The notes beneath the pieces were generated by a model. The model saw nothing but the letters and a program-made list of their open reading frames with translations. It was not told where the DNA came from and did no database searches. From Frateuria soli (GTDB lineage Bacteria > Pseudomonadota > Gammaproteobacteria > Xanthomonadales > Rhodanobacteraceae), in assembly GCF_021117385.1 (NCBI RefSeq), contig NZ_CP088252.1, positions 372,001 to 436,000 on the forward strand: DNA of 64,000 nucleotides, in the 5' to 3' direction. A program made the translations under genes and the position numbers. Positions 1-64,000 of this stretch are shown piece after piece; the stretch's first letter is position 1, and every line of letters begins with the position of its first letter.

Positions 1-36
1 CTCGCGCAGGCCGGCCACCTGAGGACTGCAAAGTGA
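1..36 (+). CDS. 3' end of an upstream cell-wall gene (partial)
   Basis: The first bases read as the last codons of an upstream gene. In one frame the tail is [11 protein letters not shown] with TGA at 34-36, overlapping the GTG start of ddl as GTGA, the same junction seen between ddl and ftsQ. In another frame a TGA lies at 20-22, next to the GAGGA ribosome-binding site, which is also plausible. The division-cluster context suggests murC or murB, but the fragment is too short to identify. Confidence 0.3.
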
Positions 37-989
37 ACGCTCCGACCAGAATCAACGATCCCACCCAGTTCGGTCGCGTGGCCGTGGTGATGGGCGGCAG
101 TTCCGCCGAGCGCGAGGTGTCGCTCGATTCCGGCCGCAACGTGCTGGCCGCGCTGAAGAGCCGCGGCGTCGACGCGCATGCGATCGACGGCATTCCCGCG
201 CTGCTCGATGCGCTGCGCGCCGGGCACTTTGCGCGGGTGTTCAACATCCTGCACGGCCAGCATGGCGGCGGCGAGGACGGCGTGCTGCAGGGTGCGCTGG
301 AGTCGCTCCATGTGCCCTATACCGGCTCCGGCGTGCTCGGCTCGGCGCTGTCGATGGACAAGGTGCGCTCCAAGCGCGTGTGGCAGTCGCTCGGGCTGCC
401 GACGCCGGCCTTCGTCGCACTGCCGCGCGGCGCCGGTGCGGATGCCGTGCACGCGGCGGCGAAGCGGGTTGGTTTCCCGCTGATCGTCAAGCCGGCCTGC
501 GAAGGTTCCAGCGTGGGGGTGACGCGCGTGTTCGAGGAAAACCAGCTCGACAGCGCGGTCGAACTGGCCGCCAGCTACCCGGGCGACCTGCTGATGGAGA
601 CCCTGATCGAGGGCGACGAGATGACCGTCGGCATCCTTGGTCGCCAGGTGCTGCCCTCGATCCACATCGTTCCGAAGGGGGCGTTCTACGACTACAACGC
701 CAAGTACGTCGCCGAGGACACCCAGTACATCTGCCCGGGCCTCGAAGGGGCGGCCGAGGACGAGCTGCGCGCGCTCGCGCTCGAGGCCTTCGACGCGCTC
801 GGTTGCCACGGCTGGGGTCGCGTGGACGTGATGCGCGACCGCGCCGGCCGCAACTTCCTGCTCGAAGTGAACACCGCCCCGGGCATGACCTCGCATTCGC
901 TGGTGCCCAAGGCGGCCAAGGTGGCCGGCATCGATTACGAGGACGTGTGCTGGCGCGTGCTGGAAACCAGTTTCCGGGAGGGCCTGTGA
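33..989 (+). CDS. ddl: D-alanine--D-alanine ligase
   Basis: Cytoplasmic ATP-grasp ligase that joins two D-alanines for the peptidoglycan stem peptide. The 318 residues are normal for the family. Seen: the N-terminal [14 protein letters not shown] motif, the [17 protein letters not shown] segment, the ATP-grasp lysine region [15 protein letters not shown], and the metal-binding [15 protein letters not shown] near the C terminus. The start is GTG at 33, with GAGGA at 21-25 as ribosome-binding site. The stop overlaps the GTG start of ftsQ (GTGA, 986-989), so the two are translationally coupled. Its place before ftsQ-ftsA-ftsZ fits the DdlB type. Confidence 0.96.
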
Positions 990-1717
990 GGGGAGCGATC
1001 CGCCTCGTTGCCTGGTGTCTGGCCATCGCGCTGGTCGCGTTGCCGGTCGTCGGCGTGCTGCGCGGCTGGTTCGCCGCCGACCGCTGGCCGGTGACGCAAC
1101 TGACCGTGCAGGCCGAGTTCAAGCATGTCAGCGCCGAGCAGATCCGCGCCGCCGTGCGGCCACGTCTGGGCCACGGTTTCTTCGCGCTGGACCTGGACTC
1201 GGTACAGCAGGCGGTCGCGGCATTGCCCTGGGTCGAATCGGTCGAGGCGCGCAAGCGTTGGCCGGACACGCTGATCCTGCGCATCTACGAGCGCCAGCCA
1301 TTCGCGCGCTGGAACGAGACCCGGCTGATCAGCCGCCAGGGCGTGCTCTTCGATGGCGGCAAGGTCGCGCCTTCCACGCCGCTGCCCGACCTGCGCGGGC
1401 CGGACGCTCAGATGCCCGAGGTGGTGGCGTTCTACGCCGATGCGCTCAAGGCGGTGGCCCGCACGCCGCTCAAGGTGTCCGGCGTGGCGCTGTCCGAACG
1501 CGGCAGCTGGAGCCTGGCTACCGACACGGGGGCCAGGATCGTGCTGGGCGACCGCGCCCAGGCCGGCAGGCGTCTGCGCCGTTTCCTCGACGTCTACCCG
1601 CAGGTGATGGCGGGCCACAGCGCCGCCTTCGCCTACGCCGACCTTCGCTACACCAACGGATTCGCCGTGCGCTGGCCCGACGCCGCCGCACCTGCCGCGG
1701 GGACACCCCGCACATGA
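986..1717 (+). CDS. ftsQ: cell division protein FtsQ
   Basis: Bitopic divisome protein linking early and late division proteins (FtsB/FtsL partners). I start it at GTG 986, which overlaps the ddl stop; the open frame extends further upstream but that part lies inside ddl. The 243-residue product has a short cytoplasmic tail, one membrane segment (about residues 7-25, [18 protein letters not shown]) and a periplasmic POTRA-like domain beginning [21 protein letters not shown]. The FtsQ-type segment [21 protein letters not shown] follows. The cytoplasmic tail is short for the family. ftsA starts 10 bp downstream. Confidence 0.92.
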
Positions 1718-1727
1718 GCCTGACCCT

Positions 1728-2960
1728 ATGAAGACGCGCAACGACAAGCAGCTGGTGGTCGGCCTGGACATCGGCACCCACAAGGTGACCGCGATCGTGG
1801 GCGAGTACGAGCCGGGCGAACCGATCGAGGTGATCGGCATCGGCTCGCACGTCTCGCGCGGGATGAAGCGCGGATCGGTGGTCGATATCGAATCGACCGT
1901 GCACTCGATCCAGCGTGCGGTGGAAGAGGCCGAACTGATGGCCGGCTGCGACATCCGCTCCGTGTTCGCCTCGATCTCCGGCAGCCACCTGGAGACAAAG
2001 AACTCCCACGGCACCGCGGCGATCCGCGACCGTGAGGTTACCCCGGGCGACCTGGAGCAGGTGCTGGAGGCGGCCAGCGCGGTGGCGATCCCGGCCGACC
2101 GCAAGGTTCTTTACAAGGAGTCGCAGGAATACCGCATCGACGGGCAGGACGGCATCCGCTCGCCGGTCGGCATGAGTGGCGTGCGCCTGGAAGCCTCCGT
2201 GCACCTGGTGACCGGCGCGGCCGCGGCCGTACAGAACATCTCCAAGTGCATCCAGCGTTGCGGGCTCTCCGTGGACGAACTGGTGCCCTCGGCGGTGGCC
2301 AGCGCCAAGGCGGTGCTCACCGACGACGAGCGGGAGCTGGGCGTGTGTCTGGTCGACATCGGCGCGGGCACGACCGACATCGCGATCTATACGCAGGGCT
2401 CGATCCGCTACACCAAGTCGCTCCCGGTCGGCGGCGACCAGGTCACCAACGACATCGCCTACGGCGTGCATACGCCGACCGCGCATGCCGAGGAAATCAA
2501 GATCAAGTACGCCTGCGCGCTGGCGCAGCTGGCGCACGCCGAGGAAACCATCCAGGTGCCCAGCGTCGGCGACCGCCCGCCGCGCCGGCTGGCCCGCCAG
2601 TCGCTCGCCCAGAGTGTGCAGGCGCGCTACGAGGAAATCTTCGAGATGGTGCAGGACGAGCTGCGCCGCTCCGGCTACGACAGCCTGGTCGCCGCCGGCG
2701 TGGTGCTCACCGGCGGCGCCTCGCGGATGGAGGGTGCGCTGGAGCTGGCCGAGGAGATCTTTCACAAGATGGTGCGCATCGGCGTGCCGCAGCACGTCAC
2801 GGGCCTGGGCGAAGTGGTCGCCAATCCGCTGCATTCGACCGGCGTGGGCCTGCTGCTGCATGGCGCCCGCGCCGGCGGCGTGCGCGTGAGCCATCCGGTC
2901 GGCGGCAGCGTAGGCGGGCTGGTCGACAAGGTGCGTGGCTGGATCACCAGAAATTTCTGA
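1728..2960 (+). CDS. ftsA: cell division protein FtsA
   Basis: Actin-like ATPase that tethers FtsZ to the membrane and recruits late division proteins. The 410 residues match family length. Seen: phosphate-1 loop [16 protein letters not shown] (about 10-25), the 1C subdomain region after it, the second phosphate motif [15 protein letters not shown] (about 206-220), and adenosine motif [13 protein letters not shown]. The C-terminal amphipathic helix, around [14 protein letters not shown], is the membrane-targeting sequence. It lies 10 bp after ftsQ and is separated from ftsZ by a 152-bp leader. Confidence 0.97.
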
Positions 2961-3019
2961 CGGAGGGGGCGGCGCTCTCTCCGGGAGTGGATTTTTCGGC
3001 TGGCGCGGAGCGCCACCGC

Positions 3020-3040
3020 GGGCGAAAGGAGGTTTCGCCC
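3020..3040 (+). promoter_or_regulatory. stem-loop in the ftsA-ftsZ spacer
   Basis: An 8-bp perfect inverted repeat, GGGCGAAA / TTTCGCCC with a 5-base loop, lies in the 152-bp spacer between ftsA and ftsZ, about 70 bp before the ftsZ start. It could fold in the mRNA leader of ftsZ and set its translation or decay. There is no T-run after it, so it is not a clear terminator. Confidence 0.25.
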
Positions 3041-3112
3041 ACCACCGCAGGACGGCAGGACGCCGTTCCCGCGGCAACAACGACAACGAAGAGTCTCTAC
3101 GGAGGACGGGAA

Positions 3113-4294
3113 ATGTTTGAACTTATCGAAAAACTGGCACCCAACGCGGTCATCAAGGTCATCGGCGTGGGCGGTGGCGGCGGCAACGCCGTGGCCCACA
3201 TGCTCAATGCCAACATCGAAGGCGTCGAGTTCGTCGTCGCCAACACCGACGCGCAGGCGATGAAGCACTGCGGCTCGCGCACCCACCTGCAGCTCGGCGC
3301 CAACGTCACCAAGGGCCTGGGCGCGGGCGCCAACCCCGAAGTCGGCCGCCAGGCCGCGCTGGAGGACCGCGAGCGCATCGAGGAAATGCTCGACGGCGCG
3401 GACATGGTGTTCATCACCGCCGGCATGGGTGGCGGCACCGGCACGGGCGCGGCCCCGGTCGTGGCCCAGCTGGCCAAGGAGAAGGGCATCCTCACCGTGG
3501 CGGTGGTCACCAAGCCGTTCCCGTTCGAGGGGCGCCGTCGCATGCAGGTGGCGATGAAGGGCATCGAGGACCTGTCCCAGCACGTCGACTCTCTGATCAC
3601 CGTGCCGAACGAGAAGCTGCTGTCGGTGCTCGGCCGCGAGGTCACCCTGCTGAATGCCTTCAAGGCGGCCAACGACGTGTTGCAGGGCGCCGTGCAGGGC
3701 ATCGCCGACCTGATCACCGCGCCGGGCCTGATCAACGTCGACTTCGCCGACGTGCGCACCGTGATGTCCGAAATGGGCATGGCGATGATGGGCTCGGGCA
3801 CCGCTCGTGGCGACGATCGCGCCCAGGCCGCTGCCGAGGCGGCGATCAACAACCCGCTGCTGGAGGACGTCAACCTCAATGGCGCCTGCGGCATCCTGGT
3901 CAACGTCACTGCCGGTCCGAACCTGACCATGCGCGAATTCGACGAGATCGGCCGCGTCATCCACGACTTCGCCAGCGAAGACGCCACCGTGGTGATCGGC
4001 ACCTCGCTCGACCCGGAGATGCAGGACGATGTGCGCGTGACCGTGGTCGCCACGGGCCTGAACCGTGCGGCTGCCGCCCGCCAGGCTCCACGTGCCGTGG
4101 CCAGCCAGCAGGTGGAGATGCGCCAGCGGCCCCGTCCGGTGGTGCTGCGTACGGGTACCGGCAACGAGGTGGTGGACTACGCCGCGCCGGAGACGGTGGC
4201 CTCGCACACGCGCGCGGAGCCGCCGGCCAAGGGCGCCGATCCCAGCCTGGACTATCTGGATATCCCGGCGTTCCTGCGCCGCCAGGCCGACTGA
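3113..4294 (+). CDS. ftsZ: cell division protein FtsZ
   Basis: Tubulin-like GTPase that forms the cytokinetic Z ring. ATG at 3113 has a good ribosome-binding site (ACGGAGGA) nearby, giving 393 residues. Seen: N-terminal [14 protein letters not shown] nucleotide motif, the tubulin signature GGGTGTG at residues 106-112, and the T7-loop segment [12 protein letters not shown] variable linker follows, then the conserved C-terminal peptide [13 protein letters not shown] that binds FtsA and ZipA. Last gene of the division cluster before lpxC. The long upstream extension of the open frame overlaps ftsA and is not the start. Confidence 0.98.
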
Positions 4295-4456
4295 ACGGCA
4301 CTCCCGGAGGCCCTTGCGAAAATTGAACAAAACACCAGATCGACGGGTCAGTGCATGACGTGGCCCGGCAGGCATCTAGCGCCTGTGTGGTTTTCGTGAC
4401 CGTCGCTCCGGTGATTTTGAGGTGAAGGCAGCGCGCCGAGGACCGGCGCGCGCACC

Positions 4457-4525
4457 GGCCGGCAGGGAGTCGCCGGCCTGTCCGCCCCCTTGCGCCGGAT
4501 ACCCGTCTTCCCGGCGCAGGGGGCG
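4457..4525 (+). terminator. twin GC-rich hairpins after ftsZ
   Basis: Hairpin 1 pairs GGCCGGC (4457-4463) with GCCGGCC (4472-4478). Hairpin 2 pairs 4483-4498 with 4511-4525: 15 pairs, one bulged T, and a 12-base loop. No strong T-run follows (GTGTCTC), so rho-independent termination is uncertain. An RNA structure that stabilises the ftsZ 3' end is the alternative. Confidence 0.4.
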
Positions 4526-4633
4526 TGTCTCAGGTAACTGATTGAGGCGGCGGGGATTTGCCGGACTTGGTGACCGGCGTCACAGATGAAGGAATTCTAA
4601 AGAGGCGACCAGACTGTACGGTACGGTTTGCTA

Positions 4634-4661
4634 TTGCGGCAGGTTAAGACTGTGTTAGCAT
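4634..4661 (+). promoter_or_regulatory. candidate lpxC promoter
   Basis: TTGCGG (4634-4639) and TAGCAT (4656-4661) are spaced 16 bp in a relatively AT-rich stretch about 45 bp before the lpxC start. Both boxes are imperfect; this is a pattern match only. Confidence 0.4.
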
Positions 4662-4703
4662 CCGACCCCTGATTGGCTGCTGCCCACACTGGTACCTATA
4701 AAA

Positions 4704-5618
4704 ATGATCAAGCAGCGTACGCTCAAGAACATCATCCGTGCGACCGGCGTCGGCCTGCACACCGGCGACAAGGTCTACATGACCTTGCGCCCCGCCGCGC
4801 CGAACACGGGCATCGTGTTCCGGCGTACGGACCTCAATCCGCCGGTCGACATCCATGCGCGCCCCGATTGCGTGGGCGACACCCGCCTGTCCACCACCCT
4901 GGTCAAGGGCGACGTGCGCGTCTCCACCGTCGAGCACCTGCTCTCGGCGATGGCCGGCCTGGGCATCGACAACGCGATCGTGGAACTGTCGGCGCCGGAA
5001 GTGCCGATCATGGACGGCAGCGCCGGTCCCTTCGTGTTCCTGCTCCAGTCGGCCGGTATCGAGGAGCAGAACCAGGCCAAGCGCTTCATCCGCATCAAGA
5101 AGCCGATAAAGGTGCAGGAAGGCGACAAGTGGGCCAGCTTCGAGCCGTTCGAGGGCTTCAAGGTCGGCTTCTCGATCGAGTTCAACCACCCGATCATCTC
5201 CAAGCGCACCTCGCGCGCCGAGATCGACTTCTCCACGACCTCCTTCGTCAAGGAAGTCAGCCGCGCCCGTACGTTCGGCTTCATGCGCGACATCGAGATG
5301 CTGCGCGAGCACAACCTGGCGCTGGGTGGCTCGATGGACAACGCCGTGGTGCTGGACGACTACCGCGTGCTGAACGAGGACGGCCTCCGCTACGAGGACG
5401 AGTTCGTCAAGCACAAGATCCTGGACGCGATCGGCGACCTGTACCTGCTCGGCCACAGCCTGATCGGCGCCTACCATGCGCACAAATCCGGCCACGAGCT
5501 CAACAACAAGCTGCTGCGTACCCTGATCGCCGACCCCGCCGCGTGGGAAGAGGTGGTCTACAAGGACGATCCGGCCGTTTCGCCGATCTCCTACGCGCAT
5601 CCCGCCCAGGCGATCTGA
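4704..5618 (+). CDS. lpxC: UDP-3-O-acyl-N-acetylglucosamine deacetylase
   Basis: Zinc-dependent deacetylase performing the first committed step of lipid A synthesis in the cytoplasm. The 304 residues are standard. Seen: N-terminal [21 protein letters not shown]; zinc ligand H78 in [14 protein letters not shown]; the [16 protein letters not shown] motif; and, near the C terminus, [19 protein letters not shown], which carries the other two zinc ligands (H and D), plus the catalytic histidine in [10 protein letters not shown]. The start codon has only a weak ribosome-binding site. A clear terminator follows the gene, so lpxC is a transcription unit end. Confidence 0.97.
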
Positions 5619-5637
5619 TCCGCCTGCCGCCTGCCCC

Positions 5638-5675
5638 GAAGGCCGCCCCCGCAAGAGGCGGCCTTCGTCGTTTCT
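5638..5675 (+). terminator. rho-independent terminator of lpxC
   Basis: Ten-bp perfect stem GAAGGCCGCC / GGCGGCCTTC with a 9-base loop, followed by GTCGTTTCT. It lies 20 bp after the lpxC stop. Confidence 0.75.
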
Positions 5676-5754
5676 GTGACGCAGGCCATCGGCAATACAC
5701 GCCGCGATTCACGCTATGGCGACATGCCGGAGTGTACCTGCGGTCCCACCGTGC

Positions 5755-5811
5755 TATAAAACCTCTGCCGCCCGTGGGGTGGCAAGGGGGAAATCGGTGC
5801 CCGACGGGCAC
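5755..5811 (+). other. -10-like box plus two hairpins, possible small RNA
   Basis: In the 222-bp lpxC-dciA spacer, a TATAAA box (5755-5760) is followed by a stem TGCCGCCC / GGGTGGCA (5766-5784, loop GTG, one G-U pair) and a stem GTGCCC / GGGCAC (5797-5811). This could be a short transcript, or just the terminator region of the convergent dciA. No -35 box is evident. Confidence 0.2.
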
Positions 5812-5840
5812 TTCGCAAAGGCACGGCGCCCCGCGCCACG

Positions 5841-6320
5841 TTAGTCCTTGGCGACCGGGAATTCAGCAGTTTCGGCGATGGACGCCAGCTCGAGGAACAG
5901 TCCCTTCAGTTCCGGGTCTGTGATTGATGCTGCGGCGGCCTTGAGATGGACGGCTGCGGCAGGCGAAAGCGGTTTTGACCGATCCGGTTCAGTTGCGACG
6001 GGTCGGGGGGGAGCCACTTTCACGGTGACCGAACTGGCGCTCGTGCCGATGGCACGCGCGGTGGTGAGTATCTGCGCCTGCATCAGGCGCAGGCGCGCCG
6101 CCCAGGCTGGTGAGGACGCCAGGAAGACGAGGCGGCCGTTGCGCAGGTGGGCGAATCGCACCTGCTCGCGCAAGGGTGTCGGCAGCGTCTGGCGCAGGGC
6201 ACGATCCAACGCATCCAGCTCACCGGCCCTCCGGGCCAGCGAGGCGAACGAACCGCATTCGGCCAGCGGCTTGGGGCCACGGTCGGGGCGGCGGGAAGCG
6301 GAGGAATCGGCGCGCTGCAT
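5841..6320 (-). CDS. dciA: DciA family protein (DUF721), DnaB helicase loader
   Basis: DciA proteins load or operate the replicative helicase DnaB in bacteria that lack the DnaC/DnaI loaders. The 159-residue product starts at ATG 6320. The DUF721-like core runs over about residues 20-100 (LARRAGELDALDRALRQTLP, then a segment around RNGRLVFLASSPAWAARLR), followed by a basic, proline-rich linker and a predicted helical tail. Placement between lpxC and secA is the usual gammaproteobacterial context. The open frame continues far upstream only because the strand opposite secA lacks stops. It is divergent from the M23 gene, with a 30-bp gap. Confidence 0.85.
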   Translation of the reverse strand: MQRADSSASRRPDRGPKPLAECGSFASLARRAGELDALDRALRQTLPTPLREQVRFAHLRNGRLVFLASSPAWAARLRLMQAQILTTARAIGTSASSVTVKVAPPRPVATEPDRSKPLSPAAAVHLKAAAASITDPELKGLFLELASIAETAEFPVAKD

Positions 6321-6350
6321 GGTGCCGTCATCTTGAAGTGAAAAAACGCA

Positions 6351-7280
6351 ATGCAGATCATACTCGTATCCCGCTCCCGCAAAGTGCCCAAGACCTTCGA
6401 CCTCGGCCAGCGCCGCCTGCGCTGGCGGCTCGCGGGCCTGGCGATGGCGGCGGTGATCGGGTGTGGCGTGCTCGGCGCCGCGTTGGCGCTGACGGTGTCC
6501 AGTCCCCGCGATCGCGCGCTGGCGGAGATCCGGCAGCTCAAGCAGCAGATCCGGTACCAGGACACGCAACTGGCGGGTGTGCGCAAGGACTCCCAGCGCG
6601 AGCTCGACGCCCTGGCGGTCAAGCTGGGACAACTGGAGGCGCAGTCGACCCGCCTCAACGCGCTGGGCGAGCGCCTGACCGAAGTCGGCAAGCTCGACCC
6701 GGACGAGTTCAATTTCGACCAGCCGCCCGCGATGGGTGGTCTGGAAGACACTGCCGGCAGTGCCTATGCCCTGCCGCCGACGCTGGACAGGAGCATCGAC
6801 CAGCTGGCCGGCCAGTTCGACGTGCAGCAGGCACAGCTGTCCGCACTGCAGAGTCTGCTGCTCGACGCCAAGATCGACTCCAATCTCAAGCCGACCGGCA
6901 TGCCGGCCTCTGGCTACATCTCGTCCTACTTCGGCGTGCGGCCGGATCCGTTCGATGGTCACAGCGCGCGTCATACCGGGCTGGACATCGCGGTGCCGTT
7001 CGGTTCGGCGGTCCACGCGGTTGCCGAGGGCATGGTCACCTTCACCGGCGTGCGCAGCGGTTACGGCAAGGTGGTCGAGATCGACCACGGCAACGGGTAC
7101 ATGACCCGCTACGCTCACAACAGCAAGCTGCTGGTGCACCCCGGCCAGCGCGTGCACGTGGGCGAGGTGGTCTCGCAGGCGGGCTCCACCGGACGGTCGA
7201 CCGGCCCGCACGTGCATTTCGAGGTCTGGTACAAGGGCCGCGTGGTCAATCCGCTGGCCTACGTGAAGAGCCACCGGTAA
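6351..7280 (+). CDS. M23 family metallopeptidase, membrane-anchored
   Basis: Probable periplasmic peptidoglycan hydrolase or amidase regulator of the LytM/M23 type. In its 309 residues I see a basic N terminus, one membrane segment (about 28-48), a coiled-coil-prone stretch (about 60-115, RQLKQQIRYQDTQLAGVRK onward) and a C-terminal M23 domain (about 190-305). Zinc motifs are intact: HTGLD (HxxxD) and HVHFE (HxH), so it is likely catalytic rather than an EnvC-like activator. It stands between dciA (divergent) and secA, as in related genomes, and ends at a very strong hairpin. Confidence 0.9.
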   Translation: MQIILVSRSRKVPKTFDLGQRRLRWRLAGLAMAAVIGCGVLGAALALTVSSPRDRALAEIRQLKQQIRYQDTQLAGVRKDSQRELDALAVKLGQLEAQSTRLNALGERLTEVGKLDPDEFNFDQPPAMGGLEDTAGSAYALPPTLDRSIDQLAGQFDVQQAQLSALQSLLLDAKIDSNLKPTGMPASGYISSYFGVRPDPFDGHSARHTGLDIAVPFGSAVHAVAEGMVTFTGVRSGYGKVVEIDHGNGYMTRYAHNSKLLVHPGQRVHVGEVVSQAGSTGRSTGPHVHFEVWYKGRVVNPLAYVKSHR

Positions 7281-7290
7281 ACCCGGCCGG

Positions 7291-7360
7291 GAAAGCCCGC
7301 CTGCGTGCGATGCATCGCCCCGGAAGGGGTGGCATCGCACGCAGGCGGGCTTTCCTGCTT
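7291..7360 (+). terminator. 23-bp perfect hairpin after the M23 gene
   Basis: Bases 7291-7313 are an exact inverted repeat of 7332-7354 (23 pairs). The loop itself folds further (CGCCCC / GGGGTG around a GGAA tetraloop). The right arm ends CTTTC and is followed by CTGCTTTCG, so it can act as a terminator just before the secA leader. Confidence 0.75.
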
Positions 7361-7430
7361 TCGCGGCGCCGGCCTCTTGAATCCTTCGCCTCACGCCGCC
7401 ATCCCGGCCAGCTGGAGCAGCTGTAGTAAC

Positions 7431-7466
7431 ATGTCTCCTTTCGCCCGCGGCCGCCGCGGGCCTTGA
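7431..7466 (+). CDS. possible 11-codon leader ORF before secA
   Basis: ATG at 7431 opens MSPFARGRRGP and stops at 7464-7466, 21 bp before secA. Codons 5-10 coincide with a 7-bp hairpin (CCCGCGG 7444-7450 / CCGCGGG 7454-7460). It ends in Gly-Pro before the stop, as some arrest peptides do. Its ribosome-binding site is poor. No evidence shows that it is translated. Confidence 0.2.
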   Translation: MSPFARGRRGP

Positions 7467-7487
7467 GCCTTCACTGACGGAAGATCG

Positions 7488-10205
<2,718 letters not shown>

Positions 10206-10215
10206 GGACAGTTCC

Positions 10216-10241
10216 GCGCGCCCGATCCGACCTGGGCGCGC
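10216..10241. terminator. stem-loop between secA and apaH
   Basis: GCGCGCCC / GGGCGCGC (8 bp, 10-base loop) lies 10 bp after the secA stop in the 138-bp convergent spacer. There is no T-run, so termination is only suggested by position. Confidence 0.35.
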
Positions 10242-10343
10242 CGGCGGTGGAAGCATTCCCCGGGCGATGCGCTTCCACCGAGCGACCTGCACCGTGCCCG
10301 CCGCAGACGCACCGGGCCGCTGCGGATTCTCCCGGTAGGGAAG

Positions 10344-11195
10344 TCAGTCCTCGCCGCCGGATGGCCGCTTGCGATGAGGCTCCGCGTTCACCGTGACGTA
10401 CTGCGGCTCCTCCTCGTCCACGCGCAGGGCGGTCAGCTGGCCGCCCCACACACAGCCGGTGTCGATCGCATACACGCCCAACCCGGCGAAGCGGCCCAGC
10501 GCCGACCAGTGCCCGCAGACCATCTTGACCTCGCGCCGCCGCATGCCGGGCACCGCGAACCACGGATACAGCCCCGGCTTCTGCGAGCCGGGCGGCCCCT
10601 TGGCCTCGAAGTCGATACGGCCATTGACGTCGCAATAGCGCATCCGGGTCATGGTGTTGATCGTGGCGCGGAAACGCTCGATCCCCTGCAGCCGGCTCGA
10701 CCAGGCCGCCGGACGGTTGCCGAACAGGTTGCGCAGCAGCCGCGGGTGACGTGGGCTGGACAGTTCCCGCTCCACTTCCTGCGCCGCGCGCAGAGCCTGG
10801 CGCAGTGTCCACGACGGCGCCAGCCCGGCGTGCACCATGCCCCAGCCCAGGGCCTCGTCGTAGTGGAGCAGCTTCTGGTTGCGCAGCCACTCGAACAGCA
10901 CCGGCGCGTCTTCGGCGAACAGCACTTCGCGCAGCTCCGGGTTGACCCGCGACTGGGCGTCGGGCTTGCGCTGCGCAATCGCCAGCAGGCTCAGGTCGTG
11001 GTTGCCCAGGGTGGCGATGACGTTCTCGCGCAGGCCGTGCAGCAGCCGCAGCACCCGCAGCGACTCGCCACCGCGATTGACCAGGTCGCCGCAGAACCAC
11101 AACTGGTCGCGCGAAGGGTCGAAGCGCAACTTGTCGAGCAGGCGCGAGAGCTCCGGATAGCATCCTTGCACGTCGCCAATTGCATATGTCGCCAT
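10344..11195 (-). CDS. apaH: bis(5'-nucleosyl)-tetraphosphatase, symmetrical (ApaH)
   Basis: Hydrolyses Ap4A symmetrically to two ADP and removes Np4 RNA caps. This is a calcineurin-like metallophosphatase of 283 residues. Metal-binding motifs are intact: GDVQGC (about 7-12), GDLVNRG (about 36-42) and GNHD (about 64-67). It is the last gene of the lptD-surA-pdxA-rsmA-apaG-apaH series, 52 bp after apaG, the same order as in Escherichia coli. Confidence 0.96.
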   Translation of the reverse strand: MATYAIGDVQGCYPELSRLLDKLRFDPSRDQLWFCGDLVNRGGESLRVLRLLHGLRENVIATLGNHDLSLLAIAQRKPDAQSRVNPELREVLFAEDAPVLFEWLRNQKLLHYDEALGWGMVHAGLAPSWTLRQALRAAQEVERELSSPRHPRLLRNLFGNRPAAWSSRLQGIERFRATINTMTRMRYCDVNGRIDFEAKGPPGSQKPGLYPWFAVPGMRRREVKMVCGHWSALGRFAGLGVYAIDTGCVWGGQLTALRVDEEEPQYVTVNAEPHRKRPSGGED

Positions 11196-11247
11196 CAGAA
11201 CTCGTCCGTCCGGTCCATCGCAGGCGAACCCTCGATAATGCGTGCCA

Positions 11248-11631
11248 TCAGTGCAGGGTGCGCGGTATGGACAGCGTGAACGGCGGGATCGGCGCCTCGA
11301 AGCGGGTACCGTCGTCGGCGAGCATCTCGTAGCTGCCGCGCATCGTGCCCACGGCGGTGTCCAGCACGGCGCCGGAGCTGTACTGGTAACGGTCGCCTGG
11401 TCGCATCCACGGCTGGTCGCCGACCACGCCTTCGCCGCGTACCTCTTCCACCTTGCCGTTCGCGTCGGTGATCACCCAGTGGCGGGTGAGCAGGCGCGCG
11501 GGCACGTCGCCGGCGTTGTGCAGCGTCACGGTGTAGGCGAACACGTAGCGGTTGTCGTGCGGCTTGGACTGGTCGGGAACGAAGCGGGTTTCGACCTGCA
11601 CGTCGATCGTGTAGGAAGGTTTGGGATTCAT
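11248..11631 (-). CDS. apaG: Co2+/Mg2+ efflux protein ApaG
   Basis: Small fibronectin-type III-like protein of uncertain biochemical role, conserved next to rsmA and apaH. I start it at ATG 11631 (MNPKPSYTIDVQVETRF), giving 127 residues, the family length; a GTG eight codons upstream is possible but lengthens it atypically. Seen: HNRYVFAYTVTLHNAGDVPARLL-like core (split here for brevity), RHWVITDANG, and GxG-like EVRGEGVVGDQP followed by YQYSSGAVLDTAVGTMRGSY, typical of ApaG. Confidence 0.94.
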   Translation of the reverse strand: MNPKPSYTIDVQVETRFVPDQSKPHDNRYVFAYTVTLHNAGDVPARLLTRHWVITDANGKVEEVRGEGVVGDQPWMRPGDRYQYSSGAVLDTAVGTMRGSYEMLADDGTRFEAPIPPFTLSIPRTLH

Positions 11632-11678
11632 CGGCCGATTGTACGGCCTGCGCACGGGCCTGCGCGTGTAGACGACGC

Positions 11679-12461
11679 TCAGGCCGGGAGCCTGGCCAGT
11701 CGGACGAAGTCACCGGGGGAAAGCGTTTCTGCGCGTGCCCTGGGGTCGATCCCCGCGCTGGCGATCGCCGCACTGTCGAGCATGTTCTTCAACCCGTTGG
11801 ACAGCGTCTTGCGCCGCTGCGCGAAGGCCGCCTTGACGATCGCGTGCAGGCGCAGCGGATCGGCGTCGTGGCGTTCGTGCGCGGCCAGCGGTACCAGCCG
11901 CACGACCGCCGAATCGACCTTCGGCGGCGGGCGGAACGCGCCGGGCGGCACGGTGAACAGCGGCTCGACGCGACAGGCCAGTTGCAGCATCACCGACAGC
12001 CGGCCATACACCTTGCTGCCGGGTTCCGCGGCCATGCGATCGACCACTTCCTTCTGCAACATGAAGTGCATGTCCTCGATCGCGCAGGCGTGGTCCACGC
12101 AATGGAAAAGGATCGGACTGGAGATGTAGTAGGGCAGGTTGCCGGCAAGGCGTATGCGCGGTACACCGAGGCGCTGCGCCAGCGCGGTGAAGTCCACCTC
12201 GAGTACGTCGGCATGGACGATTTCCAGCGTGCCGACGGTGCTCGCGCGCGCCTGCAGGGCGGGGATCAGGTCGGTGTCCAGCTCGATCGCGACGAGGCGG
12301 CCGGCGGCGGCCAGCAACGGCAGGGTAAGTGCGCCTTCGCCCGGGCCGATCTCCACGACGCGGTCGCCCGCCCTGGGTGAAATCGCGCTGACGATGCGCT
12401 CGATATAGCGCTTCTCGTGCAGGAAGTGCTGGCCGAAGCTTTTCTTGGGGCGGGCGTTCAT
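11679..12461 (-). CDS. rsmA: 16S rRNA (adenine1518/1519-N6) dimethyltransferase
   Basis: RsmA/KsgA dimethylates two adjacent adenines near the 3' end of 16S rRNA during 30S maturation. The 260 residues start at ATG 12461 (MNARPKKSFGQHFL); a TTG five codons upstream is the only alternative. Seen: FGQHFL, the SAM-binding EIGPGEGALT, acidic HADVLEVDF, and the catalytic NLPYYISSPI. The C-terminal RNA-contacting region contains AFAQRRKTLSNGL. It follows pdxA by 25 bp in the lptD operon. Confidence 0.97.
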   Translation of the reverse strand: MNARPKKSFGQHFLHEKRYIERIVSAISPRAGDRVVEIGPGEGALTLPLLAAAGRLVAIELDTDLIPALQARASTVGTLEIVHADVLEVDFTALAQRLGVPRIRLAGNLPYYISSPILFHCVDHACAIEDMHFMLQKEVVDRMAAEPGSKVYGRLSVMLQLACRVEPLFTVPPGAFRPPPKVDSAVVRLVPLAAHERHDADPLRLHAIVKAAFAQRRKTLSNGLKNMLDSAAIASAGIDPRARAETLSPGDFVRLARLPA

Positions 12462-12486
12462 CCGGATTTCTCGCAAACCTGTGGCA

Positions 12487-13479
12487 TCAGCCGACCCAGC
12501 CGCGACAGCCGGCCAGATCCAGCGCCATCCGCGCGGCCGCGATCAGGCTGGACGGATCCGCGCGACCGGTTCCGGCAAGGTCCAGCGCCGTGCCGTGGTC
12601 GACCGAGGTGCGGATGAACGGCAGGCCGAGGGTGATGTTGACGGTGCGATCGAAGGCTTCGCTCTTGAGCACCGGCAGCGCCTGGTCGTGATACATCGCC
12701 AGCACGGCGTCGTAGCGCCCGCGCTGGGCCGGCACGAAAGCGGTGTCCGCCGGCAGCGGGCCGAGCAGGTGCATGCCCTGCGCACGCAACTTCGCCAGCG
12801 TGGGCTCGATCACCTCGATTTCCTCACGGCCGAGGTGGCCGCCTTCGCCGGCATGCGGATTGAGGCCGAGCACCGCGATACGCGGATCGCCCAGGCCGAA
12901 CCTGGCCTTGAGCTCGCCGTGCACGATGCGCAACGTGCGCTCCAGCGATTCGGCGGTGATCGCCGCGGGCACCGCGTGCAGCGGCATGTGCGTGGTGGCC
13001 AGCGCCACGCGCAGTTCCGGGCTGGCCAGCATCATCACCACGTCGGTGCCCGCGCGTTGCGCGAAAAACTCGGTATGGCCGCTGAAGGGGATGCCGGCGT
13101 CGTTGATCGAGGCCTTCTGCAGGGGCGCGGTGACCACGGCCGCGTAGTTGCCCGCGAGGCAGCCGTCCGCAGCCTCCGCCAGCGTGGTCAGGATGTGGCG
13201 GGCATTGCGCGGGTCGGGCTTGCCCGGACGCTCCTCCACCACCAACGGCACATGCTGGACGCGCAGGCTGCCTGGCACGTGCGCATGCGGCTGGCCGTCG
13301 TCCTCGTGCAGCTCCAGTGGCACGCCGCAGCGGGCCGCGGCGCGGCTCAACAGGTCGCGGTCGGTGATCGCGACGAGTCCGGCCGCAAGCGGTGTCGATG
13401 CGAGCCGGACCAGCAGTTCGGGACCGACGCCGGCCGGCTCCCCGGCGGTCAGCGCCAGTCGCGGCAGGCCGGCGTTCAC
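12487..13479 (-). CDS. pdxA: 4-hydroxythreonine-4-phosphate dehydrogenase
   Basis: NAD-dependent, metal-dependent oxidation step of pyridoxal-phosphate synthesis. The 330 residues start at GTG 13479, 8 bp after the surA stop. Seen: LTAGEPAGVGPEL at the N terminus (usual form GDPAGIGPE), the metal histidines in GHTEFF, YHDQALPVLK and TSVDHGTALDLAG, and GLNPHAGEGGHLG. Family length and order with surA and rsmA support the call. Confidence 0.97.
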   Translation of the reverse strand: MNAGLPRLALTAGEPAGVGPELLVRLASTPLAAGLVAITDRDLLSRAAARCGVPLELHEDDGQPHAHVPGSLRVQHVPLVVEERPGKPDPRNARHILTTLAEAADGCLAGNYAAVVTAPLQKASINDAGIPFSGHTEFFAQRAGTDVVMMLASPELRVALATTHMPLHAVPAAITAESLERTLRIVHGELKARFGLGDPRIAVLGLNPHAGEGGHLGREEIEVIEPTLAKLRAQGMHLLGPLPADTAFVPAQRGRYDAVLAMYHDQALPVLKSEAFDRTVNITLGLPFIRTSVDHGTALDLAGTGRADPSSLIAAARMALDLAGCRGWVG

Positions 13480-13487
13480 GGCACGAC

Positions 13488-14834
13488 TCAGCTCTTGTCC
13501 CGCGCGTCCGGATCCTTCAGTTCCGGCACCAGGATATTGACGTAGGCATCGGCGCGAATCTGGCGCAGGAAGTCCTCGTAGGCCTGCTCGGCCTTGCGGT
13601 TACCGATCGCCTGGCGCGCCTGGTTGCGCTCGCTCTCCTCCGTCACGTCGCTCTTGCGCGTGCCTTCCAGCTGCACGATGTGCCAGCCGGCTTCGCTCTG
13701 GAACGGCCGCGAGACCTCGCCATCCTTCAGTTGCGAAAGCTGCTGGGCGATCGTGCTACCCCACTGGTCACGCTGGAACCAGCCCATGTCGCCGCCGGCG
13801 TTGGCGGTGGTCGGGTCCTTGGAGTTCTCCTTCGCCAGCTTGGCGAAGTCCTCGTGCTTGTTGACGATGCGGTTGTACAGGTCCTGCGCCTTCTGCTGCG
13901 CCTGCTCGGGCGTCACCAGCTCGCTCGGGCGGATCAGGATCTGGCGGGCGTGGTACTCGGTGACCACCTGGCGGCTGGGCTCGCGCTGGTCGACCAGCTT
14001 GAGGATGTGGAAGCCGGTCGGGCCGCGCAGCGCCGCGCTGACCTGGCCGGGCTTCATGCCGGCGATGGTGTCGGCGAAGGCCGGCGGGATCTCGTCCATC
14101 TTGCGCCAGCCGAGGTCGCCGCCCTCCAGCGCGTCCTGGGCGTCGGAGTAGCGGATCGCCGCGGCGTTGAAGTCCATGCCGCCCTTGATTGCATCGAGCG
14201 CCTCCTGCGCCTTGGCCTGTGCCGCGCGGATGTCTTCCGCGGTGCCGCCGGCCGGGATCGAGATCTGGATGTGCGCCAGGTGCACTTCGCCGGCCTTGTA
14301 GGTCGGGCTGTTGAGGAGGTTGTTGATTTCGCTGTCGGTGATCGTGACCGAGTCGCGCACCACGCTCTCGCGCAGGCGCTGGACCATGATCTGGTCGGCC
14401 AGCTGGCTGCGGAAATCTGCAAAGCTCTGACCGCTCTGTTCGACCGCCTGCTGCAGCTGTTCGGGACTCATGCGGTTCTGCTGCGCGACGGTGGCCACTG
14501 CCTGGTCGACGTCCGAGCTGGAAACCCGGATACCCTGCTCACCGGCCTTGGCGACCTGCAGCTTCATCAGGATCAGGCGATCGAGCACCTGTCGCTTGAG
14601 TACGTCCTCCGGTGGCAGCCGGTCGGGGGTGCTGGCGTACTGCTGCCTCACCGAGCGCACGGCGTCATCCAGCTCGCTCTGCAGGATCACGTTGTCGTCG
14701 ACCACCGCAATGATGCGGTCGAGCGGCTGCGTGCCCGACGTCGTGGCGTCGGCCTGCGGCAGCAGCTGGGCCTGGACGGGCAGGGCGGTGGCTGCGGCGA
14801 GCGCGAGGAGGAGCAGCGCGGTGGGATGCTTCAT
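13488..14834 (-). CDS. surA: periplasmic chaperone / peptidylprolyl isomerase SurA
   Basis: Delivers unfolded outer-membrane proteins to the BAM machine. The 448 residues have a signal peptide (about 1-22, cleaved near VQAQ), an N-terminal chaperone region (LDRIIAVVDDNVILQSEL) and two parvulin domains. The first parvulin domain is around 175-275 (EVHLAHIQISIP to GFHILKLVDQR); the second is around 285-390 (YHARQILIRPSEL to GWHIVQLEGTR). It lies between lptD and pdxA; its client LptD is the gene just upstream. Confidence 0.96.
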   Translation of the reverse strand: MKHPTALLLLALAAATALPVQAQLLPQADATTSGTQPLDRIIAVVDDNVILQSELDDAVRSVRQQYASTPDRLPPEDVLKRQVLDRLILMKLQVAKAGEQGIRVSSSDVDQAVATVAQQNRMSPEQLQQAVEQSGQSFADFRSQLADQIMVQRLRESVVRDSVTITDSEINNLLNSPTYKAGEVHLAHIQISIPAGGTAEDIRAAQAKAQEALDAIKGGMDFNAAAIRYSDAQDALEGGDLGWRKMDEIPPAFADTIAGMKPGQVSAALRGPTGFHILKLVDQREPSRQVVTEYHARQILIRPSELVTPEQAQQKAQDLYNRIVNKHEDFAKLAKENSKDPTTANAGGDMGWFQRDQWGSTIAQQLSQLKDGEVSRPFQSEAGWHIVQLEGTRKSDVTEESERNQARQAIGNRKAEQAYEDFLRQIRADAYVNILVPELKDPDARDKS

Positions 14835-14952
14835 CGGTCGGAACCTTCAATCGCCTGCGCGGCGATGGTTGGAGGGGCGGTGCCTTTGGGTCCGGTCGTG
14901 CCGGTCGACAACCGTGGATCGCAACGGCGGCGGAAAGTTCGCGGCCCGGCCG

Positions 14953-17382
14953 TCACTGATAGCCCAGAATACCACGCCGCAGGACGTCCTCAGTCTGGCC
15001 GTTGAAGGCGCCAAGACCCTTGAAAACCAGCTCGAACATGAGCGCATTGTTGGTTCGGCCACGCTCGGTGATGGGTCCGCTGGCGATCACGTAATGGCGT
15101 CCGACCACCCGCACCGCCACGCAGCAACTGTCGTATTCCACGCCGGCGAGCGCTTCGACCGTGCGGCGGTCGCGCACCGAGTAGACCCAGCGCCCGAGCA
15201 GGCGCCAGCGCTCGGAGATCGGGTAGATGGCCGACGCGTCGTACTGCTCCAGGAAATTCCGCCGGTAGCGGTAGGAGAAGTTGACGAGCCCCTCCGTTCC
15301 GATGCGCCGCTGTAGGCCGAGCGTGCCCAGGTCGGTCTGCCGGGAGTTCGGGCTCCATTGGTAGGCGCTGGTGAGGCGCCAGCGATCGTTCAACTGGACA
15401 CCCAGTTCGGCCACGTAGTCCGAACGTGTCCAGTCGCTCGGCGCGGCGGTGGTGGTGGCGCCGTCGGGCAGCTGTACCCGCTGCGGCGAGAAGTAATGGA
15501 TCTGGCCGATACTGGCCGACAGCCGTTCCACGCCCTCGTCGTCCAGCAGGCGCGTGGTGAGCGCGGCGGTGAGGTTGTTGGCGTTCATCTGGCGGTCGGC
15601 GCCGGAGAACTGGTTGGGCGAGAACAGCTGCCAGTAGTCGAACGACATGCGCCGCGTATCGAACAGCGGCAGGTCGTCCTGGTCGCGGTAGGGCACGTAC
15701 AGGTAGTACAGCCGCGGCTCTAGCGTCTGCGTGTAGGAGGTGCCGAACAGCGAGGTCGGGCGCTCGAAGATCAGGCCGGTGTCCAGGCTGGCGATCGGCA
15801 AGGCGCGGCTGGGCGTGCGGTCGTCGAAAGGCGAGGCCTGCGTACCGGTCAGCGGCCCCTGGAAGCCGTAGTTGGCGTAGTTGGCATCGAGCTGGTAGGC
15901 GGTGTAGCGGTAGGCCAGTTTCGGGCGCACGAACCAGGCGGCGCCACGGAAGTCCGCAGCCAGGTAGGGATAGACGTCGAGGCGGTTGCCTTCGATCACG
16001 TCGTCCTTGCGGAACGCCACCGCCTCGGTACGGGCGCCGAAGTTGAGCCAGTGGGTGAGCGGCACGTCGAGCCCGAGCGTGGCGCGTGGCCAGCGCTTGT
16101 ACTGCACCACGGTGTCGGGCAGGTAGGGGTCGACGTTCTGATAGCTGTCAGCGCCGAAGGAGGCGTTCCACCAGTTGCCGTGTCCGAGCACATAGGCATT
16201 CGAGGCGAGCGTGCCGATCGAGGAGGTATACAGGTCGTTGCCGAAGTCGCGCAGGTAGCTGCGGTCGGACGTGCGGTTGATGCTGGTGTTGAACGACCAC
16301 GGTCCCCACAGGTGCGTGATATCGCCGTACTTGAGCAGCCAGCGGTCGGTGCCGTTGGTCGGTTGGGTATCGGAGCGGTTGTCGCCGTGGTCGTTGGGCA
16401 GGTATTCGAAGTTGAGCTGGCCGCGCGTTCCGGGCAGCAGATACCGGAACTCGCCCGCCAGCAGGGTGCCGCGCTGGGTATAGATGCGCGGTTCGAGCGT
16501 GGCGTCGTAGTTGGGCGCGAGGTTCAGGTAATAGGGGATCGCGAACATCGCGCCCGACCGGTTCGAACTGCCGAAGGTCGGGTACAGGAAGCCACTCTTG
16601 CGTCGGTCGTCGACCGGGAAGGTGAAGTAGGGCAGGTAGAGAAACGGCACGTCCGCGAAGCGCATGGTCGCCCCGTGCGCCTTGCCGACGCCGGTCGCCT
16701 TGTCGATTTCCAGGCGTCTGGCGCGCACTTCCCACAGGTGATGACCGACGTCGCAGGTGGAATAGCTCACCAGGTTGTAGCTGCTGCGCTGGGCATCGAG
16801 CAGTTCGCCGCGGGCGGCGGTGCCGTTGCCGCGCGATTGCAGCAACTGGTATCGCACGTTCTCGGCCACCCCGCGGTTGGCCTGGGTGTTGCCGCGCAGG
16901 CGGTCGGCGCTGAGCAGCTGGCCGGCCTCCTGGTAGCGCACGTTGCCCCGCGCGTCGTAGTCGGTGGTGGTGTTGTTGTAGTCGATCCGGTCGCCCCGCA
17001 GCAGCTGGTCGGCACGCTCGATGCGCACGTCGCCCGAAAGGCGGTAGACGGCCTGGTCGGAGCTGTCCACGTGGGCGGCGTCGACGACCGTGTCGGAGGT
17101 TTCGCGCAGCGCGGCGTCGTGCGGCAGCGTCGGGTCGTAGAACTCCAGCAGCGCGTTGGGGCGGCACAAGGCAAAGCTTTCCGGGCGCGGCGGACAGTGG
17201 AACGCACCCAGCGGGCAGCTCGATACGCCGGCGGTGCTGGTGCCGGCGGGCGCGGCCGGCGCCGCAGCCTCGGGCACCGCGGTTCGCGCTTCGACCGGGC
17301 CACCGCACAGGGCAAGGGCGGCGGCGACCGCCAACAGGCGGCGTGGAGGCAAGGCGCGCGGGATCGTGTGGCTTGGCGTCAC
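14953..17382 (-). CDS. lptD: LPS-assembly protein LptD
   Basis: Outer-membrane beta-barrel that inserts lipopolysaccharide into the outer leaflet with LptE. The 809 residues start at GTG 17382 and carry a signal peptide (about 1-32), an N-terminal OstA/jellyroll region (VYRLSGDVRIERADQLLRGD, DYNNTTTDYDARGNV) and a long barrel domain. Cysteines expected for disulfide maturation are present: CPLGAFHC near the N terminus and the adjacent pair in DSCCVAVRVVG near the C terminus. First gene of its operon; surA follows after 118 bp. Confidence 0.95.
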   Translation of the reverse strand: MTPSHTIPRALPPRRLLAVAAALALCGGPVEARTAVPEAAAPAAPAGTSTAGVSSCPLGAFHCPPRPESFALCRPNALLEFYDPTLPHDAALRETSDTVVDAAHVDSSDQAVYRLSGDVRIERADQLLRGDRIDYNNTTTDYDARGNVRYQEAGQLLSADRLRGNTQANRGVAENVRYQLLQSRGNGTAARGELLDAQRSSYNLVSYSTCDVGHHLWEVRARRLEIDKATGVGKAHGATMRFADVPFLYLPYFTFPVDDRRKSGFLYPTFGSSNRSGAMFAIPYYLNLAPNYDATLEPRIYTQRGTLLAGEFRYLLPGTRGQLNFEYLPNDHGDNRSDTQPTNGTDRWLLKYGDITHLWGPWSFNTSINRTSDRSYLRDFGNDLYTSSIGTLASNAYVLGHGNWWNASFGADSYQNVDPYLPDTVVQYKRWPRATLGLDVPLTHWLNFGARTEAVAFRKDDVIEGNRLDVYPYLAADFRGAAWFVRPKLAYRYTAYQLDANYANYGFQGPLTGTQASPFDDRTPSRALPIASLDTGLIFERPTSLFGTSYTQTLEPRLYYLYVPYRDQDDLPLFDTRRMSFDYWQLFSPNQFSGADRQMNANNLTAALTTRLLDDEGVERLSASIGQIHYFSPQRVQLPDGATTTAAPSDWTRSDYVAELGVQLNDRWRLTSAYQWSPNSRQTDLGTLGLQRRIGTEGLVNFSYRYRRNFLEQYDASAIYPISERWRLLGRWVYSVRDRRTVEALAGVEYDSCCVAVRVVGRHYVIASGPITERGRTNNALMFELVFKGLGAFNGQTEDVLRRGILGYQ

Positions 17383-17515
17383 GGTGGGCTGTCGGCGTTC
17401 TTCAGGACGCGTAAAACTAGCAGAAAGGGTACCTGGCCGGCAGGAGACGCGGCGTGGCGGCCTCCGCCCACCGTGTTGCGCGGGCAGGCGCGCCCCATCC
17501 GCCGAGCCGCTCCGT

Positions 17516-18436
17516 TCAGGCCATCAACGCCTCAACGTGCGCGGCGGCGCTGGCGGCCAGGGCATCGAGGTGGTAGCCGCCTTCCAGGGTCGAAACCAGG
17601 CGGCCGGCCGCATGCAGGCGGGCGATGTCCACCAGCCGCGTGGTCAACCAGGCATAGTCGTCGGCATCCAGTTGCAGCTGCGCGAGTGGATCGGCGCGGT
17701 GGGCGTCGAAGCCCGCCGAGACCAGCAGAAGCTGTGGACGGAAGGCATCCAGCCGCGGCAACAGTCGGTCCTCCCAGACGCGCCGGAACGTCATCGAGTC
17801 TGTGTCCGGCGGCAGAGGCACGTTGAGCACGTTGCCCACGCCCGTTTCGTCCGCGCCGCCACTGCCGGGGTAGAGCGGCCACTGGTGGCTGGAGACGAAC
17901 AGCACCCGCGGCTCGCGCGCGAAGACGTCCTGCGTGCCGTTGCCGTGGTGCACGTCGAAGTCGGCGATCGCCACGCGCTCCAGGCCATGTTCGGCCAGCG
18001 CGTGCGCCGCGCCGACGGCGATGTTGTTGAACAGGCAGAAGCCCATCGCCTGGCCGGCCGTGGCGTGGTGTCCGGGCGGGCGTACGGCGCAGAACGCGCG
18101 GCTGGCCCGTTCGTTGAGCACCGCATCGACGGCGGCCGCCACGGCACCGGCGGCGCGCAAGGCGGCCTCCGCCGAGGTGGGGGACATCAGGGTATCTTCG
18201 TCGAGGCGAACCAGCCCGTCGGACGGTGCGCTGCCAAGGATGCGCGCCACGTGCGCGGGAGTGTGCACGCGTTCGAGCGCCGCCGTGCTGGCGCGCGGCG
18301 CCTCGATGCGATCCAGCGCGGCAAAGCGGTCGCGGTCCAGCGCCGCCAGCACGGCATGCAGGCGGGCGGAAGACTCAGGATGGCCGGGGCCGGGGTCGTG
18401 CTGCAGGCAGGCCGGATGGGTGTAGAGCCGCAGCAT
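17516..18436 (-). CDS. histone-deacetylase-superfamily protein (AcuC/HDAC-like)
   Basis: Zinc-dependent deacetylase fold; bacterial members remove acetyl groups from proteins, polyamines or small molecules, and the substrate cannot be read here. The 306 residues show all catalytic motifs: RPPGHHA with the two histidines, the zinc-binding DFDVHHGNGTQ, SSHQWPLYPGSG, and SAGFDAHRADPLAQL. It begins 9 bp after the cobalamin adenosyltransferase stop, so it is probably the third gene of that operon. A link to B12 use is inferred only from this position. Confidence 0.9.
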   Translation of the reverse strand: MLRLYTHPACLQHDPGPGHPESSARLHAVLAALDRDRFAALDRIEAPRASTAALERVHTPAHVARILGSAPSDGLVRLDEDTLMSPTSAEAALRAAGAVAAAVDAVLNERASRAFCAVRPPGHHATAGQAMGFCLFNNIAVGAAHALAEHGLERVAIADFDVHHGNGTQDVFAREPRVLFVSSHQWPLYPGSGGADETGVGNVLNVPLPPDTDSMTFRRVWEDRLLPRLDAFRPQLLLVSAGFDAHRADPLAQLQLDADDYAWLTTRLVDIARLHAAGRLVSTLEGGYHLDALAASAAAHVEALMA

Positions 18437-18445
18437 CGCAGGAGG

Positions 18446-19006
18446 TCAGCCGCGCGGACGGCGCTCGTGCTGCCAGATCACCTCGCCGTGGCCGCCGGCA
18501 CGCGCAAGCACGCGGCAGATCACGAACAGCAGGTCCGACAACCGGTTGAGGTAGCGCTGCGCCTGCGGGCGCACGGTTTCCTCGCGGGCCAGCGTGATGA
18601 CCTCACGCTCGGCGCGGCGGCACACCGTACGCGCCAGGTGGCAGCAGGCCGCCGCCATGCCGCCGCCGGGCAGGATGAACTCCTTCAACGGCGGCAGCGG
18701 TTCGTTGAAGCTGTCCAGTACGGATTCCAGCCGCGTGATGTCCGCGTCCTGCACCATCGCCATGCCGGGGATGCACAGCTCGCCGCCCAGGTCGAACAGC
18801 TCATGCTGGACCTGGGTCAGCGTTTCGCGCACTTCGGGCGGTACGTCGGCGCAGGCGAGCACCATGCCGATGGTGCTGTTGAGTTCGTCCACCGTGCCAT
18901 AGGCGGCCACCCGGGCCGAATCCTTCGGTACCCGCGAACCGTCGCCCAGGCCGGTGCTGCCGTCGTCGCCCGTGCGCGTATAGATCTTCGACAGGCGGTT
19001 GCCCAT
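18446..19006 (-). CDS. cob(I)yrinic acid a,c-diamide / cob(I)alamin adenosyltransferase, PduO type
   Basis: Converts cob(I)alamin and ATP to adenosylcobalamin in the cytoplasm. ATG 19006 opens MGNRLSKIYTRTGDDGSTGL; the 186 residues fit the PduO/MMAB trimeric family, not the CobA/BtuR type. Seen: TRTGDDGSTGLGDGSRVPKD (ATP site), YGTVDELNSTIG, FILPGGGMAAACCHLARTVCRRAER, and the C-terminal LNRLSDLLFVICR. The start overlaps the stop of the upstream membrane protein by one base (TGATG), so the two are coupled. Confidence 0.93.
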   Translation of the reverse strand: MGNRLSKIYTRTGDDGSTGLGDGSRVPKDSARVAAYGTVDELNSTIGMVLACADVPPEVRETLTQVQHELFDLGGELCIPGMAMVQDADITRLESVLDSFNEPLPPLKEFILPGGGMAAACCHLARTVCRRAEREVITLAREETVRPQAQRYLNRLSDLLFVICRVLARAGGHGEVIWQHERRPRG

Positions 19007-19605
19007 CAGTGTGCCGTGCCTTCGTGCGCCAGCGCGCGGGTCAGCTGGGTCACCAGCACGTGCACTGCCGCACCCAGGCCGACGTACAGCGCGGTCACCT
19101 GCAGGAACGGCAGGTACCAGTCGCCCATGTTCTCGAACCAGGCGGCCATGCTGCGCGGCGCCGGCACGCTGTCGCTCAGCCAGTAGAAGCTGCCGTTGGA
19201 GACCACGAAGCAGACCGCCTCGCTGACCAGCAGCGCGGCCACGGCGAGGCCCGCGGTGGAAAGCTTCAGGCCGGCCTGGCGGCGGGCCAACCAGCTGCCG
19301 CCCATCCACAGGGCGCCGTAGGCGGCGATCAGGAACCAGTAGGCCGGCGACACGCAGTAGTGGCTCCAGAAGTCGAGGCCCTGGCCGGTGATCACCAGGT
19401 AGTCGACCAGCACCGCCTCGGCCATCAGCAGCGGGAAGGCCCAACGCCCCGCGCCGCGCAGCCAGAAACCGGCCAGGAAGAAAACGCCCCAGGACGCGTC
19501 CGGGAACGCCTCGAAATGGTAGGCGCGCACCGCGCCGCGGGTGATGCCCATCACCAGGGCGAGTGCCAGGAAAATGCCGAGGCGCTGGGTCCGCGTCGTA
19601 GTCAT
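19006..19605 (-). CDS. BtuM-like membrane protein, probable vitamin B12 uptake
   Basis: Six-helix-like hydrophobic protein of 199 residues. The segments PDASWGVFFLAGFWLRG and WSHYCVSPAYWFLIAAYGAL recall the BtuM family, solitary S-component-like B12 transporters of Gram-negative bacteria. Cys84 in SHYCVSP sits near where BtuM proteins carry a cobalt-binding cysteine (Cys80 in the Thiobacillus denitrificans protein, from memory). One-base overlap with a cobalamin adenosyltransferase strongly supports a B12 role. ATG 19605 has a GGAG site. I see no B12 riboswitch in the short upstream region. Family assignment is by recall. Confidence 0.65.
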   Translation of the reverse strand: MTTTRTQRLGIFLALALVMGITRGAVRAYHFEAFPDASWGVFFLAGFWLRGAGRWAFPLLMAEAVLVDYLVITGQGLDFWSHYCVSPAYWFLIAAYGALWMGGSWLARRQAGLKLSTAGLAVAALLVSEAVCFVVSNGSFYWLSDSVPAPRSMAAWFENMGDWYLPFLQVTALYVGLGAAVHVLVTQLTRALAHEGTAH

Positions 19606-19702
19606 GAAGGTGCTCCGTATGCAGGCGGCGTGAAAGGATGAAGGCAGACGCCTAGTCTAGCCCAAGCCCGTCCGGGTCATGCGACGCCCGCGTGTTCGGC
19701 CG

Positions 19703-19708
19703 TATCAT
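19703..19708 (+). promoter_or_regulatory. -10 box giving a leaderless ubiH transcript (candidate)
   Basis: TATCAT ends at 19708; transcription would start seven bases on, at 19715, which is the A of the ubiH ATG. No convincing -35 box is seen at 16-18 bp. Confidence 0.45.
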
Positions 19709-19714
19709 CCGCGC

Positions 19715-20935
19715 ATGACTTTTCCCATCCACTCACGCGGGCCTGTGCTGATCGTCGGCGGCGGCCTGGTCGGTGCCAGCCTGGCGATCGCGCTGGATGC
19801 CGCCGGCGTCGACGCGCTGTTGGTCGAGGCCGCCGCCCCGCGCGCGGATGCGCAACCGAGCTACGACGAACGCAACCTGGCGCTTGCCCGCGCAACCGTA
19901 AACGGACTCGAAGCGATCGGCGTGTGGGCGCACGCGCGCGAGGGCGCCACGGCGATCAGACATATCCACGTCAGCCGCGCCGGCGATTTCGGCAGCGTGC
20001 GGCTCCAGGCCCGCGACGCGGGCGTCGACGCGCTGGGCTGGACGCTGCCGGCGCGCGAACTGGGCGCGGCGCTGCTGCGTCGCCTGGAGGACTGCACGCG
20101 CCTGCAACGGCTCGCTCCGGCCACACTGGAGGGGATCGAGCCGCTGCCCGGAGGCTGGCGCGCACAGGTACGGACGGCCGAAGGCCTGCGCCAGATCGAT
20201 GCGCCGCTGCTGGTCGGCGCCGACGGCACGACTTCTTTCGTGCGCGAGCGGTTGGGGATCACCGCCGAAACGCACGATTACCGGCAGACGCTGTTCGTCT
20301 GCACGGTCACTCCCGAGCGCGAGCACGGCCATCGCGCCTACGAGCGATTCAGCGACGACGGGCCGGTCGCCCTGTTGCCGTTGGCCGGTCGCCGCTGCGG
20401 CCTGGTGCTCACCGTGCCGGAGGCGCAGGCCGCGGCGGTGGCCGCGATGGATGACACGGCATATCTGGCGCTGGCCCAGCAACGCGTCGGTTGGCGGCTG
20501 GGTCGTCTGAGCCGTCCGGGCCGGCGCTTTCCCTACGCGATCCAGCGCGTGGCCGCCAGCCGCCTCACCGCGCCGCGCGCGGTGCTGGTCGGCAATGCCA
20601 CGCAGACCATTCATCCGATCGGCGCGCAGGGGTTCAACCTGGGCCTGCGGGATGCACTGACGCTGGCCGAACTCGTCGCGGCCACCAACGATCCGGGCGA
20701 CGAACGCCTGCTTGCCGCCTACGCTGCCCGTCGCGCGCCCGACCGCGAGGGCACCATGGCGATGAGCCATGGCCTGGTGCAGCTGGCCTGCCTGCCGCAG
20801 GCCTGGCTCGGTCCGCTGCGCTCGCTGGCGCTGCTTGCCTGCGATCGCGCATCGCCGCTGCGGAACGAGGTGCTCCGGCGCGGCATGGGCTTCCGCGGCG
20901 AGCCGCCGCGGGCCGTGCTGGAGCGCACGCCGTGA
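19715..20935 (+). CDS. ubiH: 2-octaprenyl-6-methoxyphenol hydroxylase UbiH
   Basis: FAD-dependent monooxygenase of ubiquinone synthesis. I start at ATG 19715 (MTFPIHSRGPVLIVGGGLVG), giving 406 residues; an in-frame ATG 12 codons upstream precedes the -10 box and is unlikely. Seen: the dinucleotide-binding VLIVGGGLVGASLAIAL, the middle motif LLVGADGTTSFVRERLG, and the second FAD motif VLVGNATQTIHPIGAQGFNLG, whose GN (not GD) is typical of UbiH. Its stop overlaps the GTG start of the next hydroxylase (GTGA, 20932-20935). Confidence 0.92.
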   Translation: MTFPIHSRGPVLIVGGGLVGASLAIALDAAGVDALLVEAAAPRADAQPSYDERNLALARATVNGLEAIGVWAHAREGATAIRHIHVSRAGDFGSVRLQARDAGVDALGWTLPARELGAALLRRLEDCTRLQRLAPATLEGIEPLPGGWRAQVRTAEGLRQIDAPLLVGADGTTSFVRERLGITAETHDYRQTLFVCTVTPEREHGHRAYERFSDDGPVALLPLAGRRCGLVLTVPEAQAAAVAAMDDTAYLALAQQRVGWRLGRLSRPGRRFPYAIQRVAASRLTAPRAVLVGNATQTIHPIGAQGFNLGLRDALTLAELVAATNDPGDERLLAAYAARRAPDREGTMAMSHGLVQLACLPQAWLGPLRSLALLACDRASPLRNEVLRRGMGFRGEPPRAVLERTP

Positions 20936-22149
20936 ACGCGCGGCTTCCCGAATCGCGCCGCCGTGCGCCGCTGCTCGACGTGGCGGTGGTCGGCGGCGGC
21001 ATGGTCGGTGCCGCCGCGGCGCTGGCACTGGCCCGTGCCGGTTTCGCCACCGCGCTGCTGGAAGCCCGTCCGCCGATGCCCTGGCGCACGGAGGACGAGA
21101 TCGACCTGCGCGTGGTCGGGCTGGCGGCCTCGTCGGTTGCGCTGCTTGACGACCTCGGCGTCTGGACGTCCATCCGCGATCGCCGCGCCGCGTCCTATTC
21201 GCGGATGCACGTGTGGGATGCGCACACCGGCGCCGCGGTCGACTTCGATGCCACGGCCGACGGCCGCGCCTGGCTGGGCTGGATCGTGGAGAACAACCTG
21301 GTGCAGTGGACGCTGTGGCAGACGCTGGAGGGGGCCGGCGTGCAGCGGCTGTGCCCGGCGCAGGTCACCGGTTACGAAGCGGGCGCGGATCGCGTGACGC
21401 TGCAACTGGACGCCGGCGAGACAGGCAGCCTGCCGGCCCGCCTGCTGGTCGCCGCGGACGGCGCCGGCTCGCCGCTGCGCCAGTTGGCGGGGCTGGATAC
21501 GCACGGCCGTGACTACGGCCAGCGCGGCGTGGTCGCGCATGTCGCCACCGAGCGCCCGCACCAGCACACCGCGTGGCAGCGCTTCCTGCCCGGTGGGCCG
21601 CTGGCGCTGCTGCCACTGGCCGACGGGCGCAGCTCGATCGTCTGGTCGCTGCCTGAGGCCGAGGCGCAACGCGTGCTGGCGCTGGACGACACCGCCTTCT
21701 GCGCCGAACTCGGCGTGGCGAGCGACTTCCGCCTCGGGCCGGTGCTCGGGACCACCCGTCGCGCCGCCTTCCCGCTCAAGCTGCAACTGGCCGACCGTTA
21801 CCAGGCCGAGCGTCTGGTGCTGCTGGGCGATGCGGCACACGCGGTGCATCCCCTCGCCGGACAGGGTGTGAATCTGGGCCTGCGCGACGTGGCCGAGCTG
21901 CGCGACACCCTGGTGGCCGCGCGTGAAGCCGGCCGGGACATCGCCGCACCGCACGTGCTTCGCCGTTACGCACGTCGCCGGCGCAGCGCCGACACGCTTG
22001 ACGCGTGGAGCTTCGATGCATTGGGCCGCATCTACGCCTGGCAGGCGCCACCGCTGGTCGCGGCGCGGGAGCTGGGCGTGCGCCTGGTCGACCGGCTGGC
22101 GCCGCTCAAGCGCCGCCTCGCCGCGCATGCGGCGGGCCGTTCCGTCTAG
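20932..22149 (+). CDS. UbiH/UbiF/VisC/COQ6 family ubiquinone hydroxylase
   Basis: Second flavin monooxygenase of the ubiquinone pathway, coupled to ubiH by a GTGA overlap. It has 405 residues from GTG 20932. Seen: VAVVGGGMVGAAAALALARAGF, EIDLRVVGLAASSVALLDDLGVW, the middle FAD motif LLVAADGAGSPLRQLAG, and VLLGDAAHAVHPLAGQGVNLGLRD. The GD form of the last motif separates it from UbiH proper. Which ring position it hydroxylates (UbiF-like C6 or UbiI-like C5) cannot be decided from sequence reading. Confidence 0.88.
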   Translation: MNARLPESRRRAPLLDVAVVGGGMVGAAAALALARAGFATALLEARPPMPWRTEDEIDLRVVGLAASSVALLDDLGVWTSIRDRRAASYSRMHVWDAHTGAAVDFDATADGRAWLGWIVENNLVQWTLWQTLEGAGVQRLCPAQVTGYEAGADRVTLQLDAGETGSLPARLLVAADGAGSPLRQLAGLDTHGRDYGQRGVVAHVATERPHQHTAWQRFLPGGPLALLPLADGRSSIVWSLPEAEAQRVLALDDTAFCAELGVASDFRLGPVLGTTRRAAFPLKLQLADRYQAERLVLLGDAAHAVHPLAGQGVNLGLRDVAELRDTLVAAREAGRDIAAPHVLRRYARRRRSADTLDAWSFDALGRIYAWQAPPLVAARELGVRLVDRLAPLKRRLAAHAAGRSV

Positions 22150-22227
22150 GCATCCTCCGCGGCGTTGCCTACTGCATTTCCGGCGCCTGCGGTGAATACA
22201 ATGCGGCCCACTTCCGGAGGAAACGCC

Positions 22228-23016
22228 ATGCGCCTGCTTCGCTGCTGTTGCGTATTGTTGTTCTCGTTCACCACCCTGGCCACCCAGGCGAAGATGGTGC
22301 ATCGCCCGGTGGAATGGACCGACGGCGGCATCCGCTTCCACAGCGTGCTGGTATACGACGAGGCCGTCACCGCCAAGCGCCCCGGCCTGGTGATGGTGCC
22401 CAACTGGTACGGCATCAACGACCAGGCGATCAGGAAGGCCGAGATGATCGCCGGCAAGCAGTACGTGGTCCTGCTGACCGACATGTACGGCCGGGACGTG
22501 CGCCCGACCGACGACGACGCGGCCAAGGCCGCGGTCCAGCCGCTCTACGCCGATCGCGCGCTGATGCGCCATCGCATCAATACCGCCCTGGCGCAGCTGA
22601 AGGCGCAGGCCGGCACGGCGCCGCTGGACGTCGGCAAGCTTGCCGCGATCGGTTTCTGCTTCGGTGGTTCGGCGGTGCTGGACCTGGCCCGTAGCGGCGC
22701 CGACGTGGCCGCGGTGGTGTCGTTCCACGGCGCCCTGGAGGCCGGCAAGCCCGCGCTTCCGGATCATTTCAAGGCGCGCGTGCTGGTCATGAACGGCGCC
22801 GACGACAGGGGCACCATGCCCGACGCCGATGCGTTCATGGACGAGATGCGCGCCAGCGATGCCGACTGGCAGTTCGTGGTGCTCGGCAACGCGGTGCACT
22901 GCTTCACCGAGACCGGCGAGAACTCGACCGGCTGCAAGTACGACGCCCGCGCGGCCGCGCGCAGCTACCGCATGATGCAGGACTGGCTGGACGCGGCCTT
23001 CGCCCATCGGCCGTAG
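22228..23016 (+). CDS. secreted dienelactone hydrolase family protein
   Basis: Alpha/beta hydrolase of the DLH family with an export signal. ATG 22228 has a strong GGAGG site and opens a signal peptide (about 1-21, MRLLRCCCVLLFSFTTLATQA). The 262-residue product keeps the DLH triad: nucleophile Cys in GFCFGGSAVLDLA, Asp in NGADDRGTMPDADAF, and His in NAVHCFTE. The cysteine nucleophile is the family hallmark. The substrate is unknown and no catabolic genes are adjacent. A TACAAT box at 22197-22202 may be its -10. Confidence 0.87.
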   Translation: MRLLRCCCVLLFSFTTLATQAKMVHRPVEWTDGGIRFHSVLVYDEAVTAKRPGLVMVPNWYGINDQAIRKAEMIAGKQYVVLLTDMYGRDVRPTDDDAAKAAVQPLYADRALMRHRINTALAQLKAQAGTAPLDVGKLAAIGFCFGGSAVLDLARSGADVAAVVSFHGALEAGKPALPDHFKARVLVMNGADDRGTMPDADAFMDEMRASDADWQFVVLGNAVHCFTETGENSTGCKYDARAAARSYRMMQDWLDAAFAHRP

Positions 23017-23055
23017 TCGCCAGGGCTGACGTCCCACGCCGGAAGGGCTCCAGCC

Positions 23056-23088
23056 CGCCGGCCCGTCCGCGAGGGCGGCGGGCCGGCG
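23056..23088. terminator. stem-loop between the DLH gene and ispB
   Basis: CGCCGGCCCG (23056-23065) pairs exactly with CGGGCCGGCG (23079-23088) across a 13-base loop, between two convergent genes. It may serve both strands; T-runs are weak. Confidence 0.45.
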
Positions 23089-23140
23089 CCTCTCCTGCGA
23101 CGTTCCGCCGAGCCTGCGGCAAGGCCGTGAGGCGATGTCC

Positions 23141-24142
23141 TCAGGCCCTGCGCTCGACCGCGTAGGCGGCCAGCGCGTCCAGCGCCTGGAGATAGGGCGA
23201 GGCGGGCAGGACGGCCAGCGCCGCACGGGCGGCCTCGGCATGGGCCACGGCACGCTCGTGCGTGCGCTCCAGCGCGCCGCTGCGACGGATCGTGGCGAGC
23301 ACGCGGTCCAGTGCCGAAAGATCGCCATGTTCGATCGCCTGGCGCATCGCCACCGTCTCGTCGGCCGTGGCCTGCTGCAGGGCGTAGATCAACGGCAAGG
23401 TCGGCTTGCCCTCGGCCAGGTCGTCGCCGATGTTCTTGCCCAGCGTGTCCGCGTCACCGGTGTAGTCGAGCAGGTCGTCGGCGATCTGGAAGGCGTAGCC
23501 CAGCTCCATGCCGTAACGGCGCAAGGCCGCCACCTGTTCGGCCGGCAGCCCGCCGAGCAGGCCACCCAGCTCGGTAGCGGCAGCGAACAGCACCGCGGTC
23601 TTGCGCTCGATCACCGCCAGGTAGGCGGCCTCGTCCACGTCGGCGTTGCCGATGTTGAGCAACTGCAGCACCTCGCCCTCGGCGATGGTGTTGGTGGTGT
23701 CGGCCAGGATACGCATCACGCGCATGTCGTCCAGCTCGACCATCAGCTGGAACGAACGCGAGTAGAGGAAGTCGCCAACCAGGACGCTCGCGGCGTTGCC
23801 CCACAGCGCGTTGGCGGTCTTGCGGCCACGGCGCAGGTCGGACTCGTCGACCACGTCATCGTGCAGCAGGGTGGAGGTGTGGATGAACTCGATCACCGCG
23901 GCCAGCTTGATGTGCTGCGCGCCCGCGTAGCCGGCGGCGCCGGCGGCCAGCACGTGCAGCATCGGGCGCAGGCGCTTGCCGCCGCCGGCGATGATGTGGT
24001 CGGCGATCTGGTTGATCAGCACCACGTCGGAGGCCAGCCGCGCACGGATCAACGTGTCCACGCGCTGCATGTCGGTGGCGGCCAGGGTGCGCACGGCGGC
24101 AAAGTCGGCGGTTCGGCTGGCGTCGGCAGGCATCGGTTGCAT
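23141..24142 (-). CDS. ispB: octaprenyl (polyprenyl) diphosphate synthase
   Basis: Elongates farnesyl diphosphate with isopentenyl diphosphate to make the ubiquinone side chain. Start ATG 24142 gives 333 residues (ATG 24133 would give 330). Seen: GGGKRLRPMLHVL, the first aspartate-rich motif LLHDDVVDESDLRRG, and the second, QIADDLLDYTGDADTLGKNIGDDL. The two ubiquinone hydroxylases nearby fit a quinone role. A consensus TATAAT lies 25 bp upstream on this strand. Confidence 0.95.
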   Translation of the reverse strand: MQPMPADASRTADFAAVRTLAATDMQRVDTLIRARLASDVVLINQIADHIIAGGGKRLRPMLHVLAAGAAGYAGAQHIKLAAVIEFIHTSTLLHDDVVDESDLRRGRKTANALWGNAASVLVGDFLYSRSFQLMVELDDMRVMRILADTTNTIAEGEVLQLLNIGNADVDEAAYLAVIERKTAVLFAAATELGGLLGGLPAEQVAALRRYGMELGYAFQIADDLLDYTGDADTLGKNIGDDLAEGKPTLPLIYALQQATADETVAMRQAIEHGDLSALDRVLATIRRSGALERTHERAVAHAEAARAALAVLPASPYLQALDALAAYAVERRA

Positions 24143-24167
24143 GGCGTCCGGGTGGGCAAGACGGGCG

Positions 24168-24173
24168 ATTATA
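24168..24173 (-). promoter_or_regulatory. -10 box of ispB
   Basis: Perfect TATAAT on the minus strand, giving a start near 24161 and a leader of about 19 bases to the ispB ATG. No good -35 match is seen. Confidence 0.5.
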
Positions 24174-24237
24174 GGGCCAGCGCCGACGCGTGCGGCGGCG
24201 CGACATGGCGCCGCAATCGGTGGTGAGGCGCGGTCCC

Positions 24238-24243
24238 TATAAT
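24238..24243 (+). promoter_or_regulatory. -10 box before the MFS leader ORF
   Basis: Perfect TATAAT on the plus strand, 64 bp from the divergent ispB box. The base seven positions downstream, 24250, is the A of an ATG, so a transcript from here would be leaderless. Confidence 0.5.
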
Positions 24244-24249
24244 GGACGG

Positions 24250-24279
24250 ATGACTTCCCGCCCGTGCCCCTCCCGGTGA
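24250..24279 (+). CDS. possible nine-residue leader peptide coupled to the MFS gene
   Basis: ATG 24250 opens MTSRPCPSR and its TGA (24277-24279) overlaps the GTG (24276) of the MFS gene as GTGA. The ORF begins at the predicted transcription start. Ribosomes finishing it could restart on the transporter. It is inferred from spacing alone. Confidence 0.35.
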   Translation: MTSRPCPSR

Positions 24280-25475
24280 GCAAGCTCTCGCCCCTCGAGC
24301 GCCGCAGTGCGCTGACCCTGGCCTGCGTCATCAGCCTGCGCCTGTTCGGGCTGTTCCTGATCATGCCGGTGTTCTCGCTCTACGCGAAGCAGATGCCCGA
24401 CGCGAGCGGCCTGCTGATCGGCCTGGCCCTGGGCGTGTACGGGCTGGGCCAGGTATTGCTGCAGATTCCGCTGGGCCTGCTGTCCGACCGGATCGGGCGC
24501 AAGCCGGCGATCACCATCGGGCTGCTTATCTTTGCCGTGGGCGGTCTGGTGGCGGCGATGTCGCATACCTTGATGGGCATCGTGGCCGGCCGCGCGCTGC
24601 AGGGCATGGGCGCGGTGGCCGGCGCCGGCACCGCGCTGGCCGCGGACCTGACCCGCGAGGATCAGCGCGGCAAGGTCATGGGCATCATCGGCGTGTCGAT
24701 CGGCGTGGCCTTCCTGTTGGCCCTGGTCCTCGGGCCGCCGCTGGAGGCCGTGGCCGGCCTGGCCGGCCTGTTCGGCGCAACCTCGGTGCTGGCGATGGCT
24801 TCGCTGGTGCTGCTGTGGCTGATCGTGCCCACGCCCGAACGCGCGAAGGCACCCGCGGCGGCGAGCCTGGCCGGCGTGCTGGGGATGCTGCGCGACGGCC
24901 GCCTGCTGGTGCTCAATGGCTCGGTGTTCTTCCTGCATCTGCTGCTGACGGCGAGTTTCGTCGGCCTGCCGCTGCTGCTGGCCGAACGGCTGCACCTGCC
25001 GGTGGAGCGGCACTGGGAGCTGTACCTGCCGGTGATGGCGATCGCCGCCCTGGTGATGGGCGCGGCGCTGCACCGCATGAAGGAGATCGGCCAGAGCCTG
25101 CGCATCGTGCTCGTCTGCGTGGCGGCGATCGGGCTTTCGCTACTGGGCTTTGCCCAGGCGGGCGGGCACCTGGCGTTGCTGGGCGTATCGGCGGCGGCGT
25201 TCTTCTCGGCCTTCAACCTGCTGGAAGCGGCGTTGCCGAGCCTGGTCTCACGGCTCGCCCCGGCGCACCTGCGCGGCGCGGCGATGGGTGCGTATTCGAC
25301 CAGCCAGTTCATCGGCGCCTTCGTCGGCGGCGCCATCGGTGGCATCGCACTGGGGCGGCTGGGGGTGAGCGGGGTGTTCTTCTGTGCGGCGGCCACCACA
25401 CTGCTGTGGCTGCCGCTGGTGGCGTTCGGCGCCCGTCGCATTGCCGCGCGCAGCGCGGCCGGGCAGGCGGCCTGA
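24276..25475 (+). CDS. major facilitator superfamily transporter
   Basis: Twelve-helix inner-membrane transporter, 399 residues from GTG 24276 (MSKLSPLERRSALTLACVIS); GTG 24264 would add four residues. Seen: LFGLFLIMPVFSLYAKQMPDA in the first helix region, motif A as LSDRIGRKPAI, and GRALQGMGAVAGAGTALAADL. The pattern is closest in my memory to the YajR-like group, but the C-terminal YAM domain of Escherichia coli YajR is absent. The position upstream of ssb is conserved in Pseudomonas and relatives. The substrate is unknown. Confidence 0.88.
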   Translation: MSKLSPLERRSALTLACVISLRLFGLFLIMPVFSLYAKQMPDASGLLIGLALGVYGLGQVLLQIPLGLLSDRIGRKPAITIGLLIFAVGGLVAAMSHTLMGIVAGRALQGMGAVAGAGTALAADLTREDQRGKVMGIIGVSIGVAFLLALVLGPPLEAVAGLAGLFGATSVLAMASLVLLWLIVPTPERAKAPAAASLAGVLGMLRDGRLLVLNGSVFFLHLLLTASFVGLPLLLAERLHLPVERHWELYLPVMAIAALVMGAALHRMKEIGQSLRIVLVCVAAIGLSLLGFAQAGGHLALLGVSAAAFFSAFNLLEAALPSLVSRLAPAHLRGAAMGAYSTSQFIGAFVGGAIGGIALGRLGVSGVFFCAAATTLLWLPLVAFGARRIAARSAAGQAA

Positions 25476-25567
25476 CGCCCGGGCGGCATCCCCCGGCCGG
25501 GGTCAGGGATTGTGCTGTCCGGGTGCTGCCCCCATTTGCGGCGACACCACTGCACGCGAGCCTGTCC

Positions 25568-26545
25568 GTGGCCCACCAGATCGTCGCGCTGATCGCCCAA
25601 TACGGCCTGCTGCTGGTCTTCCTCAACGTGCTTGTCGCGCAGGCCGGGCTGCCGCTGCCGGCCGTGCCCACGCTGGTGGTGGCCGGCACGCTGGCCGCCG
25701 TCGGCAAGCTGCCGTTGTGGGGCGTGCTGATGGCGGCCCTGGCCGCATGCCTGATCAGCGATTTCGCCTGGTATGCCGCCGGGCGGCGCTACGGCGCCGG
25801 CGTGATGCGCACGTTGTGCCGCGTCTCGCTGTCACCCGATTCCTGCGTCAGGCAATCGGAACTGCGCTTCCAGCGCTGGCGCGCTCCGGTGTTGCTGGTG
25901 GCCAAGTTCGTGCCGGGGCTGTCGACGGTGGCGCCGCCGCTGGTCGGTGCCATGGGGCTCAAGCCACGATTGTTCCTGCTGTTCGATGCATTCGGCTCGC
26001 TGCTCTGGGCGGGTACGGCGGCTGCGCTGGGCTTCGTCTTCGCCGACGAACTGGAACGCGTCCTGGGCATGTTCGAGGGCACCGGCACGCTGGCGGCCGG
26101 GCTGCTGGTCGTACTGCTGGCTGCCTACATCCTCTTGAAATGGTCGCAGCGGCGCCGGCTGCTGGTGGCGCTGGGCATGGCCCGGATCGAGGTGGACGAG
26201 CTGGCGCAGGCGTTGCGTTCGGAGCGGCCGCCACTGGTACTCGACGTGCGCGCCGCCGGTTCGCGCGGACTCGACGACCGCTCGATTCCCGGCGCGATCG
26301 TCTTCGATCCATCCGCCCTGGACACGGTGCTGGCCGGGGTGCCGCATGAGCGCGAACTGGTGCTGTACTGCAACTGCCCCAACGAAGTCTCCGCCGCCCG
26401 CGCCGCCCAGTGGCTCAAGATGCAGGGCTACCGCCAGGTGCGCCCGCTGCGCGGCGGGCTGGAAGCGTGGGTAGCGGGCGGGTACGCGATCGAGCGGGCG
26501 CAGGTGGAGGTGCCGGCGACTTCGGCAACGTCGCCAGCGACGTGA
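25568..26545 (+). CDS. DedA family protein fused to a rhodanese domain
   Basis: Inner-membrane protein with an N-terminal DedA/VTT-type domain (about 1-200) and a cytoplasmic C-terminal rhodanese domain (about 215-310). Start GTG 25568 gives 325 residues; GTG 25523 is an alternative. Seen: GLPLPAVPTLVVAGTLAA, the DedA motif FVPGLSTVAPPLVGAMG, a late membrane segment (LAAGLLVVLLAAYILL), then LVLDVRAAG and the active-site region LYCNCPNEVSAARAA. The catalytic cysteine is likely the first C of CNCPNE. DedA proteins move lipids or support envelope integrity; the fusion's role is unclear. Confidence 0.85.
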   Translation: MAHQIVALIAQYGLLLVFLNVLVAQAGLPLPAVPTLVVAGTLAAVGKLPLWGVLMAALAACLISDFAWYAAGRRYGAGVMRTLCRVSLSPDSCVRQSELRFQRWRAPVLLVAKFVPGLSTVAPPLVGAMGLKPRLFLLFDAFGSLLWAGTAAALGFVFADELERVLGMFEGTGTLAAGLLVVLLAAYILLKWSQRRRLLVALGMARIEVDELAQALRSERPPLVLDVRAAGSRGLDDRSIPGAIVFDPSALDTVLAGVPHERELVLYCNCPNEVSAARAAQWLKMQGYRQVRPLRGGLEAWVAGGYAIERAQVEVPATSATSPAT

Positions 26546-26786
26546 TCGGCCCCCTTTCCGGTCGACGCTGCCCGGGGGCGTCGCGGTTGCCGGCCTGTCG
26601 GGCGGGGTACCTGCCCACGCACGGATGAGGGTGCTTCCGCCAGAACGGGGCGGCGAGCACGTACGCCGCCCCGGCGCGCGGGAAAGGGATGCTCGGTATG
26701 ATAGGGGTCGCCCCGTCGGCCCGCCGGCGGGAATCTCTTGACGAGGCGGGCGCGCGCGCCGGCCGCCAGCACAGCGAGGACATCCC
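26546..26786 (+). promoter_or_regulatory. 241-bp region upstream of ssb with hairpin and -10 box
   Basis: GGGGCGGCG (26647-26655) pairs exactly with CGCCGCCCC (26664-26672), a possible end signal for the DedA-rhodanese gene. TATGAT at 26697-26702 is a plausible -10 box for ssb, giving a leader near 80 bases. No gene is seen. Confidence 0.4.
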
Positions 26787-27320
26787 ATGGCACGCGGCAT
26801 CAACAAGGTCATCATCGTCGGCAATCTGGGCGCCGATCCGGAGGTGCGCTACACCGGCGGCGGCACCGCCGTGTGCAGCCTCAGCGTGGCCACCTCCGAG
26901 CAGTGGACCGACAAGCAGTCCGGCGAGCGCCAGGAGCGCACCGAGTGGCACCGCGTGAAGCTGTTCGGCAAGCTGGCGGAGATCGCCGGCGAGTACCTGA
27001 AGAAGGGCCGGCAGGTCTACATCGAGGGCTCGTTGCGCACCGACAAGTACACCGACAAGAGCGGCGTGGAGAAGTACTCCACCGACATCATCGCCAACGA
27101 CATGCAGATGCTCGGCGGTATGGGCGGTGAAGGTGGCGGCGGTGGCGGTGGCGGTGGCGGGTTTCGCGAGCGCCCGCAGGGCGGCGGCCAGCGCCAGGGC
27201 GGCGGCTACGGCGGCGGCCAGTCCCGTGGCGGCAACGACCACGGCAACGCCCCGCGCCAGAATGCCCCTGCGCCGGCCGAGAGCAGCGGCGGCTTCGACG
27301 ATGACGACATTCCGTTCTGA
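26787..27320 (+). CDS. ssb: single-stranded DNA-binding protein
   Basis: Binds single-stranded DNA and recruits replication and repair proteins. The 177 residues have an N-terminal OB fold (about 1-112: [51 protein letters not shown]), a glycine-rich linker with a run of ten glycines, and the acidic C-terminal tip DDDDIPF that binds partner proteins. The ribosome-binding site GAGGA lies before ATG 26787. It ends in a clear terminator. Confidence 0.98.
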
Positions 27321-27344
27321 AAAACGTCGTCGCGCGTCTGCAAG

Positions 27345-27370
27345 AGGCCCGCTGCGAGGCGGGCCTTTTC
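27345..27370 (+). terminator. rho-independent terminator of ssb
   Basis: AGGCCCGC / GCGGGCCT (8 bp, 6-base loop) followed by TTTCG, 25 bp after the ssb stop. Confidence 0.75.
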
Positions 27371-27372
27371 GT

Positions 27373-29103
27373 TCAGCCGGCCAGTTGTGACAGCAACGCC
27401 TCGACCTCTTCGTGCGTGTGGGCACGGAGCAGGCGCGGTGCCTCGCGTCGCAGCGCGGCGTGGTCGAGGGTCGCCAGGCGGTCGCGCACGTGCAGGATCT
27501 GGCTGGGGTGCATGCTGTATTCGCACAGGCCCAGCGCGAGCAGCAGGGCGGTGAAGCTGACGTCGCCGCCGATTTCGCCGCACAGGCTCACCGGCTTGTT
27601 GGCACGCCGACCGGCGGCGATGACGTAGGCGATCAGGCGCAGCAGTGCCGGCTGCAGCGGGTTGTAGATGTTTTCCAGGCCGTCGTTGCCGCGGTCGGCG
27701 GCGAGCACGTATTGCGCCAGGTCGTTGGTGCCGATGGCGAGAAAGTCGGCGTGTTCCAGCAACGCGCGCACGTTGAGCGCGGCGGCGGGCACTTCGATCA
27801 TGGCGCCGAGCGGCAGTTTCTCCGGCAGGTCGATGTTCTCGCGTTTGAGGTCCTGGCGCGCGAGCTTGAACAGCGTGCGCACGGCGATCAATTCGTCCGG
27901 CTGGGTGACCATCGGCACCAGCACGCGCACCGGGCCGTAGCAGGCGGCGCGCAGGATCGCGCGGATCTGCGTGGTGAACACGGCCGGGTAGCGCAGCGAC
28001 AGGCGCACGCCACGCACCCCCAGCGCCGGGTTGTCCTCGCCGCGCAGCGCCAGGCCCGCGGCGTCGGCCTTGTCGGCACCGAGGTCCAGCGTGCGGATGG
28101 TCACCGGCAGGCCGCCCATGCCCAGCACCAGGTCGCGGTAGGCGTTGAACTGTTCGTCCTCGGAGGGCAGGCCCTTGTGCTTCAGGAACAGGAACTCCGT
28201 GCGATACAGGCCCACGCCGTCGGCGCCGCGGGCGCGGGCCATGGCGATGTCGGCGGCGGTTTCGGCGTTGGCGAACAGCTTCACCGGCATGCCGTCGCGG
28301 GTGCGCGTGGGCGCATTGGCGAGCTTGGCCAGGCGCCGCCCCTCGGCCGCGAGCTCGCGCTGCCAGGCGCGGTAGCGGGCCAGGTCCTGGGCGGTCGGGT
28401 GGACGATGGTCTCGCCGCGTTCCGCGTCGAGCAGGATCAGGTCCTCGTCGTGGATGGTCGCGAGCGCGTCGCGCGTGCCCACCAGCATCGGCAGGTCCAG
28501 GCTGCGCGCCAGGATCGCGCTGTGCGAGTAGGCGCTGCCGGAACTTGCCACCACGCCGAGCAGCCCGTTGCCGACCAGGTGCGCCATGTCCGCCGGCGCG
28601 ATCGTGTCGGCGACCAGGATCTCGCCCACGCGCGCGGCGAGCTTGCGCTCCTCGCGGCTGGTCTGGCGCTGCAGCGCGGAGATCACCCGGTTGATGACCT
28701 GGTCGACGTCCTCGCGGCGGCTGCGCAGGTAGGGATCGTCCATGGCCTCGAACACCTGGGCCAGGCGGTCGCGCTGCTTCTTCAGCGCCACGCCGGCGCG
28801 GTAGTGGCCGATGCGGACCAGGTCGTCCAGGCCGCGCAGCAGTTCCCTGTCGTCCAGCAGCAGGCTGTGCGCGTCGATGAACTCGTTGACCTCGCGCGCC
28901 AGCGCACCATGCAGGCGGCCGCGCAGCTCGTGCAATTCCTGGCGCGCGGTGTCGAGTGCGCGGTGCAGGTTTTCCAGTTCACCCTCGACTTCGTCCTCGG
29001 CCAGCGGGCGGGTGTCGACCAGGTAGCGGCTTGGCTGCACCAGGCGCGCACGGCCCAGGGCCATGCCCTTGGAGGCGGCGGTGCCGGGCAGCAGTTGTCT
29101 CAT
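27373..29103 (-). CDS. ptsI: phosphoenolpyruvate--protein phosphotransferase (enzyme I)
   Basis: Phosphorylates HPr from PEP. The 576 residues are the size of plain enzyme I, without the GAF domain of PtsP. Seen: N-terminal GTAASKGMALGRARL; the phosphorylated histidine is probably H194 in GSAYSHSAILAR; GLYRTEFLFL; and the PEP-site motif FLAIGTNDLAQYVLAADRGN with the catalytic cysteine in SLCGEIGGD. The active-site loop deviates from the usual GGRTSHTAI. Last gene of the minus-strand HprK-RapZ-EIIA-HPr-EI series, 108 bp after HPr; no sugar permease is nearby. Confidence 0.93.
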   Translation of the reverse strand: MRQLLPGTAASKGMALGRARLVQPSRYLVDTRPLAEDEVEGELENLHRALDTARQELHELRGRLHGALAREVNEFIDAHSLLLDDRELLRGLDDLVRIGHYRAGVALKKQRDRLAQVFEAMDDPYLRSRREDVDQVINRVISALQRQTSREERKLAARVGEILVADTIAPADMAHLVGNGLLGVVASSGSAYSHSAILARSLDLPMLVGTRDALATIHDEDLILLDAERGETIVHPTAQDLARYRAWQRELAAEGRRLAKLANAPTRTRDGMPVKLFANAETAADIAMARARGADGVGLYRTEFLFLKHKGLPSEDEQFNAYRDLVLGMGGLPVTIRTLDLGADKADAAGLALRGEDNPALGVRGVRLSLRYPAVFTTQIRAILRAACYGPVRVLVPMVTQPDELIAVRTLFKLARQDLKRENIDLPEKLPLGAMIEVPAAALNVRALLEHADFLAIGTNDLAQYVLAADRGNDGLENIYNPLQPALLRLIAYVIAAGRRANKPVSLCGEIGGDVSFTALLLALGLCEYSMHPSQILHVRDRLATLDHAALRREAPRLLRAHTHEEVEALLSQLAG

Positions 29104-29121
29104 CGGGCGGCGTCCTTGGAG

Positions 29122-29207
29122 CCGGGATCGGGATTCGAAAAAGCGCGGGGACGCCAGCTCGCGCAGGGCGCTCTTGCGAATCCCGAATCCCCAATCCCCA
29201 ATCCCGG
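29122..29207. repeat. GAATCCC-type inverted repeat between HPr and EI genes
   Basis: 29122-29138 (CCGGGATCGGGATTCGA) is roughly inverted in 29177-29207, which is built of tandem AATCCC(C/G) units ending CCCGG. The same style recurs at 37948-38045, so it is a dispersed intergenic repeat. Confidence 0.6.
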
Positions 29208-29211
29208 CATC

Positions 29212-29481
29212 TCACGCCCCCTCGTCGAACTTGCGCTCGAACAGTGCCACGACGCTGGCGAGCGCTTGCGCTTCGTCGGGACCCTCGGCGCGCACGGTGA
29301 GCGGGGTGCCCAGGCCGGCCGAGAGCATCATCACGCCCATGATGCTTTGCGCGTTGACCTCGCGCCCTTTGCTGACCAGCCACACGGTGGACTTGAAGCC
29401 CTGCACCAGTTGCACCAGCTTGGCCGAGGCGCGTGCGTGCAGGCCCAGCTTGTTGGAAACGACGAGATCCTGTTCAAGCAT
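29212..29481 (-). CDS. ptsH: phosphocarrier protein HPr
   Basis: Small phosphocarrier between enzyme I and EIIA, 89 residues from ATG 29481. Seen: the phosphorylated H15 in KLGLHARASAK and S46 in NAQSIMGVMML. S46 matches the regulatory serine that HPr kinase modifies; hprK is in the same cluster. The start overlaps the EIIA stop by 8 bp, so the two are coupled. Confidence 0.95.
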   Translation of the reverse strand: MLEQDLVVSNKLGLHARASAKLVQLVQGFKSTVWLVSKGREVNAQSIMGVMMLSAGLGTPLTVRAEGPDEAQALASVVALFERKFDEGA

Positions 29482-29866
29482 GGTCGATGAAGATTCCCCC
29501 GCGGCCACCATGGGCGGCCACCTGTGCCAGTTCGTCCAGCGGTTTCTCGGCGTAGTTGAGCACGCGCAGCAGCATCGGCAAGTTGAGCCCGGACACACAA
29601 CGCAAACGTACTCCCAGCGCCGTGAGCGAAAGGCCGATGTTGCAAGGCGTGGCGCCGTACAGGTCCGCGAGCACCAGTACGCCATCGCCCTGGTCCAGTT
29701 CGCGGGCATGGTGGGCGGTGAGCGTGCGCATGACGTCAGGGTCGGCGTGCGCCGGCACCTCGACCGCGTCGACCTTGAGCGGAAGCTTGGGCATGACGTG
29801 GTGCGCGGCGGAGATCAGCGCCTTGCCGACCGCCTCGTGCGTCATCAGGAGGACACCGACGCTCAT
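29474..29866 (-). CDS. PTS EIIA component, mannose/fructose family
   Basis: Phosphoacceptor downstream of HPr, 130 residues from ATG 29866 (MSVGVLLMTHEAVG). H10 in LMTHE matches the phosphorylated histidine of EIIA-Man. The ADLYGATPCNIG segment is the family's nucleating loop (usually DLxGGSPFN). No EIIB, EIIC or EIID is present in the window, so it probably has a regulatory role, as proposed for such orphan EIIA proteins. Confidence 0.92.
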   Translation of the reverse strand: MSVGVLLMTHEAVGKALISAAHHVMPKLPLKVDAVEVPAHADPDVMRTLTAHHARELDQGDGVLVLADLYGATPCNIGLSLTALGVRLRCVSGLNLPMLLRVLNYAEKPLDELAQVAAHGGRGGIFIDHA

Positions 29867-29898
29867 GGGCGCGCTCCGCACGCGGCATCGCCGGCCTG

Positions 29899-29995
29899 CC
29901 GCAGGAGCGCCCTTGCGCGCGGCCGGGTCGCCATGGCGTGCCGGAATGCCTGCGCGGGCGCGGCATGACGGTCGCGCCCAGCGGCGCTCCTGCGG
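29899..29995. repeat. REP-like inverted pair between rapZ and EIIA genes
   Basis: 29899-29925 (CCGCAGGAGCGCC...GCGCG) is repeated in inverted orientation at 29969-29995 (...CGGCGCTCCTGCGG), with a few mismatches and a 43-base spacer. GCAGGAGCGC is the head typical of REP elements of Pseudomonas and Xanthomonadaceae. Confidence 0.65.
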
Positions 29996-30014
29996 GTGCG
30001 TGGTGCGGGCGTAT

Positions 30015-30920
30015 TCATTCGAGTTCGCGATGGAAGGTCAGGACACCTTCGCGCCTGGCCCGATAGTGTGCGGCCAGGCGCTCGACCAGGTACACCGAGC
30101 GGTGCCGCCCGCCCGTGCAGCCGACCGAGATGGTGACGTAGCTGCGGTCATCCTGCTCGAAGCGCGGCAGCCAGGCATCCAGCCAGCGCACGGTGTCGGT
30201 GAAGTATTCGCCCACCATCGGCTCGGTCTCCAAGAACTCGCGGACCGGCGCGTCCTTGCCCGAGAGCGGACGCAGCTTCGGTTGCCAGTGGGGATTGGGC
30301 AGGCAACGCGCATCGAATACGAAATCCGAGTCCAGCGGCAGGCCACGACGGAAGGCGAAGGACTGGAACATCAGCGTGAGGCCCTCGGTCGCCGCCGCGT
30401 AGCCGGTAGCGATCAGCCGGCGCAGCTGATGCACGTTGAGGTCGCTCGAATCGATCACCTTCTCGGCGATGCCGATCAGCGGGCGCAGCAGGCGGCGTTC
30501 CTCGGCGATCGCATCGGCCAGCGAAACGCCGCGCAGCGCCAGCGGGTGCCGCCGGCGGGTTTCCGAGTAGCGCTTGATCAGCACTTCATCGCGGCAATCG
30601 AGGAACACCAGATGCACGTGCACGCCAGCCGCCGCCAGCTCGGAGAGCACCAGCGGCATGTGTTCGAAGTCCTCGCCGCGGTTGCGCACGTCCACGCCGA
30701 CAGCGATGCGCCGCCGCCGGCCGCCGCCGTCCTGTCTCACCGACTGCACCAGTTGCGGCAGCAGACCGCTGGGCAGGTTGTCCACGCAGTAGAACTCCAG
30801 GTCCTCCAGCGCGCGCAGCGCGACCGTCTTGCCGCCGCCGGACATGCCGGTCAGCACCACCAGGTGCACGGCGTTGGCATCGTTGAGGCCGGCGGAGGGC
30901 GCGTGATCGTTGCTAGTCAT
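30015..30920 (-). CDS. rapZ: RNase adapter protein RapZ
   Basis: P-loop protein that in enterobacteria steers RNase E to the sRNA GlmZ and so controls glmS; in other genomes its target is less clear. It has 301 residues. Seen: Walker A VVLTGMSGGGKTVAL (about 20-34), EFYCVDNLPSGLLPQ, VRNRGEDF, SETRRRHPLA, and the C-terminal domain with SFAFRRGLPLDSDFVFDARCLPNPHW and SVGCTGGRHRSVYLVE (read across short segments). It starts 4 bp after the hprK stop. Confidence 0.96.
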   Translation of the reverse strand: MTSNDHAPSAGLNDANAVHLVVLTGMSGGGKTVALRALEDLEFYCVDNLPSGLLPQLVQSVRQDGGGRRRRIAVGVDVRNRGEDFEHMPLVLSELAAAGVHVHLVFLDCRDEVLIKRYSETRRRHPLALRGVSLADAIAEERRLLRPLIGIAEKVIDSSDLNVHQLRRLIATGYAAATEGLTLMFQSFAFRRGLPLDSDFVFDARCLPNPHWQPKLRPLSGKDAPVREFLETEPMVGEYFTDTVRWLDAWLPRFEQDDRSYVTISVGCTGGRHRSVYLVERLAAHYRARREGVLTFHRELE

Positions 30921-30924
30921 GGGC

Positions 30925-31875
30925 TCACCACGGCGGAAGCCGGCGCATCTGGTGCGCCTGGCGGTCGATGAAGGTCTGCGCGGGATCGATACCCTTGCTC
31001 TTTAGCATATGGTGGCGCACCGCCGCTTCCACCAGTACCGCCAGGTTGCGGCCGGGCGCCACCGGAATGGTGATCATCGGCACGGAGACCTCGAGAATCT
31101 CGCGGTGGCTGGTATCGCCGGTCAGGCGCGTCAGGGCGTCGATGTCCTCGCCCTCGCGCAGGGGTTTGAGGTGCACCACCAGGCGCAGGTATTTCGAATG
31201 CTTGACCGCGGTGTGGCCGAACATCTCGCGCACGTTGAGCACGCCCAGGCCGCGCACCTCGAGCAGGTCCTGCAGAAGCTCGGGGCAGGTGCCGTCGATC
31301 ACGTCCGGCGCGATCAGGGTGAATTCGGTGGCGTCGTCGGCGACCAGGCGGTGCCCGCGGCTGATCAGTTCCAGCGCCAGTTCGCTCTTGCCCGAACCGG
31401 ACTCGCCGGTGATCAGCACGCCGATGGAAAACACCTCCAGGAACACGCCATGCAGGGTGATCCTGGGGGCCAGCAGGCGCGCCAGGTGGTACTGCATCCA
31501 GGTCAGCAGCTCGTGGCCGCGCTTGGCGCTGATCCACAGCGGCGTGTGGGTTTCCTCGGCGACCTCGCGCAGGTCGGAGGGGACGGTCTGGTCCTTGGTC
31601 ACGATCAGCGCCACCGGCTGGTGGGCGGCGATCTTGTGCATCGCCTCCCAGCGCTGGCGGGAATCCAGGCTGTCGAGCCAGTTGAGCTCCTCGGTACCGA
31701 TGATCTGCACCTTGTTGGGGTAGATCACGTTCAGGTAGCCGACCAGCGACGGCCGGCGCGTGGCGGTGGCGCCCGGTTCGAGCACGCGCCCCTCGCCTCG
31801 CATGCCCGACACCCAGCGCAGGCCCATGCGCTCGTGGACGCCGTCGAAGAGTTGTCGTGCGGTCAGACGTTCCAA
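30925..31875 (-). CDS. hprK: HPr kinase/phosphorylase
   Basis: Phosphorylates HPr on S46 with ATP or PPi and reverses it with phosphate. I start it at TTG 31875 ([17 protein letters not shown]), with AGGGA upstream, giving 316 residues, the family size; the open frame runs 64 codons further with no family match and crosses the hpf terminator. Seen: P-loop [17 protein letters not shown] and the signature [16 protein letters not shown], plus LVADDATEF between. Its substrate HPr is encoded two genes downstream. Confidence 0.93.
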
Positions 31876-32016
31876 AGGGTTTCCCTGCCGGGTGGGCGGT
31901 GGGCGCCATTGTGCCAGCTTGGGGTGCCCGCTTGCCTCGCGGTACCCCGAGGGCGATACCGCCGCCTGCATGCGGGGGTGGGCGGCGAGTCGACAGGGCC
32001 GCGTTCGAACGTTGCG

Positions 32017-32048
32017 AAAAAAAACGACCCGCCGTCCGGCGGGTCGTT
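32017..32048 (-). terminator. rho-independent terminator of hpf
   Basis: On the minus strand an 11-bp stem (AACGACCCGCC / GGCGGGTCGTT) with a 4-base loop is followed by a run of eight T. It lies 20 bp after the hpf stop and separates hpf from hprK. Strongest terminator on this strand in the window. Confidence 0.9.
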
Positions 32049-32067
32049 CCGGGCAGGACGGGACCAA

Positions 32068-32391
32068 TCAGCCGAACTGGCGTGCGTCCCGCGCCTCCTG
32101 CGGGTGCTTGTCGGTCACCTTGTCGCGGTGGCGGCGAAGTTGCGCGGCGAGCTTGTCGAACACCAGATCGATGGAAGCGTACATGTCGGCGCCGCACGCC
32201 GCCGCATGAAGCGCGGCACCCGTGGTGGTGAGGGTGGCATCGGCGCAGTGCTGCAGCTTGTCGATCGACAGCACCATGGTCAGGCCCTGGCACCTTTCGT
32301 CGAGGCGGGTCAGGCGATCGAGCCGGGACTCGGCATGCGCACGCAGGGCGGGCGTGACTTCGATCTGCTGGCCGGTGAGTTGGAACTGCAT
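32068..32391 (-). CDS. hpf: ribosome hibernation promoting factor, short form
   Basis: Binds the 30S subunit in stationary phase and helps form inactive ribosome dimers. The 107 residues are the short HPF/YfiA type. Seen: QFQLTGQQIEVTPALRAHAES, LDRLTRLDERCQGLTMVLSI, and ADMYASIDLVFDKLAAQLRRHRDK in segments. A strong GAGGAGG site precedes ATG 32391. It lies directly downstream of rpoN, its common place, and ends in a strong terminator. Confidence 0.95.
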   Translation of the reverse strand: MQFQLTGQQIEVTPALRAHAESRLDRLTRLDERCQGLTMVLSIDKLQHCADATLTTTGAALHAAACGADMYASIDLVFDKLAAQLRRHRDKVTDKHPQEARDARQFG

Positions 32392-32524
32392 GGGGCGCCT
32401 CCTCTGTTACGGGCCGCCGTGGGGCGGCGGGTTCGCATGCCGGCGAAAGGTGCCGGCGTGCCGGTCTCTTTCATTCGTATGGGATCGTTCTGGCCGGTTC
32501 CAAGGGGTGGGTTTCAGGGCCGGG

Positions 32525-33967
32525 TCAGCCGGCACGCTGGCGCTCGCTGGAGCTGGGGATGCGAAGGGCCTCGCGGTACTTGGCCACGGTACGCCGGGCG
32601 ACCTGGATGCCCTTGCGGTTGAGTTCCTCGGCGAGGGCCTGGTCGGACAGCGGCTTGCGTGAGTCCTCCGCATCGATCAGCTTCCTGATCATTGCCTGGA
32701 TGGCGGTGGCCGAGGCGCCGCCGCCGTCCTCGGTGGAGACACCGCTGGAGAAAAAGTACTTGAGTTCGAAGGTGCCGCGCGGGGTGTGGATGTACTTGCG
32801 CGTGGTCACGCGCGAAATGGTCGATTCGTGCATGCCGACTTCCTCGGCGACTTCACGCAGGACCAACGGATGCATCGCTTCCGGGCCGTAGTCCAGGAAG
32901 GCACTCTGCCGGCGCACGATCGCATCGGCCACCTTGAGCAGCGTCTCGGCGCGTGATTCGAGGCTCTTGATCAGCCAGCGCGCTTCCTGCAGCTGGCCGC
33001 GCATCCAGCTAGCGTCCTCGCCGCGCGCCTGCGCGATCAGGCTGCAGTAGTGCTGGTTGAGGCCCAGGCGCGGCTGGCAATCGGGATTGAGGCTCACCTT
33101 CCAGCGGCTGCCTTCCTTGTAGGCGTAGACGTCCGGCGCCACGTACTCGACCGGCGTGGCGTCCAGCGCGGCGCCGGGGCGCGGGTCCAGGCTGCGGATC
33201 AGCAGCGCTGCGGCGGCGACGTCTTCCTCGCTCGCGCGCAGCTTGCGTGCGAGCCTGGCGACGTCGTTGCGCGCGAGCAGCTCGAGTTCGCCGTCGACGA
33301 TCTGCAGCGCAAGCCCGCGGTGTGGCGTCTGGGCATCGAACTGTTCCAGCTGCACGCGCAGGCAGTCACGCAGGTCCAGGCTGGCGATGCCGGTGGGATC
33401 GAAGCGCTGCAGCTGGCGACGCACCGCCTCGACTTCGTCCACGCCGGCATCGAGGTCCACCGGCAGCGCGGCGAGTACGCCTTCGATGCCTTCGGCGAGG
33501 TATCCGTCGGCGTTGAGCGCGTCGATGATGACCGTGGCGATCAGCCGCTGGCGCGTGTCGAAAGGCGACAGGTTCAACTGCCACAGCAGGTGTTCCTGCA
33601 GGGTCTCGGGCGCGGCGTTCTGCGGCTCGAAGTCCTCGTCGCCGCGGCTGCCCGAAGGAGCGCTGCTGCCGAGCGAGAAATCGATGGGCGCCTCGGCGGG
33701 CGCGTCGGCTTCGCCCCAGTCGGCGCCGTCGTCGGCATTGTGGTCGACCGTCGGCGCCTCGGCCGGGGCAGTCCCGAAGTCTTCTTCCTCGGTTTCGCCC
33801 GGCTCCGCCGATTCTTCCTCGAACTCCAGCAGCGGATTGCCTTCGGCGATCTGGCGCAGTTCCGCCTCCAGCTCCAGCTGCGACAGCTGCAACAGCCGGA
33901 TCGCCTGCTGCAACTGCGGCGTCAGGGTGAGCTGTTGGTTGAGTCGGAACTGGAGTCCGGGTTTCAT
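32525..33967 (-). CDS. rpoN: RNA polymerase sigma-54 factor
   Basis: Alternative sigma factor needing enhancer-binding ATPases. I start at ATG 33967 (MKPGLQFRLNQQLTLTPQL), giving 480 residues; ATG 33997 adds ten. Region I is glutamine-rich (QLQQAIRLLQLSQLELEAEL), region II is acidic (about 55-110), the core-binding domain follows, then the HTH (ESTISRVTTRKYIHTPRGTF) and the RpoN box ARRTVAKYR near the C terminus. Between lptB and hpf, as in many proteobacteria. Confidence 0.97.
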   Translation of the reverse strand: MKPGLQFRLNQQLTLTPQLQQAIRLLQLSQLELEAELRQIAEGNPLLEFEEESAEPGETEEEDFGTAPAEAPTVDHNADDGADWGEADAPAEAPIDFSLGSSAPSGSRGDEDFEPQNAAPETLQEHLLWQLNLSPFDTRQRLIATVIIDALNADGYLAEGIEGVLAALPVDLDAGVDEVEAVRRQLQRFDPTGIASLDLRDCLRVQLEQFDAQTPHRGLALQIVDGELELLARNDVARLARKLRASEEDVAAAALLIRSLDPRPGAALDATPVEYVAPDVYAYKEGSRWKVSLNPDCQPRLGLNQHYCSLIAQARGEDASWMRGQLQEARWLIKSLESRAETLLKVADAIVRRQSAFLDYGPEAMHPLVLREVAEEVGMHESTISRVTTRKYIHTPRGTFELKYFFSSGVSTEDGGGASATAIQAMIRKLIDAEDSRKPLSDQALAEELNRKGIQVARRTVAKYREALRIPSSSERQRAG

Positions 33968-34067
33968 GCCAGCTGCTGGGGAGGGACTTGCGATCATCCT
34001 ACCCCGGCGGGTGTGATGCGACCATAGCGAGGACGGGCCCTGGCGGGCCCTGCGTCACATCACCGCC

Positions 34068-34787
<720 letters not shown>

Positions 34788-34790
34788 CGG

Positions 34791-35399
34791 TCAGGGCTGC
34801 CCGCTGCTGGTGGCGGGCGCCGGTGCGCTGGCGGCCGGTGCCGGGGTCGCGGCGGGCGTTGTGGCCGGTGACTGGGGCCTGGGTTTGGGCTTGAAGATCA
34901 TGTGCACGCGACCGTCGCCGCCGCTGTCGCCGGTCATCTCGCTGGTCTGCGTGTTGTAGGTGAGGCGGTCACCATGTGCCTCGCCGCGCCCCTGCTGGGT
35001 GATCGAGGCCTGGCCCTGCAGCACGGCGAAGTCCCTCGCCACCTGGTAGTCGATGGTGGCCGCCTCGCCCTGCATCAGGTTGCCATTGTCGTCCAGCTGC
35101 TGGATGTGCGCGGGGCTGCCAGTGAGCACCACGCTGTCGATCTCGGCGTTGGCGTCGAAGTGCACCTTGGCCAGGCCGCCGGTGGCCTTCAGCGAGCCCT
35201 GGGTGATCACCACGTTGCCCTTGAGCGTGGTGGTGCTGTTGGGCTTGCGGAAGCCGTCGAAGTGCGAGGCCTGCACGTCCATCGGCTGGTCGCGGTCGGT
35301 GCGCTTGGCCGCCGCCGGCGCGATCGCCAGCAGGCCCAGCAGGAGCACCCCCCAGCTAGCGCGCGTGCCGGCGGGGCGGGAACGTGGCGTGGACGTCAT
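34791..35399 (-). CDS. lptA: LPS transport periplasmic protein LptA
   Basis: Periplasmic bridge protein carrying LPS from LptC to LptD. I start at ATG 35399, with GGAG upstream, giving 202 residues and a signal peptide (about 1-31, ending LLAIAPAAA). The OstA domain follows: PMDVQASHFDG, LKGNVVITQGSLKATG, GEAATIDYQVARDFAVLQG, RLTYNTQTSEMTGD. The tail is proline- and alanine-rich. The start lies 44 bp inside the 3' end of lptC, in another frame. Confidence 0.92.
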   Translation of the reverse strand: MTSTPRSRPAGTRASWGVLLLGLLAIAPAAAKRTDRDQPMDVQASHFDGFRKPNSTTTLKGNVVITQGSLKATGGLAKVHFDANAEIDSVVLTGSPAHIQQLDDNGNLMQGEAATIDYQVARDFAVLQGQASITQQGRGEAHGDRLTYNTQTSEMTGDSGGDGRVHMIFKPKPRPQSPATTPAATPAPAASAPAPATSSGQP

Positions 35400-35952
35400 C
35401 GAGCAGCTCCAGGTGTTTGTCGTTGAGGTCGGCACGCATGCCGACGCCGCTGATTCTAGTGTCGCCCTGCACCAGTTGCGCCGGCGCGGCGGTCTGGATG
35501 CGGTTCTGCCTGGGCCAGGCGGTGACGTCGGAAGTGTCGATCGTCGTGCGCGGCGTGTCGTCGAACGCGGCCCGCTCCAGGTGCACCGGGCCCTGCAGCT
35601 TGAGCAGGCTGCCGTCGTGGCCGACCCAGCCGTACAGCGAATGGCCGAGCCAGTCGGGCACGGCCGGCTGGTTGGAGGGCAGGCGGAACTCGGGCGTGTT
35701 GATGTACAGCGACTCGTCGCCCTCGCGCCGCTCCAGCTGCGGCGCCTGGATCAGGAAGCTGGGCAGGCCGTCGATGCCGTACTGGGTCAGCTTGAAGTCG
35801 GTCAGCGTGTAACCCGAACGCGGCGGACCCACGAATTCGTTGACCTTCGGCGGCGGTCCGATCCACCACAACAGCAACTGCGCCACGCCGGCCAGCAATG
35901 CGATCACGACGATGGCGGCCGCGAGGCGGCGGTCGCGCAGCCACTCCCTCAC
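35356..35952 (-). CDS. lptC: LPS export ABC transporter periplasmic protein LptC
   Basis: Bitopic protein that links the LptBFG exporter to LptA. GTG 35952 overlaps the kdsC stop (GTGA), giving 198 residues. It has one N-terminal membrane segment (about 11-30, AAAIVVIALLAGVAQLLLWW) and a periplasmic OstA-like domain with GYTLTDFKLTQYGIDGLPSF and LLKLQGPVHLERA, DVTAWPRQNRI. Upstream open frame lies inside kdsC. Its 3' end overlaps lptA by 44 bp. Confidence 0.9.
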   Translation of the reverse strand: MREWLRDRRLAAAIVVIALLAGVAQLLLWWIGPPPKVNEFVGPPRSGYTLTDFKLTQYGIDGLPSFLIQAPQLERREGDESLYINTPEFRLPSNQPAVPDWLGHSLYGWVGHDGSLLKLQGPVHLERAAFDDTPRTTIDTSDVTAWPRQNRIQTAAPAQLVQGDTRISGVGMRADLNDKHLELLDDVHATFPPRRHAR

Positions 35953-36500
35953 CGCCAGCGCTCCTTCTCGTTGCCGGCCTTGCCCTGGGCATGCAGGATC
36001 AGGTCGCAGACCTCCCGCGCACCGCCCTGGCCGCCGGCGCGGCTGGTGGTCCAGTGCGCCTGTTCGACCACCCACGGGTGGGCGTTGGCCACCGCCACGG
36101 CGAGCCCGGCCACACGCATCGCCGGCAGGTCAGGCAGGTCGTCGCCCACGAACGCGACCTGCTCGGGCGCCAGCTTCAGTGCGTCGAGCAATTCGAGCAG
36201 GCACACGCGTTTGTCGCCCTGGCCCTGGTAGACGTGGGTGATGCCCAGTTCCTCGGCGCGCAGCGCCACCGGGTGGCTGATCCGTGCGCTGATGATGGCC
36301 ACCTGCACGCCGTGCACCTGCAGGCGTTTCAGGCCCAGGCCGTCCTGCACGAAGAACACCTTGGTCTCGCGGCCGTCCTCGCCGTAGTAAAGCCGTCCGT
36401 CGGTCAGCGTGCCGTCCACGTCGAACACCGCCAGGCGGATGCCGGCGGCGCGGGCGAGCAGGTCGGCGGGGAGGTTGGCGAGGTAGGAAGAAGTGGGCAC
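35949..36500 (-). CDS. kdsC: 3-deoxy-D-manno-octulosonate 8-phosphate phosphatase
   Basis: HAD-family phosphatase that makes Kdo from Kdo-8-P. Start GTG 36500 (MPTSSYLANLPADLLARAAG) gives 183 residues, the family size. Seen: HAD motif I VFDVDGTLTDGRLYYGEDG with nucleophile D, FFVQDGLGLK, motif II IISAR, GQGDKRVCLLELL, and motif IV AFVGDDLPDLP. There is no clear ribosome-binding site. It is preceded by kdsD across a 68-bp spacer that holds an unusual inverted repeat and overlaps lptC. Confidence 0.95.
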   Translation of the reverse strand: MPTSSYLANLPADLLARAAGIRLAVFDVDGTLTDGRLYYGEDGRETKVFFVQDGLGLKRLQVHGVQVAIISARISHPVALRAEELGITHVYQGQGDKRVCLLELLDALKLAPEQVAFVGDDLPDLPAMRVAGLAVAVANAHPWVVEQAHWTTSRAGGQGGAREVCDLILHAQGKAGNEKERWR

Positions 36501-36543
36501 GGTTGGGAACTGTCGTGGAAGAACGTCAAATGCGACCTTGCCT

Positions 36544-36576
36544 GATTTGTCCGATTTGTCGAGACAAATCAGACAA
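36544..36576. repeat. ATTTGTC inverted repeat at the kdsD stop
   Basis: TTGTCCGATTTGTC (36547-36560) is inverted as GACAAATCAGACAA (36563-36576) with one mismatch. The left arm also contains two direct GATTTGTC copies. The kdsD stop (36569-36571) lies in the right arm. The sequence is AT-rich against its surroundings. Confidence 0.6.
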
Positions 36577-37576
36577 CCCTGGCGCGCAGCAGGTCGTGAA
36601 TGTTCAGCGCGCCGACCACGCGCTGCTGCTCGTCCACCACCAGCAATGCGTGGATCTGGTGCTTCTCCATCAGCTGCGCCGCTTCGATGGCGAGCTTGTC
36701 GGAGGTGATCGTCTTCGGGCCGCGGGTCATCAGCGCCTCGACGCTCGCACCGCGCAGGTTCACGTCCTCGTCGTCCAGCGCGCGGCGCAGGTCGCCGTCG
36801 GTGAACACGCCCAGCAGGCGGCGCTCGGCATCGACCACTGCGGTCATGCCCAGGTGCTTGCGGGTCATCTCCATCAGCGCCTCGGTGAGGCTGGCATCCG
36901 GGGCGACCACCGGCACGCCCTCGCCGGTGTGCATGATGTCGCTGATGTGCAGCAGCAGGCGGCGGCCGAGGCTGCCAGCCGGGTGCGAGCGGGCGAAATC
37001 CTCGGCGGTGAAGCCGCGCGCCTCCAGCAGTGCGATCGCCAGCGCGTCGCCCATCACCAGCGCCGCGGTGGTGCTGGCGGTGGGGGCCAGGCCGAGCGGG
37101 CAGGCTTCGCTGGAGATGCTGGCGTCCAGGTGCACGTCCGCCTGGTGCGCGAGCGAGGACTTCGGGTTGCCGGTGATCGCGATCAGCGGAATGCCCTGGC
37201 GCTTGATCACCGGCAGGATGAACAGCAGTTCGTCGGTCTCGCCGGAGTTGGACAGCGCCAGCACCACGTCGTCGGGCTGGATCATCCCCAGGTCGCCGTG
37301 GCTGGCCTCGCCCGGATGAACGAAGAACGAGGGCGTGCCGGTGGAGGCCAGGGTGGCGGCGATCTTGCGGCCGACGTGTCCGGACTTGCCCATGCCCGAG
37401 ACCACCAGGCGCCCGCGGCAGGCCAGGATCAGCCGGCAGGCCTGGACGAAGCCCGCATCCACCCGCGGTTCGAGCGCGCGGATCGCGGCCGCCTCGGTGG
37501 CGATCACCGTGCGCCCGCTGCGGGCGATGGCGTCCGGGTCCAGATTGGCGACGGGCGGGGCAATGCGTGCGTTCAT
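36569..37576 (-). CDS. kdsD: arabinose-5-phosphate isomerase
   Basis: Interconverts ribulose-5-phosphate and arabinose-5-phosphate, the first step toward Kdo. The 335 residues start at ATG 37576 (MNARIAPPV). An N-terminal SIS domain (about 45-185) shows RLVVSGMGKSGHVGRKIAATL and LALSNSGETDELL; two CBS domains follow (DIMHTGEGVPVVAPDASL, VFTDGDLRRAL, HALLVVDEQQRVVGALNIHD in parts). First gene of the kdsD-kdsC-lptCAB-rpoN-hpf series, divergent from ibaG. Confidence 0.96.
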   Translation of the reverse strand: MNARIAPPVANLDPDAIARSGRTVIATEAAAIRALEPRVDAGFVQACRLILACRGRLVVSGMGKSGHVGRKIAATLASTGTPSFFVHPGEASHGDLGMIQPDDVVLALSNSGETDELLFILPVIKRQGIPLIAITGNPKSSLAHQADVHLDASISSEACPLGLAPTASTTAALVMGDALAIALLEARGFTAEDFARSHPAGSLGRRLLLHISDIMHTGEGVPVVAPDASLTEALMEMTRKHLGMTAVVDAERRLLGVFTDGDLRRALDDEDVNLRGASVEALMTRGPKTITSDKLAIEAAQLMEKHQIHALLVVDEQQRVVGALNIHDLLRARVV

Positions 37577-37723
37577 GGGGTCTCTGCGGCGGCGGCGGGC
37601 GGCCTTTGGCATTTCTGTGCCACGGGAATTCCATTACCATGGCATATCCGCATTTTAACGTCATATGGTCGCGCACTGGATTCACAAGCGCTGAATCCGC
37701 GCGCGCCGACGATGGACCCTCCG

Positions 37724-37947
37724 ATGGACCCAACTCGTATCCAGGCACTGATCGAAACCGGCCTGCCCGGCGCGAACGCGCTGGTCAGCGGGGACGACGG
37801 CGTGCATTTCGAAGCCACCGTGGTGGCCAGCCAGTTCGCCGGCAAGCTGCCGATCGCGCGTCACCGCATGGTCTACGCCACGCTGGGCGAACTGATGGGC
37901 GGGGCGATCCATGCGCTGGCGCTCAAGACGTTGACTCCCGAAGAAGC

Positions 37948-37960
<13 letters not shown>
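37724..37960 (+). CDS. ibaG: BolA family protein IbaG
   Basis: Monothiol-glutaredoxin partner in iron-sulfur handling and acid stress. I start at ATG 37724 (MDPTRIQALIETGLPG), giving 78 residues; ATG 37712 adds four. Seen: GDDGVHFEATVVASQFAGKLPIARH (in two stretches) with the conserved histidine in ARHRMVYATLG, and AIHALALKTLTPEE. The last codons and the stop lie in a dispersed repeat, so the AGNR tail is repeat-derived. It precedes murA, the usual partner gene in proteobacteria. Confidence 0.92.
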
Positions 37961-39309
<1,349 letters not shown>

Positions 39310-39468
39310 GGTTCCGACCGCAAATGGTGCCGGTCTCCCGGGCGACGACGAGCCCGCGGAGCTCCGGCCGTGTCCCGCAGGGCGGGCTTCCGCCCACCAG
39401 GCACGCGTGCGGCGAAGGGCATCGGTTCTCCTGCGGGCCAGGGCCCGACGCGGAGAGGAAGCGGAGCG

Positions 39469-40170
39469 CTAGCGGAAGCTCACCAGCTCCATCGTCAGGT
39501 TGCCGCCGTCCTTCTGCGACAGCTTCACCGGCAGCGGGTAACGGTCCGGCGCATACCATGCGCTGAAGCCGCGGTCGGCATCGGTGCGATCCACCCGCAC
39601 GGCGTCGAATCGGCCGGCCGGCACGGTCACCTCCTGCTTGCCCGTGAGCTTGAACCGCTGCGTCTGGACTTCCTGCTTGACCGCCACCGGCAGCGCGACC
39701 TGCTTCTGCCCGTCGCGCAGCGCCAGCCCGATCGCCAGTGCGGTGGTGTTGCGTTCGACCATGCCCGGCCGCGCCGCATAGGTGATCGCGCCCTTGCCTT
39801 CGTCCACGGTGACCTGGCCCTTGTCCCAGTCCACCGTGACGTGGCGTTGCCGGGACTTGATCGCCGCATCCAGGCGGTAGTCGTAGCTGAGCGCCTCGGG
39901 CACGTCGCCCTTCCAGCGGAAGCGCGATACTTCGTCCAGGTTGGCGCCCAGCAGGGCGGCCAACCCCGAGGTGCCGCGCAGGTGCTTGCTGTATTGCCAC
40001 TGGCCGTTGCCGAGCGGCTTGAGGCTGACGGTGGCCTCGCCCATCGGCGAGCCGTCCCGCAGCACGCGGTAGGTGGCGGTGAAGGCCTTGGGGGGAGCGG
40101 CGAGGGCCAGTCCGCTGGCGCCGGCGAGCAGCAGGACACCGGCGAGCCGGAGAAGGGGACGGAAACTCAT
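39469..40170 (-). CDS. DUF3108 domain-containing exported protein
   Basis: Secreted protein of unknown function, conserved next to purN in this lineage. It has 233 residues from ATG 40170, with a signal peptide (about 1-25, LAGVLLLAGASGLALA). The mature part begins KAFTATYRVLRDGSPMGEATV and ends GFSAWYAPDRYPLPVKLSQKD, the pattern of DUF3108, a predicted beta-rich periplasmic domain. It lies 37 bp downstream of purN on the same strand. Confidence 0.85.
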   Translation of the reverse strand: MSFRPLLRLAGVLLLAGASGLALAAPPKAFTATYRVLRDGSPMGEATVSLKPLGNGQWQYSKHLRGTSGLAALLGANLDEVSRFRWKGDVPEALSYDYRLDAAIKSRQRHVTVDWDKGQVTVDEGKGAITYAARPGMVERNTTALAIGLALRDGQKQVALPVAVKQEVQTQRFKLTGKQEVTVPAGRFDAVRVDRTDADRGFSAWYAPDRYPLPVKLSQKDGGNLTMELVSFR

Positions 40171-40207
40171 GTGAGCGAGTGTGCCGTGACCACGCTGAAC
40201 CTCCGGT

Positions 40208-40873
40208 TCAGACGACCGCAAGTCCGGCCGCGGTGAGGCGCAGCGGCAGGGCGAGCGGCGCGCCGTCCAGCCAGGGCGAGCCGTCGCGCCAGGCCAGGCG
40301 ACCTTCGGCGATCAGCGCGACCACTGCCGGCAGCAATCGATGCTCCAGGGGCAACAGGCGCTGCGCGAGGCGCTGCTCGTCCTCGCCGGGCTCGATCGGC
40401 AGCACCGCCTGCGCCACCACCGGACCGCCGTCCAGTTCGGCGGTGACGAAATGCACGCTGGCGCCGTGTTCCAGGTCGCCTGCTTCCAGCGCGCGCCGGT
40501 GCGTGTGCAGGCCGCGGTACTTGGGCAGCAGGGAAGGGTGGATGTTGAGCATGCGCCCGGCCCAGGGCGCGATCGCCTCGCCATCGAGAATGCGCATGAA
40601 ACCAGCCAGCACGACCAGTTCGGCACCGCTGGCGGCGAGCCGGCCGAACAGGTCCAGGTCGAACGCGCGGCGGTCCGGGTAGGTCTTCGGATCGAGCACC
40701 AGCGTGGGAATGCCCGCCTCGTCGGCCAGTCGCAATGCTCCGGCGGTGGCCTTGTCGCTGGCCACCAGCACGAATTCGGCGATCAGTTCGCCACGCTCGC
40801 GCGCAGCCAGCAATGCGGCGAGGTTGCTGCCGCGTCCGGAAGCCAGGACGGCGATGCGGAGAGGGTGGGGCAT
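40208..40873 (-). CDS. purN: phosphoribosylglycinamide formyltransferase
   Basis: Folate-dependent formylation of GAR, the third step of purine synthesis. It has 221 residues. Seen: IAVLASGRGSNLAALL at the N terminus (phosphate binding), VVLAGFMRIL, the catalytic N and H in NIHPSLLPKYRGLHTH, and HFVTAELDGGPVVAQA with the catalytic aspartate region. It lies 104 bp downstream of purM on the same strand. Confidence 0.97.
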   Translation of the reverse strand: MPHPLRIAVLASGRGSNLAALLAARERGELIAEFVLVASDKATAGALRLADEAGIPTLVLDPKTYPDRRAFDLDLFGRLAASGAELVVLAGFMRILDGEAIAPWAGRMLNIHPSLLPKYRGLHTHRRALEAGDLEHGASVHFVTAELDGGPVVAQAVLPIEPGEDEQRLAQRLLPLEHRLLPAVVALIAEGRLAWRDGSPWLDGAPLALPLRLTAAGLAVV

Positions 40874-40977
40874 GTCTGTCTCTGCCGTTCGCCCCGGGCG
40901 TGCCCGTGGGCCGAAGGTCGGTGATCCTTTGACTTCGGCGCCGCGCGCGTACGATCGGGGAGGGCGGTCGTCCTGTA

Positions 40978-42006
40978 TCAGCCGATGTGGACGCGCTCGT
41001 CGCCCTGCGCCTTGACGACCTCGCCGATCACGCTGCTGGCCAGGTCATGCCCGGCCAGCAGCGCCGCGGCGCCGTCGACCGCGGCGCGCGGCAGGATCAC
41101 GGTGAAGCCCACGCCGCAGTTGAACGTGCGCCACATCTCCTCGCGTGCGACCTTGCCTTCGCGCATCAGCCAGTCGAACACCGGCGGCAGCACGATCGCG
41201 TTCGCGTCGAGCGCCAGGCCCAGGCCGTCGGGCACGACGCGTATGATGTTTTCCTTGAGGCCGCCGCCGGTGATGTGCGCCATGCCGTGCACGTGCCTGC
41301 CCTGCAGGAGCTCCAGCATGGGCTTGACGTAGATGGTGGTCGGCGTCATCAGCGCGTCGGCGAGCGTCACGCCGCCAAGGTCTAGATCGAGCGGGCTGCC
41401 GGCGCGCTCGAGGATCTTGCGGATCAGCGAATAACCGTTCGAATGCGGACCGGAAGACGCCACGCCGAGGATGACATCGCCGGCCACGATCGACTCGCCC
41501 GAGAGCAGCTGCGACTTCTCCACCGCGCCGACCGTGAAGCCGGCCAGGTCGTACTCGCCCGGGGGATACATGTCCGGCATCTCCGCCGTCTCGCCGCCGA
41601 TCAGCGCGCAGCCGGCCAGCTCGCAACCCTTCGCGATGCCGCCCACCACCGCCACGGTGGTGTCGACGTCGAGCTTGCCGGTGGCGAAGTAGTCGAGAAA
41701 GAACAGCGGCTCGGCGCCCTGCACCAGTACGTCGTTGACGCACATGCCGACCAGGTCGATGCCGATGGTGTCGTGGCGACCCAGCTGCTGCGCGAGCTTG
41801 AGCTTGGTCCCCACGCCGTCGGTACCGGATACCAGCACCGGCTCCCTGTAGCGGCCGGCCAGGTCGAACAGGCCGCCGAAACCGCCGAGCCCGCCCATCA
41901 CCTCCGGACGGAAGGTGCGCTTGACCAGCGGCTTGATACGTTCGACCACGGCATTGCCGGCGTCGATATCGACGCCGGCGGCGCGGTAGGTGAGGGCGTC
42001 GGACAT
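40978..42006 (-). CDS. purM: phosphoribosylformylglycinamidine cyclo-ligase
   Basis: AIR synthetase of purine biosynthesis. Start ATG 42006 ([20 protein letters not shown]) gives 342 residues; the open frame begins 14 codons earlier without family support. Seen: [69 protein letters not shown] and [11 protein letters not shown]. It is followed by purN and divergent from the DUF2066 gene across 196 bp. Confidence 0.98.
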
Positions 42007-42202
42007 GGCGAAGAAGGCCTTGGGGAAATCCCGCAATTCTACCAGCACGCTCCCCGCGGCGCGGCGTACCCGCGCGCGGGCCGGCCGGCGCGGCGGGAAA
42101 CACCGCGCCTTGCGAGGTTGCGTCGGGCCGCGCCAATGGACGCTGGGGGCGGGATTGGGCAGACTCCCCCGTTATCCGAGCTTCCACGGACGAGCTTTGC
42201 CG

Positions 42203-43192
42203 ATGCGCCTGTCACGCCTGTTTTTCGCCTTCCTTCTGTTGGGTTTCCTTGCGCCGGCGGCGTGGGCGCAGGTGCCCGCGTCCGTGCCGGGCTCGCCTTA
42301 CGCGGTGGTGGTGCCGGTCGCCGACACCAGCGAGGCGCAACGTGACGAGGCGTTCGCCACGGCGCTCGCGCAGGTGCTCGAGCGCGTCGCCGGGGGGCAG
42401 GACCTGCGCAGCAAGCCCGGTTACGACGACGCGCTGAAGGGTGCGCCGGGCCTGGTGCAGCAGTTCCAGTACCAGCGCGCCGGCAGCGGCATCGTGCTGC
42501 AGGTGAACTTCGACCCGGGTGCCGTGCGCCGGCTGATCGCACAGATCGGCGTGCCGGCTGCGGGCGTCAAGCCGCCGGTGCTGGTGCTGGTGCACGGCAG
42601 CGACGGCAGCCTGCTTGGCCAGGATGCGCTGGGCGCGCTGGCGCAGGCCGCGGCGGCGCGCGGCTACCAGTTGGCCTATCCGGATCCGTCGCATGTGCCG
42701 GAAGCGGCCGCCGTGGCGAACGCCGACCCGACCGCGCTGGCGATGATCACCCAGCGCTACCACACCGGCCTGATCCTGGTCGGCAACCTCAAGGGCGGCA
42801 GTGCGGACTGGACCCTGGTCTCGGGTGGCAAGCCACTGCCGTGGAGCGACCAGGCACTCAGCACCGATGCCCTGCTGACCGATGCCGCCAACGGCCTGGC
42901 CGACCGCCTGGGCAAGCAGCTCAACGTGATCGGCGCCGGCATCAGCAGCGGCACGCTATGGGTGAGCAAGGTCGATTCGGCGCAGGCGTACGCCAACCTG
43001 CTGGCGATGTTGCGTGCCGATCCGTCGGTGCGCGAGGTGAACACGCTCGCCGCCGACAACGACGGCTTCCTGCTGGGCATCAAGTCGAGCACACCGACGA
43101 CCGCGCTCGCCGCCAGCCTGGCCGCGGGCGGGCGGGTGATCCAGGGCTCGCCGCATGCAGGGGCGGACGCCAGCCTGCAGTGGCTCCATTGA
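42203..43192 (+). CDS. DUF2066 domain-containing exported protein
   Basis: Protein of unknown function, conserved between purM and the AI-2E permease in gammaproteobacteria. It has 329 residues with a signal peptide (about 1-22, LFFAFLLLGFLAPAAWAQ). The mature part has YAVVVPVADTSEAQRDEAFA, ALAQVLERVAGG and QQFQYQRAG, typical of DUF2066. The C-terminal half has an LWVSKVDSAQAYANLLAML region. It is 76 bp before the permease, with a REP-like element in between. Confidence 0.85.
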   Translation: MRLSRLFFAFLLLGFLAPAAWAQVPASVPGSPYAVVVPVADTSEAQRDEAFATALAQVLERVAGGQDLRSKPGYDDALKGAPGLVQQFQYQRAGSGIVLQVNFDPGAVRRLIAQIGVPAAGVKPPVLVLVHGSDGSLLGQDALGALAQAAAARGYQLAYPDPSHVPEAAAVANADPTALAMITQRYHTGLILVGNLKGGSADWTLVSGGKPLPWSDQALSTDALLTDAANGLADRLGKQLNVIGAGISSGTLWVSKVDSAQAYANLLAMLRADPSVREVNTLAADNDGFLLGIKSSTPTTALAASLAAGGRVIQGSPHAGADASLQWLH

Positions 43193-43204
43193 GGCAAGGC
43201 CTGG

Positions 43205-43224
43205 TGTAGGAGCCCGCAAGCGGG
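43205..43224. repeat. single REP-like element
   Basis: TGTAGGAGCCCGCAAGCGGG has the TGTAGGAGC head and a CCCGC / GCGGG hairpin typical of single REP units. It lies 12 bp after the DUF2066 stop. Confidence 0.6.
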
Positions 43225-43268
43225 GCCCTGCCAGGAAACGCCGTGCATCGCTCGAACGAGGCCCACCC

Positions 43269-44444
43269 GTGACCCACGACATTTCCCGCCGCTGGCAACT
43301 GCTCGCCATCGTGCTGGTGATCGGCTTCCTGATCTGGCTGCTGGCGCCGGTGCTGATGCCCTTCGCCGTCGCCGGCATGCTGGCCTACCTGGGCGATCCG
43401 CTGGCGGACCGGCTCGAACGGCTGGGCCTGAACCGGACCTGGGCCGTCAGCATCGTGTTCTTCGTGCTGACCCTGCTGCTGGTTGGCGCACTGCTGCTGC
43501 TGGTGCCGCTGATTTCCGACCAGATCGAGAATCTGGTCCACAACCTGCCGCGCTACGTGGATTGGATCCAGAACACTGCGCTGCCCTGGCTGCAACGCAC
43601 GCTCAACCTCGATCCGGACGCGTTCGATACCAGCCGGCTGATGGCCGCGATCCGCGCGCACATCGGTTCGATCGGCGCGGTGGCGACCACCGTGCTGGGC
43701 ACGGTCTCGCGCTCCAGCATCGGCGCGGTGATGTGGTTGACCAACGTGGTGCTGGTGCCGGTGGTGGCGTTCTATCTTCTGCGCGACTGGGACCGGCTGA
43801 TCGCCTACATCGACAGCGTGCTGCCGCGCTCGGTACAGCCGACCGTCGCCCACCTGGCGCGCGAGTCCGATGCGGTACTGGGCGCTTTCGTGCGCGGCCA
43901 GTTGCTGGTGATGCTCGCGCTGGGCATCTTCTACGGCGTGGCGCTGACCCTGGTCGGGCTGTCGGTCGGCCCGCTGATCGGCATGGTGGCCGGCCTGCTC
44001 AGCTTCGTGCCCTACCTGGGCTTCATGGTCGGCTTCGGCGCGGCGATCATCGCCGCGCTGGTGCAGTACGGCGACTGGTCGCATCCGCTGATGGTCTGCG
44101 GCGTGTTCATCGTAGGCCAGTTGCTGGAAGGTTACGCGCTGGTGCCCAAGCTGGTCGGCGACAAGATCGGTCTGCATCCGGTAGCGGTCATCTTCGCCGT
44201 GCTCGCCGGTGGCTACCTGTTCGGCTTTCTCGGCGTGTTGCTGGCGTTGCCGGCCGCCTCGGTGATCATGGTGCTGTTGCGCTACCTGCTCGAGCGCTAC
44301 CGCATGAGCGAGCTCTACAAGCAGCCGGGGGCGGACGACCCGCTGGTGGCCGAGGTCAAGGTGACCGTGGATGCGCCCGACGGCGCCAGGTATGGCGATG
44401 CCATGCCGCCCGCGCCGCGTGGCCCGGGCGACGGTTCGCCATGA
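43269..44444 (+). CDS. AI-2E family transporter / PerM-like permease
   Basis: Polytopic membrane protein of the AI-2E exporter family, 391 residues from GTG 43269. Seen: paired N-terminal helices (LLAIVLVIGFLIWLLAPVL, then VSIVFFVLTLLLVGALLLL), a central extramembrane segment (about 90-160), and helices with VAFYLLRDWDRLIAYID and GLLSFVPYLGFMVGFG. The order DUF2066-permease-hda is conserved in relatives. The substrate is unknown. Its stop overlaps hda (ATGA, 44441-44444). Confidence 0.87.
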   Translation: MTHDISRRWQLLAIVLVIGFLIWLLAPVLMPFAVAGMLAYLGDPLADRLERLGLNRTWAVSIVFFVLTLLLVGALLLLVPLISDQIENLVHNLPRYVDWIQNTALPWLQRTLNLDPDAFDTSRLMAAIRAHIGSIGAVATTVLGTVSRSSIGAVMWLTNVVLVPVVAFYLLRDWDRLIAYIDSVLPRSVQPTVAHLARESDAVLGAFVRGQLLVMLALGIFYGVALTLVGLSVGPLIGMVAGLLSFVPYLGFMVGFGAAIIAALVQYGDWSHPLMVCGVFIVGQLLEGYALVPKLVGDKIGLHPVAVIFAVLAGGYLFGFLGVLLALPAASVIMVLLRYLLERYRMSELYKQPGADDPLVAEVKVTVDAPDGARYGDAMPPAPRGPGDGSP

Positions 44445-45145
44445 TTCCGCAATTGCCGCTCGCGCTGCGCTGGCCGCGCCGGCAGCGATTCGAGCATTTC
44501 CACGCCGCCGCCAATGCCGCCGCCCTAGCCGCCGTGCGAACCCTGGCCGAAGTGCCCGGGGCGCCTTGGGTGTACCTGCACGGCCCGACCGGCAGCGGGC
44601 GCAGCCACCTGCTGGTGGCTGCCTGCCAAGCCGCAATCGCGGCCGGACGGCGCGTGCAATACCTGCCGCTTTCGGCCATGCACGAACACATCGGGGCGCT
44701 GCGCGGCGTGGGCAGCAGCGAATTGCTGGCCATCGACGATCTGGGCGTGCTGGCCGGCGAGCGCGCCGCCGAGCACGCCCTGTTCGACTTGTACAACCAG
44801 GTGCGCGCGGAAGGCGGGGCGATGCTGTTCGCAGCCGATGCCGCGCCGGCGCAGCTGGGCATCGGCCTGCCGGACCTGCGCTCGCGCCTGGGCGCATGCA
44901 CGCAATTCGCGCTCAAGGCCCTGGATGACGGCGAACGGCGTGCCGTGCTGCGCGAGCAGGCGGCCGCGCGCGGCATCGAGCTGGACGGGGCGGTGCTGGA
45001 CTGGCTGTTCAGCCACTACGCCCGCGACCTGGCCGCGCTGCTGGACCTGCTCGATCGCCTGGACCAGGCCTCGCTGGCGGCCAAGCGCCGCATCACCGTG
45101 CCGTTCCTGCGCGAGTTCCTGCGCGAGGGCAGCGGGCAGGCCTGA
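44441..45145 (+). CDS. hda: DnaA regulatory inactivator Hda
   Basis: AAA+ protein that, with the DNA-bound sliding clamp, stimulates DnaA-ATP hydrolysis after initiation. The 234 residues begin MIPQLPLALRWP, which carries the clamp-binding QLPLAL motif. Seen: a degenerate Walker A HGPTGSGRSHLL, Walker B-like LLAIDDLGVL, sensor-like DLRSRLGACTQFALKALDD and a DnaA-like domain III end. The ATG overlaps the permease stop, so they are coupled. Confidence 0.92.
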   Translation: MIPQLPLALRWPRRQRFEHFHAAANAAALAAVRTLAEVPGAPWVYLHGPTGSGRSHLLVAACQAAIAAGRRVQYLPLSAMHEHIGALRGVGSSELLAIDDLGVLAGERAAEHALFDLYNQVRAEGGAMLFAADAAPAQLGIGLPDLRSRLGACTQFALKALDDGERRAVLREQAAARGIELDGAVLDWLFSHYARDLAALLDLLDRLDQASLAAKRRITVPFLREFLREGSGQA

Positions 45146-45218
45146 CCGCACAGGTGGGTTGCATCCCGCCATCGCGGTGCGATCCGCCGGGACTGGAACC
45201 CGCCCCTGCGTGACGGAC

Positions 45219-45243
45219 CGGCGCGCCCGCGACAGGCGCGCCG
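45219..45243. terminator. stem-loop between hda and the KGG genes
   Basis: CGGCGCGCC (45219-45227) pairs exactly with GGCGCGCCG (45235-45243), a 9-bp stem with a 7-base loop, between convergent genes. No T-run; possibly a shared 3' end signal. Confidence 0.35.
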
Positions 45244-45255
45244 CCGCCGTGCCTG

Positions 45256-45501
45256 TCATTTCCTGGTGCCGCCTTCAGCCTGCTTGCCTTCCTCGATCAG
45301 CTCGCGCACGCGCTGGCCACCCTTGTGGCCGAGCTCCGAGTAACCCTCGGGGCCGAGCTGTTCCTTGCGGATCTCACCGCCCTTGTGGCCGCCCTTCTGG
45401 CCGGCTTCCCGGACCGTCATGTCGCCCTGTCTTGCTGGTTGTCGCTGTGCTTTGCCATGTCGATACTCCCCGGTATGCGACCTGATGCCGCCGTGGATCA
45501 T
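45256..45501 (-). CDS. KGG-repeat stress protein, frameshifted N terminus
   Basis: Small glycine/lysine-rich protein of the KGG (con-10-like, stress-induced) family. The open frame of 81 residues starts at ATG 45501, overlapping the upstream KGG stop (ATGA). Its first 27 residues look unlike the family. The natural start seems to be ATG 45458, with GGGGAG upstream, reading [10 protein letters not shown] and then hitting a stop. One base is missing near 45429 relative to the paralogue. From M 45420 the frame is normal: [20 protein letters not shown] ... [20 protein letters not shown]. An internal restart at 45420 may still give a 54-residue protein. Confidence 0.6.
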
Positions 45502-45689
45502 TTGCGACCGTTGCCGTGGCCTTCGGCCTGCTTGCCTTCCTCGATCAGTTCGCGCGTGCGCTGCCCACCCTTGTGTCCGCCGATTTCGCCACCCTTGTGG
45601 CCGGCCTCGCGCACGGTCATGTCGCCCTGGTCGTGCTGGCCACCGCCGGCATGCCTGCCGTGGTCGCTCTGCTCTTCCCGTGTTGCCAT
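45498..45689 (-). CDS. KGG-repeat stress-induced protein
   Basis: The 63 residues from ATG 45689 have a strong AGGAGG site upstream. The hydrophilic N terminus ([20 protein letters not shown]) is followed by [19 protein letters not shown] and [20 protein letters not shown]. The KGG repeats are characteristic of the small stress-induced / general stress YciG-like family. It is predicted disordered and may protect in desiccation or oxidative stress, by family association only. It is the middle of three tandem paralogues. Confidence 0.8.
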
Positions 45690-45714
45690 GTGCCCCTCCT
45701 TTCGTGTTGCGCGT

Positions 45715-45906
45715 CTAGTTCGGACGCTGTTCGCTCTGGCGTGCCTCGACCTGGCGGCCGCGGTTGATCAATTCGCGCACGCGCAAGCCGCCCTTGCGCC
45801 CCGCCTCGCGGACGCTGAGCTTGCCGCGCGCCCCGTCGATCGTGTCGGTGGGGTGCTGGTTCTTGTTGCTGCTGGACTGACTGCCTGGGGACTGTTGCCG
45901 GCTCAT
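45715..45906 (-). CDS. KGG-repeat stress-induced protein
   Basis: The 63 residues from ATG 45906, with a GGAG site 8 bases upstream. The N-terminal half is serine/glutamine-rich (MSRQQSPGSQSSSNKNQHP), then IDGARGKLSVREAGRKGGLR and VRELINRGRQVEARQ. It shares VREAG(x)KGG and VREL/TREL blocks with the two genes downstream but has only one KGG. First gene of the minus-strand trio; upstream lies a 471-bp non-coding region. Confidence 0.78.
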   Translation of the reverse strand: MSRQQSPGSQSSSNKNQHPTDTIDGARGKLSVREAGRKGGLRVRELINRGRQVEARQSEQRPN

Positions 45907-46377
45907 GGTTATCTCCGTTGGTACATCCGATCGGTTTCCTCGCAGTGCTCGGCTGGCCGCCTTCCCGGCGTCCAGCGGAGAGAGAGGGTCGGGCAGGGAG
46001 CCACGACCCGCTTCCGCCCACCGGCACTGGCGTGCACCGGTGGCGACGGACGCTCCCTCGTCCGCAGGGCGCCGCATCGTGTCGCGGGCCCTCCGGACGG
46101 GCAGGGGCGTTGCAATGCGGATGCCACCGCGGGCTGCGCCGCGAATGCGAACCTTGCGTCCGCGCGGCTGGAAAAAACGCTCGGGCTGGAAAGATCTACA
46201 GCAGCGCCCGGCTGCTGCCCGGGCAGGCGCGCGGGTGGCTGCGGCGACTGCTGGAGCGCGCCCCCGTGTGCGACCGCCAGGCATCCGGCCGAGCACGGGA
46301 TGCGCTGCCGCAGGGACGCGTCCGCACACAAAAAAGGCGCCACGCGGGCGCCCCCTTGTGCGTGTCGACGGTGCCGC
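45907..46377. other. 471-bp region between suhB and the KGG genes
   Basis: No gene is seen on either strand; the open frames here have no family features. It holds the suhB terminator at its right end (46330-46352) and presumably the promoter of the KGG trio. A degenerate REP-like stretch (GGAGCGCGCCCCCGTGTGCG) starts near 46254. Confidence 0.55.
46330..46352 (-). terminator. rho-independent terminator of suhB
   Basis: On the minus strand GGCGCC / GGCGCC with a 5-base loop is followed by six T, 25 bp after the suhB stop. Confidence 0.8.
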
Positions 46378-47181
46378 TCAGGCCTTGAGCAAAGCCGGCG
46401 TGGCCTGCGCACCGATGGCGTCGGTCATCGCCTTGGCCACGTTGAGGTTGGCGGCGATCAGGTTGCCGCTGGCGGGCATGCCGTCGCGGCCGGCGAAGTC
46501 GCCATAGCGCCCGCCCGCCTCGTGCACGAGCAGCACGCCGGCGGCCATGTCCCAGGGCTTGAGGCCGATCTCGAAATAGCCGTCGTAGCGCGCGGCGGCG
46601 GTGTAGGCCAGGTCCAGCGCGGCCGAGCCGGAGCGGCGGATGTCCTCGGCCTGGCCGAGCAGCGCGCGGGTCATCGCCAGCTGGCTGTCCAGATGTTCAC
46701 GCTGGCGATAGGGAAAGCCGGTCGCGATCATCGCGCCGCCCAGGTTCTCGCGGCGCGACACGCGGATACGGCGGTCGTTGAGGTAGGCGCCATCGCCCTT
46801 GCTGGCGGTGAACAGCTCGTCGCGCAGCGGATCGAACACCACGCCATAGATCGGCACGCCTTTATCGACCAGCGCGATCGACACGGAAAAGTGCGGAATG
46901 CCGCGCAGGTAGTTGTGCGTGCCGTCGAGCGGATCGATCACCCAGGTGAGCGGGTTCTTGCCGGTCGCGCCGCCTTCCTCGGCGAGGATGGCGTGGTCCG
47001 GATAGGCGCGGCGCAGTTCCTTGACGATCTCGGCCTCGGCCAGGCGGTCGACTTCCGAGGCGAAGTCCATGCGGTGCTTCTCGACCACGTGCAGGCCGTC
47101 GATGCGGTTCATGTAGCGCAGGATCACGTTGCCTGCGGCGCGCGCGGCACGGGCCGCGATGGTGACGGCGGGTCTTGGCAT
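46378..47181 (-). CDS. suhB: inositol-1-monophosphatase family protein SuhB
   Basis: Mg-dependent phosphatase; in Escherichia coli SuhB also joins the rRNA antitermination complex. The 267 residues start at ATG 47181. Seen: AILAEEGG (metal ligand E), WVIDPLDGTHNYLRGIPHFS (ligands D, D) and the C-terminal KPWDMAAGVLLVHEAGG. It is divergent from trmJ, the same arrangement as in enterobacteria. TAGAAT at 47221-47226 (minus) is a plausible -10 box, giving a leader of about 33 bases. Confidence 0.94.
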   Translation of the reverse strand: MPRPAVTIAARAARAAGNVILRYMNRIDGLHVVEKHRMDFASEVDRLAEAEIVKELRRAYPDHAILAEEGGATGKNPLTWVIDPLDGTHNYLRGIPHFSVSIALVDKGVPIYGVVFDPLRDELFTASKGDGAYLNDRRIRVSRRENLGGAMIATGFPYRQREHLDSQLAMTRALLGQAEDIRRSGSAALDLAYTAAARYDGYFEIGLKPWDMAAGVLLVHEAGGRYGDFAGRDGMPASGNLIAANLNVAKAMTDAIGAQATPALLKA

Positions 47182-47292
47182 GGCTTCGGCTTTGGGAAAA
47201 GAGCACAAATGCGGCCGGCGATTCTAGCAGAGCCGGCGTCGGGGCGTCCCGGCCGGCTATCCTTGGCGATCCTGCCTGCTGTTCCCGCCGCC

Positions 47293-48051
47293 ATGACCGA
47301 CTACGCCGATCTCGCCCGACTGTTCCGCTTCGTGCTGGTGCGCACCTCGCATCCGGGCAATATCGGCAGCGCGGCGCGGGCGATCCGCACGATGGGCTTC
47401 ACCCGGCTGGAGCTGGTGGCGCCGGCCGAATTTCCCAGCCGCGAGGCTGACGCGCTGGCCGCCAACGCTGTGCAGGTGCTGGCCGAGGCTGGCGTGCATG
47501 CATCGCTGGTCGACGGCCTGGCCGGCGCGACCTTCGCGCTGGGCCTGTCGGCGCGCCGGCGCGGCGTGAACCTGCCGGAGCTCACCCCGCGCGAGGGGGC
47601 CGCGCAGGCGCTTGCGGCCGCGGCCCGCGGCGAGCAGGTGGCCCTGGTCTTCGGCAACGAACGCACCGGCCTGGAGAACGAGGAGCTGGCGCGCTGCCAC
47701 GCGATGGTGCGCATCCCCAGCGTGGAGGACTACAGCTCGCTCAACCTGGCCCAGGCGGTGCAGGTGATGGCCTACGAACAGCGCCTGGCGATGCTCGGCG
47801 ACACGCCGGTGGACGTGCCGCCGGAACACGACGAGCCACCGGCCGACGCGGCGCGGATGGAGCGCTTCTTCGAGCATCTGGGGCAGACGCTGGAGGACAT
47901 CGAGTTCCACAAGGGTCGCGAGCCGACCACGATCATGTTGCGCCTGCGCCGCCTGTTCCAGCGCGCACAGCCGGACGAGCGCGAGTTGCGCATCCTGCAC
48001 GGCGTGCTCGCCGATGCGCAGCGCATGGCGATGCTGACCAGGCGCCTGTAG
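47293..48051 (+). CDS. trmJ: tRNA (cytidine/uridine-32-2'-O)-methyltransferase TrmJ
   Basis: SPOUT-class enzyme methylating the ribose at position 32 of tRNA anticodon loops. ATG 47293 (MTDYADLARLFRFVLVRTSH) gives 252 residues. Seen: VRTSHPGNIGSAARAIRTMG, the SAM-binding knot VALVFGNERTGLENEEL and IPSVEDYSSLNLAQAVQVMA, then a C-terminal helical extension. Much longer open frame upstream is a shadow of suhB and its neighbours. The TAG stop is part of a REP element. Confidence 0.95.
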   Translation: MTDYADLARLFRFVLVRTSHPGNIGSAARAIRTMGFTRLELVAPAEFPSREADALAANAVQVLAEAGVHASLVDGLAGATFALGLSARRRGVNLPELTPREGAAQALAAAARGEQVALVFGNERTGLENEELARCHAMVRIPSVEDYSSLNLAQAVQVMAYEQRLAMLGDTPVDVPPEHDEPPADAARMERFFEHLGQTLEDIEFHKGREPTTIMLRLRRLFQRAQPDERELRILHGVLADAQRMAMLTRRL

Positions 48052-48109
48052 GAGCGCTCCCGTGCGCGACCGCGTGCGTCACGGGTCGCGCACGGGTGCG
48101 CTCCTGCAG
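48046..48109. repeat. REP-like inverted pair overlapping the trmJ stop
   Basis: 48046-48071 (CTGTAGGAGCGC...GCGCGACC) and 48083-48109 (GGGTCGCGCAC...GCTCCTGCAG) are inverted copies of each other, with two mismatches and an 11-base spacer. The TAG of TGTAGGAGC is the trmJ stop codon. It may also end transcription between two convergent genes. Confidence 0.75.
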
Positions 48110-48114
48110 GGAAG

Positions 48115-48714
48115 TCACGGCGCCACCGGCTCCAGCTCCTCCACATACATCAGCTCGCAGGCGCCATCGCCGGTGTCGTCGCGACGCAGCGAGGTACGCC
48201 AGTGCCAGCCATCCGCGCGGCTGGCGTCGACCAGGAAGCCTTCCAGGTGCACCAGCTCGCCGGGGCGCACCTGCTTCATCGCATGGCGCACGCCGGCGTC
48301 GGCCGGGATGAGGTGCACGTTCGTGGCGGAGGTTTCGATTTCGCGACGCGGGATCGGGAAGTCGCGCACGTGCCAGTAGAAGAAGCGGTTGGACTGGCTG
48401 ATCTCGATCCCGGCCAGCACCGCGCTGTCGGACATGCGTCCCCAGCCCAGCGCCAGGTCGGTCGGCGCAAGCGAGGCGCCGGCGTCCCAGCGGTAGTCCT
48501 CGCGCGAAAGCACGCGCGCGGTCAGTGCGATGTGGGCGCGGGTGCGCAGCACGGTGTCACCACGCTGGAGCACGGCGCCGTCGCGCAGGTCCACCTGTTC
48601 GGGCGCCTGCGCAGCCAGCACGCCCGGCGGCGGGTGCAGCGGGCGTTGTTGCCACCACCCCAGTGCACCCCACCCCAACAGCACCATCAATCCCAGCCAC
48701 AGCAGCCGCTGCAT
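48115..48714 (-). CDS. membrane-anchored protein of unknown function
   Basis: I do not recognise this family. ATG 48714 gives 199 residues with one N-terminal membrane segment (about 3-18, RLLWLGLMVLLGWGAL) and a periplasmic remainder. It has a stretch VDLRDGAVLQRGDTVLRTRA and ISQSNRFFYWHVRDFPIPRRE, then GELVHLEGFLVDASR and a final DDTGDGACELMYVEELEPV. The last part suggests a small beta-rich domain. It begins 25 bp after the oxyR stop on the same strand and may be co-transcribed with it. Confidence 0.75.
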   Translation of the reverse strand: MQRLLWLGLMVLLGWGALGWWQQRPLHPPPGVLAAQAPEQVDLRDGAVLQRGDTVLRTRAHIALTARVLSREDYRWDAGASLAPTDLALGWGRMSDSAVLAGIEISQSNRFFYWHVRDFPIPRREIETSATNVHLIPADAGVRHAMKQVRPGELVHLEGFLVDASRADGWHWRTSLRRDDTGDGACELMYVEELEPVAP

Positions 48715-48739
48715 CGGTGTTTTCCCCTGTGGATGCGTG

Positions 48740-49687
48740 TCAGGCACGCTTGCGCCGCAGGGCGTGGGCCGGCCCGGCCAGGTCCGGTTCGAGCAGGTCG
48801 GCCGGCAGGCCTCGCACCACCTCCGCGAAACGTTCGAGGAACGGTCCCAGCGAGGAGCTCTTGCGCCACACTAGCGCGATGCGGCGGCTTGGCGCGTGGC
48901 CGGCAAACTCGAGCAGCTTCACGTTGTCGGTGCGCGCCACCGGCGGCTTGATCGCCAACGTCGGCAGCAGGGTGATACCGACGTTCGCCGCGACCATCTG
49001 GCGCAGCGTCTCCAGGCTGGTGGCGCGAAAGCCCACCTTCTCGCCCGCGCCGGCCAGCTGGCACAGCTCCAGTGCCTGGTCGCGCAGGCAATGACCGTCC
49101 TCGAGCAGCAGCAGGCTCTCGTCCGACAGGTCGGCCAGCTTCAGGCGCGCCTTGCGGTGGGCCAGCGGGTGGTCGTCCGGCACGGCCAGCACGAACGGTT
49201 CCTCGAACAGGAACTCCGCATGCAGGCTGTCCTCGTGGATCGGCAGGGCGAGGATGCCCACGTCCAGCGAGCCTTCCCGCAGCATGCGCATGACCTGCTC
49301 GGTCTTCTCCTCGATCAGCAGCAGCTCCAGTCGCGGAAAGCGCTGGCGCACGGCTGGCACCAGGTGTGGCAGCAGGTAGGGCCCCAGTGTCGGGAACACG
49401 CCCAGGCGCAACCTGCCGGCCTCGGGGTCGCGCGTGCGCTGGGCGATGGCGCGGATCTCGTCCACCTCGGCCAGTACGCCGCGGGCGCGCCGGGCGATCT
49501 CGCGGCCGGTCTCGGTGAGCAGCACCTTGCGCGGCGTGCGCTCGACCAGCGCCACGCCGAGCTCGTCCTCGAGCTTCTTGATCTGCGTGGAAAGCGTCGG
49601 CTGGCTGACGAAGCTGGCCTCGGCGGCCCGCCCGAAATGGCGGTGCTCGGCCAGCGACACGAGATAGGCGAGGTCGCGCAGGTTCAT
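48740..49687 (-). CDS. oxyR: hydrogen peroxide-sensing regulator OxyR
   Basis: LysR-type regulator activated by disulfide formation. Start ATG 49687 (MNLRDLAYLVSLAEHRHFGR) gives 315 residues. The N-terminal HTH has FGRAAEASFVSQPTLSTQI. The redox cysteines are C200 and C209 in LEDGHCLRDQALELC, matching C199/C208 of Escherichia coli, followed by FRATSLETLRQMVAANVGI. A near-perfect OxyR half-operator lies 12 bp upstream of the start. It is divergent from the M1 peptidase gene. Confidence 0.96.
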   Translation of the reverse strand: MNLRDLAYLVSLAEHRHFGRAAEASFVSQPTLSTQIKKLEDELGVALVERTPRKVLLTETGREIARRARGVLAEVDEIRAIAQRTRDPEAGRLRLGVFPTLGPYLLPHLVPAVRQRFPRLELLLIEEKTEQVMRMLREGSLDVGILALPIHEDSLHAEFLFEEPFVLAVPDDHPLAHRKARLKLADLSDESLLLLEDGHCLRDQALELCQLAGAGEKVGFRATSLETLRQMVAANVGITLLPTLAIKPPVARTDNVKLLEFAGHAPSRRIALVWRKSSSLGPFLERFAEVVRGLPADLLEPDLAGPAHALRRKRA

Positions 49688-49698
49688 GGCTTGCTCCA

Positions 49699-49713
49699 AT
49701 AGGGCATGCCTAT
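49699..49713. promoter_or_regulatory. OxyR operator motif before oxyR
   Basis: ATAG (49699-49702), seven bases, CTAT (49710-49713): the exact ATAG-N7-CTAT half of the known OxyR site, ATAG-N7-CTAT-N7-ATAG-N7-CTAT. The second half toward the M1 gene is weak. Autoregulation is the likely role. Confidence 0.6.
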
Positions 49714-49936
49714 GATTGTGGTGCTGGCGATCGATAGGGGCAATGGCGGCCACCATCGGCGACGGAATTCTTTTTCCTGGAGCGGGGGCCCTTGCGCCAA
49801 GCCGACCCTCGCTTGCGGAGGGAGCCGCCGCCCGTTGCGGGCTTCACGCCGCCGCGGCCATGCCTTTTGGCACTGTGTCACAAGTCATGCCCGGCCTAGC
49901 TTCGGGTGTTGCCTTCACTGTTCCCGGGGAAAACAC

Positions 49937-52618
49937 ATGCGTCGACTCGTCAAACCGCTCGTGCTCACCGCGCTGGCCGCCTGTTGCGGCGCCGCCTTCG
50001 CCGCCACCACCGACCAGGTGCCGCACGGCAAGCTGCCGCGCTGGGCGGTGCCACAGTCCTATGCGCTGTCCTTCAAGGTGGATCCGGCGCAGCAGGATTT
50101 CTCCGGCACCACGCGCATCAGGGTCGACCTGAAGCAGGCGTCCGACCACATCTGGCTGCACGGCCACGACCTGAAGGTCTCGAAGGTCAGCGTGACCGAC
50201 GCCTCCGGCAAGACCCATGCGGCCAAGTACGTCGAGGCCGCGCCGAAGGAAGGCGTGGTGCGCGTCGACTTCGCCGACACGCTCAAGCCGCAGGAACTGA
50301 CCCTCGCCTTCGACTACACCGCGCCGCTCAACATGCAGCTGCAGGGCCTGTACAAAGTCAGCCACGAGGGTGTGCCGTACGCGATGACGCAGATGGAGCC
50401 GATCAGCGCGCGCTACGCCTTCCCCGGCTTCGACGAGCCCGATTTCAAGACGCCATTCGACATCAGCCTGACCATCCCCGAGGACGAGAAGGCGGTGGCC
50501 AACACCAAGCAGGTCAAGGAAGCGGCCGCCGGTGACGGCTGGAAGACGCTGACCTTCTCCACCACCAAGCCGCTGCCCACCTATCTGGTCGCCTTCGCCG
50601 TCGGCCCCTGGGACATCGTCGCCGGCCCGGACATCTCGCCGGACGCCTACCGCGCCACGCCGCTGCAGCTGCGCGGCATCGCCGCCAAGGGCGAGGGCCA
50701 CCGCATGCAGCACGTGCTGTCGGAGACGCCGAGCATCATCCACACGCTGGAGGACTACTACGCCTTCGGCTATCCGTGGGACAAGCTCGACCTGCTCGCC
50801 GCGCCGGACTTCTCCGCCGGCGCGATGGAGAACGCCGGCCTGGTGACCTTCCGCGACTGGCTGCTGCTGCTCGACCCGGATTCGCCGGCGCAGTACGTGC
50901 GCGGCTCGTTCAACGTCAACGCGCACGAACTGGCCCACCAGTGGACCGGCGACACCGTCACCACCGCCTGGTGGAACGACATCTGGCTCAACGAGGCCTT
51001 CGCCACCTGGATGCAGCAGAAGGTGACGATGAAGGTGCACCCGGAATACCGTGCGGACCTCGACCGCGTCCGCGGTGCGCAGTACGCCATGGACAACGAC
51101 GCCCTGGTCACCGCGCGCAAGATCCGCCAGCCGATCACCGGCAACGGCGACATCGAGACCGCGTTCGATTCGATCACCTACCAGAAGGGCGCCAGCGTGC
51201 TCGGCATGTTCGAGGGCTACGTCGGCGAGAAGACCTTCCAGCAGGGCATGCGCCAGTACATCCAGGACCACAAGTTCTCCACCGCCACCGCGGACGACCT
51301 GGTCGACTCGATCGCCAAGGCGGCCGACAAGGGCGAGGACTTCAAGCAGGCCTTCAAGAGCTTCCTCAACCAGCCCGGCGTGCCCTACGTGCAGACCCAG
51401 CTGGCGCAGAAGGACGGCCAGACCGTGCTCAAGCTCAGCCAGAGCCGCTACCTGCCGGTCGGCAGCAAGGGCGACGCGAAGCACGTGTGGGGCGTGCCGG
51501 TGTGCGTGCGCTATGGCACCGCCGACGGCAGCAAGGTCAACTGCGAGCTGCTGGAGAAGGCCACCGGCACGATCGCGCTGCCGGGCGCCAGCGCCAACAC
51601 ATGGGTGATGCCCAACGCCAACGCCAGCGGCTACTACCGCTTCGGCATGGACAAGGGCGACCTGGCCCGCCTGGGCGACCGGATCAGCCACCTCACCGAC
51701 GCCGAGCAGCTGGCCTATGCCGACGCCGCCGACGCCAGCTTCCACCACGGCGACATCGACGCGGGCGACCTGCTGGCGGCGCTGAAGCCGTTGACCGCCT
51801 CGCGCGTGCGCGCGGTGGCCACCGCGCCGATCGCCAGCTTCGAGTGGATCGACCGCTACCTGGCTGCGACCGATGCGCAGCGCAACGCGCTCGATGCCTG
51901 GGCGCGGACCGCCTACCTGCCGCGCATGGAGCTGCTGGGCTACCACCGCAAGCCCGGCGAGCCGGATGACGATTCGCTGTTGCGCAGCACGCTGGCCGGC
52001 TTCCTGGCGCTGGACGTGAAGTTGCCGCAGGTGCGCGCGGAACTGCTCAAGCAGGGTGAGGCCGCGCTCCAGCGCAAGGCCGATGGCCACCTCAACCTCG
52101 ATGCGGCCGATCCGGACCTGCTCGACACCGCGCTGGCGGTGGCGGTGCAGGAGCACGGCAAGAGCGCGGTCGATGCGCTGATCGCCGAGCTGCCCAAGAC
52201 CTCCGACCCCGCCCAGCGCAATGCCATGCTGGCCGGCCTGAGCGCGGTCGAGGATCCGGCACTGGCCGAGCGGGTGCGCAACTTCGCGCTGGACAAGCAG
52301 GTCAAGGTCGGCGAGATGGCCGCCCTGCTGCGTGGCGGCCGCGAGACCCGCGCCGGGCGCGATGCGATGTGGAAGTGGGCGGTCGCCCATTACGACCGCA
52401 TCGTCGAGCGCACTGGCAGCTTCGCCGGCGGTCGCCTGCCCGGCCTGATGGGCGGTGGCGGTTGCTCGCAGGAGGAAGCCGACCGCCTGCAGGCGTTCTT
52501 CAAGACCCGCGCCAAGGACGTCACCGGCGCCGAACGTGGCCTGGCGCAGACCACCGAGAACACCCTGCTGTGTGCCGCGCTGAAGGCCAAGCAGGATCCG
52601 CAGGCGATCATGCACTGA
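49937..52618 (+). CDS. M1 family aminopeptidase, exported
   Basis: Zinc aminopeptidase of the ERAP/ApN type. ATG 49937 opens a signal peptide (about 1-22, LVLTALAACCGAAFA); the 893 residues are normal for the family. Seen: QMEPISARYAFPGFDEPDFK, substrate motif GAMENAG (about 296), zinc motif HELAHQW (about 330) and the third ligand in WLNEAFATW (about 352). A C-terminal ERAP1-like helical domain ends with CSQEEADRLQAFF. It ends in a GNRA-loop terminator. Confidence 0.93.
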   Translation: MRRLVKPLVLTALAACCGAAFAATTDQVPHGKLPRWAVPQSYALSFKVDPAQQDFSGTTRIRVDLKQASDHIWLHGHDLKVSKVSVTDASGKTHAAKYVEAAPKEGVVRVDFADTLKPQELTLAFDYTAPLNMQLQGLYKVSHEGVPYAMTQMEPISARYAFPGFDEPDFKTPFDISLTIPEDEKAVANTKQVKEAAAGDGWKTLTFSTTKPLPTYLVAFAVGPWDIVAGPDISPDAYRATPLQLRGIAAKGEGHRMQHVLSETPSIIHTLEDYYAFGYPWDKLDLLAAPDFSAGAMENAGLVTFRDWLLLLDPDSPAQYVRGSFNVNAHELAHQWTGDTVTTAWWNDIWLNEAFATWMQQKVTMKVHPEYRADLDRVRGAQYAMDNDALVTARKIRQPITGNGDIETAFDSITYQKGASVLGMFEGYVGEKTFQQGMRQYIQDHKFSTATADDLVDSIAKAADKGEDFKQAFKSFLNQPGVPYVQTQLAQKDGQTVLKLSQSRYLPVGSKGDAKHVWGVPVCVRYGTADGSKVNCELLEKATGTIALPGASANTWVMPNANASGYYRFGMDKGDLARLGDRISHLTDAEQLAYADAADASFHHGDIDAGDLLAALKPLTASRVRAVATAPIASFEWIDRYLAATDAQRNALDAWARTAYLPRMELLGYHRKPGEPDDDSLLRSTLAGFLALDVKLPQVRAELLKQGEAALQRKADGHLNLDAADPDLLDTALAVAVQEHGKSAVDALIAELPKTSDPAQRNAMLAGLSAVEDPALAERVRNFALDKQVKVGEMAALLRGGRETRAGRDAMWKWAVAHYDRIVERTGSFAGGRLPGLMGGGGCSQEEADRLQAFFKTRAKDVTGAERGLAQTTENTLLCAALKAKQDPQAIMH

Positions 52619-52644
52619 GGGCCAGGTCCCTGGCTTGAAACAGT

Positions 52645-52676
52645 ACGCCGGGCGGAAACGCCCGGCGTCCTGCTTT
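52645..52676 (+). terminator. rho-independent terminator of the M1 gene
   Basis: ACGCCGGGCG / CGCCCGGCGT, a 10-bp perfect stem with a GAAA tetraloop, then CCTGCTTTAT. It lies 26 bp after the stop. Confidence 0.75.
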
Positions 52677-52770
52677 ATGAGCCATCCCATCGAAGGGCGC
52701 CTTCCGCTGCCCGCGCGCGGACGTTCCCCCTAAACTGTGCCGCGCCCGTCGGGCGACAGGGAGACCAGGC

Positions 52771-55700
52771 ATGCGTGCTCGATCAGGATGGCTGTTGCTC
52801 ATGGGCCTGCTGCTGGCCGCGCCGGCGATCGCGCAGCAGGTGCCGCCGCCGTTGCGCGACTGGCAGGACTGGGTGCTGCACGAGGAGGCGGCGCATGCCT
52901 GCCCGCGGCTGGCACACGCGCCCGGCCAGGGCGAGGCGTGGCAGTGCGCCTGGCCCGGCCGGCTGGCGCTGTCGACCGATGCCGGGGGCGGGCAGTTCAC
53001 CCTGGACGCCCACGCCGACGCCCCTGCGTGGATCGCGCTGCCGGGCGGTGTGCGCCACTGGCCGGAACAGGTCCGGCTGGACGGCCAACCGGCCGTGGTG
53101 CTGGAGCGCGACGGCCAGCCGGTGGTGCGCGTTTCGCCCGGCGACCATCGCGTGCAAGGCCGGTTGCCCTGGTCGGCACGCCCGGCACGGCTGCACGTGC
53201 CCGGGGCGATCGCCCTGGTCGAACTCACCGTCGACGGCAAGCCGGTCGCACGGCTGCAGCGCGATGGCGACGAACTGGCCCTGGGCGAGGCGGCCGCTGC
53301 CCGGCGCGTGGCCGATGCGCTGTCGCTGCGCGTCGACCGCCGCCTGGCCGACGGCCTGCCGGCGACCCTGGAAACCCGCTTGCGTTTCGATGTCACCGGC
53401 AGCCCCCGTGAGCTTTTGCTCGGGCCGGCGTTGCCGAACGGCTTCGTCGCCACCGCGCTGGACGGGGGGCTGCCCGTGCGCATGGAAAGCGACGGCCGCC
53501 TGCGCGTGCAGCTTAAGCCCGGCCGCTGGACGGTCACCCTCGATGCCCGCGCCAGCGCGCCGCTCGCGCGCATCGCGGCGACCCTGCCGCCGCCACCCTG
53601 GCCGCGACAGGAGATCTGGAGCTACGCCGACCACCCCGACCTGCGCGGCAGCCACGCCGAAGGCCAGGCCACCGACGCGGCGCAGGCTGGCGTGCCGGAG
53701 GACTGGCGCGAGCTGCCCGCCTTCGTGATGGACGCCGATGCCACGCTCACCGTGCAGCCGGGTGAGCGCGGGGCGGGACGGCACGATCGCCTGCGCCTGT
53801 CGCGCCGCCTGTGGCTGGACTTCGACGGCCGCGGCCTGGCGGTGGACGACCGCCTGCAGGGCGAACTGCACCGCCAGCGGCTGGAAGTCGACGCGCCGTG
53901 GCAGCTGCAGCGCGCCGAACAGGACGGCGAGCCGCTGCTGATCAGTCGCGCCGGGGATGGACGCAGCGGGGTGGAGGTGCGCAGCGATCGACTCGATCTC
54001 GGCGCCGGGCTGCGCGTGCCCGCCAGCGGCGCGCTGCCGGTGACCGGCTGGAGCGCGCCGCTCGAACGCATCGACGCCACGCTCCAGCTGCCGCCGGGCT
54101 ATCGCCTGCTCGGTGCGCCCGGTGCGGACAACTCGCCCGATTCGTGGGTGGCCGGGTGGAGCCTGCTGGACGTGTTCGGCGTGGCGCTGATCGCCCTGCT
54201 GGCCGGCCGCCTGCTGGGCTGGCCATGGGCGCTGCTGCTCGCGCTGGCGCTGCTGTTGCGCGCGCTGCCGGAGGGTCGTCTGCAGCGCGCCGTGAACGTC
54301 GCCGCCCTGGCCTCGTCCGTGCTCGCGGTGCTGTGGACGCTGCCCTTCGTGGCCACCCAGCTGCAATACGCACTGCATCCGCAGCTCGAGCCGCAGACCC
54401 GGCACATCAGCCTGGAGACCGCCATGCTCGACCAGAGCTACAACGTTCCGCCAGCCGGACCTGCAGCTCCCGCCGCGGCCGAGCGACGGGCGTCAGCGCC
54501 TGACCGGGCGCTTGCCGGCGTGTCGGTGGGCGCCACGAAGCGATCCGCGACGCAGCTGCCCGTGGACGCCCGCAGCCTGGTCCAGGCGGGCCCGGGCACG
54601 CCGACCTGGCGCCTCGGCAGCAATTACCGCCTGGGCTGGTCCGGGCCGGTCACGCCCCGGCAGACCGTACGCCTGGTGATCGCCCCGGCGTGGCTGGTGA
54701 GCCTGTTGCGCGTACTGATGGTGGTGCTGCTGGCCGCGTTGCTCGCACGCGTGCTTCCCTCGCTGCTGGCACCCTGGCGCGGGCGCGGGCGCTGGCAAGG
54801 CAGGCGGGATGCGGCTTCGGCGGCGTTGCTGGCGCTGGCATTGCTGCCCTGGCACGCCCATGCGCAGGCGCTGCCGAGTCAGCCGCTGCTCGACCAGTTG
54901 CGCCAGCGCCTGGTCGAGGCGCCCGCCTGCGCGCCCGCCTGCGCGAACCTGCCGCAGGCGCGAGCGGTACCGGCCGGCGATGCGCTCGACCTCACCCTGC
55001 AGGCGCACGCCGGCGCCACGGTCGCGCTGCCCCTGCCGGCCACCACGCTGCCGCTGGTCACGGCGACGGTCGATGGGCGGCCGGCGGTGCTGGCGCGACG
55101 CGATGGCGATCTGCTCTGGCTGCGGCTCGAACCGGGCGTCCATGAGGTGGCGCTGCGTTACCGGCTCGACGGCATCGACAGCGCACGCCTGCGGTTTGCC
55201 CTGGCGCCACAGCGCGTCGTGGTGCAAACGGACGGCTGGACGGCCGACGGGCTGGACGCCGACCGCCTGCTCGGCGACAGCCTGGCCTTCGACCGCCAGC
55301 GGGTCGTCGCGGGCGGCGAGGCCAGTACGCCCGGGCAGGACCTCCCGCCCTATGTGCGCCTTACCCGCCGGCTTGTGCTGGGCAGCGAATGGACGGTGCA
55401 CAACGAGGTCGAGCGCATCGCGCCGCAGGCTGGCGGCTTCAGTGTCGCGCTGCCGCTGTTGCCCGGCGAACACCCGCTGGGCGCGGATGCGCCGGTGAGC
55501 GACGGGCGCATCCAGCTCGCCTTCAACGCCGGCACCGACAGCGTCGGGTGGACCAGCCGCCTGGACCGGATGGCCCGATTGCAACTGGTTGCGCCCGCGC
55601 TGGCCGAGCGCGCCGAAGTGTGGGAGATCGATGCCGCGCCGATGTGGCACGTGGAGGCCAGCGGCGTGCCGGCCAGTGACGGTGACGTGCTGCGCTTCCA

Positions 55701-56721
55701 GCCGTTGCCGGGCGAGCGGCTCACGCTGGCGCTCAGCCAGCCGGTCGCCGTCGCGGGCGGCACCCTGGCGTTCGACCAGGTGCAGTCCCGCAGCACCGTT
55801 GGCGAGCGCGCCACCGAAACCGTCCTGCAACTGCAGGCGCGCAGCACCCGTGGTGGCGAGCACGCGCTGGGCCTGCCGGCCGAGGCCGAGCTGTTGCAGG
55901 CCAGCCGCGACGGCGAGCGCCTGCCGCTGGCCGTGCGCAACGGCACGCTGTCACTGCCCCTGCTGCCGGGCACGCACCGCTACGAGTTGCGCCTGCGCGG
56001 GCCCGGTGGCGCGGCTGCGCGCATCCGCTCGCCGGCCGTCGCCCTGCACGCGCCGGCGGCCAATCTCGATACGTTCCTGCACCTGCCGCGTGACCGCTGG
56101 GTGCTGTGGACCTGGGGCGAGGGCGCCGGTCCCGCCGTGCTGTACTGGGCGCAGCTGGTCGTGCTGCTGGCCGCGGCCTGGCTGCTCTCGCGTTACGCGC
56201 CCACGCCGCTGCGCTTCCGCCACTGGCTGCTGCTGGGCCTGGGCTTTTCCGCCTTCGCCTGGAGCGCATATGCCGTGGTGGTGGTCTGGCTGATCCTGCT
56301 CGGCCTGCGGGCGCGGGTCGAGGTCGGCACGTGGCGCGCCGGGTTGTTCGACCTGATGCAGGTGGGGCTGGCGCTGCTCACGGCGATCGCGCTCGGCGTG
56401 CTGGTGGCCGCGGTGCCGGGCGGCCTGCTGGGGCAGCCGGACATGCACGTCGCCGGCATGGGTTCCAGCGCGCTGCAACTGCACTGGTTCGCCGACCGTA
56501 GTGCCGGCGTGCTGCCGCAGGCGGGCGTGTTCAGCCTGCCGTTGTGGACCTACAAGCTGGCCATGCTGGCCTGGGCGCTGTGGCTGGCCAACGCGTTGAT
56601 CGGCTGGCTGCGCTGGGGTTTCGAGGCCTGGTCGCAGGGTGGCTACTGGCGCCGCGACAAGCCGCGGCCGGCTGCGCCGCCGCAACTGCCCACCGCCGCC
56701 GAGGTGCCACCCGATGCCTGA
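52771..56721 (+). CDS. large internally duplicated envelope protein, unknown function
   Basis: I do not recognise a named family. The 1316 residues show a signal peptide (about 1-22), a beta-rich periplasmic region (about 30-455), a membrane cluster (about 465-530) and a linker. A membrane segment follows (about 635-665), then an internal signal-peptide-like stretch (about 681-700, [15 protein letters not shown]) and a second beta-rich region (about 705-1090). Several more helices lie near the C terminus. [16 protein letters not shown] (about 100-115) resembles [16 protein letters not shown] (about 764-779), and both halves start with a short helical cysteine-containing motif. The stop overlaps prmC by 8 bp. 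Confidence 0.8.
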
Positions 56722-57550
56722 GGTCCGCCAACTGCTGGCCGGGGCCGCCACCCGGCTGCGCGACCGCGCCGAAGCGGCCATCCTGCTCGCGCACGCGCTG
56801 GGCAAGTCGCGCAGCTGGCTGCTTGCGCACTCCGACGATGCGGTCGACCCGACGGATGCCGCGGCCTTCGCCGCGCTGGTGGAACGGCGCGCCGCCGGCG
56901 AGCCGGTGGCCTACCTCACCGGCCATCGCGGCTTCTGGACGCTCGAGCTGGAGGTGACGCCGGCCACGCTGATCCCCCGCGCCGAGACCGAATTGCTGGT
57001 CGAACGGGCACTGGCGATGCTGCCGCGCCAGGGCGCGCCGCGCGTGGCCGACCTTGGCACAGGCAGCGGCGCCATCGCGCTGGCGATCGCGCGCGAATGC
57101 CCGCATGCGCGCCTGCTGGCCACCGACGCCAGCGCCGCGGCGCTGGCGGTCGCACGGCGCAACGCCGCTGCCAACCGGGTCCCCAACGTGGTTTTCATCG
57201 AGAGCGACTGGTTCGCCGCGCTCGAAGGCGAGTGCTTCGATCTGGTCGTGTCCAACCCGCCCTACATCGCGGCGGACGATCCCCACCTGGCGCAGGGCGA
57301 CCTGCGCTTCGAGCCGGCCAGCGCGCTGGCCTCCGGGCCAGACGGCCTGGACGACATCCGACGCATCATCGTGGGTGCACGGGCCCACCTGGTCGAGGGT
57401 GGGTGGCTGCTGTTCGAGCACGGCTGGGACCAGGGCGGCGCCGCGCGCGAACTGCTCGAAGCGGCGGGTTACGAGGAGGTGTTCACGGCGCAGGACCTGG
57501 AGCAACGCGACCGGATCAGTGGCGGTCGACGCCCGTCGAACCGTCCCTGA
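56714..57550 (+). CDS. prmC: peptide chain release factor N5-glutamine methyltransferase
   Basis: Methylates the GGQ glutamine of release factors RF1 and RF2. Start ATG 56714 ([20 protein letters not shown]) gives 278 residues. Seen: N-terminal helical domain, [33 protein letters not shown]-binding [16 protein letters not shown], and the catalytic [10 protein letters not shown]. It usually follows prfA; here it follows the large envelope protein, overlapping it by 8 bp (ATGCCTGA). Confidence 0.96.
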
Positions 57551-57737
57551 CGGCCGTCACGCACTGCCGCGCATCCGGGCTTTCCCCCGCGCCTGCGCGG
57601 AAAGTTGCCGACAGGCGCGAAAGGGGGCGCTTCGGGATCGCCGGACAGGTCCGTCGCAAGGCGGCCGCGTCCCATCCTCGGTACCTTCCCCTGCGGTACG
57701 GGCAGGGATCAAAGCACGGCCCGGAACGTCGCGACCT

Positions 57738-59627
57738 TCAACCCGCGCTGGCAGCCACGCTCGCCAGCTGCGGGAACCGCGCGCGGATTGCGTTGCGGAT
57801 GCCCGGCAAGTCCAGTCCCGCCATGGAAAGCACTTCCTCGCGGCTGCCGTGTTCCAGATAGGCGTCCGGAAGGCCCAGATGCAGGATCGGCTTGACGATG
57901 CCGTGCGCGGCCAGGCACTCGGCCACGCCCGAGCCCGCGCCACCGGCGATGGCGTTGTCCTCCAGCGTGACGAAGGCATCATGCGTCCTGGCCAGCTCCA
58001 GGATCATCCCCTCGTCCAGTGGCTTGACGAAGCGCATGTTGACCAGGCTTGCATCCAGCTCGGCCGCGACCACCGCGGCCGGCGCGAGCATCGCACCGAA
58101 GGAGAGGATCGCCAGGCCGTGGCCGCGCCGGCGCAACTCGGCCTTGCCGATCGGCAGCGTGACGAGTTCCTCGCGCACGGCGGCGCCGGGCCCGGTGCCA
58201 CGCGGGTAGCGGATGGCCGCCGGGCCGGCGTACCCGAAGCCGGTGGTAAGCATCATCCGGCACTCGTTCTCGTCCGAGGGCGCCATGATCAGCATGTTCG
58301 GCAGGCAGCGCAGAAACGAGAGATCGAAGCTGCCCGCATGCGTGGCGCCATCGGGGCCGACCACGCCGGCGCGGTCGATCGCGAAGGTCACGTCCAGGTT
58401 CTGCAGCGCCACGTCGTGGATCGCCTGGTCGTAGGCGCGCTGCAGGAAGGTCGAGTAGATCGCCACCACCGGCTTGGCGCCTTCGCAGGCCATGCCGGCG
58501 GCCAGCGTCACCGCGTGCTGCTCGGCGATGGCCACGTCGAAGTAGCGCCTGGGATATTCCCTGGAGAAGCGCACCAGGCCCGAGCCCTCGCGCATCGCCG
58601 GCGTGATGCCCAGCAGCCGCTCGTCGGCGGCGGCCATGTCGCACAGCCAGTCGCCGAAGATGTCGGTGTAGGTCGGCTTGGCCGGCGCGGTCTTCTTCAC
58701 CACGCCAGCGACCGGGTCGAACGGCCCGACCGCGTGGTATTCGATCTGCGCCTGCTCGGCCGGGGCATAGCCCTTGCCCTTGGTGGTGATCACGTGCAGC
58801 AACTGCGGGCCGGGCAGGTTACGGACGGTGCGCAACGCGCGCAGCAATGCGGGAATGTCGTGCCCGTCGATCGGCCCGGTGTAGTGGAAACCCAGCTCTT
58901 CGAACATCGTCGAAGGCAGGAACATGCCCTTGGCGTGCTCCTCCCAGTTCCTGAAGAAGCGGCCGAACAGCGACTGCCGCGGAATCGCCTTCTTCGCCTT
59001 CTCGCGCACGGCATTGAGCCGCCGGCTGGCCATCGCGCGGGCCAGCATCTTGGTCATCGCGCCGACGTTCTCGCTGATCGACATGCCGTTGTCGTTGAGC
59101 ACGACGAGCATGTTCGGCTCCACGTCGCCACCGTGGTTGAGCGCTTCGAACGCCATCCCCGCCGTCATCGCGCCGTCGCCGATCACCGCCACCACCTTGC
59201 GGTCGTCGCCCTTGCGCTGCGCGGCGATCGCCATGCCCAGCGCGGCCGAGATCGAGGTGGACGAGTGGCCCACGCCGAAGGTGTCGTACTCGCTTTCCTC
59301 GCGGCGCGGGAAGGGCGCCAGACCATCCTTCTTCTTGATGGTGGTGATCCGGTCGCGCCGGCCGGTGAGGATCTTGTGCGGGTAGCACTGGTGGCCCACG
59401 TCCCATACCAGGCGGTCGCGCGGCGTGTCGAAGACGTGGTGAAGCGCCACGGTGAGCTCGACCACGCCCAGACCCGCGCCGAAGTGGCCTCCGGAGCTGG
59501 CGACCGATTCGATCAGGTATTGGCGCAGCTCGTCGGCGACGGCCGGCAGCTCGGCATCGGGTACGCGACGCAGGTCGTCCGGCGTCTCGATGCGGGCCAG
59601 GTGGGGATAGCGGGCTGGGTCGATCAT
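57738..59627 (-). CDS. dxs: 1-deoxy-D-xylulose-5-phosphate synthase
   Basis: Thiamine-diphosphate enzyme making DXP for isoprenoids, thiamine and pyridoxal phosphate. Start ATG 59627 ([19 protein letters not shown]) gives 629 residues; the open frame runs on into the divergent gene. Seen: [32 protein letters not shown], the ThDP motif [52 protein letters not shown], and [15 protein letters not shown]. An AACAAT box ends seven bases before the ATG. Confidence 0.98.
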
Positions 59628-59633
59628 CCGCGT

Positions 59634-59639
59634 ATTGTT
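59634..59639 (-). promoter_or_regulatory. -10-like box giving a leaderless dxs transcript (candidate)
   Basis: AACAAT on the minus strand ends at 59634; the base seven positions on, 59627, is the A of the dxs ATG. The box is a weak match (3 or 4 of 6), so this rests on spacing shared with ubiH. Confidence 0.3.
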
Positions 59640-59754
59640 GGCCCAGCGGCAGGACGGGGCAAGGGCGGCGACGTGAACGGAAGCGGGCGTCGTGCACACC
59701 GGGCACACAAAACCGCTCGCAAGCTGGATGCGACCACGGCCAGAGGCGCCATCC

Positions 59755-60276
59755 ATGTCCAAGCTATCGCAGGCCTTCCGCAACTTCGCCGAGGCCACCG
59801 CCCGCTATTCGGGCAAGCCCGTCGCATTCCTGCTTGCTGCTCTCGTCGTAGTCGTCTGGGCCGCGACGGGTCCGCTGTTCGGCTTCGGCGACACGTGGCA
59901 GCTGGTGATCAATACCGGCACCACCATCGTCACGTTCCTGATGGTTTTCCTGATCCAGAACAGCCAGAACCGCGACAGTGCGGCGCTGCAGATCAAGCTC
60001 GACGAACTGATCCGCACCAGCCGCTCGCGCAACAGCATCCTCGGGGTGGACGAGTTGGACGAGGATGCGCTGGAGCGCATCCGCGAGAACTACCGCAAGC
60101 TCGCCCACAACAAGGAAGAGGAAGCCCGCCAGAGCCATCACGCCAATCGCCGTACGCGCCGCGAGGACGAATCGGAGGAGGCTTGCGAGGAGGTCAAGGA
60201 GATCGATCGCGAACTGGCCAAGGCCAGCGCCGACCACGCCGACACGGACGCGGCCGCCAAGGACGGCAAGGGGTAG
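59755..60276 (+). CDS. low-affinity iron permease family protein
   Basis: Small membrane protein of the family named for yeast Fet4 (PF04120), 173 residues from ATG 59755. Two membrane segments are visible (about 18-41, [21 protein letters not shown]; and about 47-65, [19 protein letters not shown]), then the family motif [21 protein letters not shown] long charged, coiled-coil-prone tail follows (about 90-173). Metal transport by bacterial members is not well established. It is divergent from dxs and ends 3 bp from the HNH gene. Confidence 0.85.
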
Positions 60277-60279
60277 CGC

Positions 60280-60876
60280 TCAGCTCATCGCCCGCCGCCG
60301 GTCGCGCGGCAGGTGGTTGACCAGGAATTCCATCTGGTCGGCCAGGATGTTGCGGTTGGACAGGATCAGGTGCTCCACCCAGCTGGGCCGGTAAGGTACG
60401 GCCAGCAGCGGCATGTGGGCCTGCTGCGGGGTGCGGTTGGCCTTCCTGAGGTTGCAGGCGAGGCACGCGCTGACCACGTTCTCCCATTCGTCCTTGCCGC
60501 CGCGCGAGACCGGTTCGACGTGGTCGCGGGTGAGCTCGCCGCGGGAGTACTGGTTGCCGCAATAGAGGCACAGGTGACGGTCGCGGGCGAACAGCGCGGT
60601 GTTGGTCAGCGCCGGCGCCGGGTCGATCGCGTGGTCGCGGCAATGCCCGGTGCTGGCGATGATCGGGTGCAGGTCAAGCTTGCTGCGTTCCCCGCGGGCG
60701 CGGTTGTGGCCGCCGTGGACGGTGAGGCAGGGATCGCCCAGGGTCCAGGCCACCGCCTCGCGCACGTAGAGGCAGACGGCGTCCTGCCAGCTGATCCAGT
60801 CTAGGATCCGGCCGGCGGCGTCCAGCGAAAGCACGCGGGTCGCGTTCAGGTCGCGACGCGGCAAATCCATCAGCAT
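60280..60876 (-). CDS. HNH endonuclease-like protein
   Basis: Conserved proteobacterial protein of 198 residues from ATG 60876, with AAGGA upstream (ATG 60870 also possible). The C-terminal half is a McrA-like HNH domain: CLYCGNQYSRGELTRDHVEP with two zinc cysteines and the catalytic histidine, then ENVVSACLACNLRKANRTP with the second CxxC. The N-terminal region (DLNATRVLSLDAAGRILDWI) is typical of this group. Its target DNA and role are unknown; no toxin or restriction partner is adjacent. Confidence 0.88.
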   Translation of the reverse strand: MLMDLPRRDLNATRVLSLDAAGRILDWISWQDAVCLYVREAVAWTLGDPCLTVHGGHNRARGERSKLDLHPIIASTGHCRDHAIDPAPALTNTALFARDRHLCLYCGNQYSRGELTRDHVEPVSRGGKDEWENVVSACLACNLRKANRTPQQAHMPLLAVPYRPSWVEHLILSNRNILADQMEFLVNHLPRDRRRAMS

Positions 60877-61130
60877 GCGGTTTCCTTCGGCCAGTTCATG
60901 AGGTTCGGGCAGAGGGCGGGTGCAGTGATGCGCTCGTCGACCCAGCATAGCCCAACTTCGCCGCGCCGCGCGCGGTAAGCATTTGACGCGCTTGGCAGAT
61001 CGCTGCGGCCCGCCCCCATTCGCCCGGGCGCGCGGCCGCTGATATAGTCACCGGTTCGTGACCCGGCGCCGGGTTTGGGAGGGGGAGCCATCGGTGGCGA
61101 CCCCGGCACGGCGGGGCAGAGGTAAAAGAC
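60877..61130. promoter_or_regulatory. 254-bp divergent region, HNH and SapC-family genes
   Basis: TATAGT at 61043-61048 is a candidate -10 for the SapC-family gene, with a leader of about 80 bases. The leader contains GTCAC...GTGAC (61047-61062) and the palindrome ACCCGGCGCCGGGT (61061-61074). No gene is seen. Confidence 0.35.
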
Positions 61131-61874
61131 GTGGCTGAAGTACTTTTCTACGAGCGCCCGGTGCCGCTCAACCGCACCCAGCACAAGGATCTGCGCCTTA
61201 AGAGCATTCCCGGCGTGAAGTTCGCTGCCGCGGCGCACTCGGTGCCGCTGACGGCCGCGGAGTTCCCGATGGCCGCGCGCGACGTGCCGATCCTGTTCGC
61301 TGGCCAGAGCATCGAGGACGCCGGCCCGATGGCGCTGCTCGGCCTGCGCCAGAGCGAAAACCTGCTGGTGGACGAAAACGGCCACTGGGCGCAGGGCATC
61401 TACGTCCCGGCTTTCGTGCGCCGCTACCCGTTCATCCTGGCCGAGAAGCCGGAGGGCGCCGACGGCGACGACTTCACCGTGTTCCTGGACGAATCCTACG
61501 AGGGCTTCGGCAACGAGGAAGGCGAGCGCCTGTTCAAGGAAGACGGCAGCGACAGCGAGATGCTCGCCAACGCCGTCGGCTTCCTCGGCGAGTTCCAGCA
61601 GCACGTGGCGCGGACTCACGCGTTCATGGACCTGCTGCGCAAGCACGACCTGCTGGAGCCGCGCAACATCCGCCTGGAGAAGGACGGCAACGCGATCAAC
61701 CTCAACGGCCTGTTCGTGGTCAACGAGGAAAAGCTGCGCCAGCTCGACGAGAAGACCGCCCACGAGTTCCTCAAGGAGGGCGCGATGGGCTGGATCTACG
61801 CGCACCTGCTGTCGCTGCCGAACATCGACCGCCTGGCACAACGCCTGGACCAGCGCGAGCGGGCGAAGGCCTGA
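61131..61874 (+). CDS. SapC family protein
   Basis: Member of the SapC-like family (PF07277), found beside TonB receptors and flavin halogenases in carbohydrate-use loci of other proteobacteria; it has no proven biochemical role. The 247 residues start at GTG 61131, with CAGAGG upstream. Seen: FYERPVPLNRTQHKDLRLK, AHSVPLTAAEFPMAARDVPI, IYVPAFVRRYPFIL, DESYEGFGNEEGERLF, and LNGLFVVNEEKLRQLDE. No signal peptide. Here it stands alone, with no TonB receptor near it. Confidence 0.85.
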   Translation: MAEVLFYERPVPLNRTQHKDLRLKSIPGVKFAAAAHSVPLTAAEFPMAARDVPILFAGQSIEDAGPMALLGLRQSENLLVDENGHWAQGIYVPAFVRRYPFILAEKPEGADGDDFTVFLDESYEGFGNEEGERLFKEDGSDSEMLANAVGFLGEFQQHVARTHAFMDLLRKHDLLEPRNIRLEKDGNAINLNGLFVVNEEKLRQLDEKTAHEFLKEGAMGWIYAHLLSLPNIDRLAQRLDQRERAKA

Positions 61875-61891
61875 CGCCGCGCAAGCCTCGT

Positions 61892-61914
61892 GGCCGCCCC
61901 GTCGGGCGGCCTTA
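61892..61914 (+). terminator. stem-loop after the SapC-family gene
   Basis: GGCCGCCC / GGGCGGCC (8 bp, CGTC loop) then TTAG, 17 bp after the stop. Weak T-run; a second, stronger hairpin follows. Confidence 0.5.
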
Positions 61915-61936
61915 GAGAGCACTAAGCAGGTTCTGC

Positions 61937-61968
61937 AAGGATGGCGCCCATGCGCCATCCTTTTTTTT
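61937..61968 (+). terminator. strong terminator hairpin overlapping the efflux gene start
   Basis: AAGGATGGCGC / GCGCCATCCTT, an 11-bp perfect stem with a CCAT loop, runs into eight T (61961-61968). It is the best plus-strand intrinsic terminator in the window. Yet both possible ATG starts of the next gene (61941 and 61950) lie inside the hairpin. Confidence 0.75.
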
Positions 61969-63356
61969 GCATGGCTGCCGCGATGGCAGCCCTACTGGGC
62001 GGCTGCGCCACCTACCGTCCCGCGCCGGTCGACCCGGCCGCGACGCGTGCGCAGTGGCAGGCCAGCAGGCTGGACGATCCGGCGCTGGCGGCCCGGTTGC
62101 GGCCGTGGCTGCCGCCGCGCGATCACGGCCAATGGCCGCCCGGAGACTATGGCCGGGTCGAACTGGTGCTCGCCGCGCTCGCGCTCAATCCGGACGTGGC
62201 CGAGGCGCGCGCACACCTGGCCGAGGCCAGCGCGGCGGTGCGGACGGCGAAGGCGCGCGCCAATCCGACGTTGGGCCTGGCGCTGGAGCGCTACACCCGG
62301 GCACAGGCCGACGGCGCACCGTGGCTGTGGGGCCTGAGCACCGATTTCCTGCTCGACGGCGGCCTGCGCCGGCGCCTGCGCGTACAACTGGCGGACCAGG
62401 GCGTGCGCGGCGCGCGCCTGGACTACGCCGGCAGGCTGTGGGACGTGCGCAGTGCCGTGCGCGATGCACTGGAACAGCTGCTGATCGCCCGCCGCCAGCA
62501 GAACCTGGCCGCACGGACCGCCGCTGCCGCGACGGCGCTGGAGCAGGCCGCCCGCCAGCGCGTGGCGCTGGGCGAAGACGCGCCGCAGGTCGTCCTGCAA
62601 GCCGTGCAGACGCTGGCACGGGCGCGCAGCGACCAGGCCGCGGCCGGCCAGCGCGCCACCAGCGCGCAGGCGCAACTGGCGCGTGCGATCGGCGTGTCCG
62701 TGGCTGCGCTCCAGGGCCTGGCGTTGCGCTGGGACGATTTCGACCGGCCTGCCGCACCGCCCTCCGCCCGGCTGGACACACTGGCCGACCACGCCCTGCT
62801 GGCGCGCAGCGACCTGGAGCGCGCGCTGGTCGACTACGCCCGGCGCGAGACCGAGCTGCACCAGCAGGTCCACGCGCAGTACCCGCAGCTCTCGCTCGGG
62901 CCGGGCTACACCTACGACCATGGCATCCGCAAACTGACCTTCAACGCCAGCCTCAGCCTGCCGCTGTTCGACCAGAACCAGGGGCCGATCGCCGAGGCCC
63001 GGGCGCGGCGCGAGGCGGCCGCGGCGCACGTGCGCGCGGTGCAGGCCGATATCGCCAGCGCCATCGACGCGGCGCGCGCCCGGCTGGCCGCGGCGTTGCC
63101 GGCGCTGGACGCCGCGCGCGCAGGAGAGCAGGCGGCCGTGCGGGCGCGCGACCAGACCGACCATGCGTTCGCGCTCGGCGGAACCGATCGCGGCACCTTG
63201 CTGGAGTCGCGCCTGGCCGCACTCGCCGCAGGACAGGCGACGCTCGCCGCGCTCGATGCCGCCTGGCAGGCCGAGGCCGCGCTCGAGGATGCCCTGCGCA
63301 CCCCGCTGGACCCGGCCGAGGCCACGCTCCGGCTCGCCGACGGAGGCCGCCCATGA
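61950..63356 (+). CDS. outer-membrane efflux lipoprotein, TolC/CusC family
   Basis: Outer-membrane channel subunit of a tripartite efflux pump. I use ATG 61950 (MRHPFFCMAAAMAALLGGC); ATG 61941 adds three residues. The lipobox LLGGC gives lipidated C19. The two-repeat coiled-coil (OEP) layout is visible: NPDVAEARAHLAEASAAVRT, ARANPTLGLALER, and in the second half LARSDLERALVDYARRETEL, SLPLFDQNQGPIAEARARRE. It has 468 residues. The ATG overlaps the terminator hairpin described above. It is coupled to the next gene by ATGA (63353-63356). Confidence 0.87.
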   Translation: MRHPFFCMAAAMAALLGGCATYRPAPVDPAATRAQWQASRLDDPALAARLRPWLPPRDHGQWPPGDYGRVELVLAALALNPDVAEARAHLAEASAAVRTAKARANPTLGLALERYTRAQADGAPWLWGLSTDFLLDGGLRRRLRVQLADQGVRGARLDYAGRLWDVRSAVRDALEQLLIARRQQNLAARTAAAATALEQAARQRVALGEDAPQVVLQAVQTLARARSDQAAAGQRATSAQAQLARAIGVSVAALQGLALRWDDFDRPAAPPSARLDTLADHALLARSDLERALVDYARRETELHQQVHAQYPQLSLGPGYTYDHGIRKLTFNASLSLPLFDQNQGPIAEARARREAAAAHVRAVQADIASAIDAARARLAAALPALDAARAGEQAAVRARDQTDHAFALGGTDRGTLLESRLAALAAGQATLAALDAAWQAEAALEDALRTPLDPAEATLRLADGGRP

Positions 63357-64000
63357 AACGTCTCGCACCGCTGGCCCTGCTGTTCGCCCTGCTGAGCGGG
63401 AGCGCCACCGCCACCGAACTGGACGCTGCATCCCAGGCCAGGCTCGGCCTGCGCCTGGCGACCCTGGCCCAAGGCTCGATGCCGCCGACCACGCGCGCGG
63501 TGGCCGATGTGCTCGACCCGGTGCCGCTGGCCAAGGCCATCGACGAACTCGAGGCGGCTCAGGCGGCGGCGCACGCCTCGCACGCGGAGCTGGCACGCAC
63601 GAAGGCCTTGCTCGCCGCGGAGGGCAACGCGTCGCGCAAGGCGCTGGAGGCGGCGCAGGCGCAGGCGGCGACCGACCGGGCGCGACTGCGCGAGGCCCGC
63701 GTGGCGCTGCGCAGCGCCTGGGGCGACGATCTGGCGGACATGGCGCCCGCGCGCCGCGACCAGCTGCTCGATGCGCTGGTGCGCGGTGATCAGGTGCTGC
63801 TCAGGGCCGAGCCGCTGGGCCGCCCCGCCGCGACCTTGAAGGTGCGCGCCGCCACCCTGCGGATGCCTGGTGGCGCCGGCGTGACCGCGCGGGTGCTCGG
63901 GCGCCTGCCGCGCAGTACCTCTGGCCTGGCCGCCGGCTGGCTGTTGCAGGCCGAAGCCGGTCCGCTGGTGCCCGGCATGGTGCTGACCGCGCAGTTGGAT
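63353..64000 (+). CDS. periplasmic adaptor-like protein, partial
   Basis: The gene runs off the window after 216 codons with no stop. It begins MKRLAPLALLFALLSGSATA, a signal peptide. After ELDAASQARLGLRLATLAQG, the mature part has a helical hairpin (about 65-120, DELEAAQAAAHASHAELA) and a beta-rich segment. The biotinyl-lipoyl motif typical of RND adaptors is not obvious in the visible part. The position behind an OEP gene and the hairpin make an efflux adaptor the best guess; the pump itself would lie beyond 64000. Confidence 0.65.
   Translation, partial: MKRLAPLALLFALLSGSATATELDAASQARLGLRLATLAQGSMPPTTRAVADVLDPVPLAKAIDELEAAQAAAHASHAELARTKALLAAEGNASRKALEAAQAQAATDRARLREARVALRSAWGDDLADMAPARRDQLLDALVRGDQVLLRAEPLGRPAATLKVRAATLRMPGGAGVTARVLGRLPRSTSGLAAGWLLQAEAGPLVPGMVLTAQLD

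Follow-up and report, generated by a model that had tools for sequence, protein, structure and literature searches.

The open reading frame at positions 52771-56721 (forward strand) of the window, the 64,000-nucleotide stretch of the Frateuria soli genome analysed here, encodes a 1316-residue envelope protein composed of two homologous halves that originated by tandem duplication. Full-length relatives match the whole reading frame. The second half is preceded by an internal segment that resembles a signal peptide and is conserved across the family, and in one distant relative the halves are encoded by two separate genes. It appears reasonably likely that the protein is a precursor from which signal peptidase I would release two inner-membrane subunits that stay paired and whose periplasmic part would have a non-catalytic role in binding or as a scaffold. 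An architecture, a fold and a maturation hypothesis would thereby be available for a large, conserved and unnamed envelope protein that occurs in many Gammaproteobacteria and in related lineages.

Homology of the two halves and their domain organisation

The alignment comprised 113 rows, the window protein and 112 relatives (26-86% identity), which were retained from 131 open reading frames by a full-length criterion. As several rows represented the same species twice, counts were taken on a non-redundant set of 84 rows of less than 80% identity, with rows containing unknown residues removed. The earlier note had described two similar halves and suggested the tandem duplication of an exported membrane protein, and both proposals are upheld by self-alignment, the duplication also by the lack of a curated family over the whole length and by the stand-alone halves described below. 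As single sequences, the halves matched by BLASTP with an E-value of 4e-4 (36% identity over 102 residues), and their Smith-Waterman score of 136 was reached in none of 300 shuffles (57.6 +/- 9.8). Comparison of the half profiles (84 rows each) by hhalign gave a probability of 99.1, an E-value of 2e-18 and a score of 161 over 490 columns, nearly end to end. Reversal of the C half lowered the score to 25.2 (E 0.07), the N half against its own reverse scored 36.1 (E 0.004) and five column shuffles scored 17-21, all seven of these controls having E-values of 0.004 or worse. The signal is due to the periplasmic beta region, which on its own gave an E-value of 5e-17 over 376 columns (reversed control, 0.23).

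Structures were predicted with AlphaFold2 separately for each half on 83 rows, with mean pLDDT values of 84.1 (N half) and 88.7 (C half) and pTM values of 0.60 and 0.59, so that the domains are predicted with confidence and their arrangement with less. The elements follow the same order in both models: three beta domains precede a transmembrane (TM) bundle, after which come a beta hairpin and the last TM helix. All features are on the forward strand. The N half opens with a putative signal peptide read from the sequence as a hydrophobic segment (residues 1-21, ending AIA before Gln; 52771-52833), followed by a helix with Cys44 and Cys59 (52834-52947) and by the modelled beta domains A (residues 60-176; 52948-53298), B (177-332; 53299-53766) and C (333-455; 53767-54135). 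Then come the first membrane cluster, placed by model, alignment and hydropathy (456-540, three model helices; 54136-54390), a Pro/Ala-rich, fast-evolving linker (541-604, with pLDDT below 50 at 567-595; 54391-54582), the hairpin that completes domain C in the model (613-639; 54607-54687) and the last TM helix (640-670; 54688-54780). Past the junction, the predicted mature start of the C half carries Cys720 and Cys724 (54865-54942) and leads into beta domains A' (725-857; 54943-55341) and B' (858-992; 55342-55746), each placed by model and profile match, and C' (993-1118; 55747-56124). The second membrane cluster (1119-1220; 56125-56430), the hairpin completing C' (1236-1257; 56476-56541) and the last TM helix (1258-1288; 56542-56634) were located from the model.

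The beta domains of the two halves find their best matches in order, A with A' (E 1e-14), B with B' (1e-7) and C with C' (4e-4), and A' also resembles C' (2e-7), all values being without a reversed control; the likeness of A' to C' suggests that the beta domains themselves probably arose by repeated duplication. The DGxPAV...RDG repeat, which had been assigned earlier to a beta-rich region of both halves, is found as a VDGxPAV...RDG motif in domain A of each. Two other elements ascribed to both halves were retained in part. The Cys-bearing helices stand, Cys44, Cys59, Cys720 and Cys724 being invariant in 84/84 non-redundant rows, and the membrane clusters have the same layout in the two models, but neither the Cys motif alone (E 0.11) nor the membrane clusters alone (E 0.07 against 0.11 reversed) showed significant likeness in profile comparison.

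In each predicted half model, the third domain and the hairpin beyond the TM bundle form a single fold of the M1_N type, known from the non-catalytic N-terminal domain of M1 aminopeptidases. Structure comparison (VIA) with an M1 peptidase gave Z 14.0 for C' (150 residues, 3.0 A) and Z 11.7 for C (143 residues, 3.2 A). A profile of 30 M1_N domains matched C' with an E-value of 4e-6 (reversed control, 0.05), while the other five beta domains gave no clear match to it. On these models the third beta domain of each half can be assigned to the M1_N fold with high confidence. The number of TM helices per half is uncertain, as models and hydropathy disagree: three helices precede the hairpin in the N-half model and four, one of them of 12 residues, in the C-half model, whereas a crude count of hydropathy peaks gave four in the first cluster in 76/113 rows and three in 37/113 (including the window protein), and three in the second cluster in 96/113 rows, four in 16 and five in one.

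The internal signal-like segment and the separated halves

The internal segment ending AHAQ, which had been likened to a signal peptide, lies with this motif at residues 696-699 and recurs family-wide with a signal peptidase I-like site. At the junction, the last TM helix of the first half is followed first by a positive loop and then by a hydrophobic stretch with an Ala-x-Ala site after it (loop and segment, residues 671-698, ending AHA before Gln; 54781-54864). Ala occupies position -1 in 73/84 non-redundant rows and Gln, Glu or Asp position +1 in 68/84, position -2 varies, and Pro is present at the column of residue 693 in 65/84; in the window protein this is position -6, and in gapped rows it falls closer to the site. 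A small-x-small pattern is in register in 72/84 rows and, as judged by eye, the other 12 have small-x-Ala at least one residue out of register. The loop ahead of the site is net positive in 82/84. As a strict scan for small-x-small behind a hydrophobic stretch fires at the internal site in 101/113 rows and at the last TM helix in 98/113, such a scan is not discriminating, and the case rests on the column pattern and on the split gene of genome G091. Judged from the sequences, the family carries a putative internal export signal with a conserved signal peptidase I-type site.

Stand-alone halves were found in G091. Its N half is a complete gene of 713 residues that stops just after the last TM helix. 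Its C half, a complete gene of 685 residues, is carried by a different contig and has a signal peptide of its own as well as a GGAG ribosome site, and each of the two genes lies mid-contig (L145:2853-4910 and L146:2443-4584). The best matches of both halves (14 listed for each) are proteins of the same family, most of them fused, which suggests that the split is probably a secondary event. It constitutes the strongest evidence for the internal export signal. Among the copies opened, fission at the junction was observed in G091 only, and other apparent splits were set aside: a run of N breaks L081; in G744 an IS630-like transposase gene (L179:4256-5287) separates the ectodomain from the first TM cluster; G290 and G087 have frameshifts within the C half; contig ends truncate G506, G245, G738, G743, G237, G569 and G732; and G169, placed at base 45 of its contig, looks similarly cut. 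The internal segment very probably acts as an export signal, and it is likely, with somewhat less assurance, that it is also cut.

The main rival to cleavage is that the internal segment serves as an uncleaved signal-anchor TM helix in a single chain of about 1300 residues with two Ost1-like lobes. Nearly all complete copies are indeed one continuous reading frame, and the segment is TM-like in length, its median uncharged length of 21 giving no separation from TM segments (medians 13-31). Against an anchor of this kind speak the Pro before the site, the small residue at -3, Ala at -1 and Gln, Glu or Asp at +1 around a variable -2, as well as the G091 counterpart being an N-terminal signal peptide, and we regard an uncleaved chain as possible and rather unlikely.

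With cleavage as the preferred reading, an old tandem duplication would have given rise to a precursor of two homologous inner-membrane subunits. The plan of each would comprise a signal peptide, a Cys-pair helix, three periplasmic beta domains, the third with the M1_N fold, and a last TM helix, with three or four TM helices set into the third beta domain ahead of its last hairpin. The loop past the last TM helix of the first half is probably cytoplasmic, since it is positively charged; if the first half does end in the cytoplasm, the second would need a second export signal, which the internal segment may supply. Signal peptidase I would probably cut after Ala698 and the halves would probably remain paired. 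On the outer face of the inner membrane, the large ectodomain may bind other molecules or serve as a scaffold without being catalytic, a role that is put forward tentatively. To our knowledge, few bacterial precursors are cut at an internal signal peptide to give two membrane subunits. FbcH of Bradyrhizobium, a cytochrome b/c1 precursor, is cut in this manner and likewise has one gene, an internal export signal and two membrane subunits, whereas its subunits are unrelated cytochromes and those of the present family are homologous, with a cut that is predicted only. If the precursor is cut, its products would be homologous, so that subunit pairing would stem from duplication.

Comparison with Ost1 and with M1 aminopeptidases

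Foldseek matches to the whole half models are led by Ost1/ribophorin I (E 4e-8 to 3e-6 and 6e-7 to 3e-5; probability 1.00), with a GPI transamidase chain (E 2e-4, probability 0.63) and an alginate lyase (0.38) among the lower-probability rows. Superposition over two domains was poor (TM-scores 0.14-0.30, rmsd 13-28 A), indicating that the domain arrangement differs or is poorly predicted. Ost1 is described as having a single TM helix and, on the luminal side, a pair of beta domains that resemble each other (PMC7226087). Each half of the 1316-residue protein may be comparable in its predicted beta domains and in the TM helix past the last of them, but the beta domains of a half number three, a TM bundle lies within the third, the whole is doubled, sequence searches gave no match and no STT3 partner exceeds the cut-off in 61 genomes. 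The Ribophorin_I model (PF04597) matched none of 23 family members at E <= 1, and a search of 36 class genomes gave 0 matches, which carries no weight as no control matched either. A review table gives Ost1 without an archaeal or bacterial counterpart (PMC7226087), and the fold link makes the origin of this subunit an approachable question.

The lead of Ost1/ribophorin I among the whole-half matches could be taken to mean that the protein assists a bacterial protein glycosylation system as an accessory subunit, by analogy with Ost1 in the eukaryotic oligosaccharyltransferase. However, STT3 (PF02516) exceeded its curated cut-off in 0/61 genomes, with weaker matches in G008 and G043, which makes an oligosaccharyltransferase role unlikely; the family is present in 34/61 of the same-sized genome set, and PF04597 was unmatched. 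A search for PglL_A gave no match in any control genome and is given no weight. We consider a glycosylation subunit highly improbable. The M1_N fold of the third domains, and the M1 aminopeptidase gene, which lies upstream in the window and was found in 35/44 loci, could instead point to a degenerate membrane aminopeptidase, an M1 enzyme that has shed its catalytic domain and perhaps descends from the adjoining gene. The N-terminal domain of M1 aminopeptidases and LTA4 hydrolase (PF17900) does have the fold of C and C', but the 1316-residue protein is without the catalytic domain and its TM bundle interrupts the domain before the last hairpin. The PF17900 model matched 0/23 members, there was no Peptidase_M1 match, and HEXXH occurred in 1/113 rows, not that of the window protein, so that neither feature of peptidase family M1 was found. 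Further, tblastn with the window M1 enzyme gave 0 matches in ten loci from other genomes (about 16 kb each, one of the same family). Such an origin is improbable, if less so than the glycosylation role. A broader and speculative reading, somewhat more plausible than these two and still doubtful, regards the family as a bacterial relative of ribophorin I/Ost1. In this view, cutting of the precursor would yield two Ost1-like membrane subunits, which would together provide a platform for binding clients next to the translocon or some other envelope machine, and the Ost1 fold arrangement might have arisen in prokaryotes.

Distribution, locus and sequence evolution

The family was detected in 34/61 close genomes, 38/274 class genomes and 31/398 phylum genomes, each count including the window's own genome; the three sets overlap and each count takes in a few fragments or chance matches. 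Of the 31, three are weak matches or due to chance and some others are fragments, and the 34 include G021, which has a 53-residue remnant only. Relatives in most of the 34 genomes are full-length, of about 1300-1450 residues. Contigs of the close relatives contain 47 loci, of which L082 and L084 are cut at contig ends and L081 is broken by the run of N. There is usually one copy per genome, and no second match to the protein was found elsewhere in the complete 3.49 Mb genome of the window. G746 (L231, L232) has one copy intact and another truncated by a contig end, with short C-terminal fragments beside them, so that the family is not strictly single copy. One relative, from Azoarcus, is plasmid-borne, and G512 has a short remnant with stops only.

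No curated family in Pfam or NCBIfam explained the length of the protein or of the scanned members, and NCBIfam gave only two matches, with E-values of 0.2 or worse. In a scan of 23 members, weak matches in 1-3 members each were rejected for BiPBP_C (13.1 bits against a cut-off of 26.8), SEF14 adhesin, DUF3619 (best E 0.0044), DEC-1_N, PRIMA1 and a WLS-like family; those to CemA in the G091 N half and to DUF4785_3rd were below cut-off. Sequence search of solved structures returned chance matches only (E 0.88 to 5.7), PADLOC gave no match for three proteins, and a literature search of titles and abstract openings found no paper on the family. The profile matches in G457 and G455 seem to be due to chance or to a contig end. 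That in G643 falls in a pepN gene (L142), with an E-value of 1.3e-4 for one genome and about 0.05 over 398; lying in the N-terminal part, it is in line with the M1_N fold and is no evidence on its own.

The gene was reported earlier to follow a secreted aminopeptidase and to overlap prmC, and both positions are confirmed. The upstream neighbour is an M1 aminopeptidase gene (49706-52618), separated by a gap containing a terminator-like hairpin (52645-52668, forward strand; by consensus match only), and the likely ATG of prmC at 56714 lies within an 8-nt overlap with the end of the reading frame (ATGCCTGA). The hairpin and the overlap suggest that the gene is probably transcribed apart from the M1 gene and together with prmC. 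The fold of domains C and C' was also observed to be that of the N-terminal domain family of this aminopeptidase. Among 44 loci, the 47 of the close relatives less three shorter than 9 kb, 36 have prmC close to the gene and 35 have the M1 aminopeptidase there. Beyond this order the context varies among the 123 placed loci (of 126), with what we take to be mpl, a murein recycling ligase gene, upstream in two genomes (L098 and L104, the same as L186 and L185), presumably a coiled-coil gene in family f43 and an assumed HAD-like gene in another group. As the context is not common to the lineages, gene neighbourhood was dropped as a clue to function.

Purifying selection is evident from whole-gene dN/dS values of 0.19-0.25 in six pairs, and of 0.21-0.25 against three near relatives, with 0.49-0.90 in the linker for six pairs. 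Inside the gene, five DNA repeat families with two copies each (32-44 nt) and a single inverted pair were taken as chance. The window copy is without 22 residues of the first membrane cluster, having 21 residues where the other 112 rows have 42-44; the corresponding in-frame loss of 66 bp, at 54220-54250 of the window, is absent from those 112 rows and is consistent with a slip between GCxCTGCTG-like repeats.
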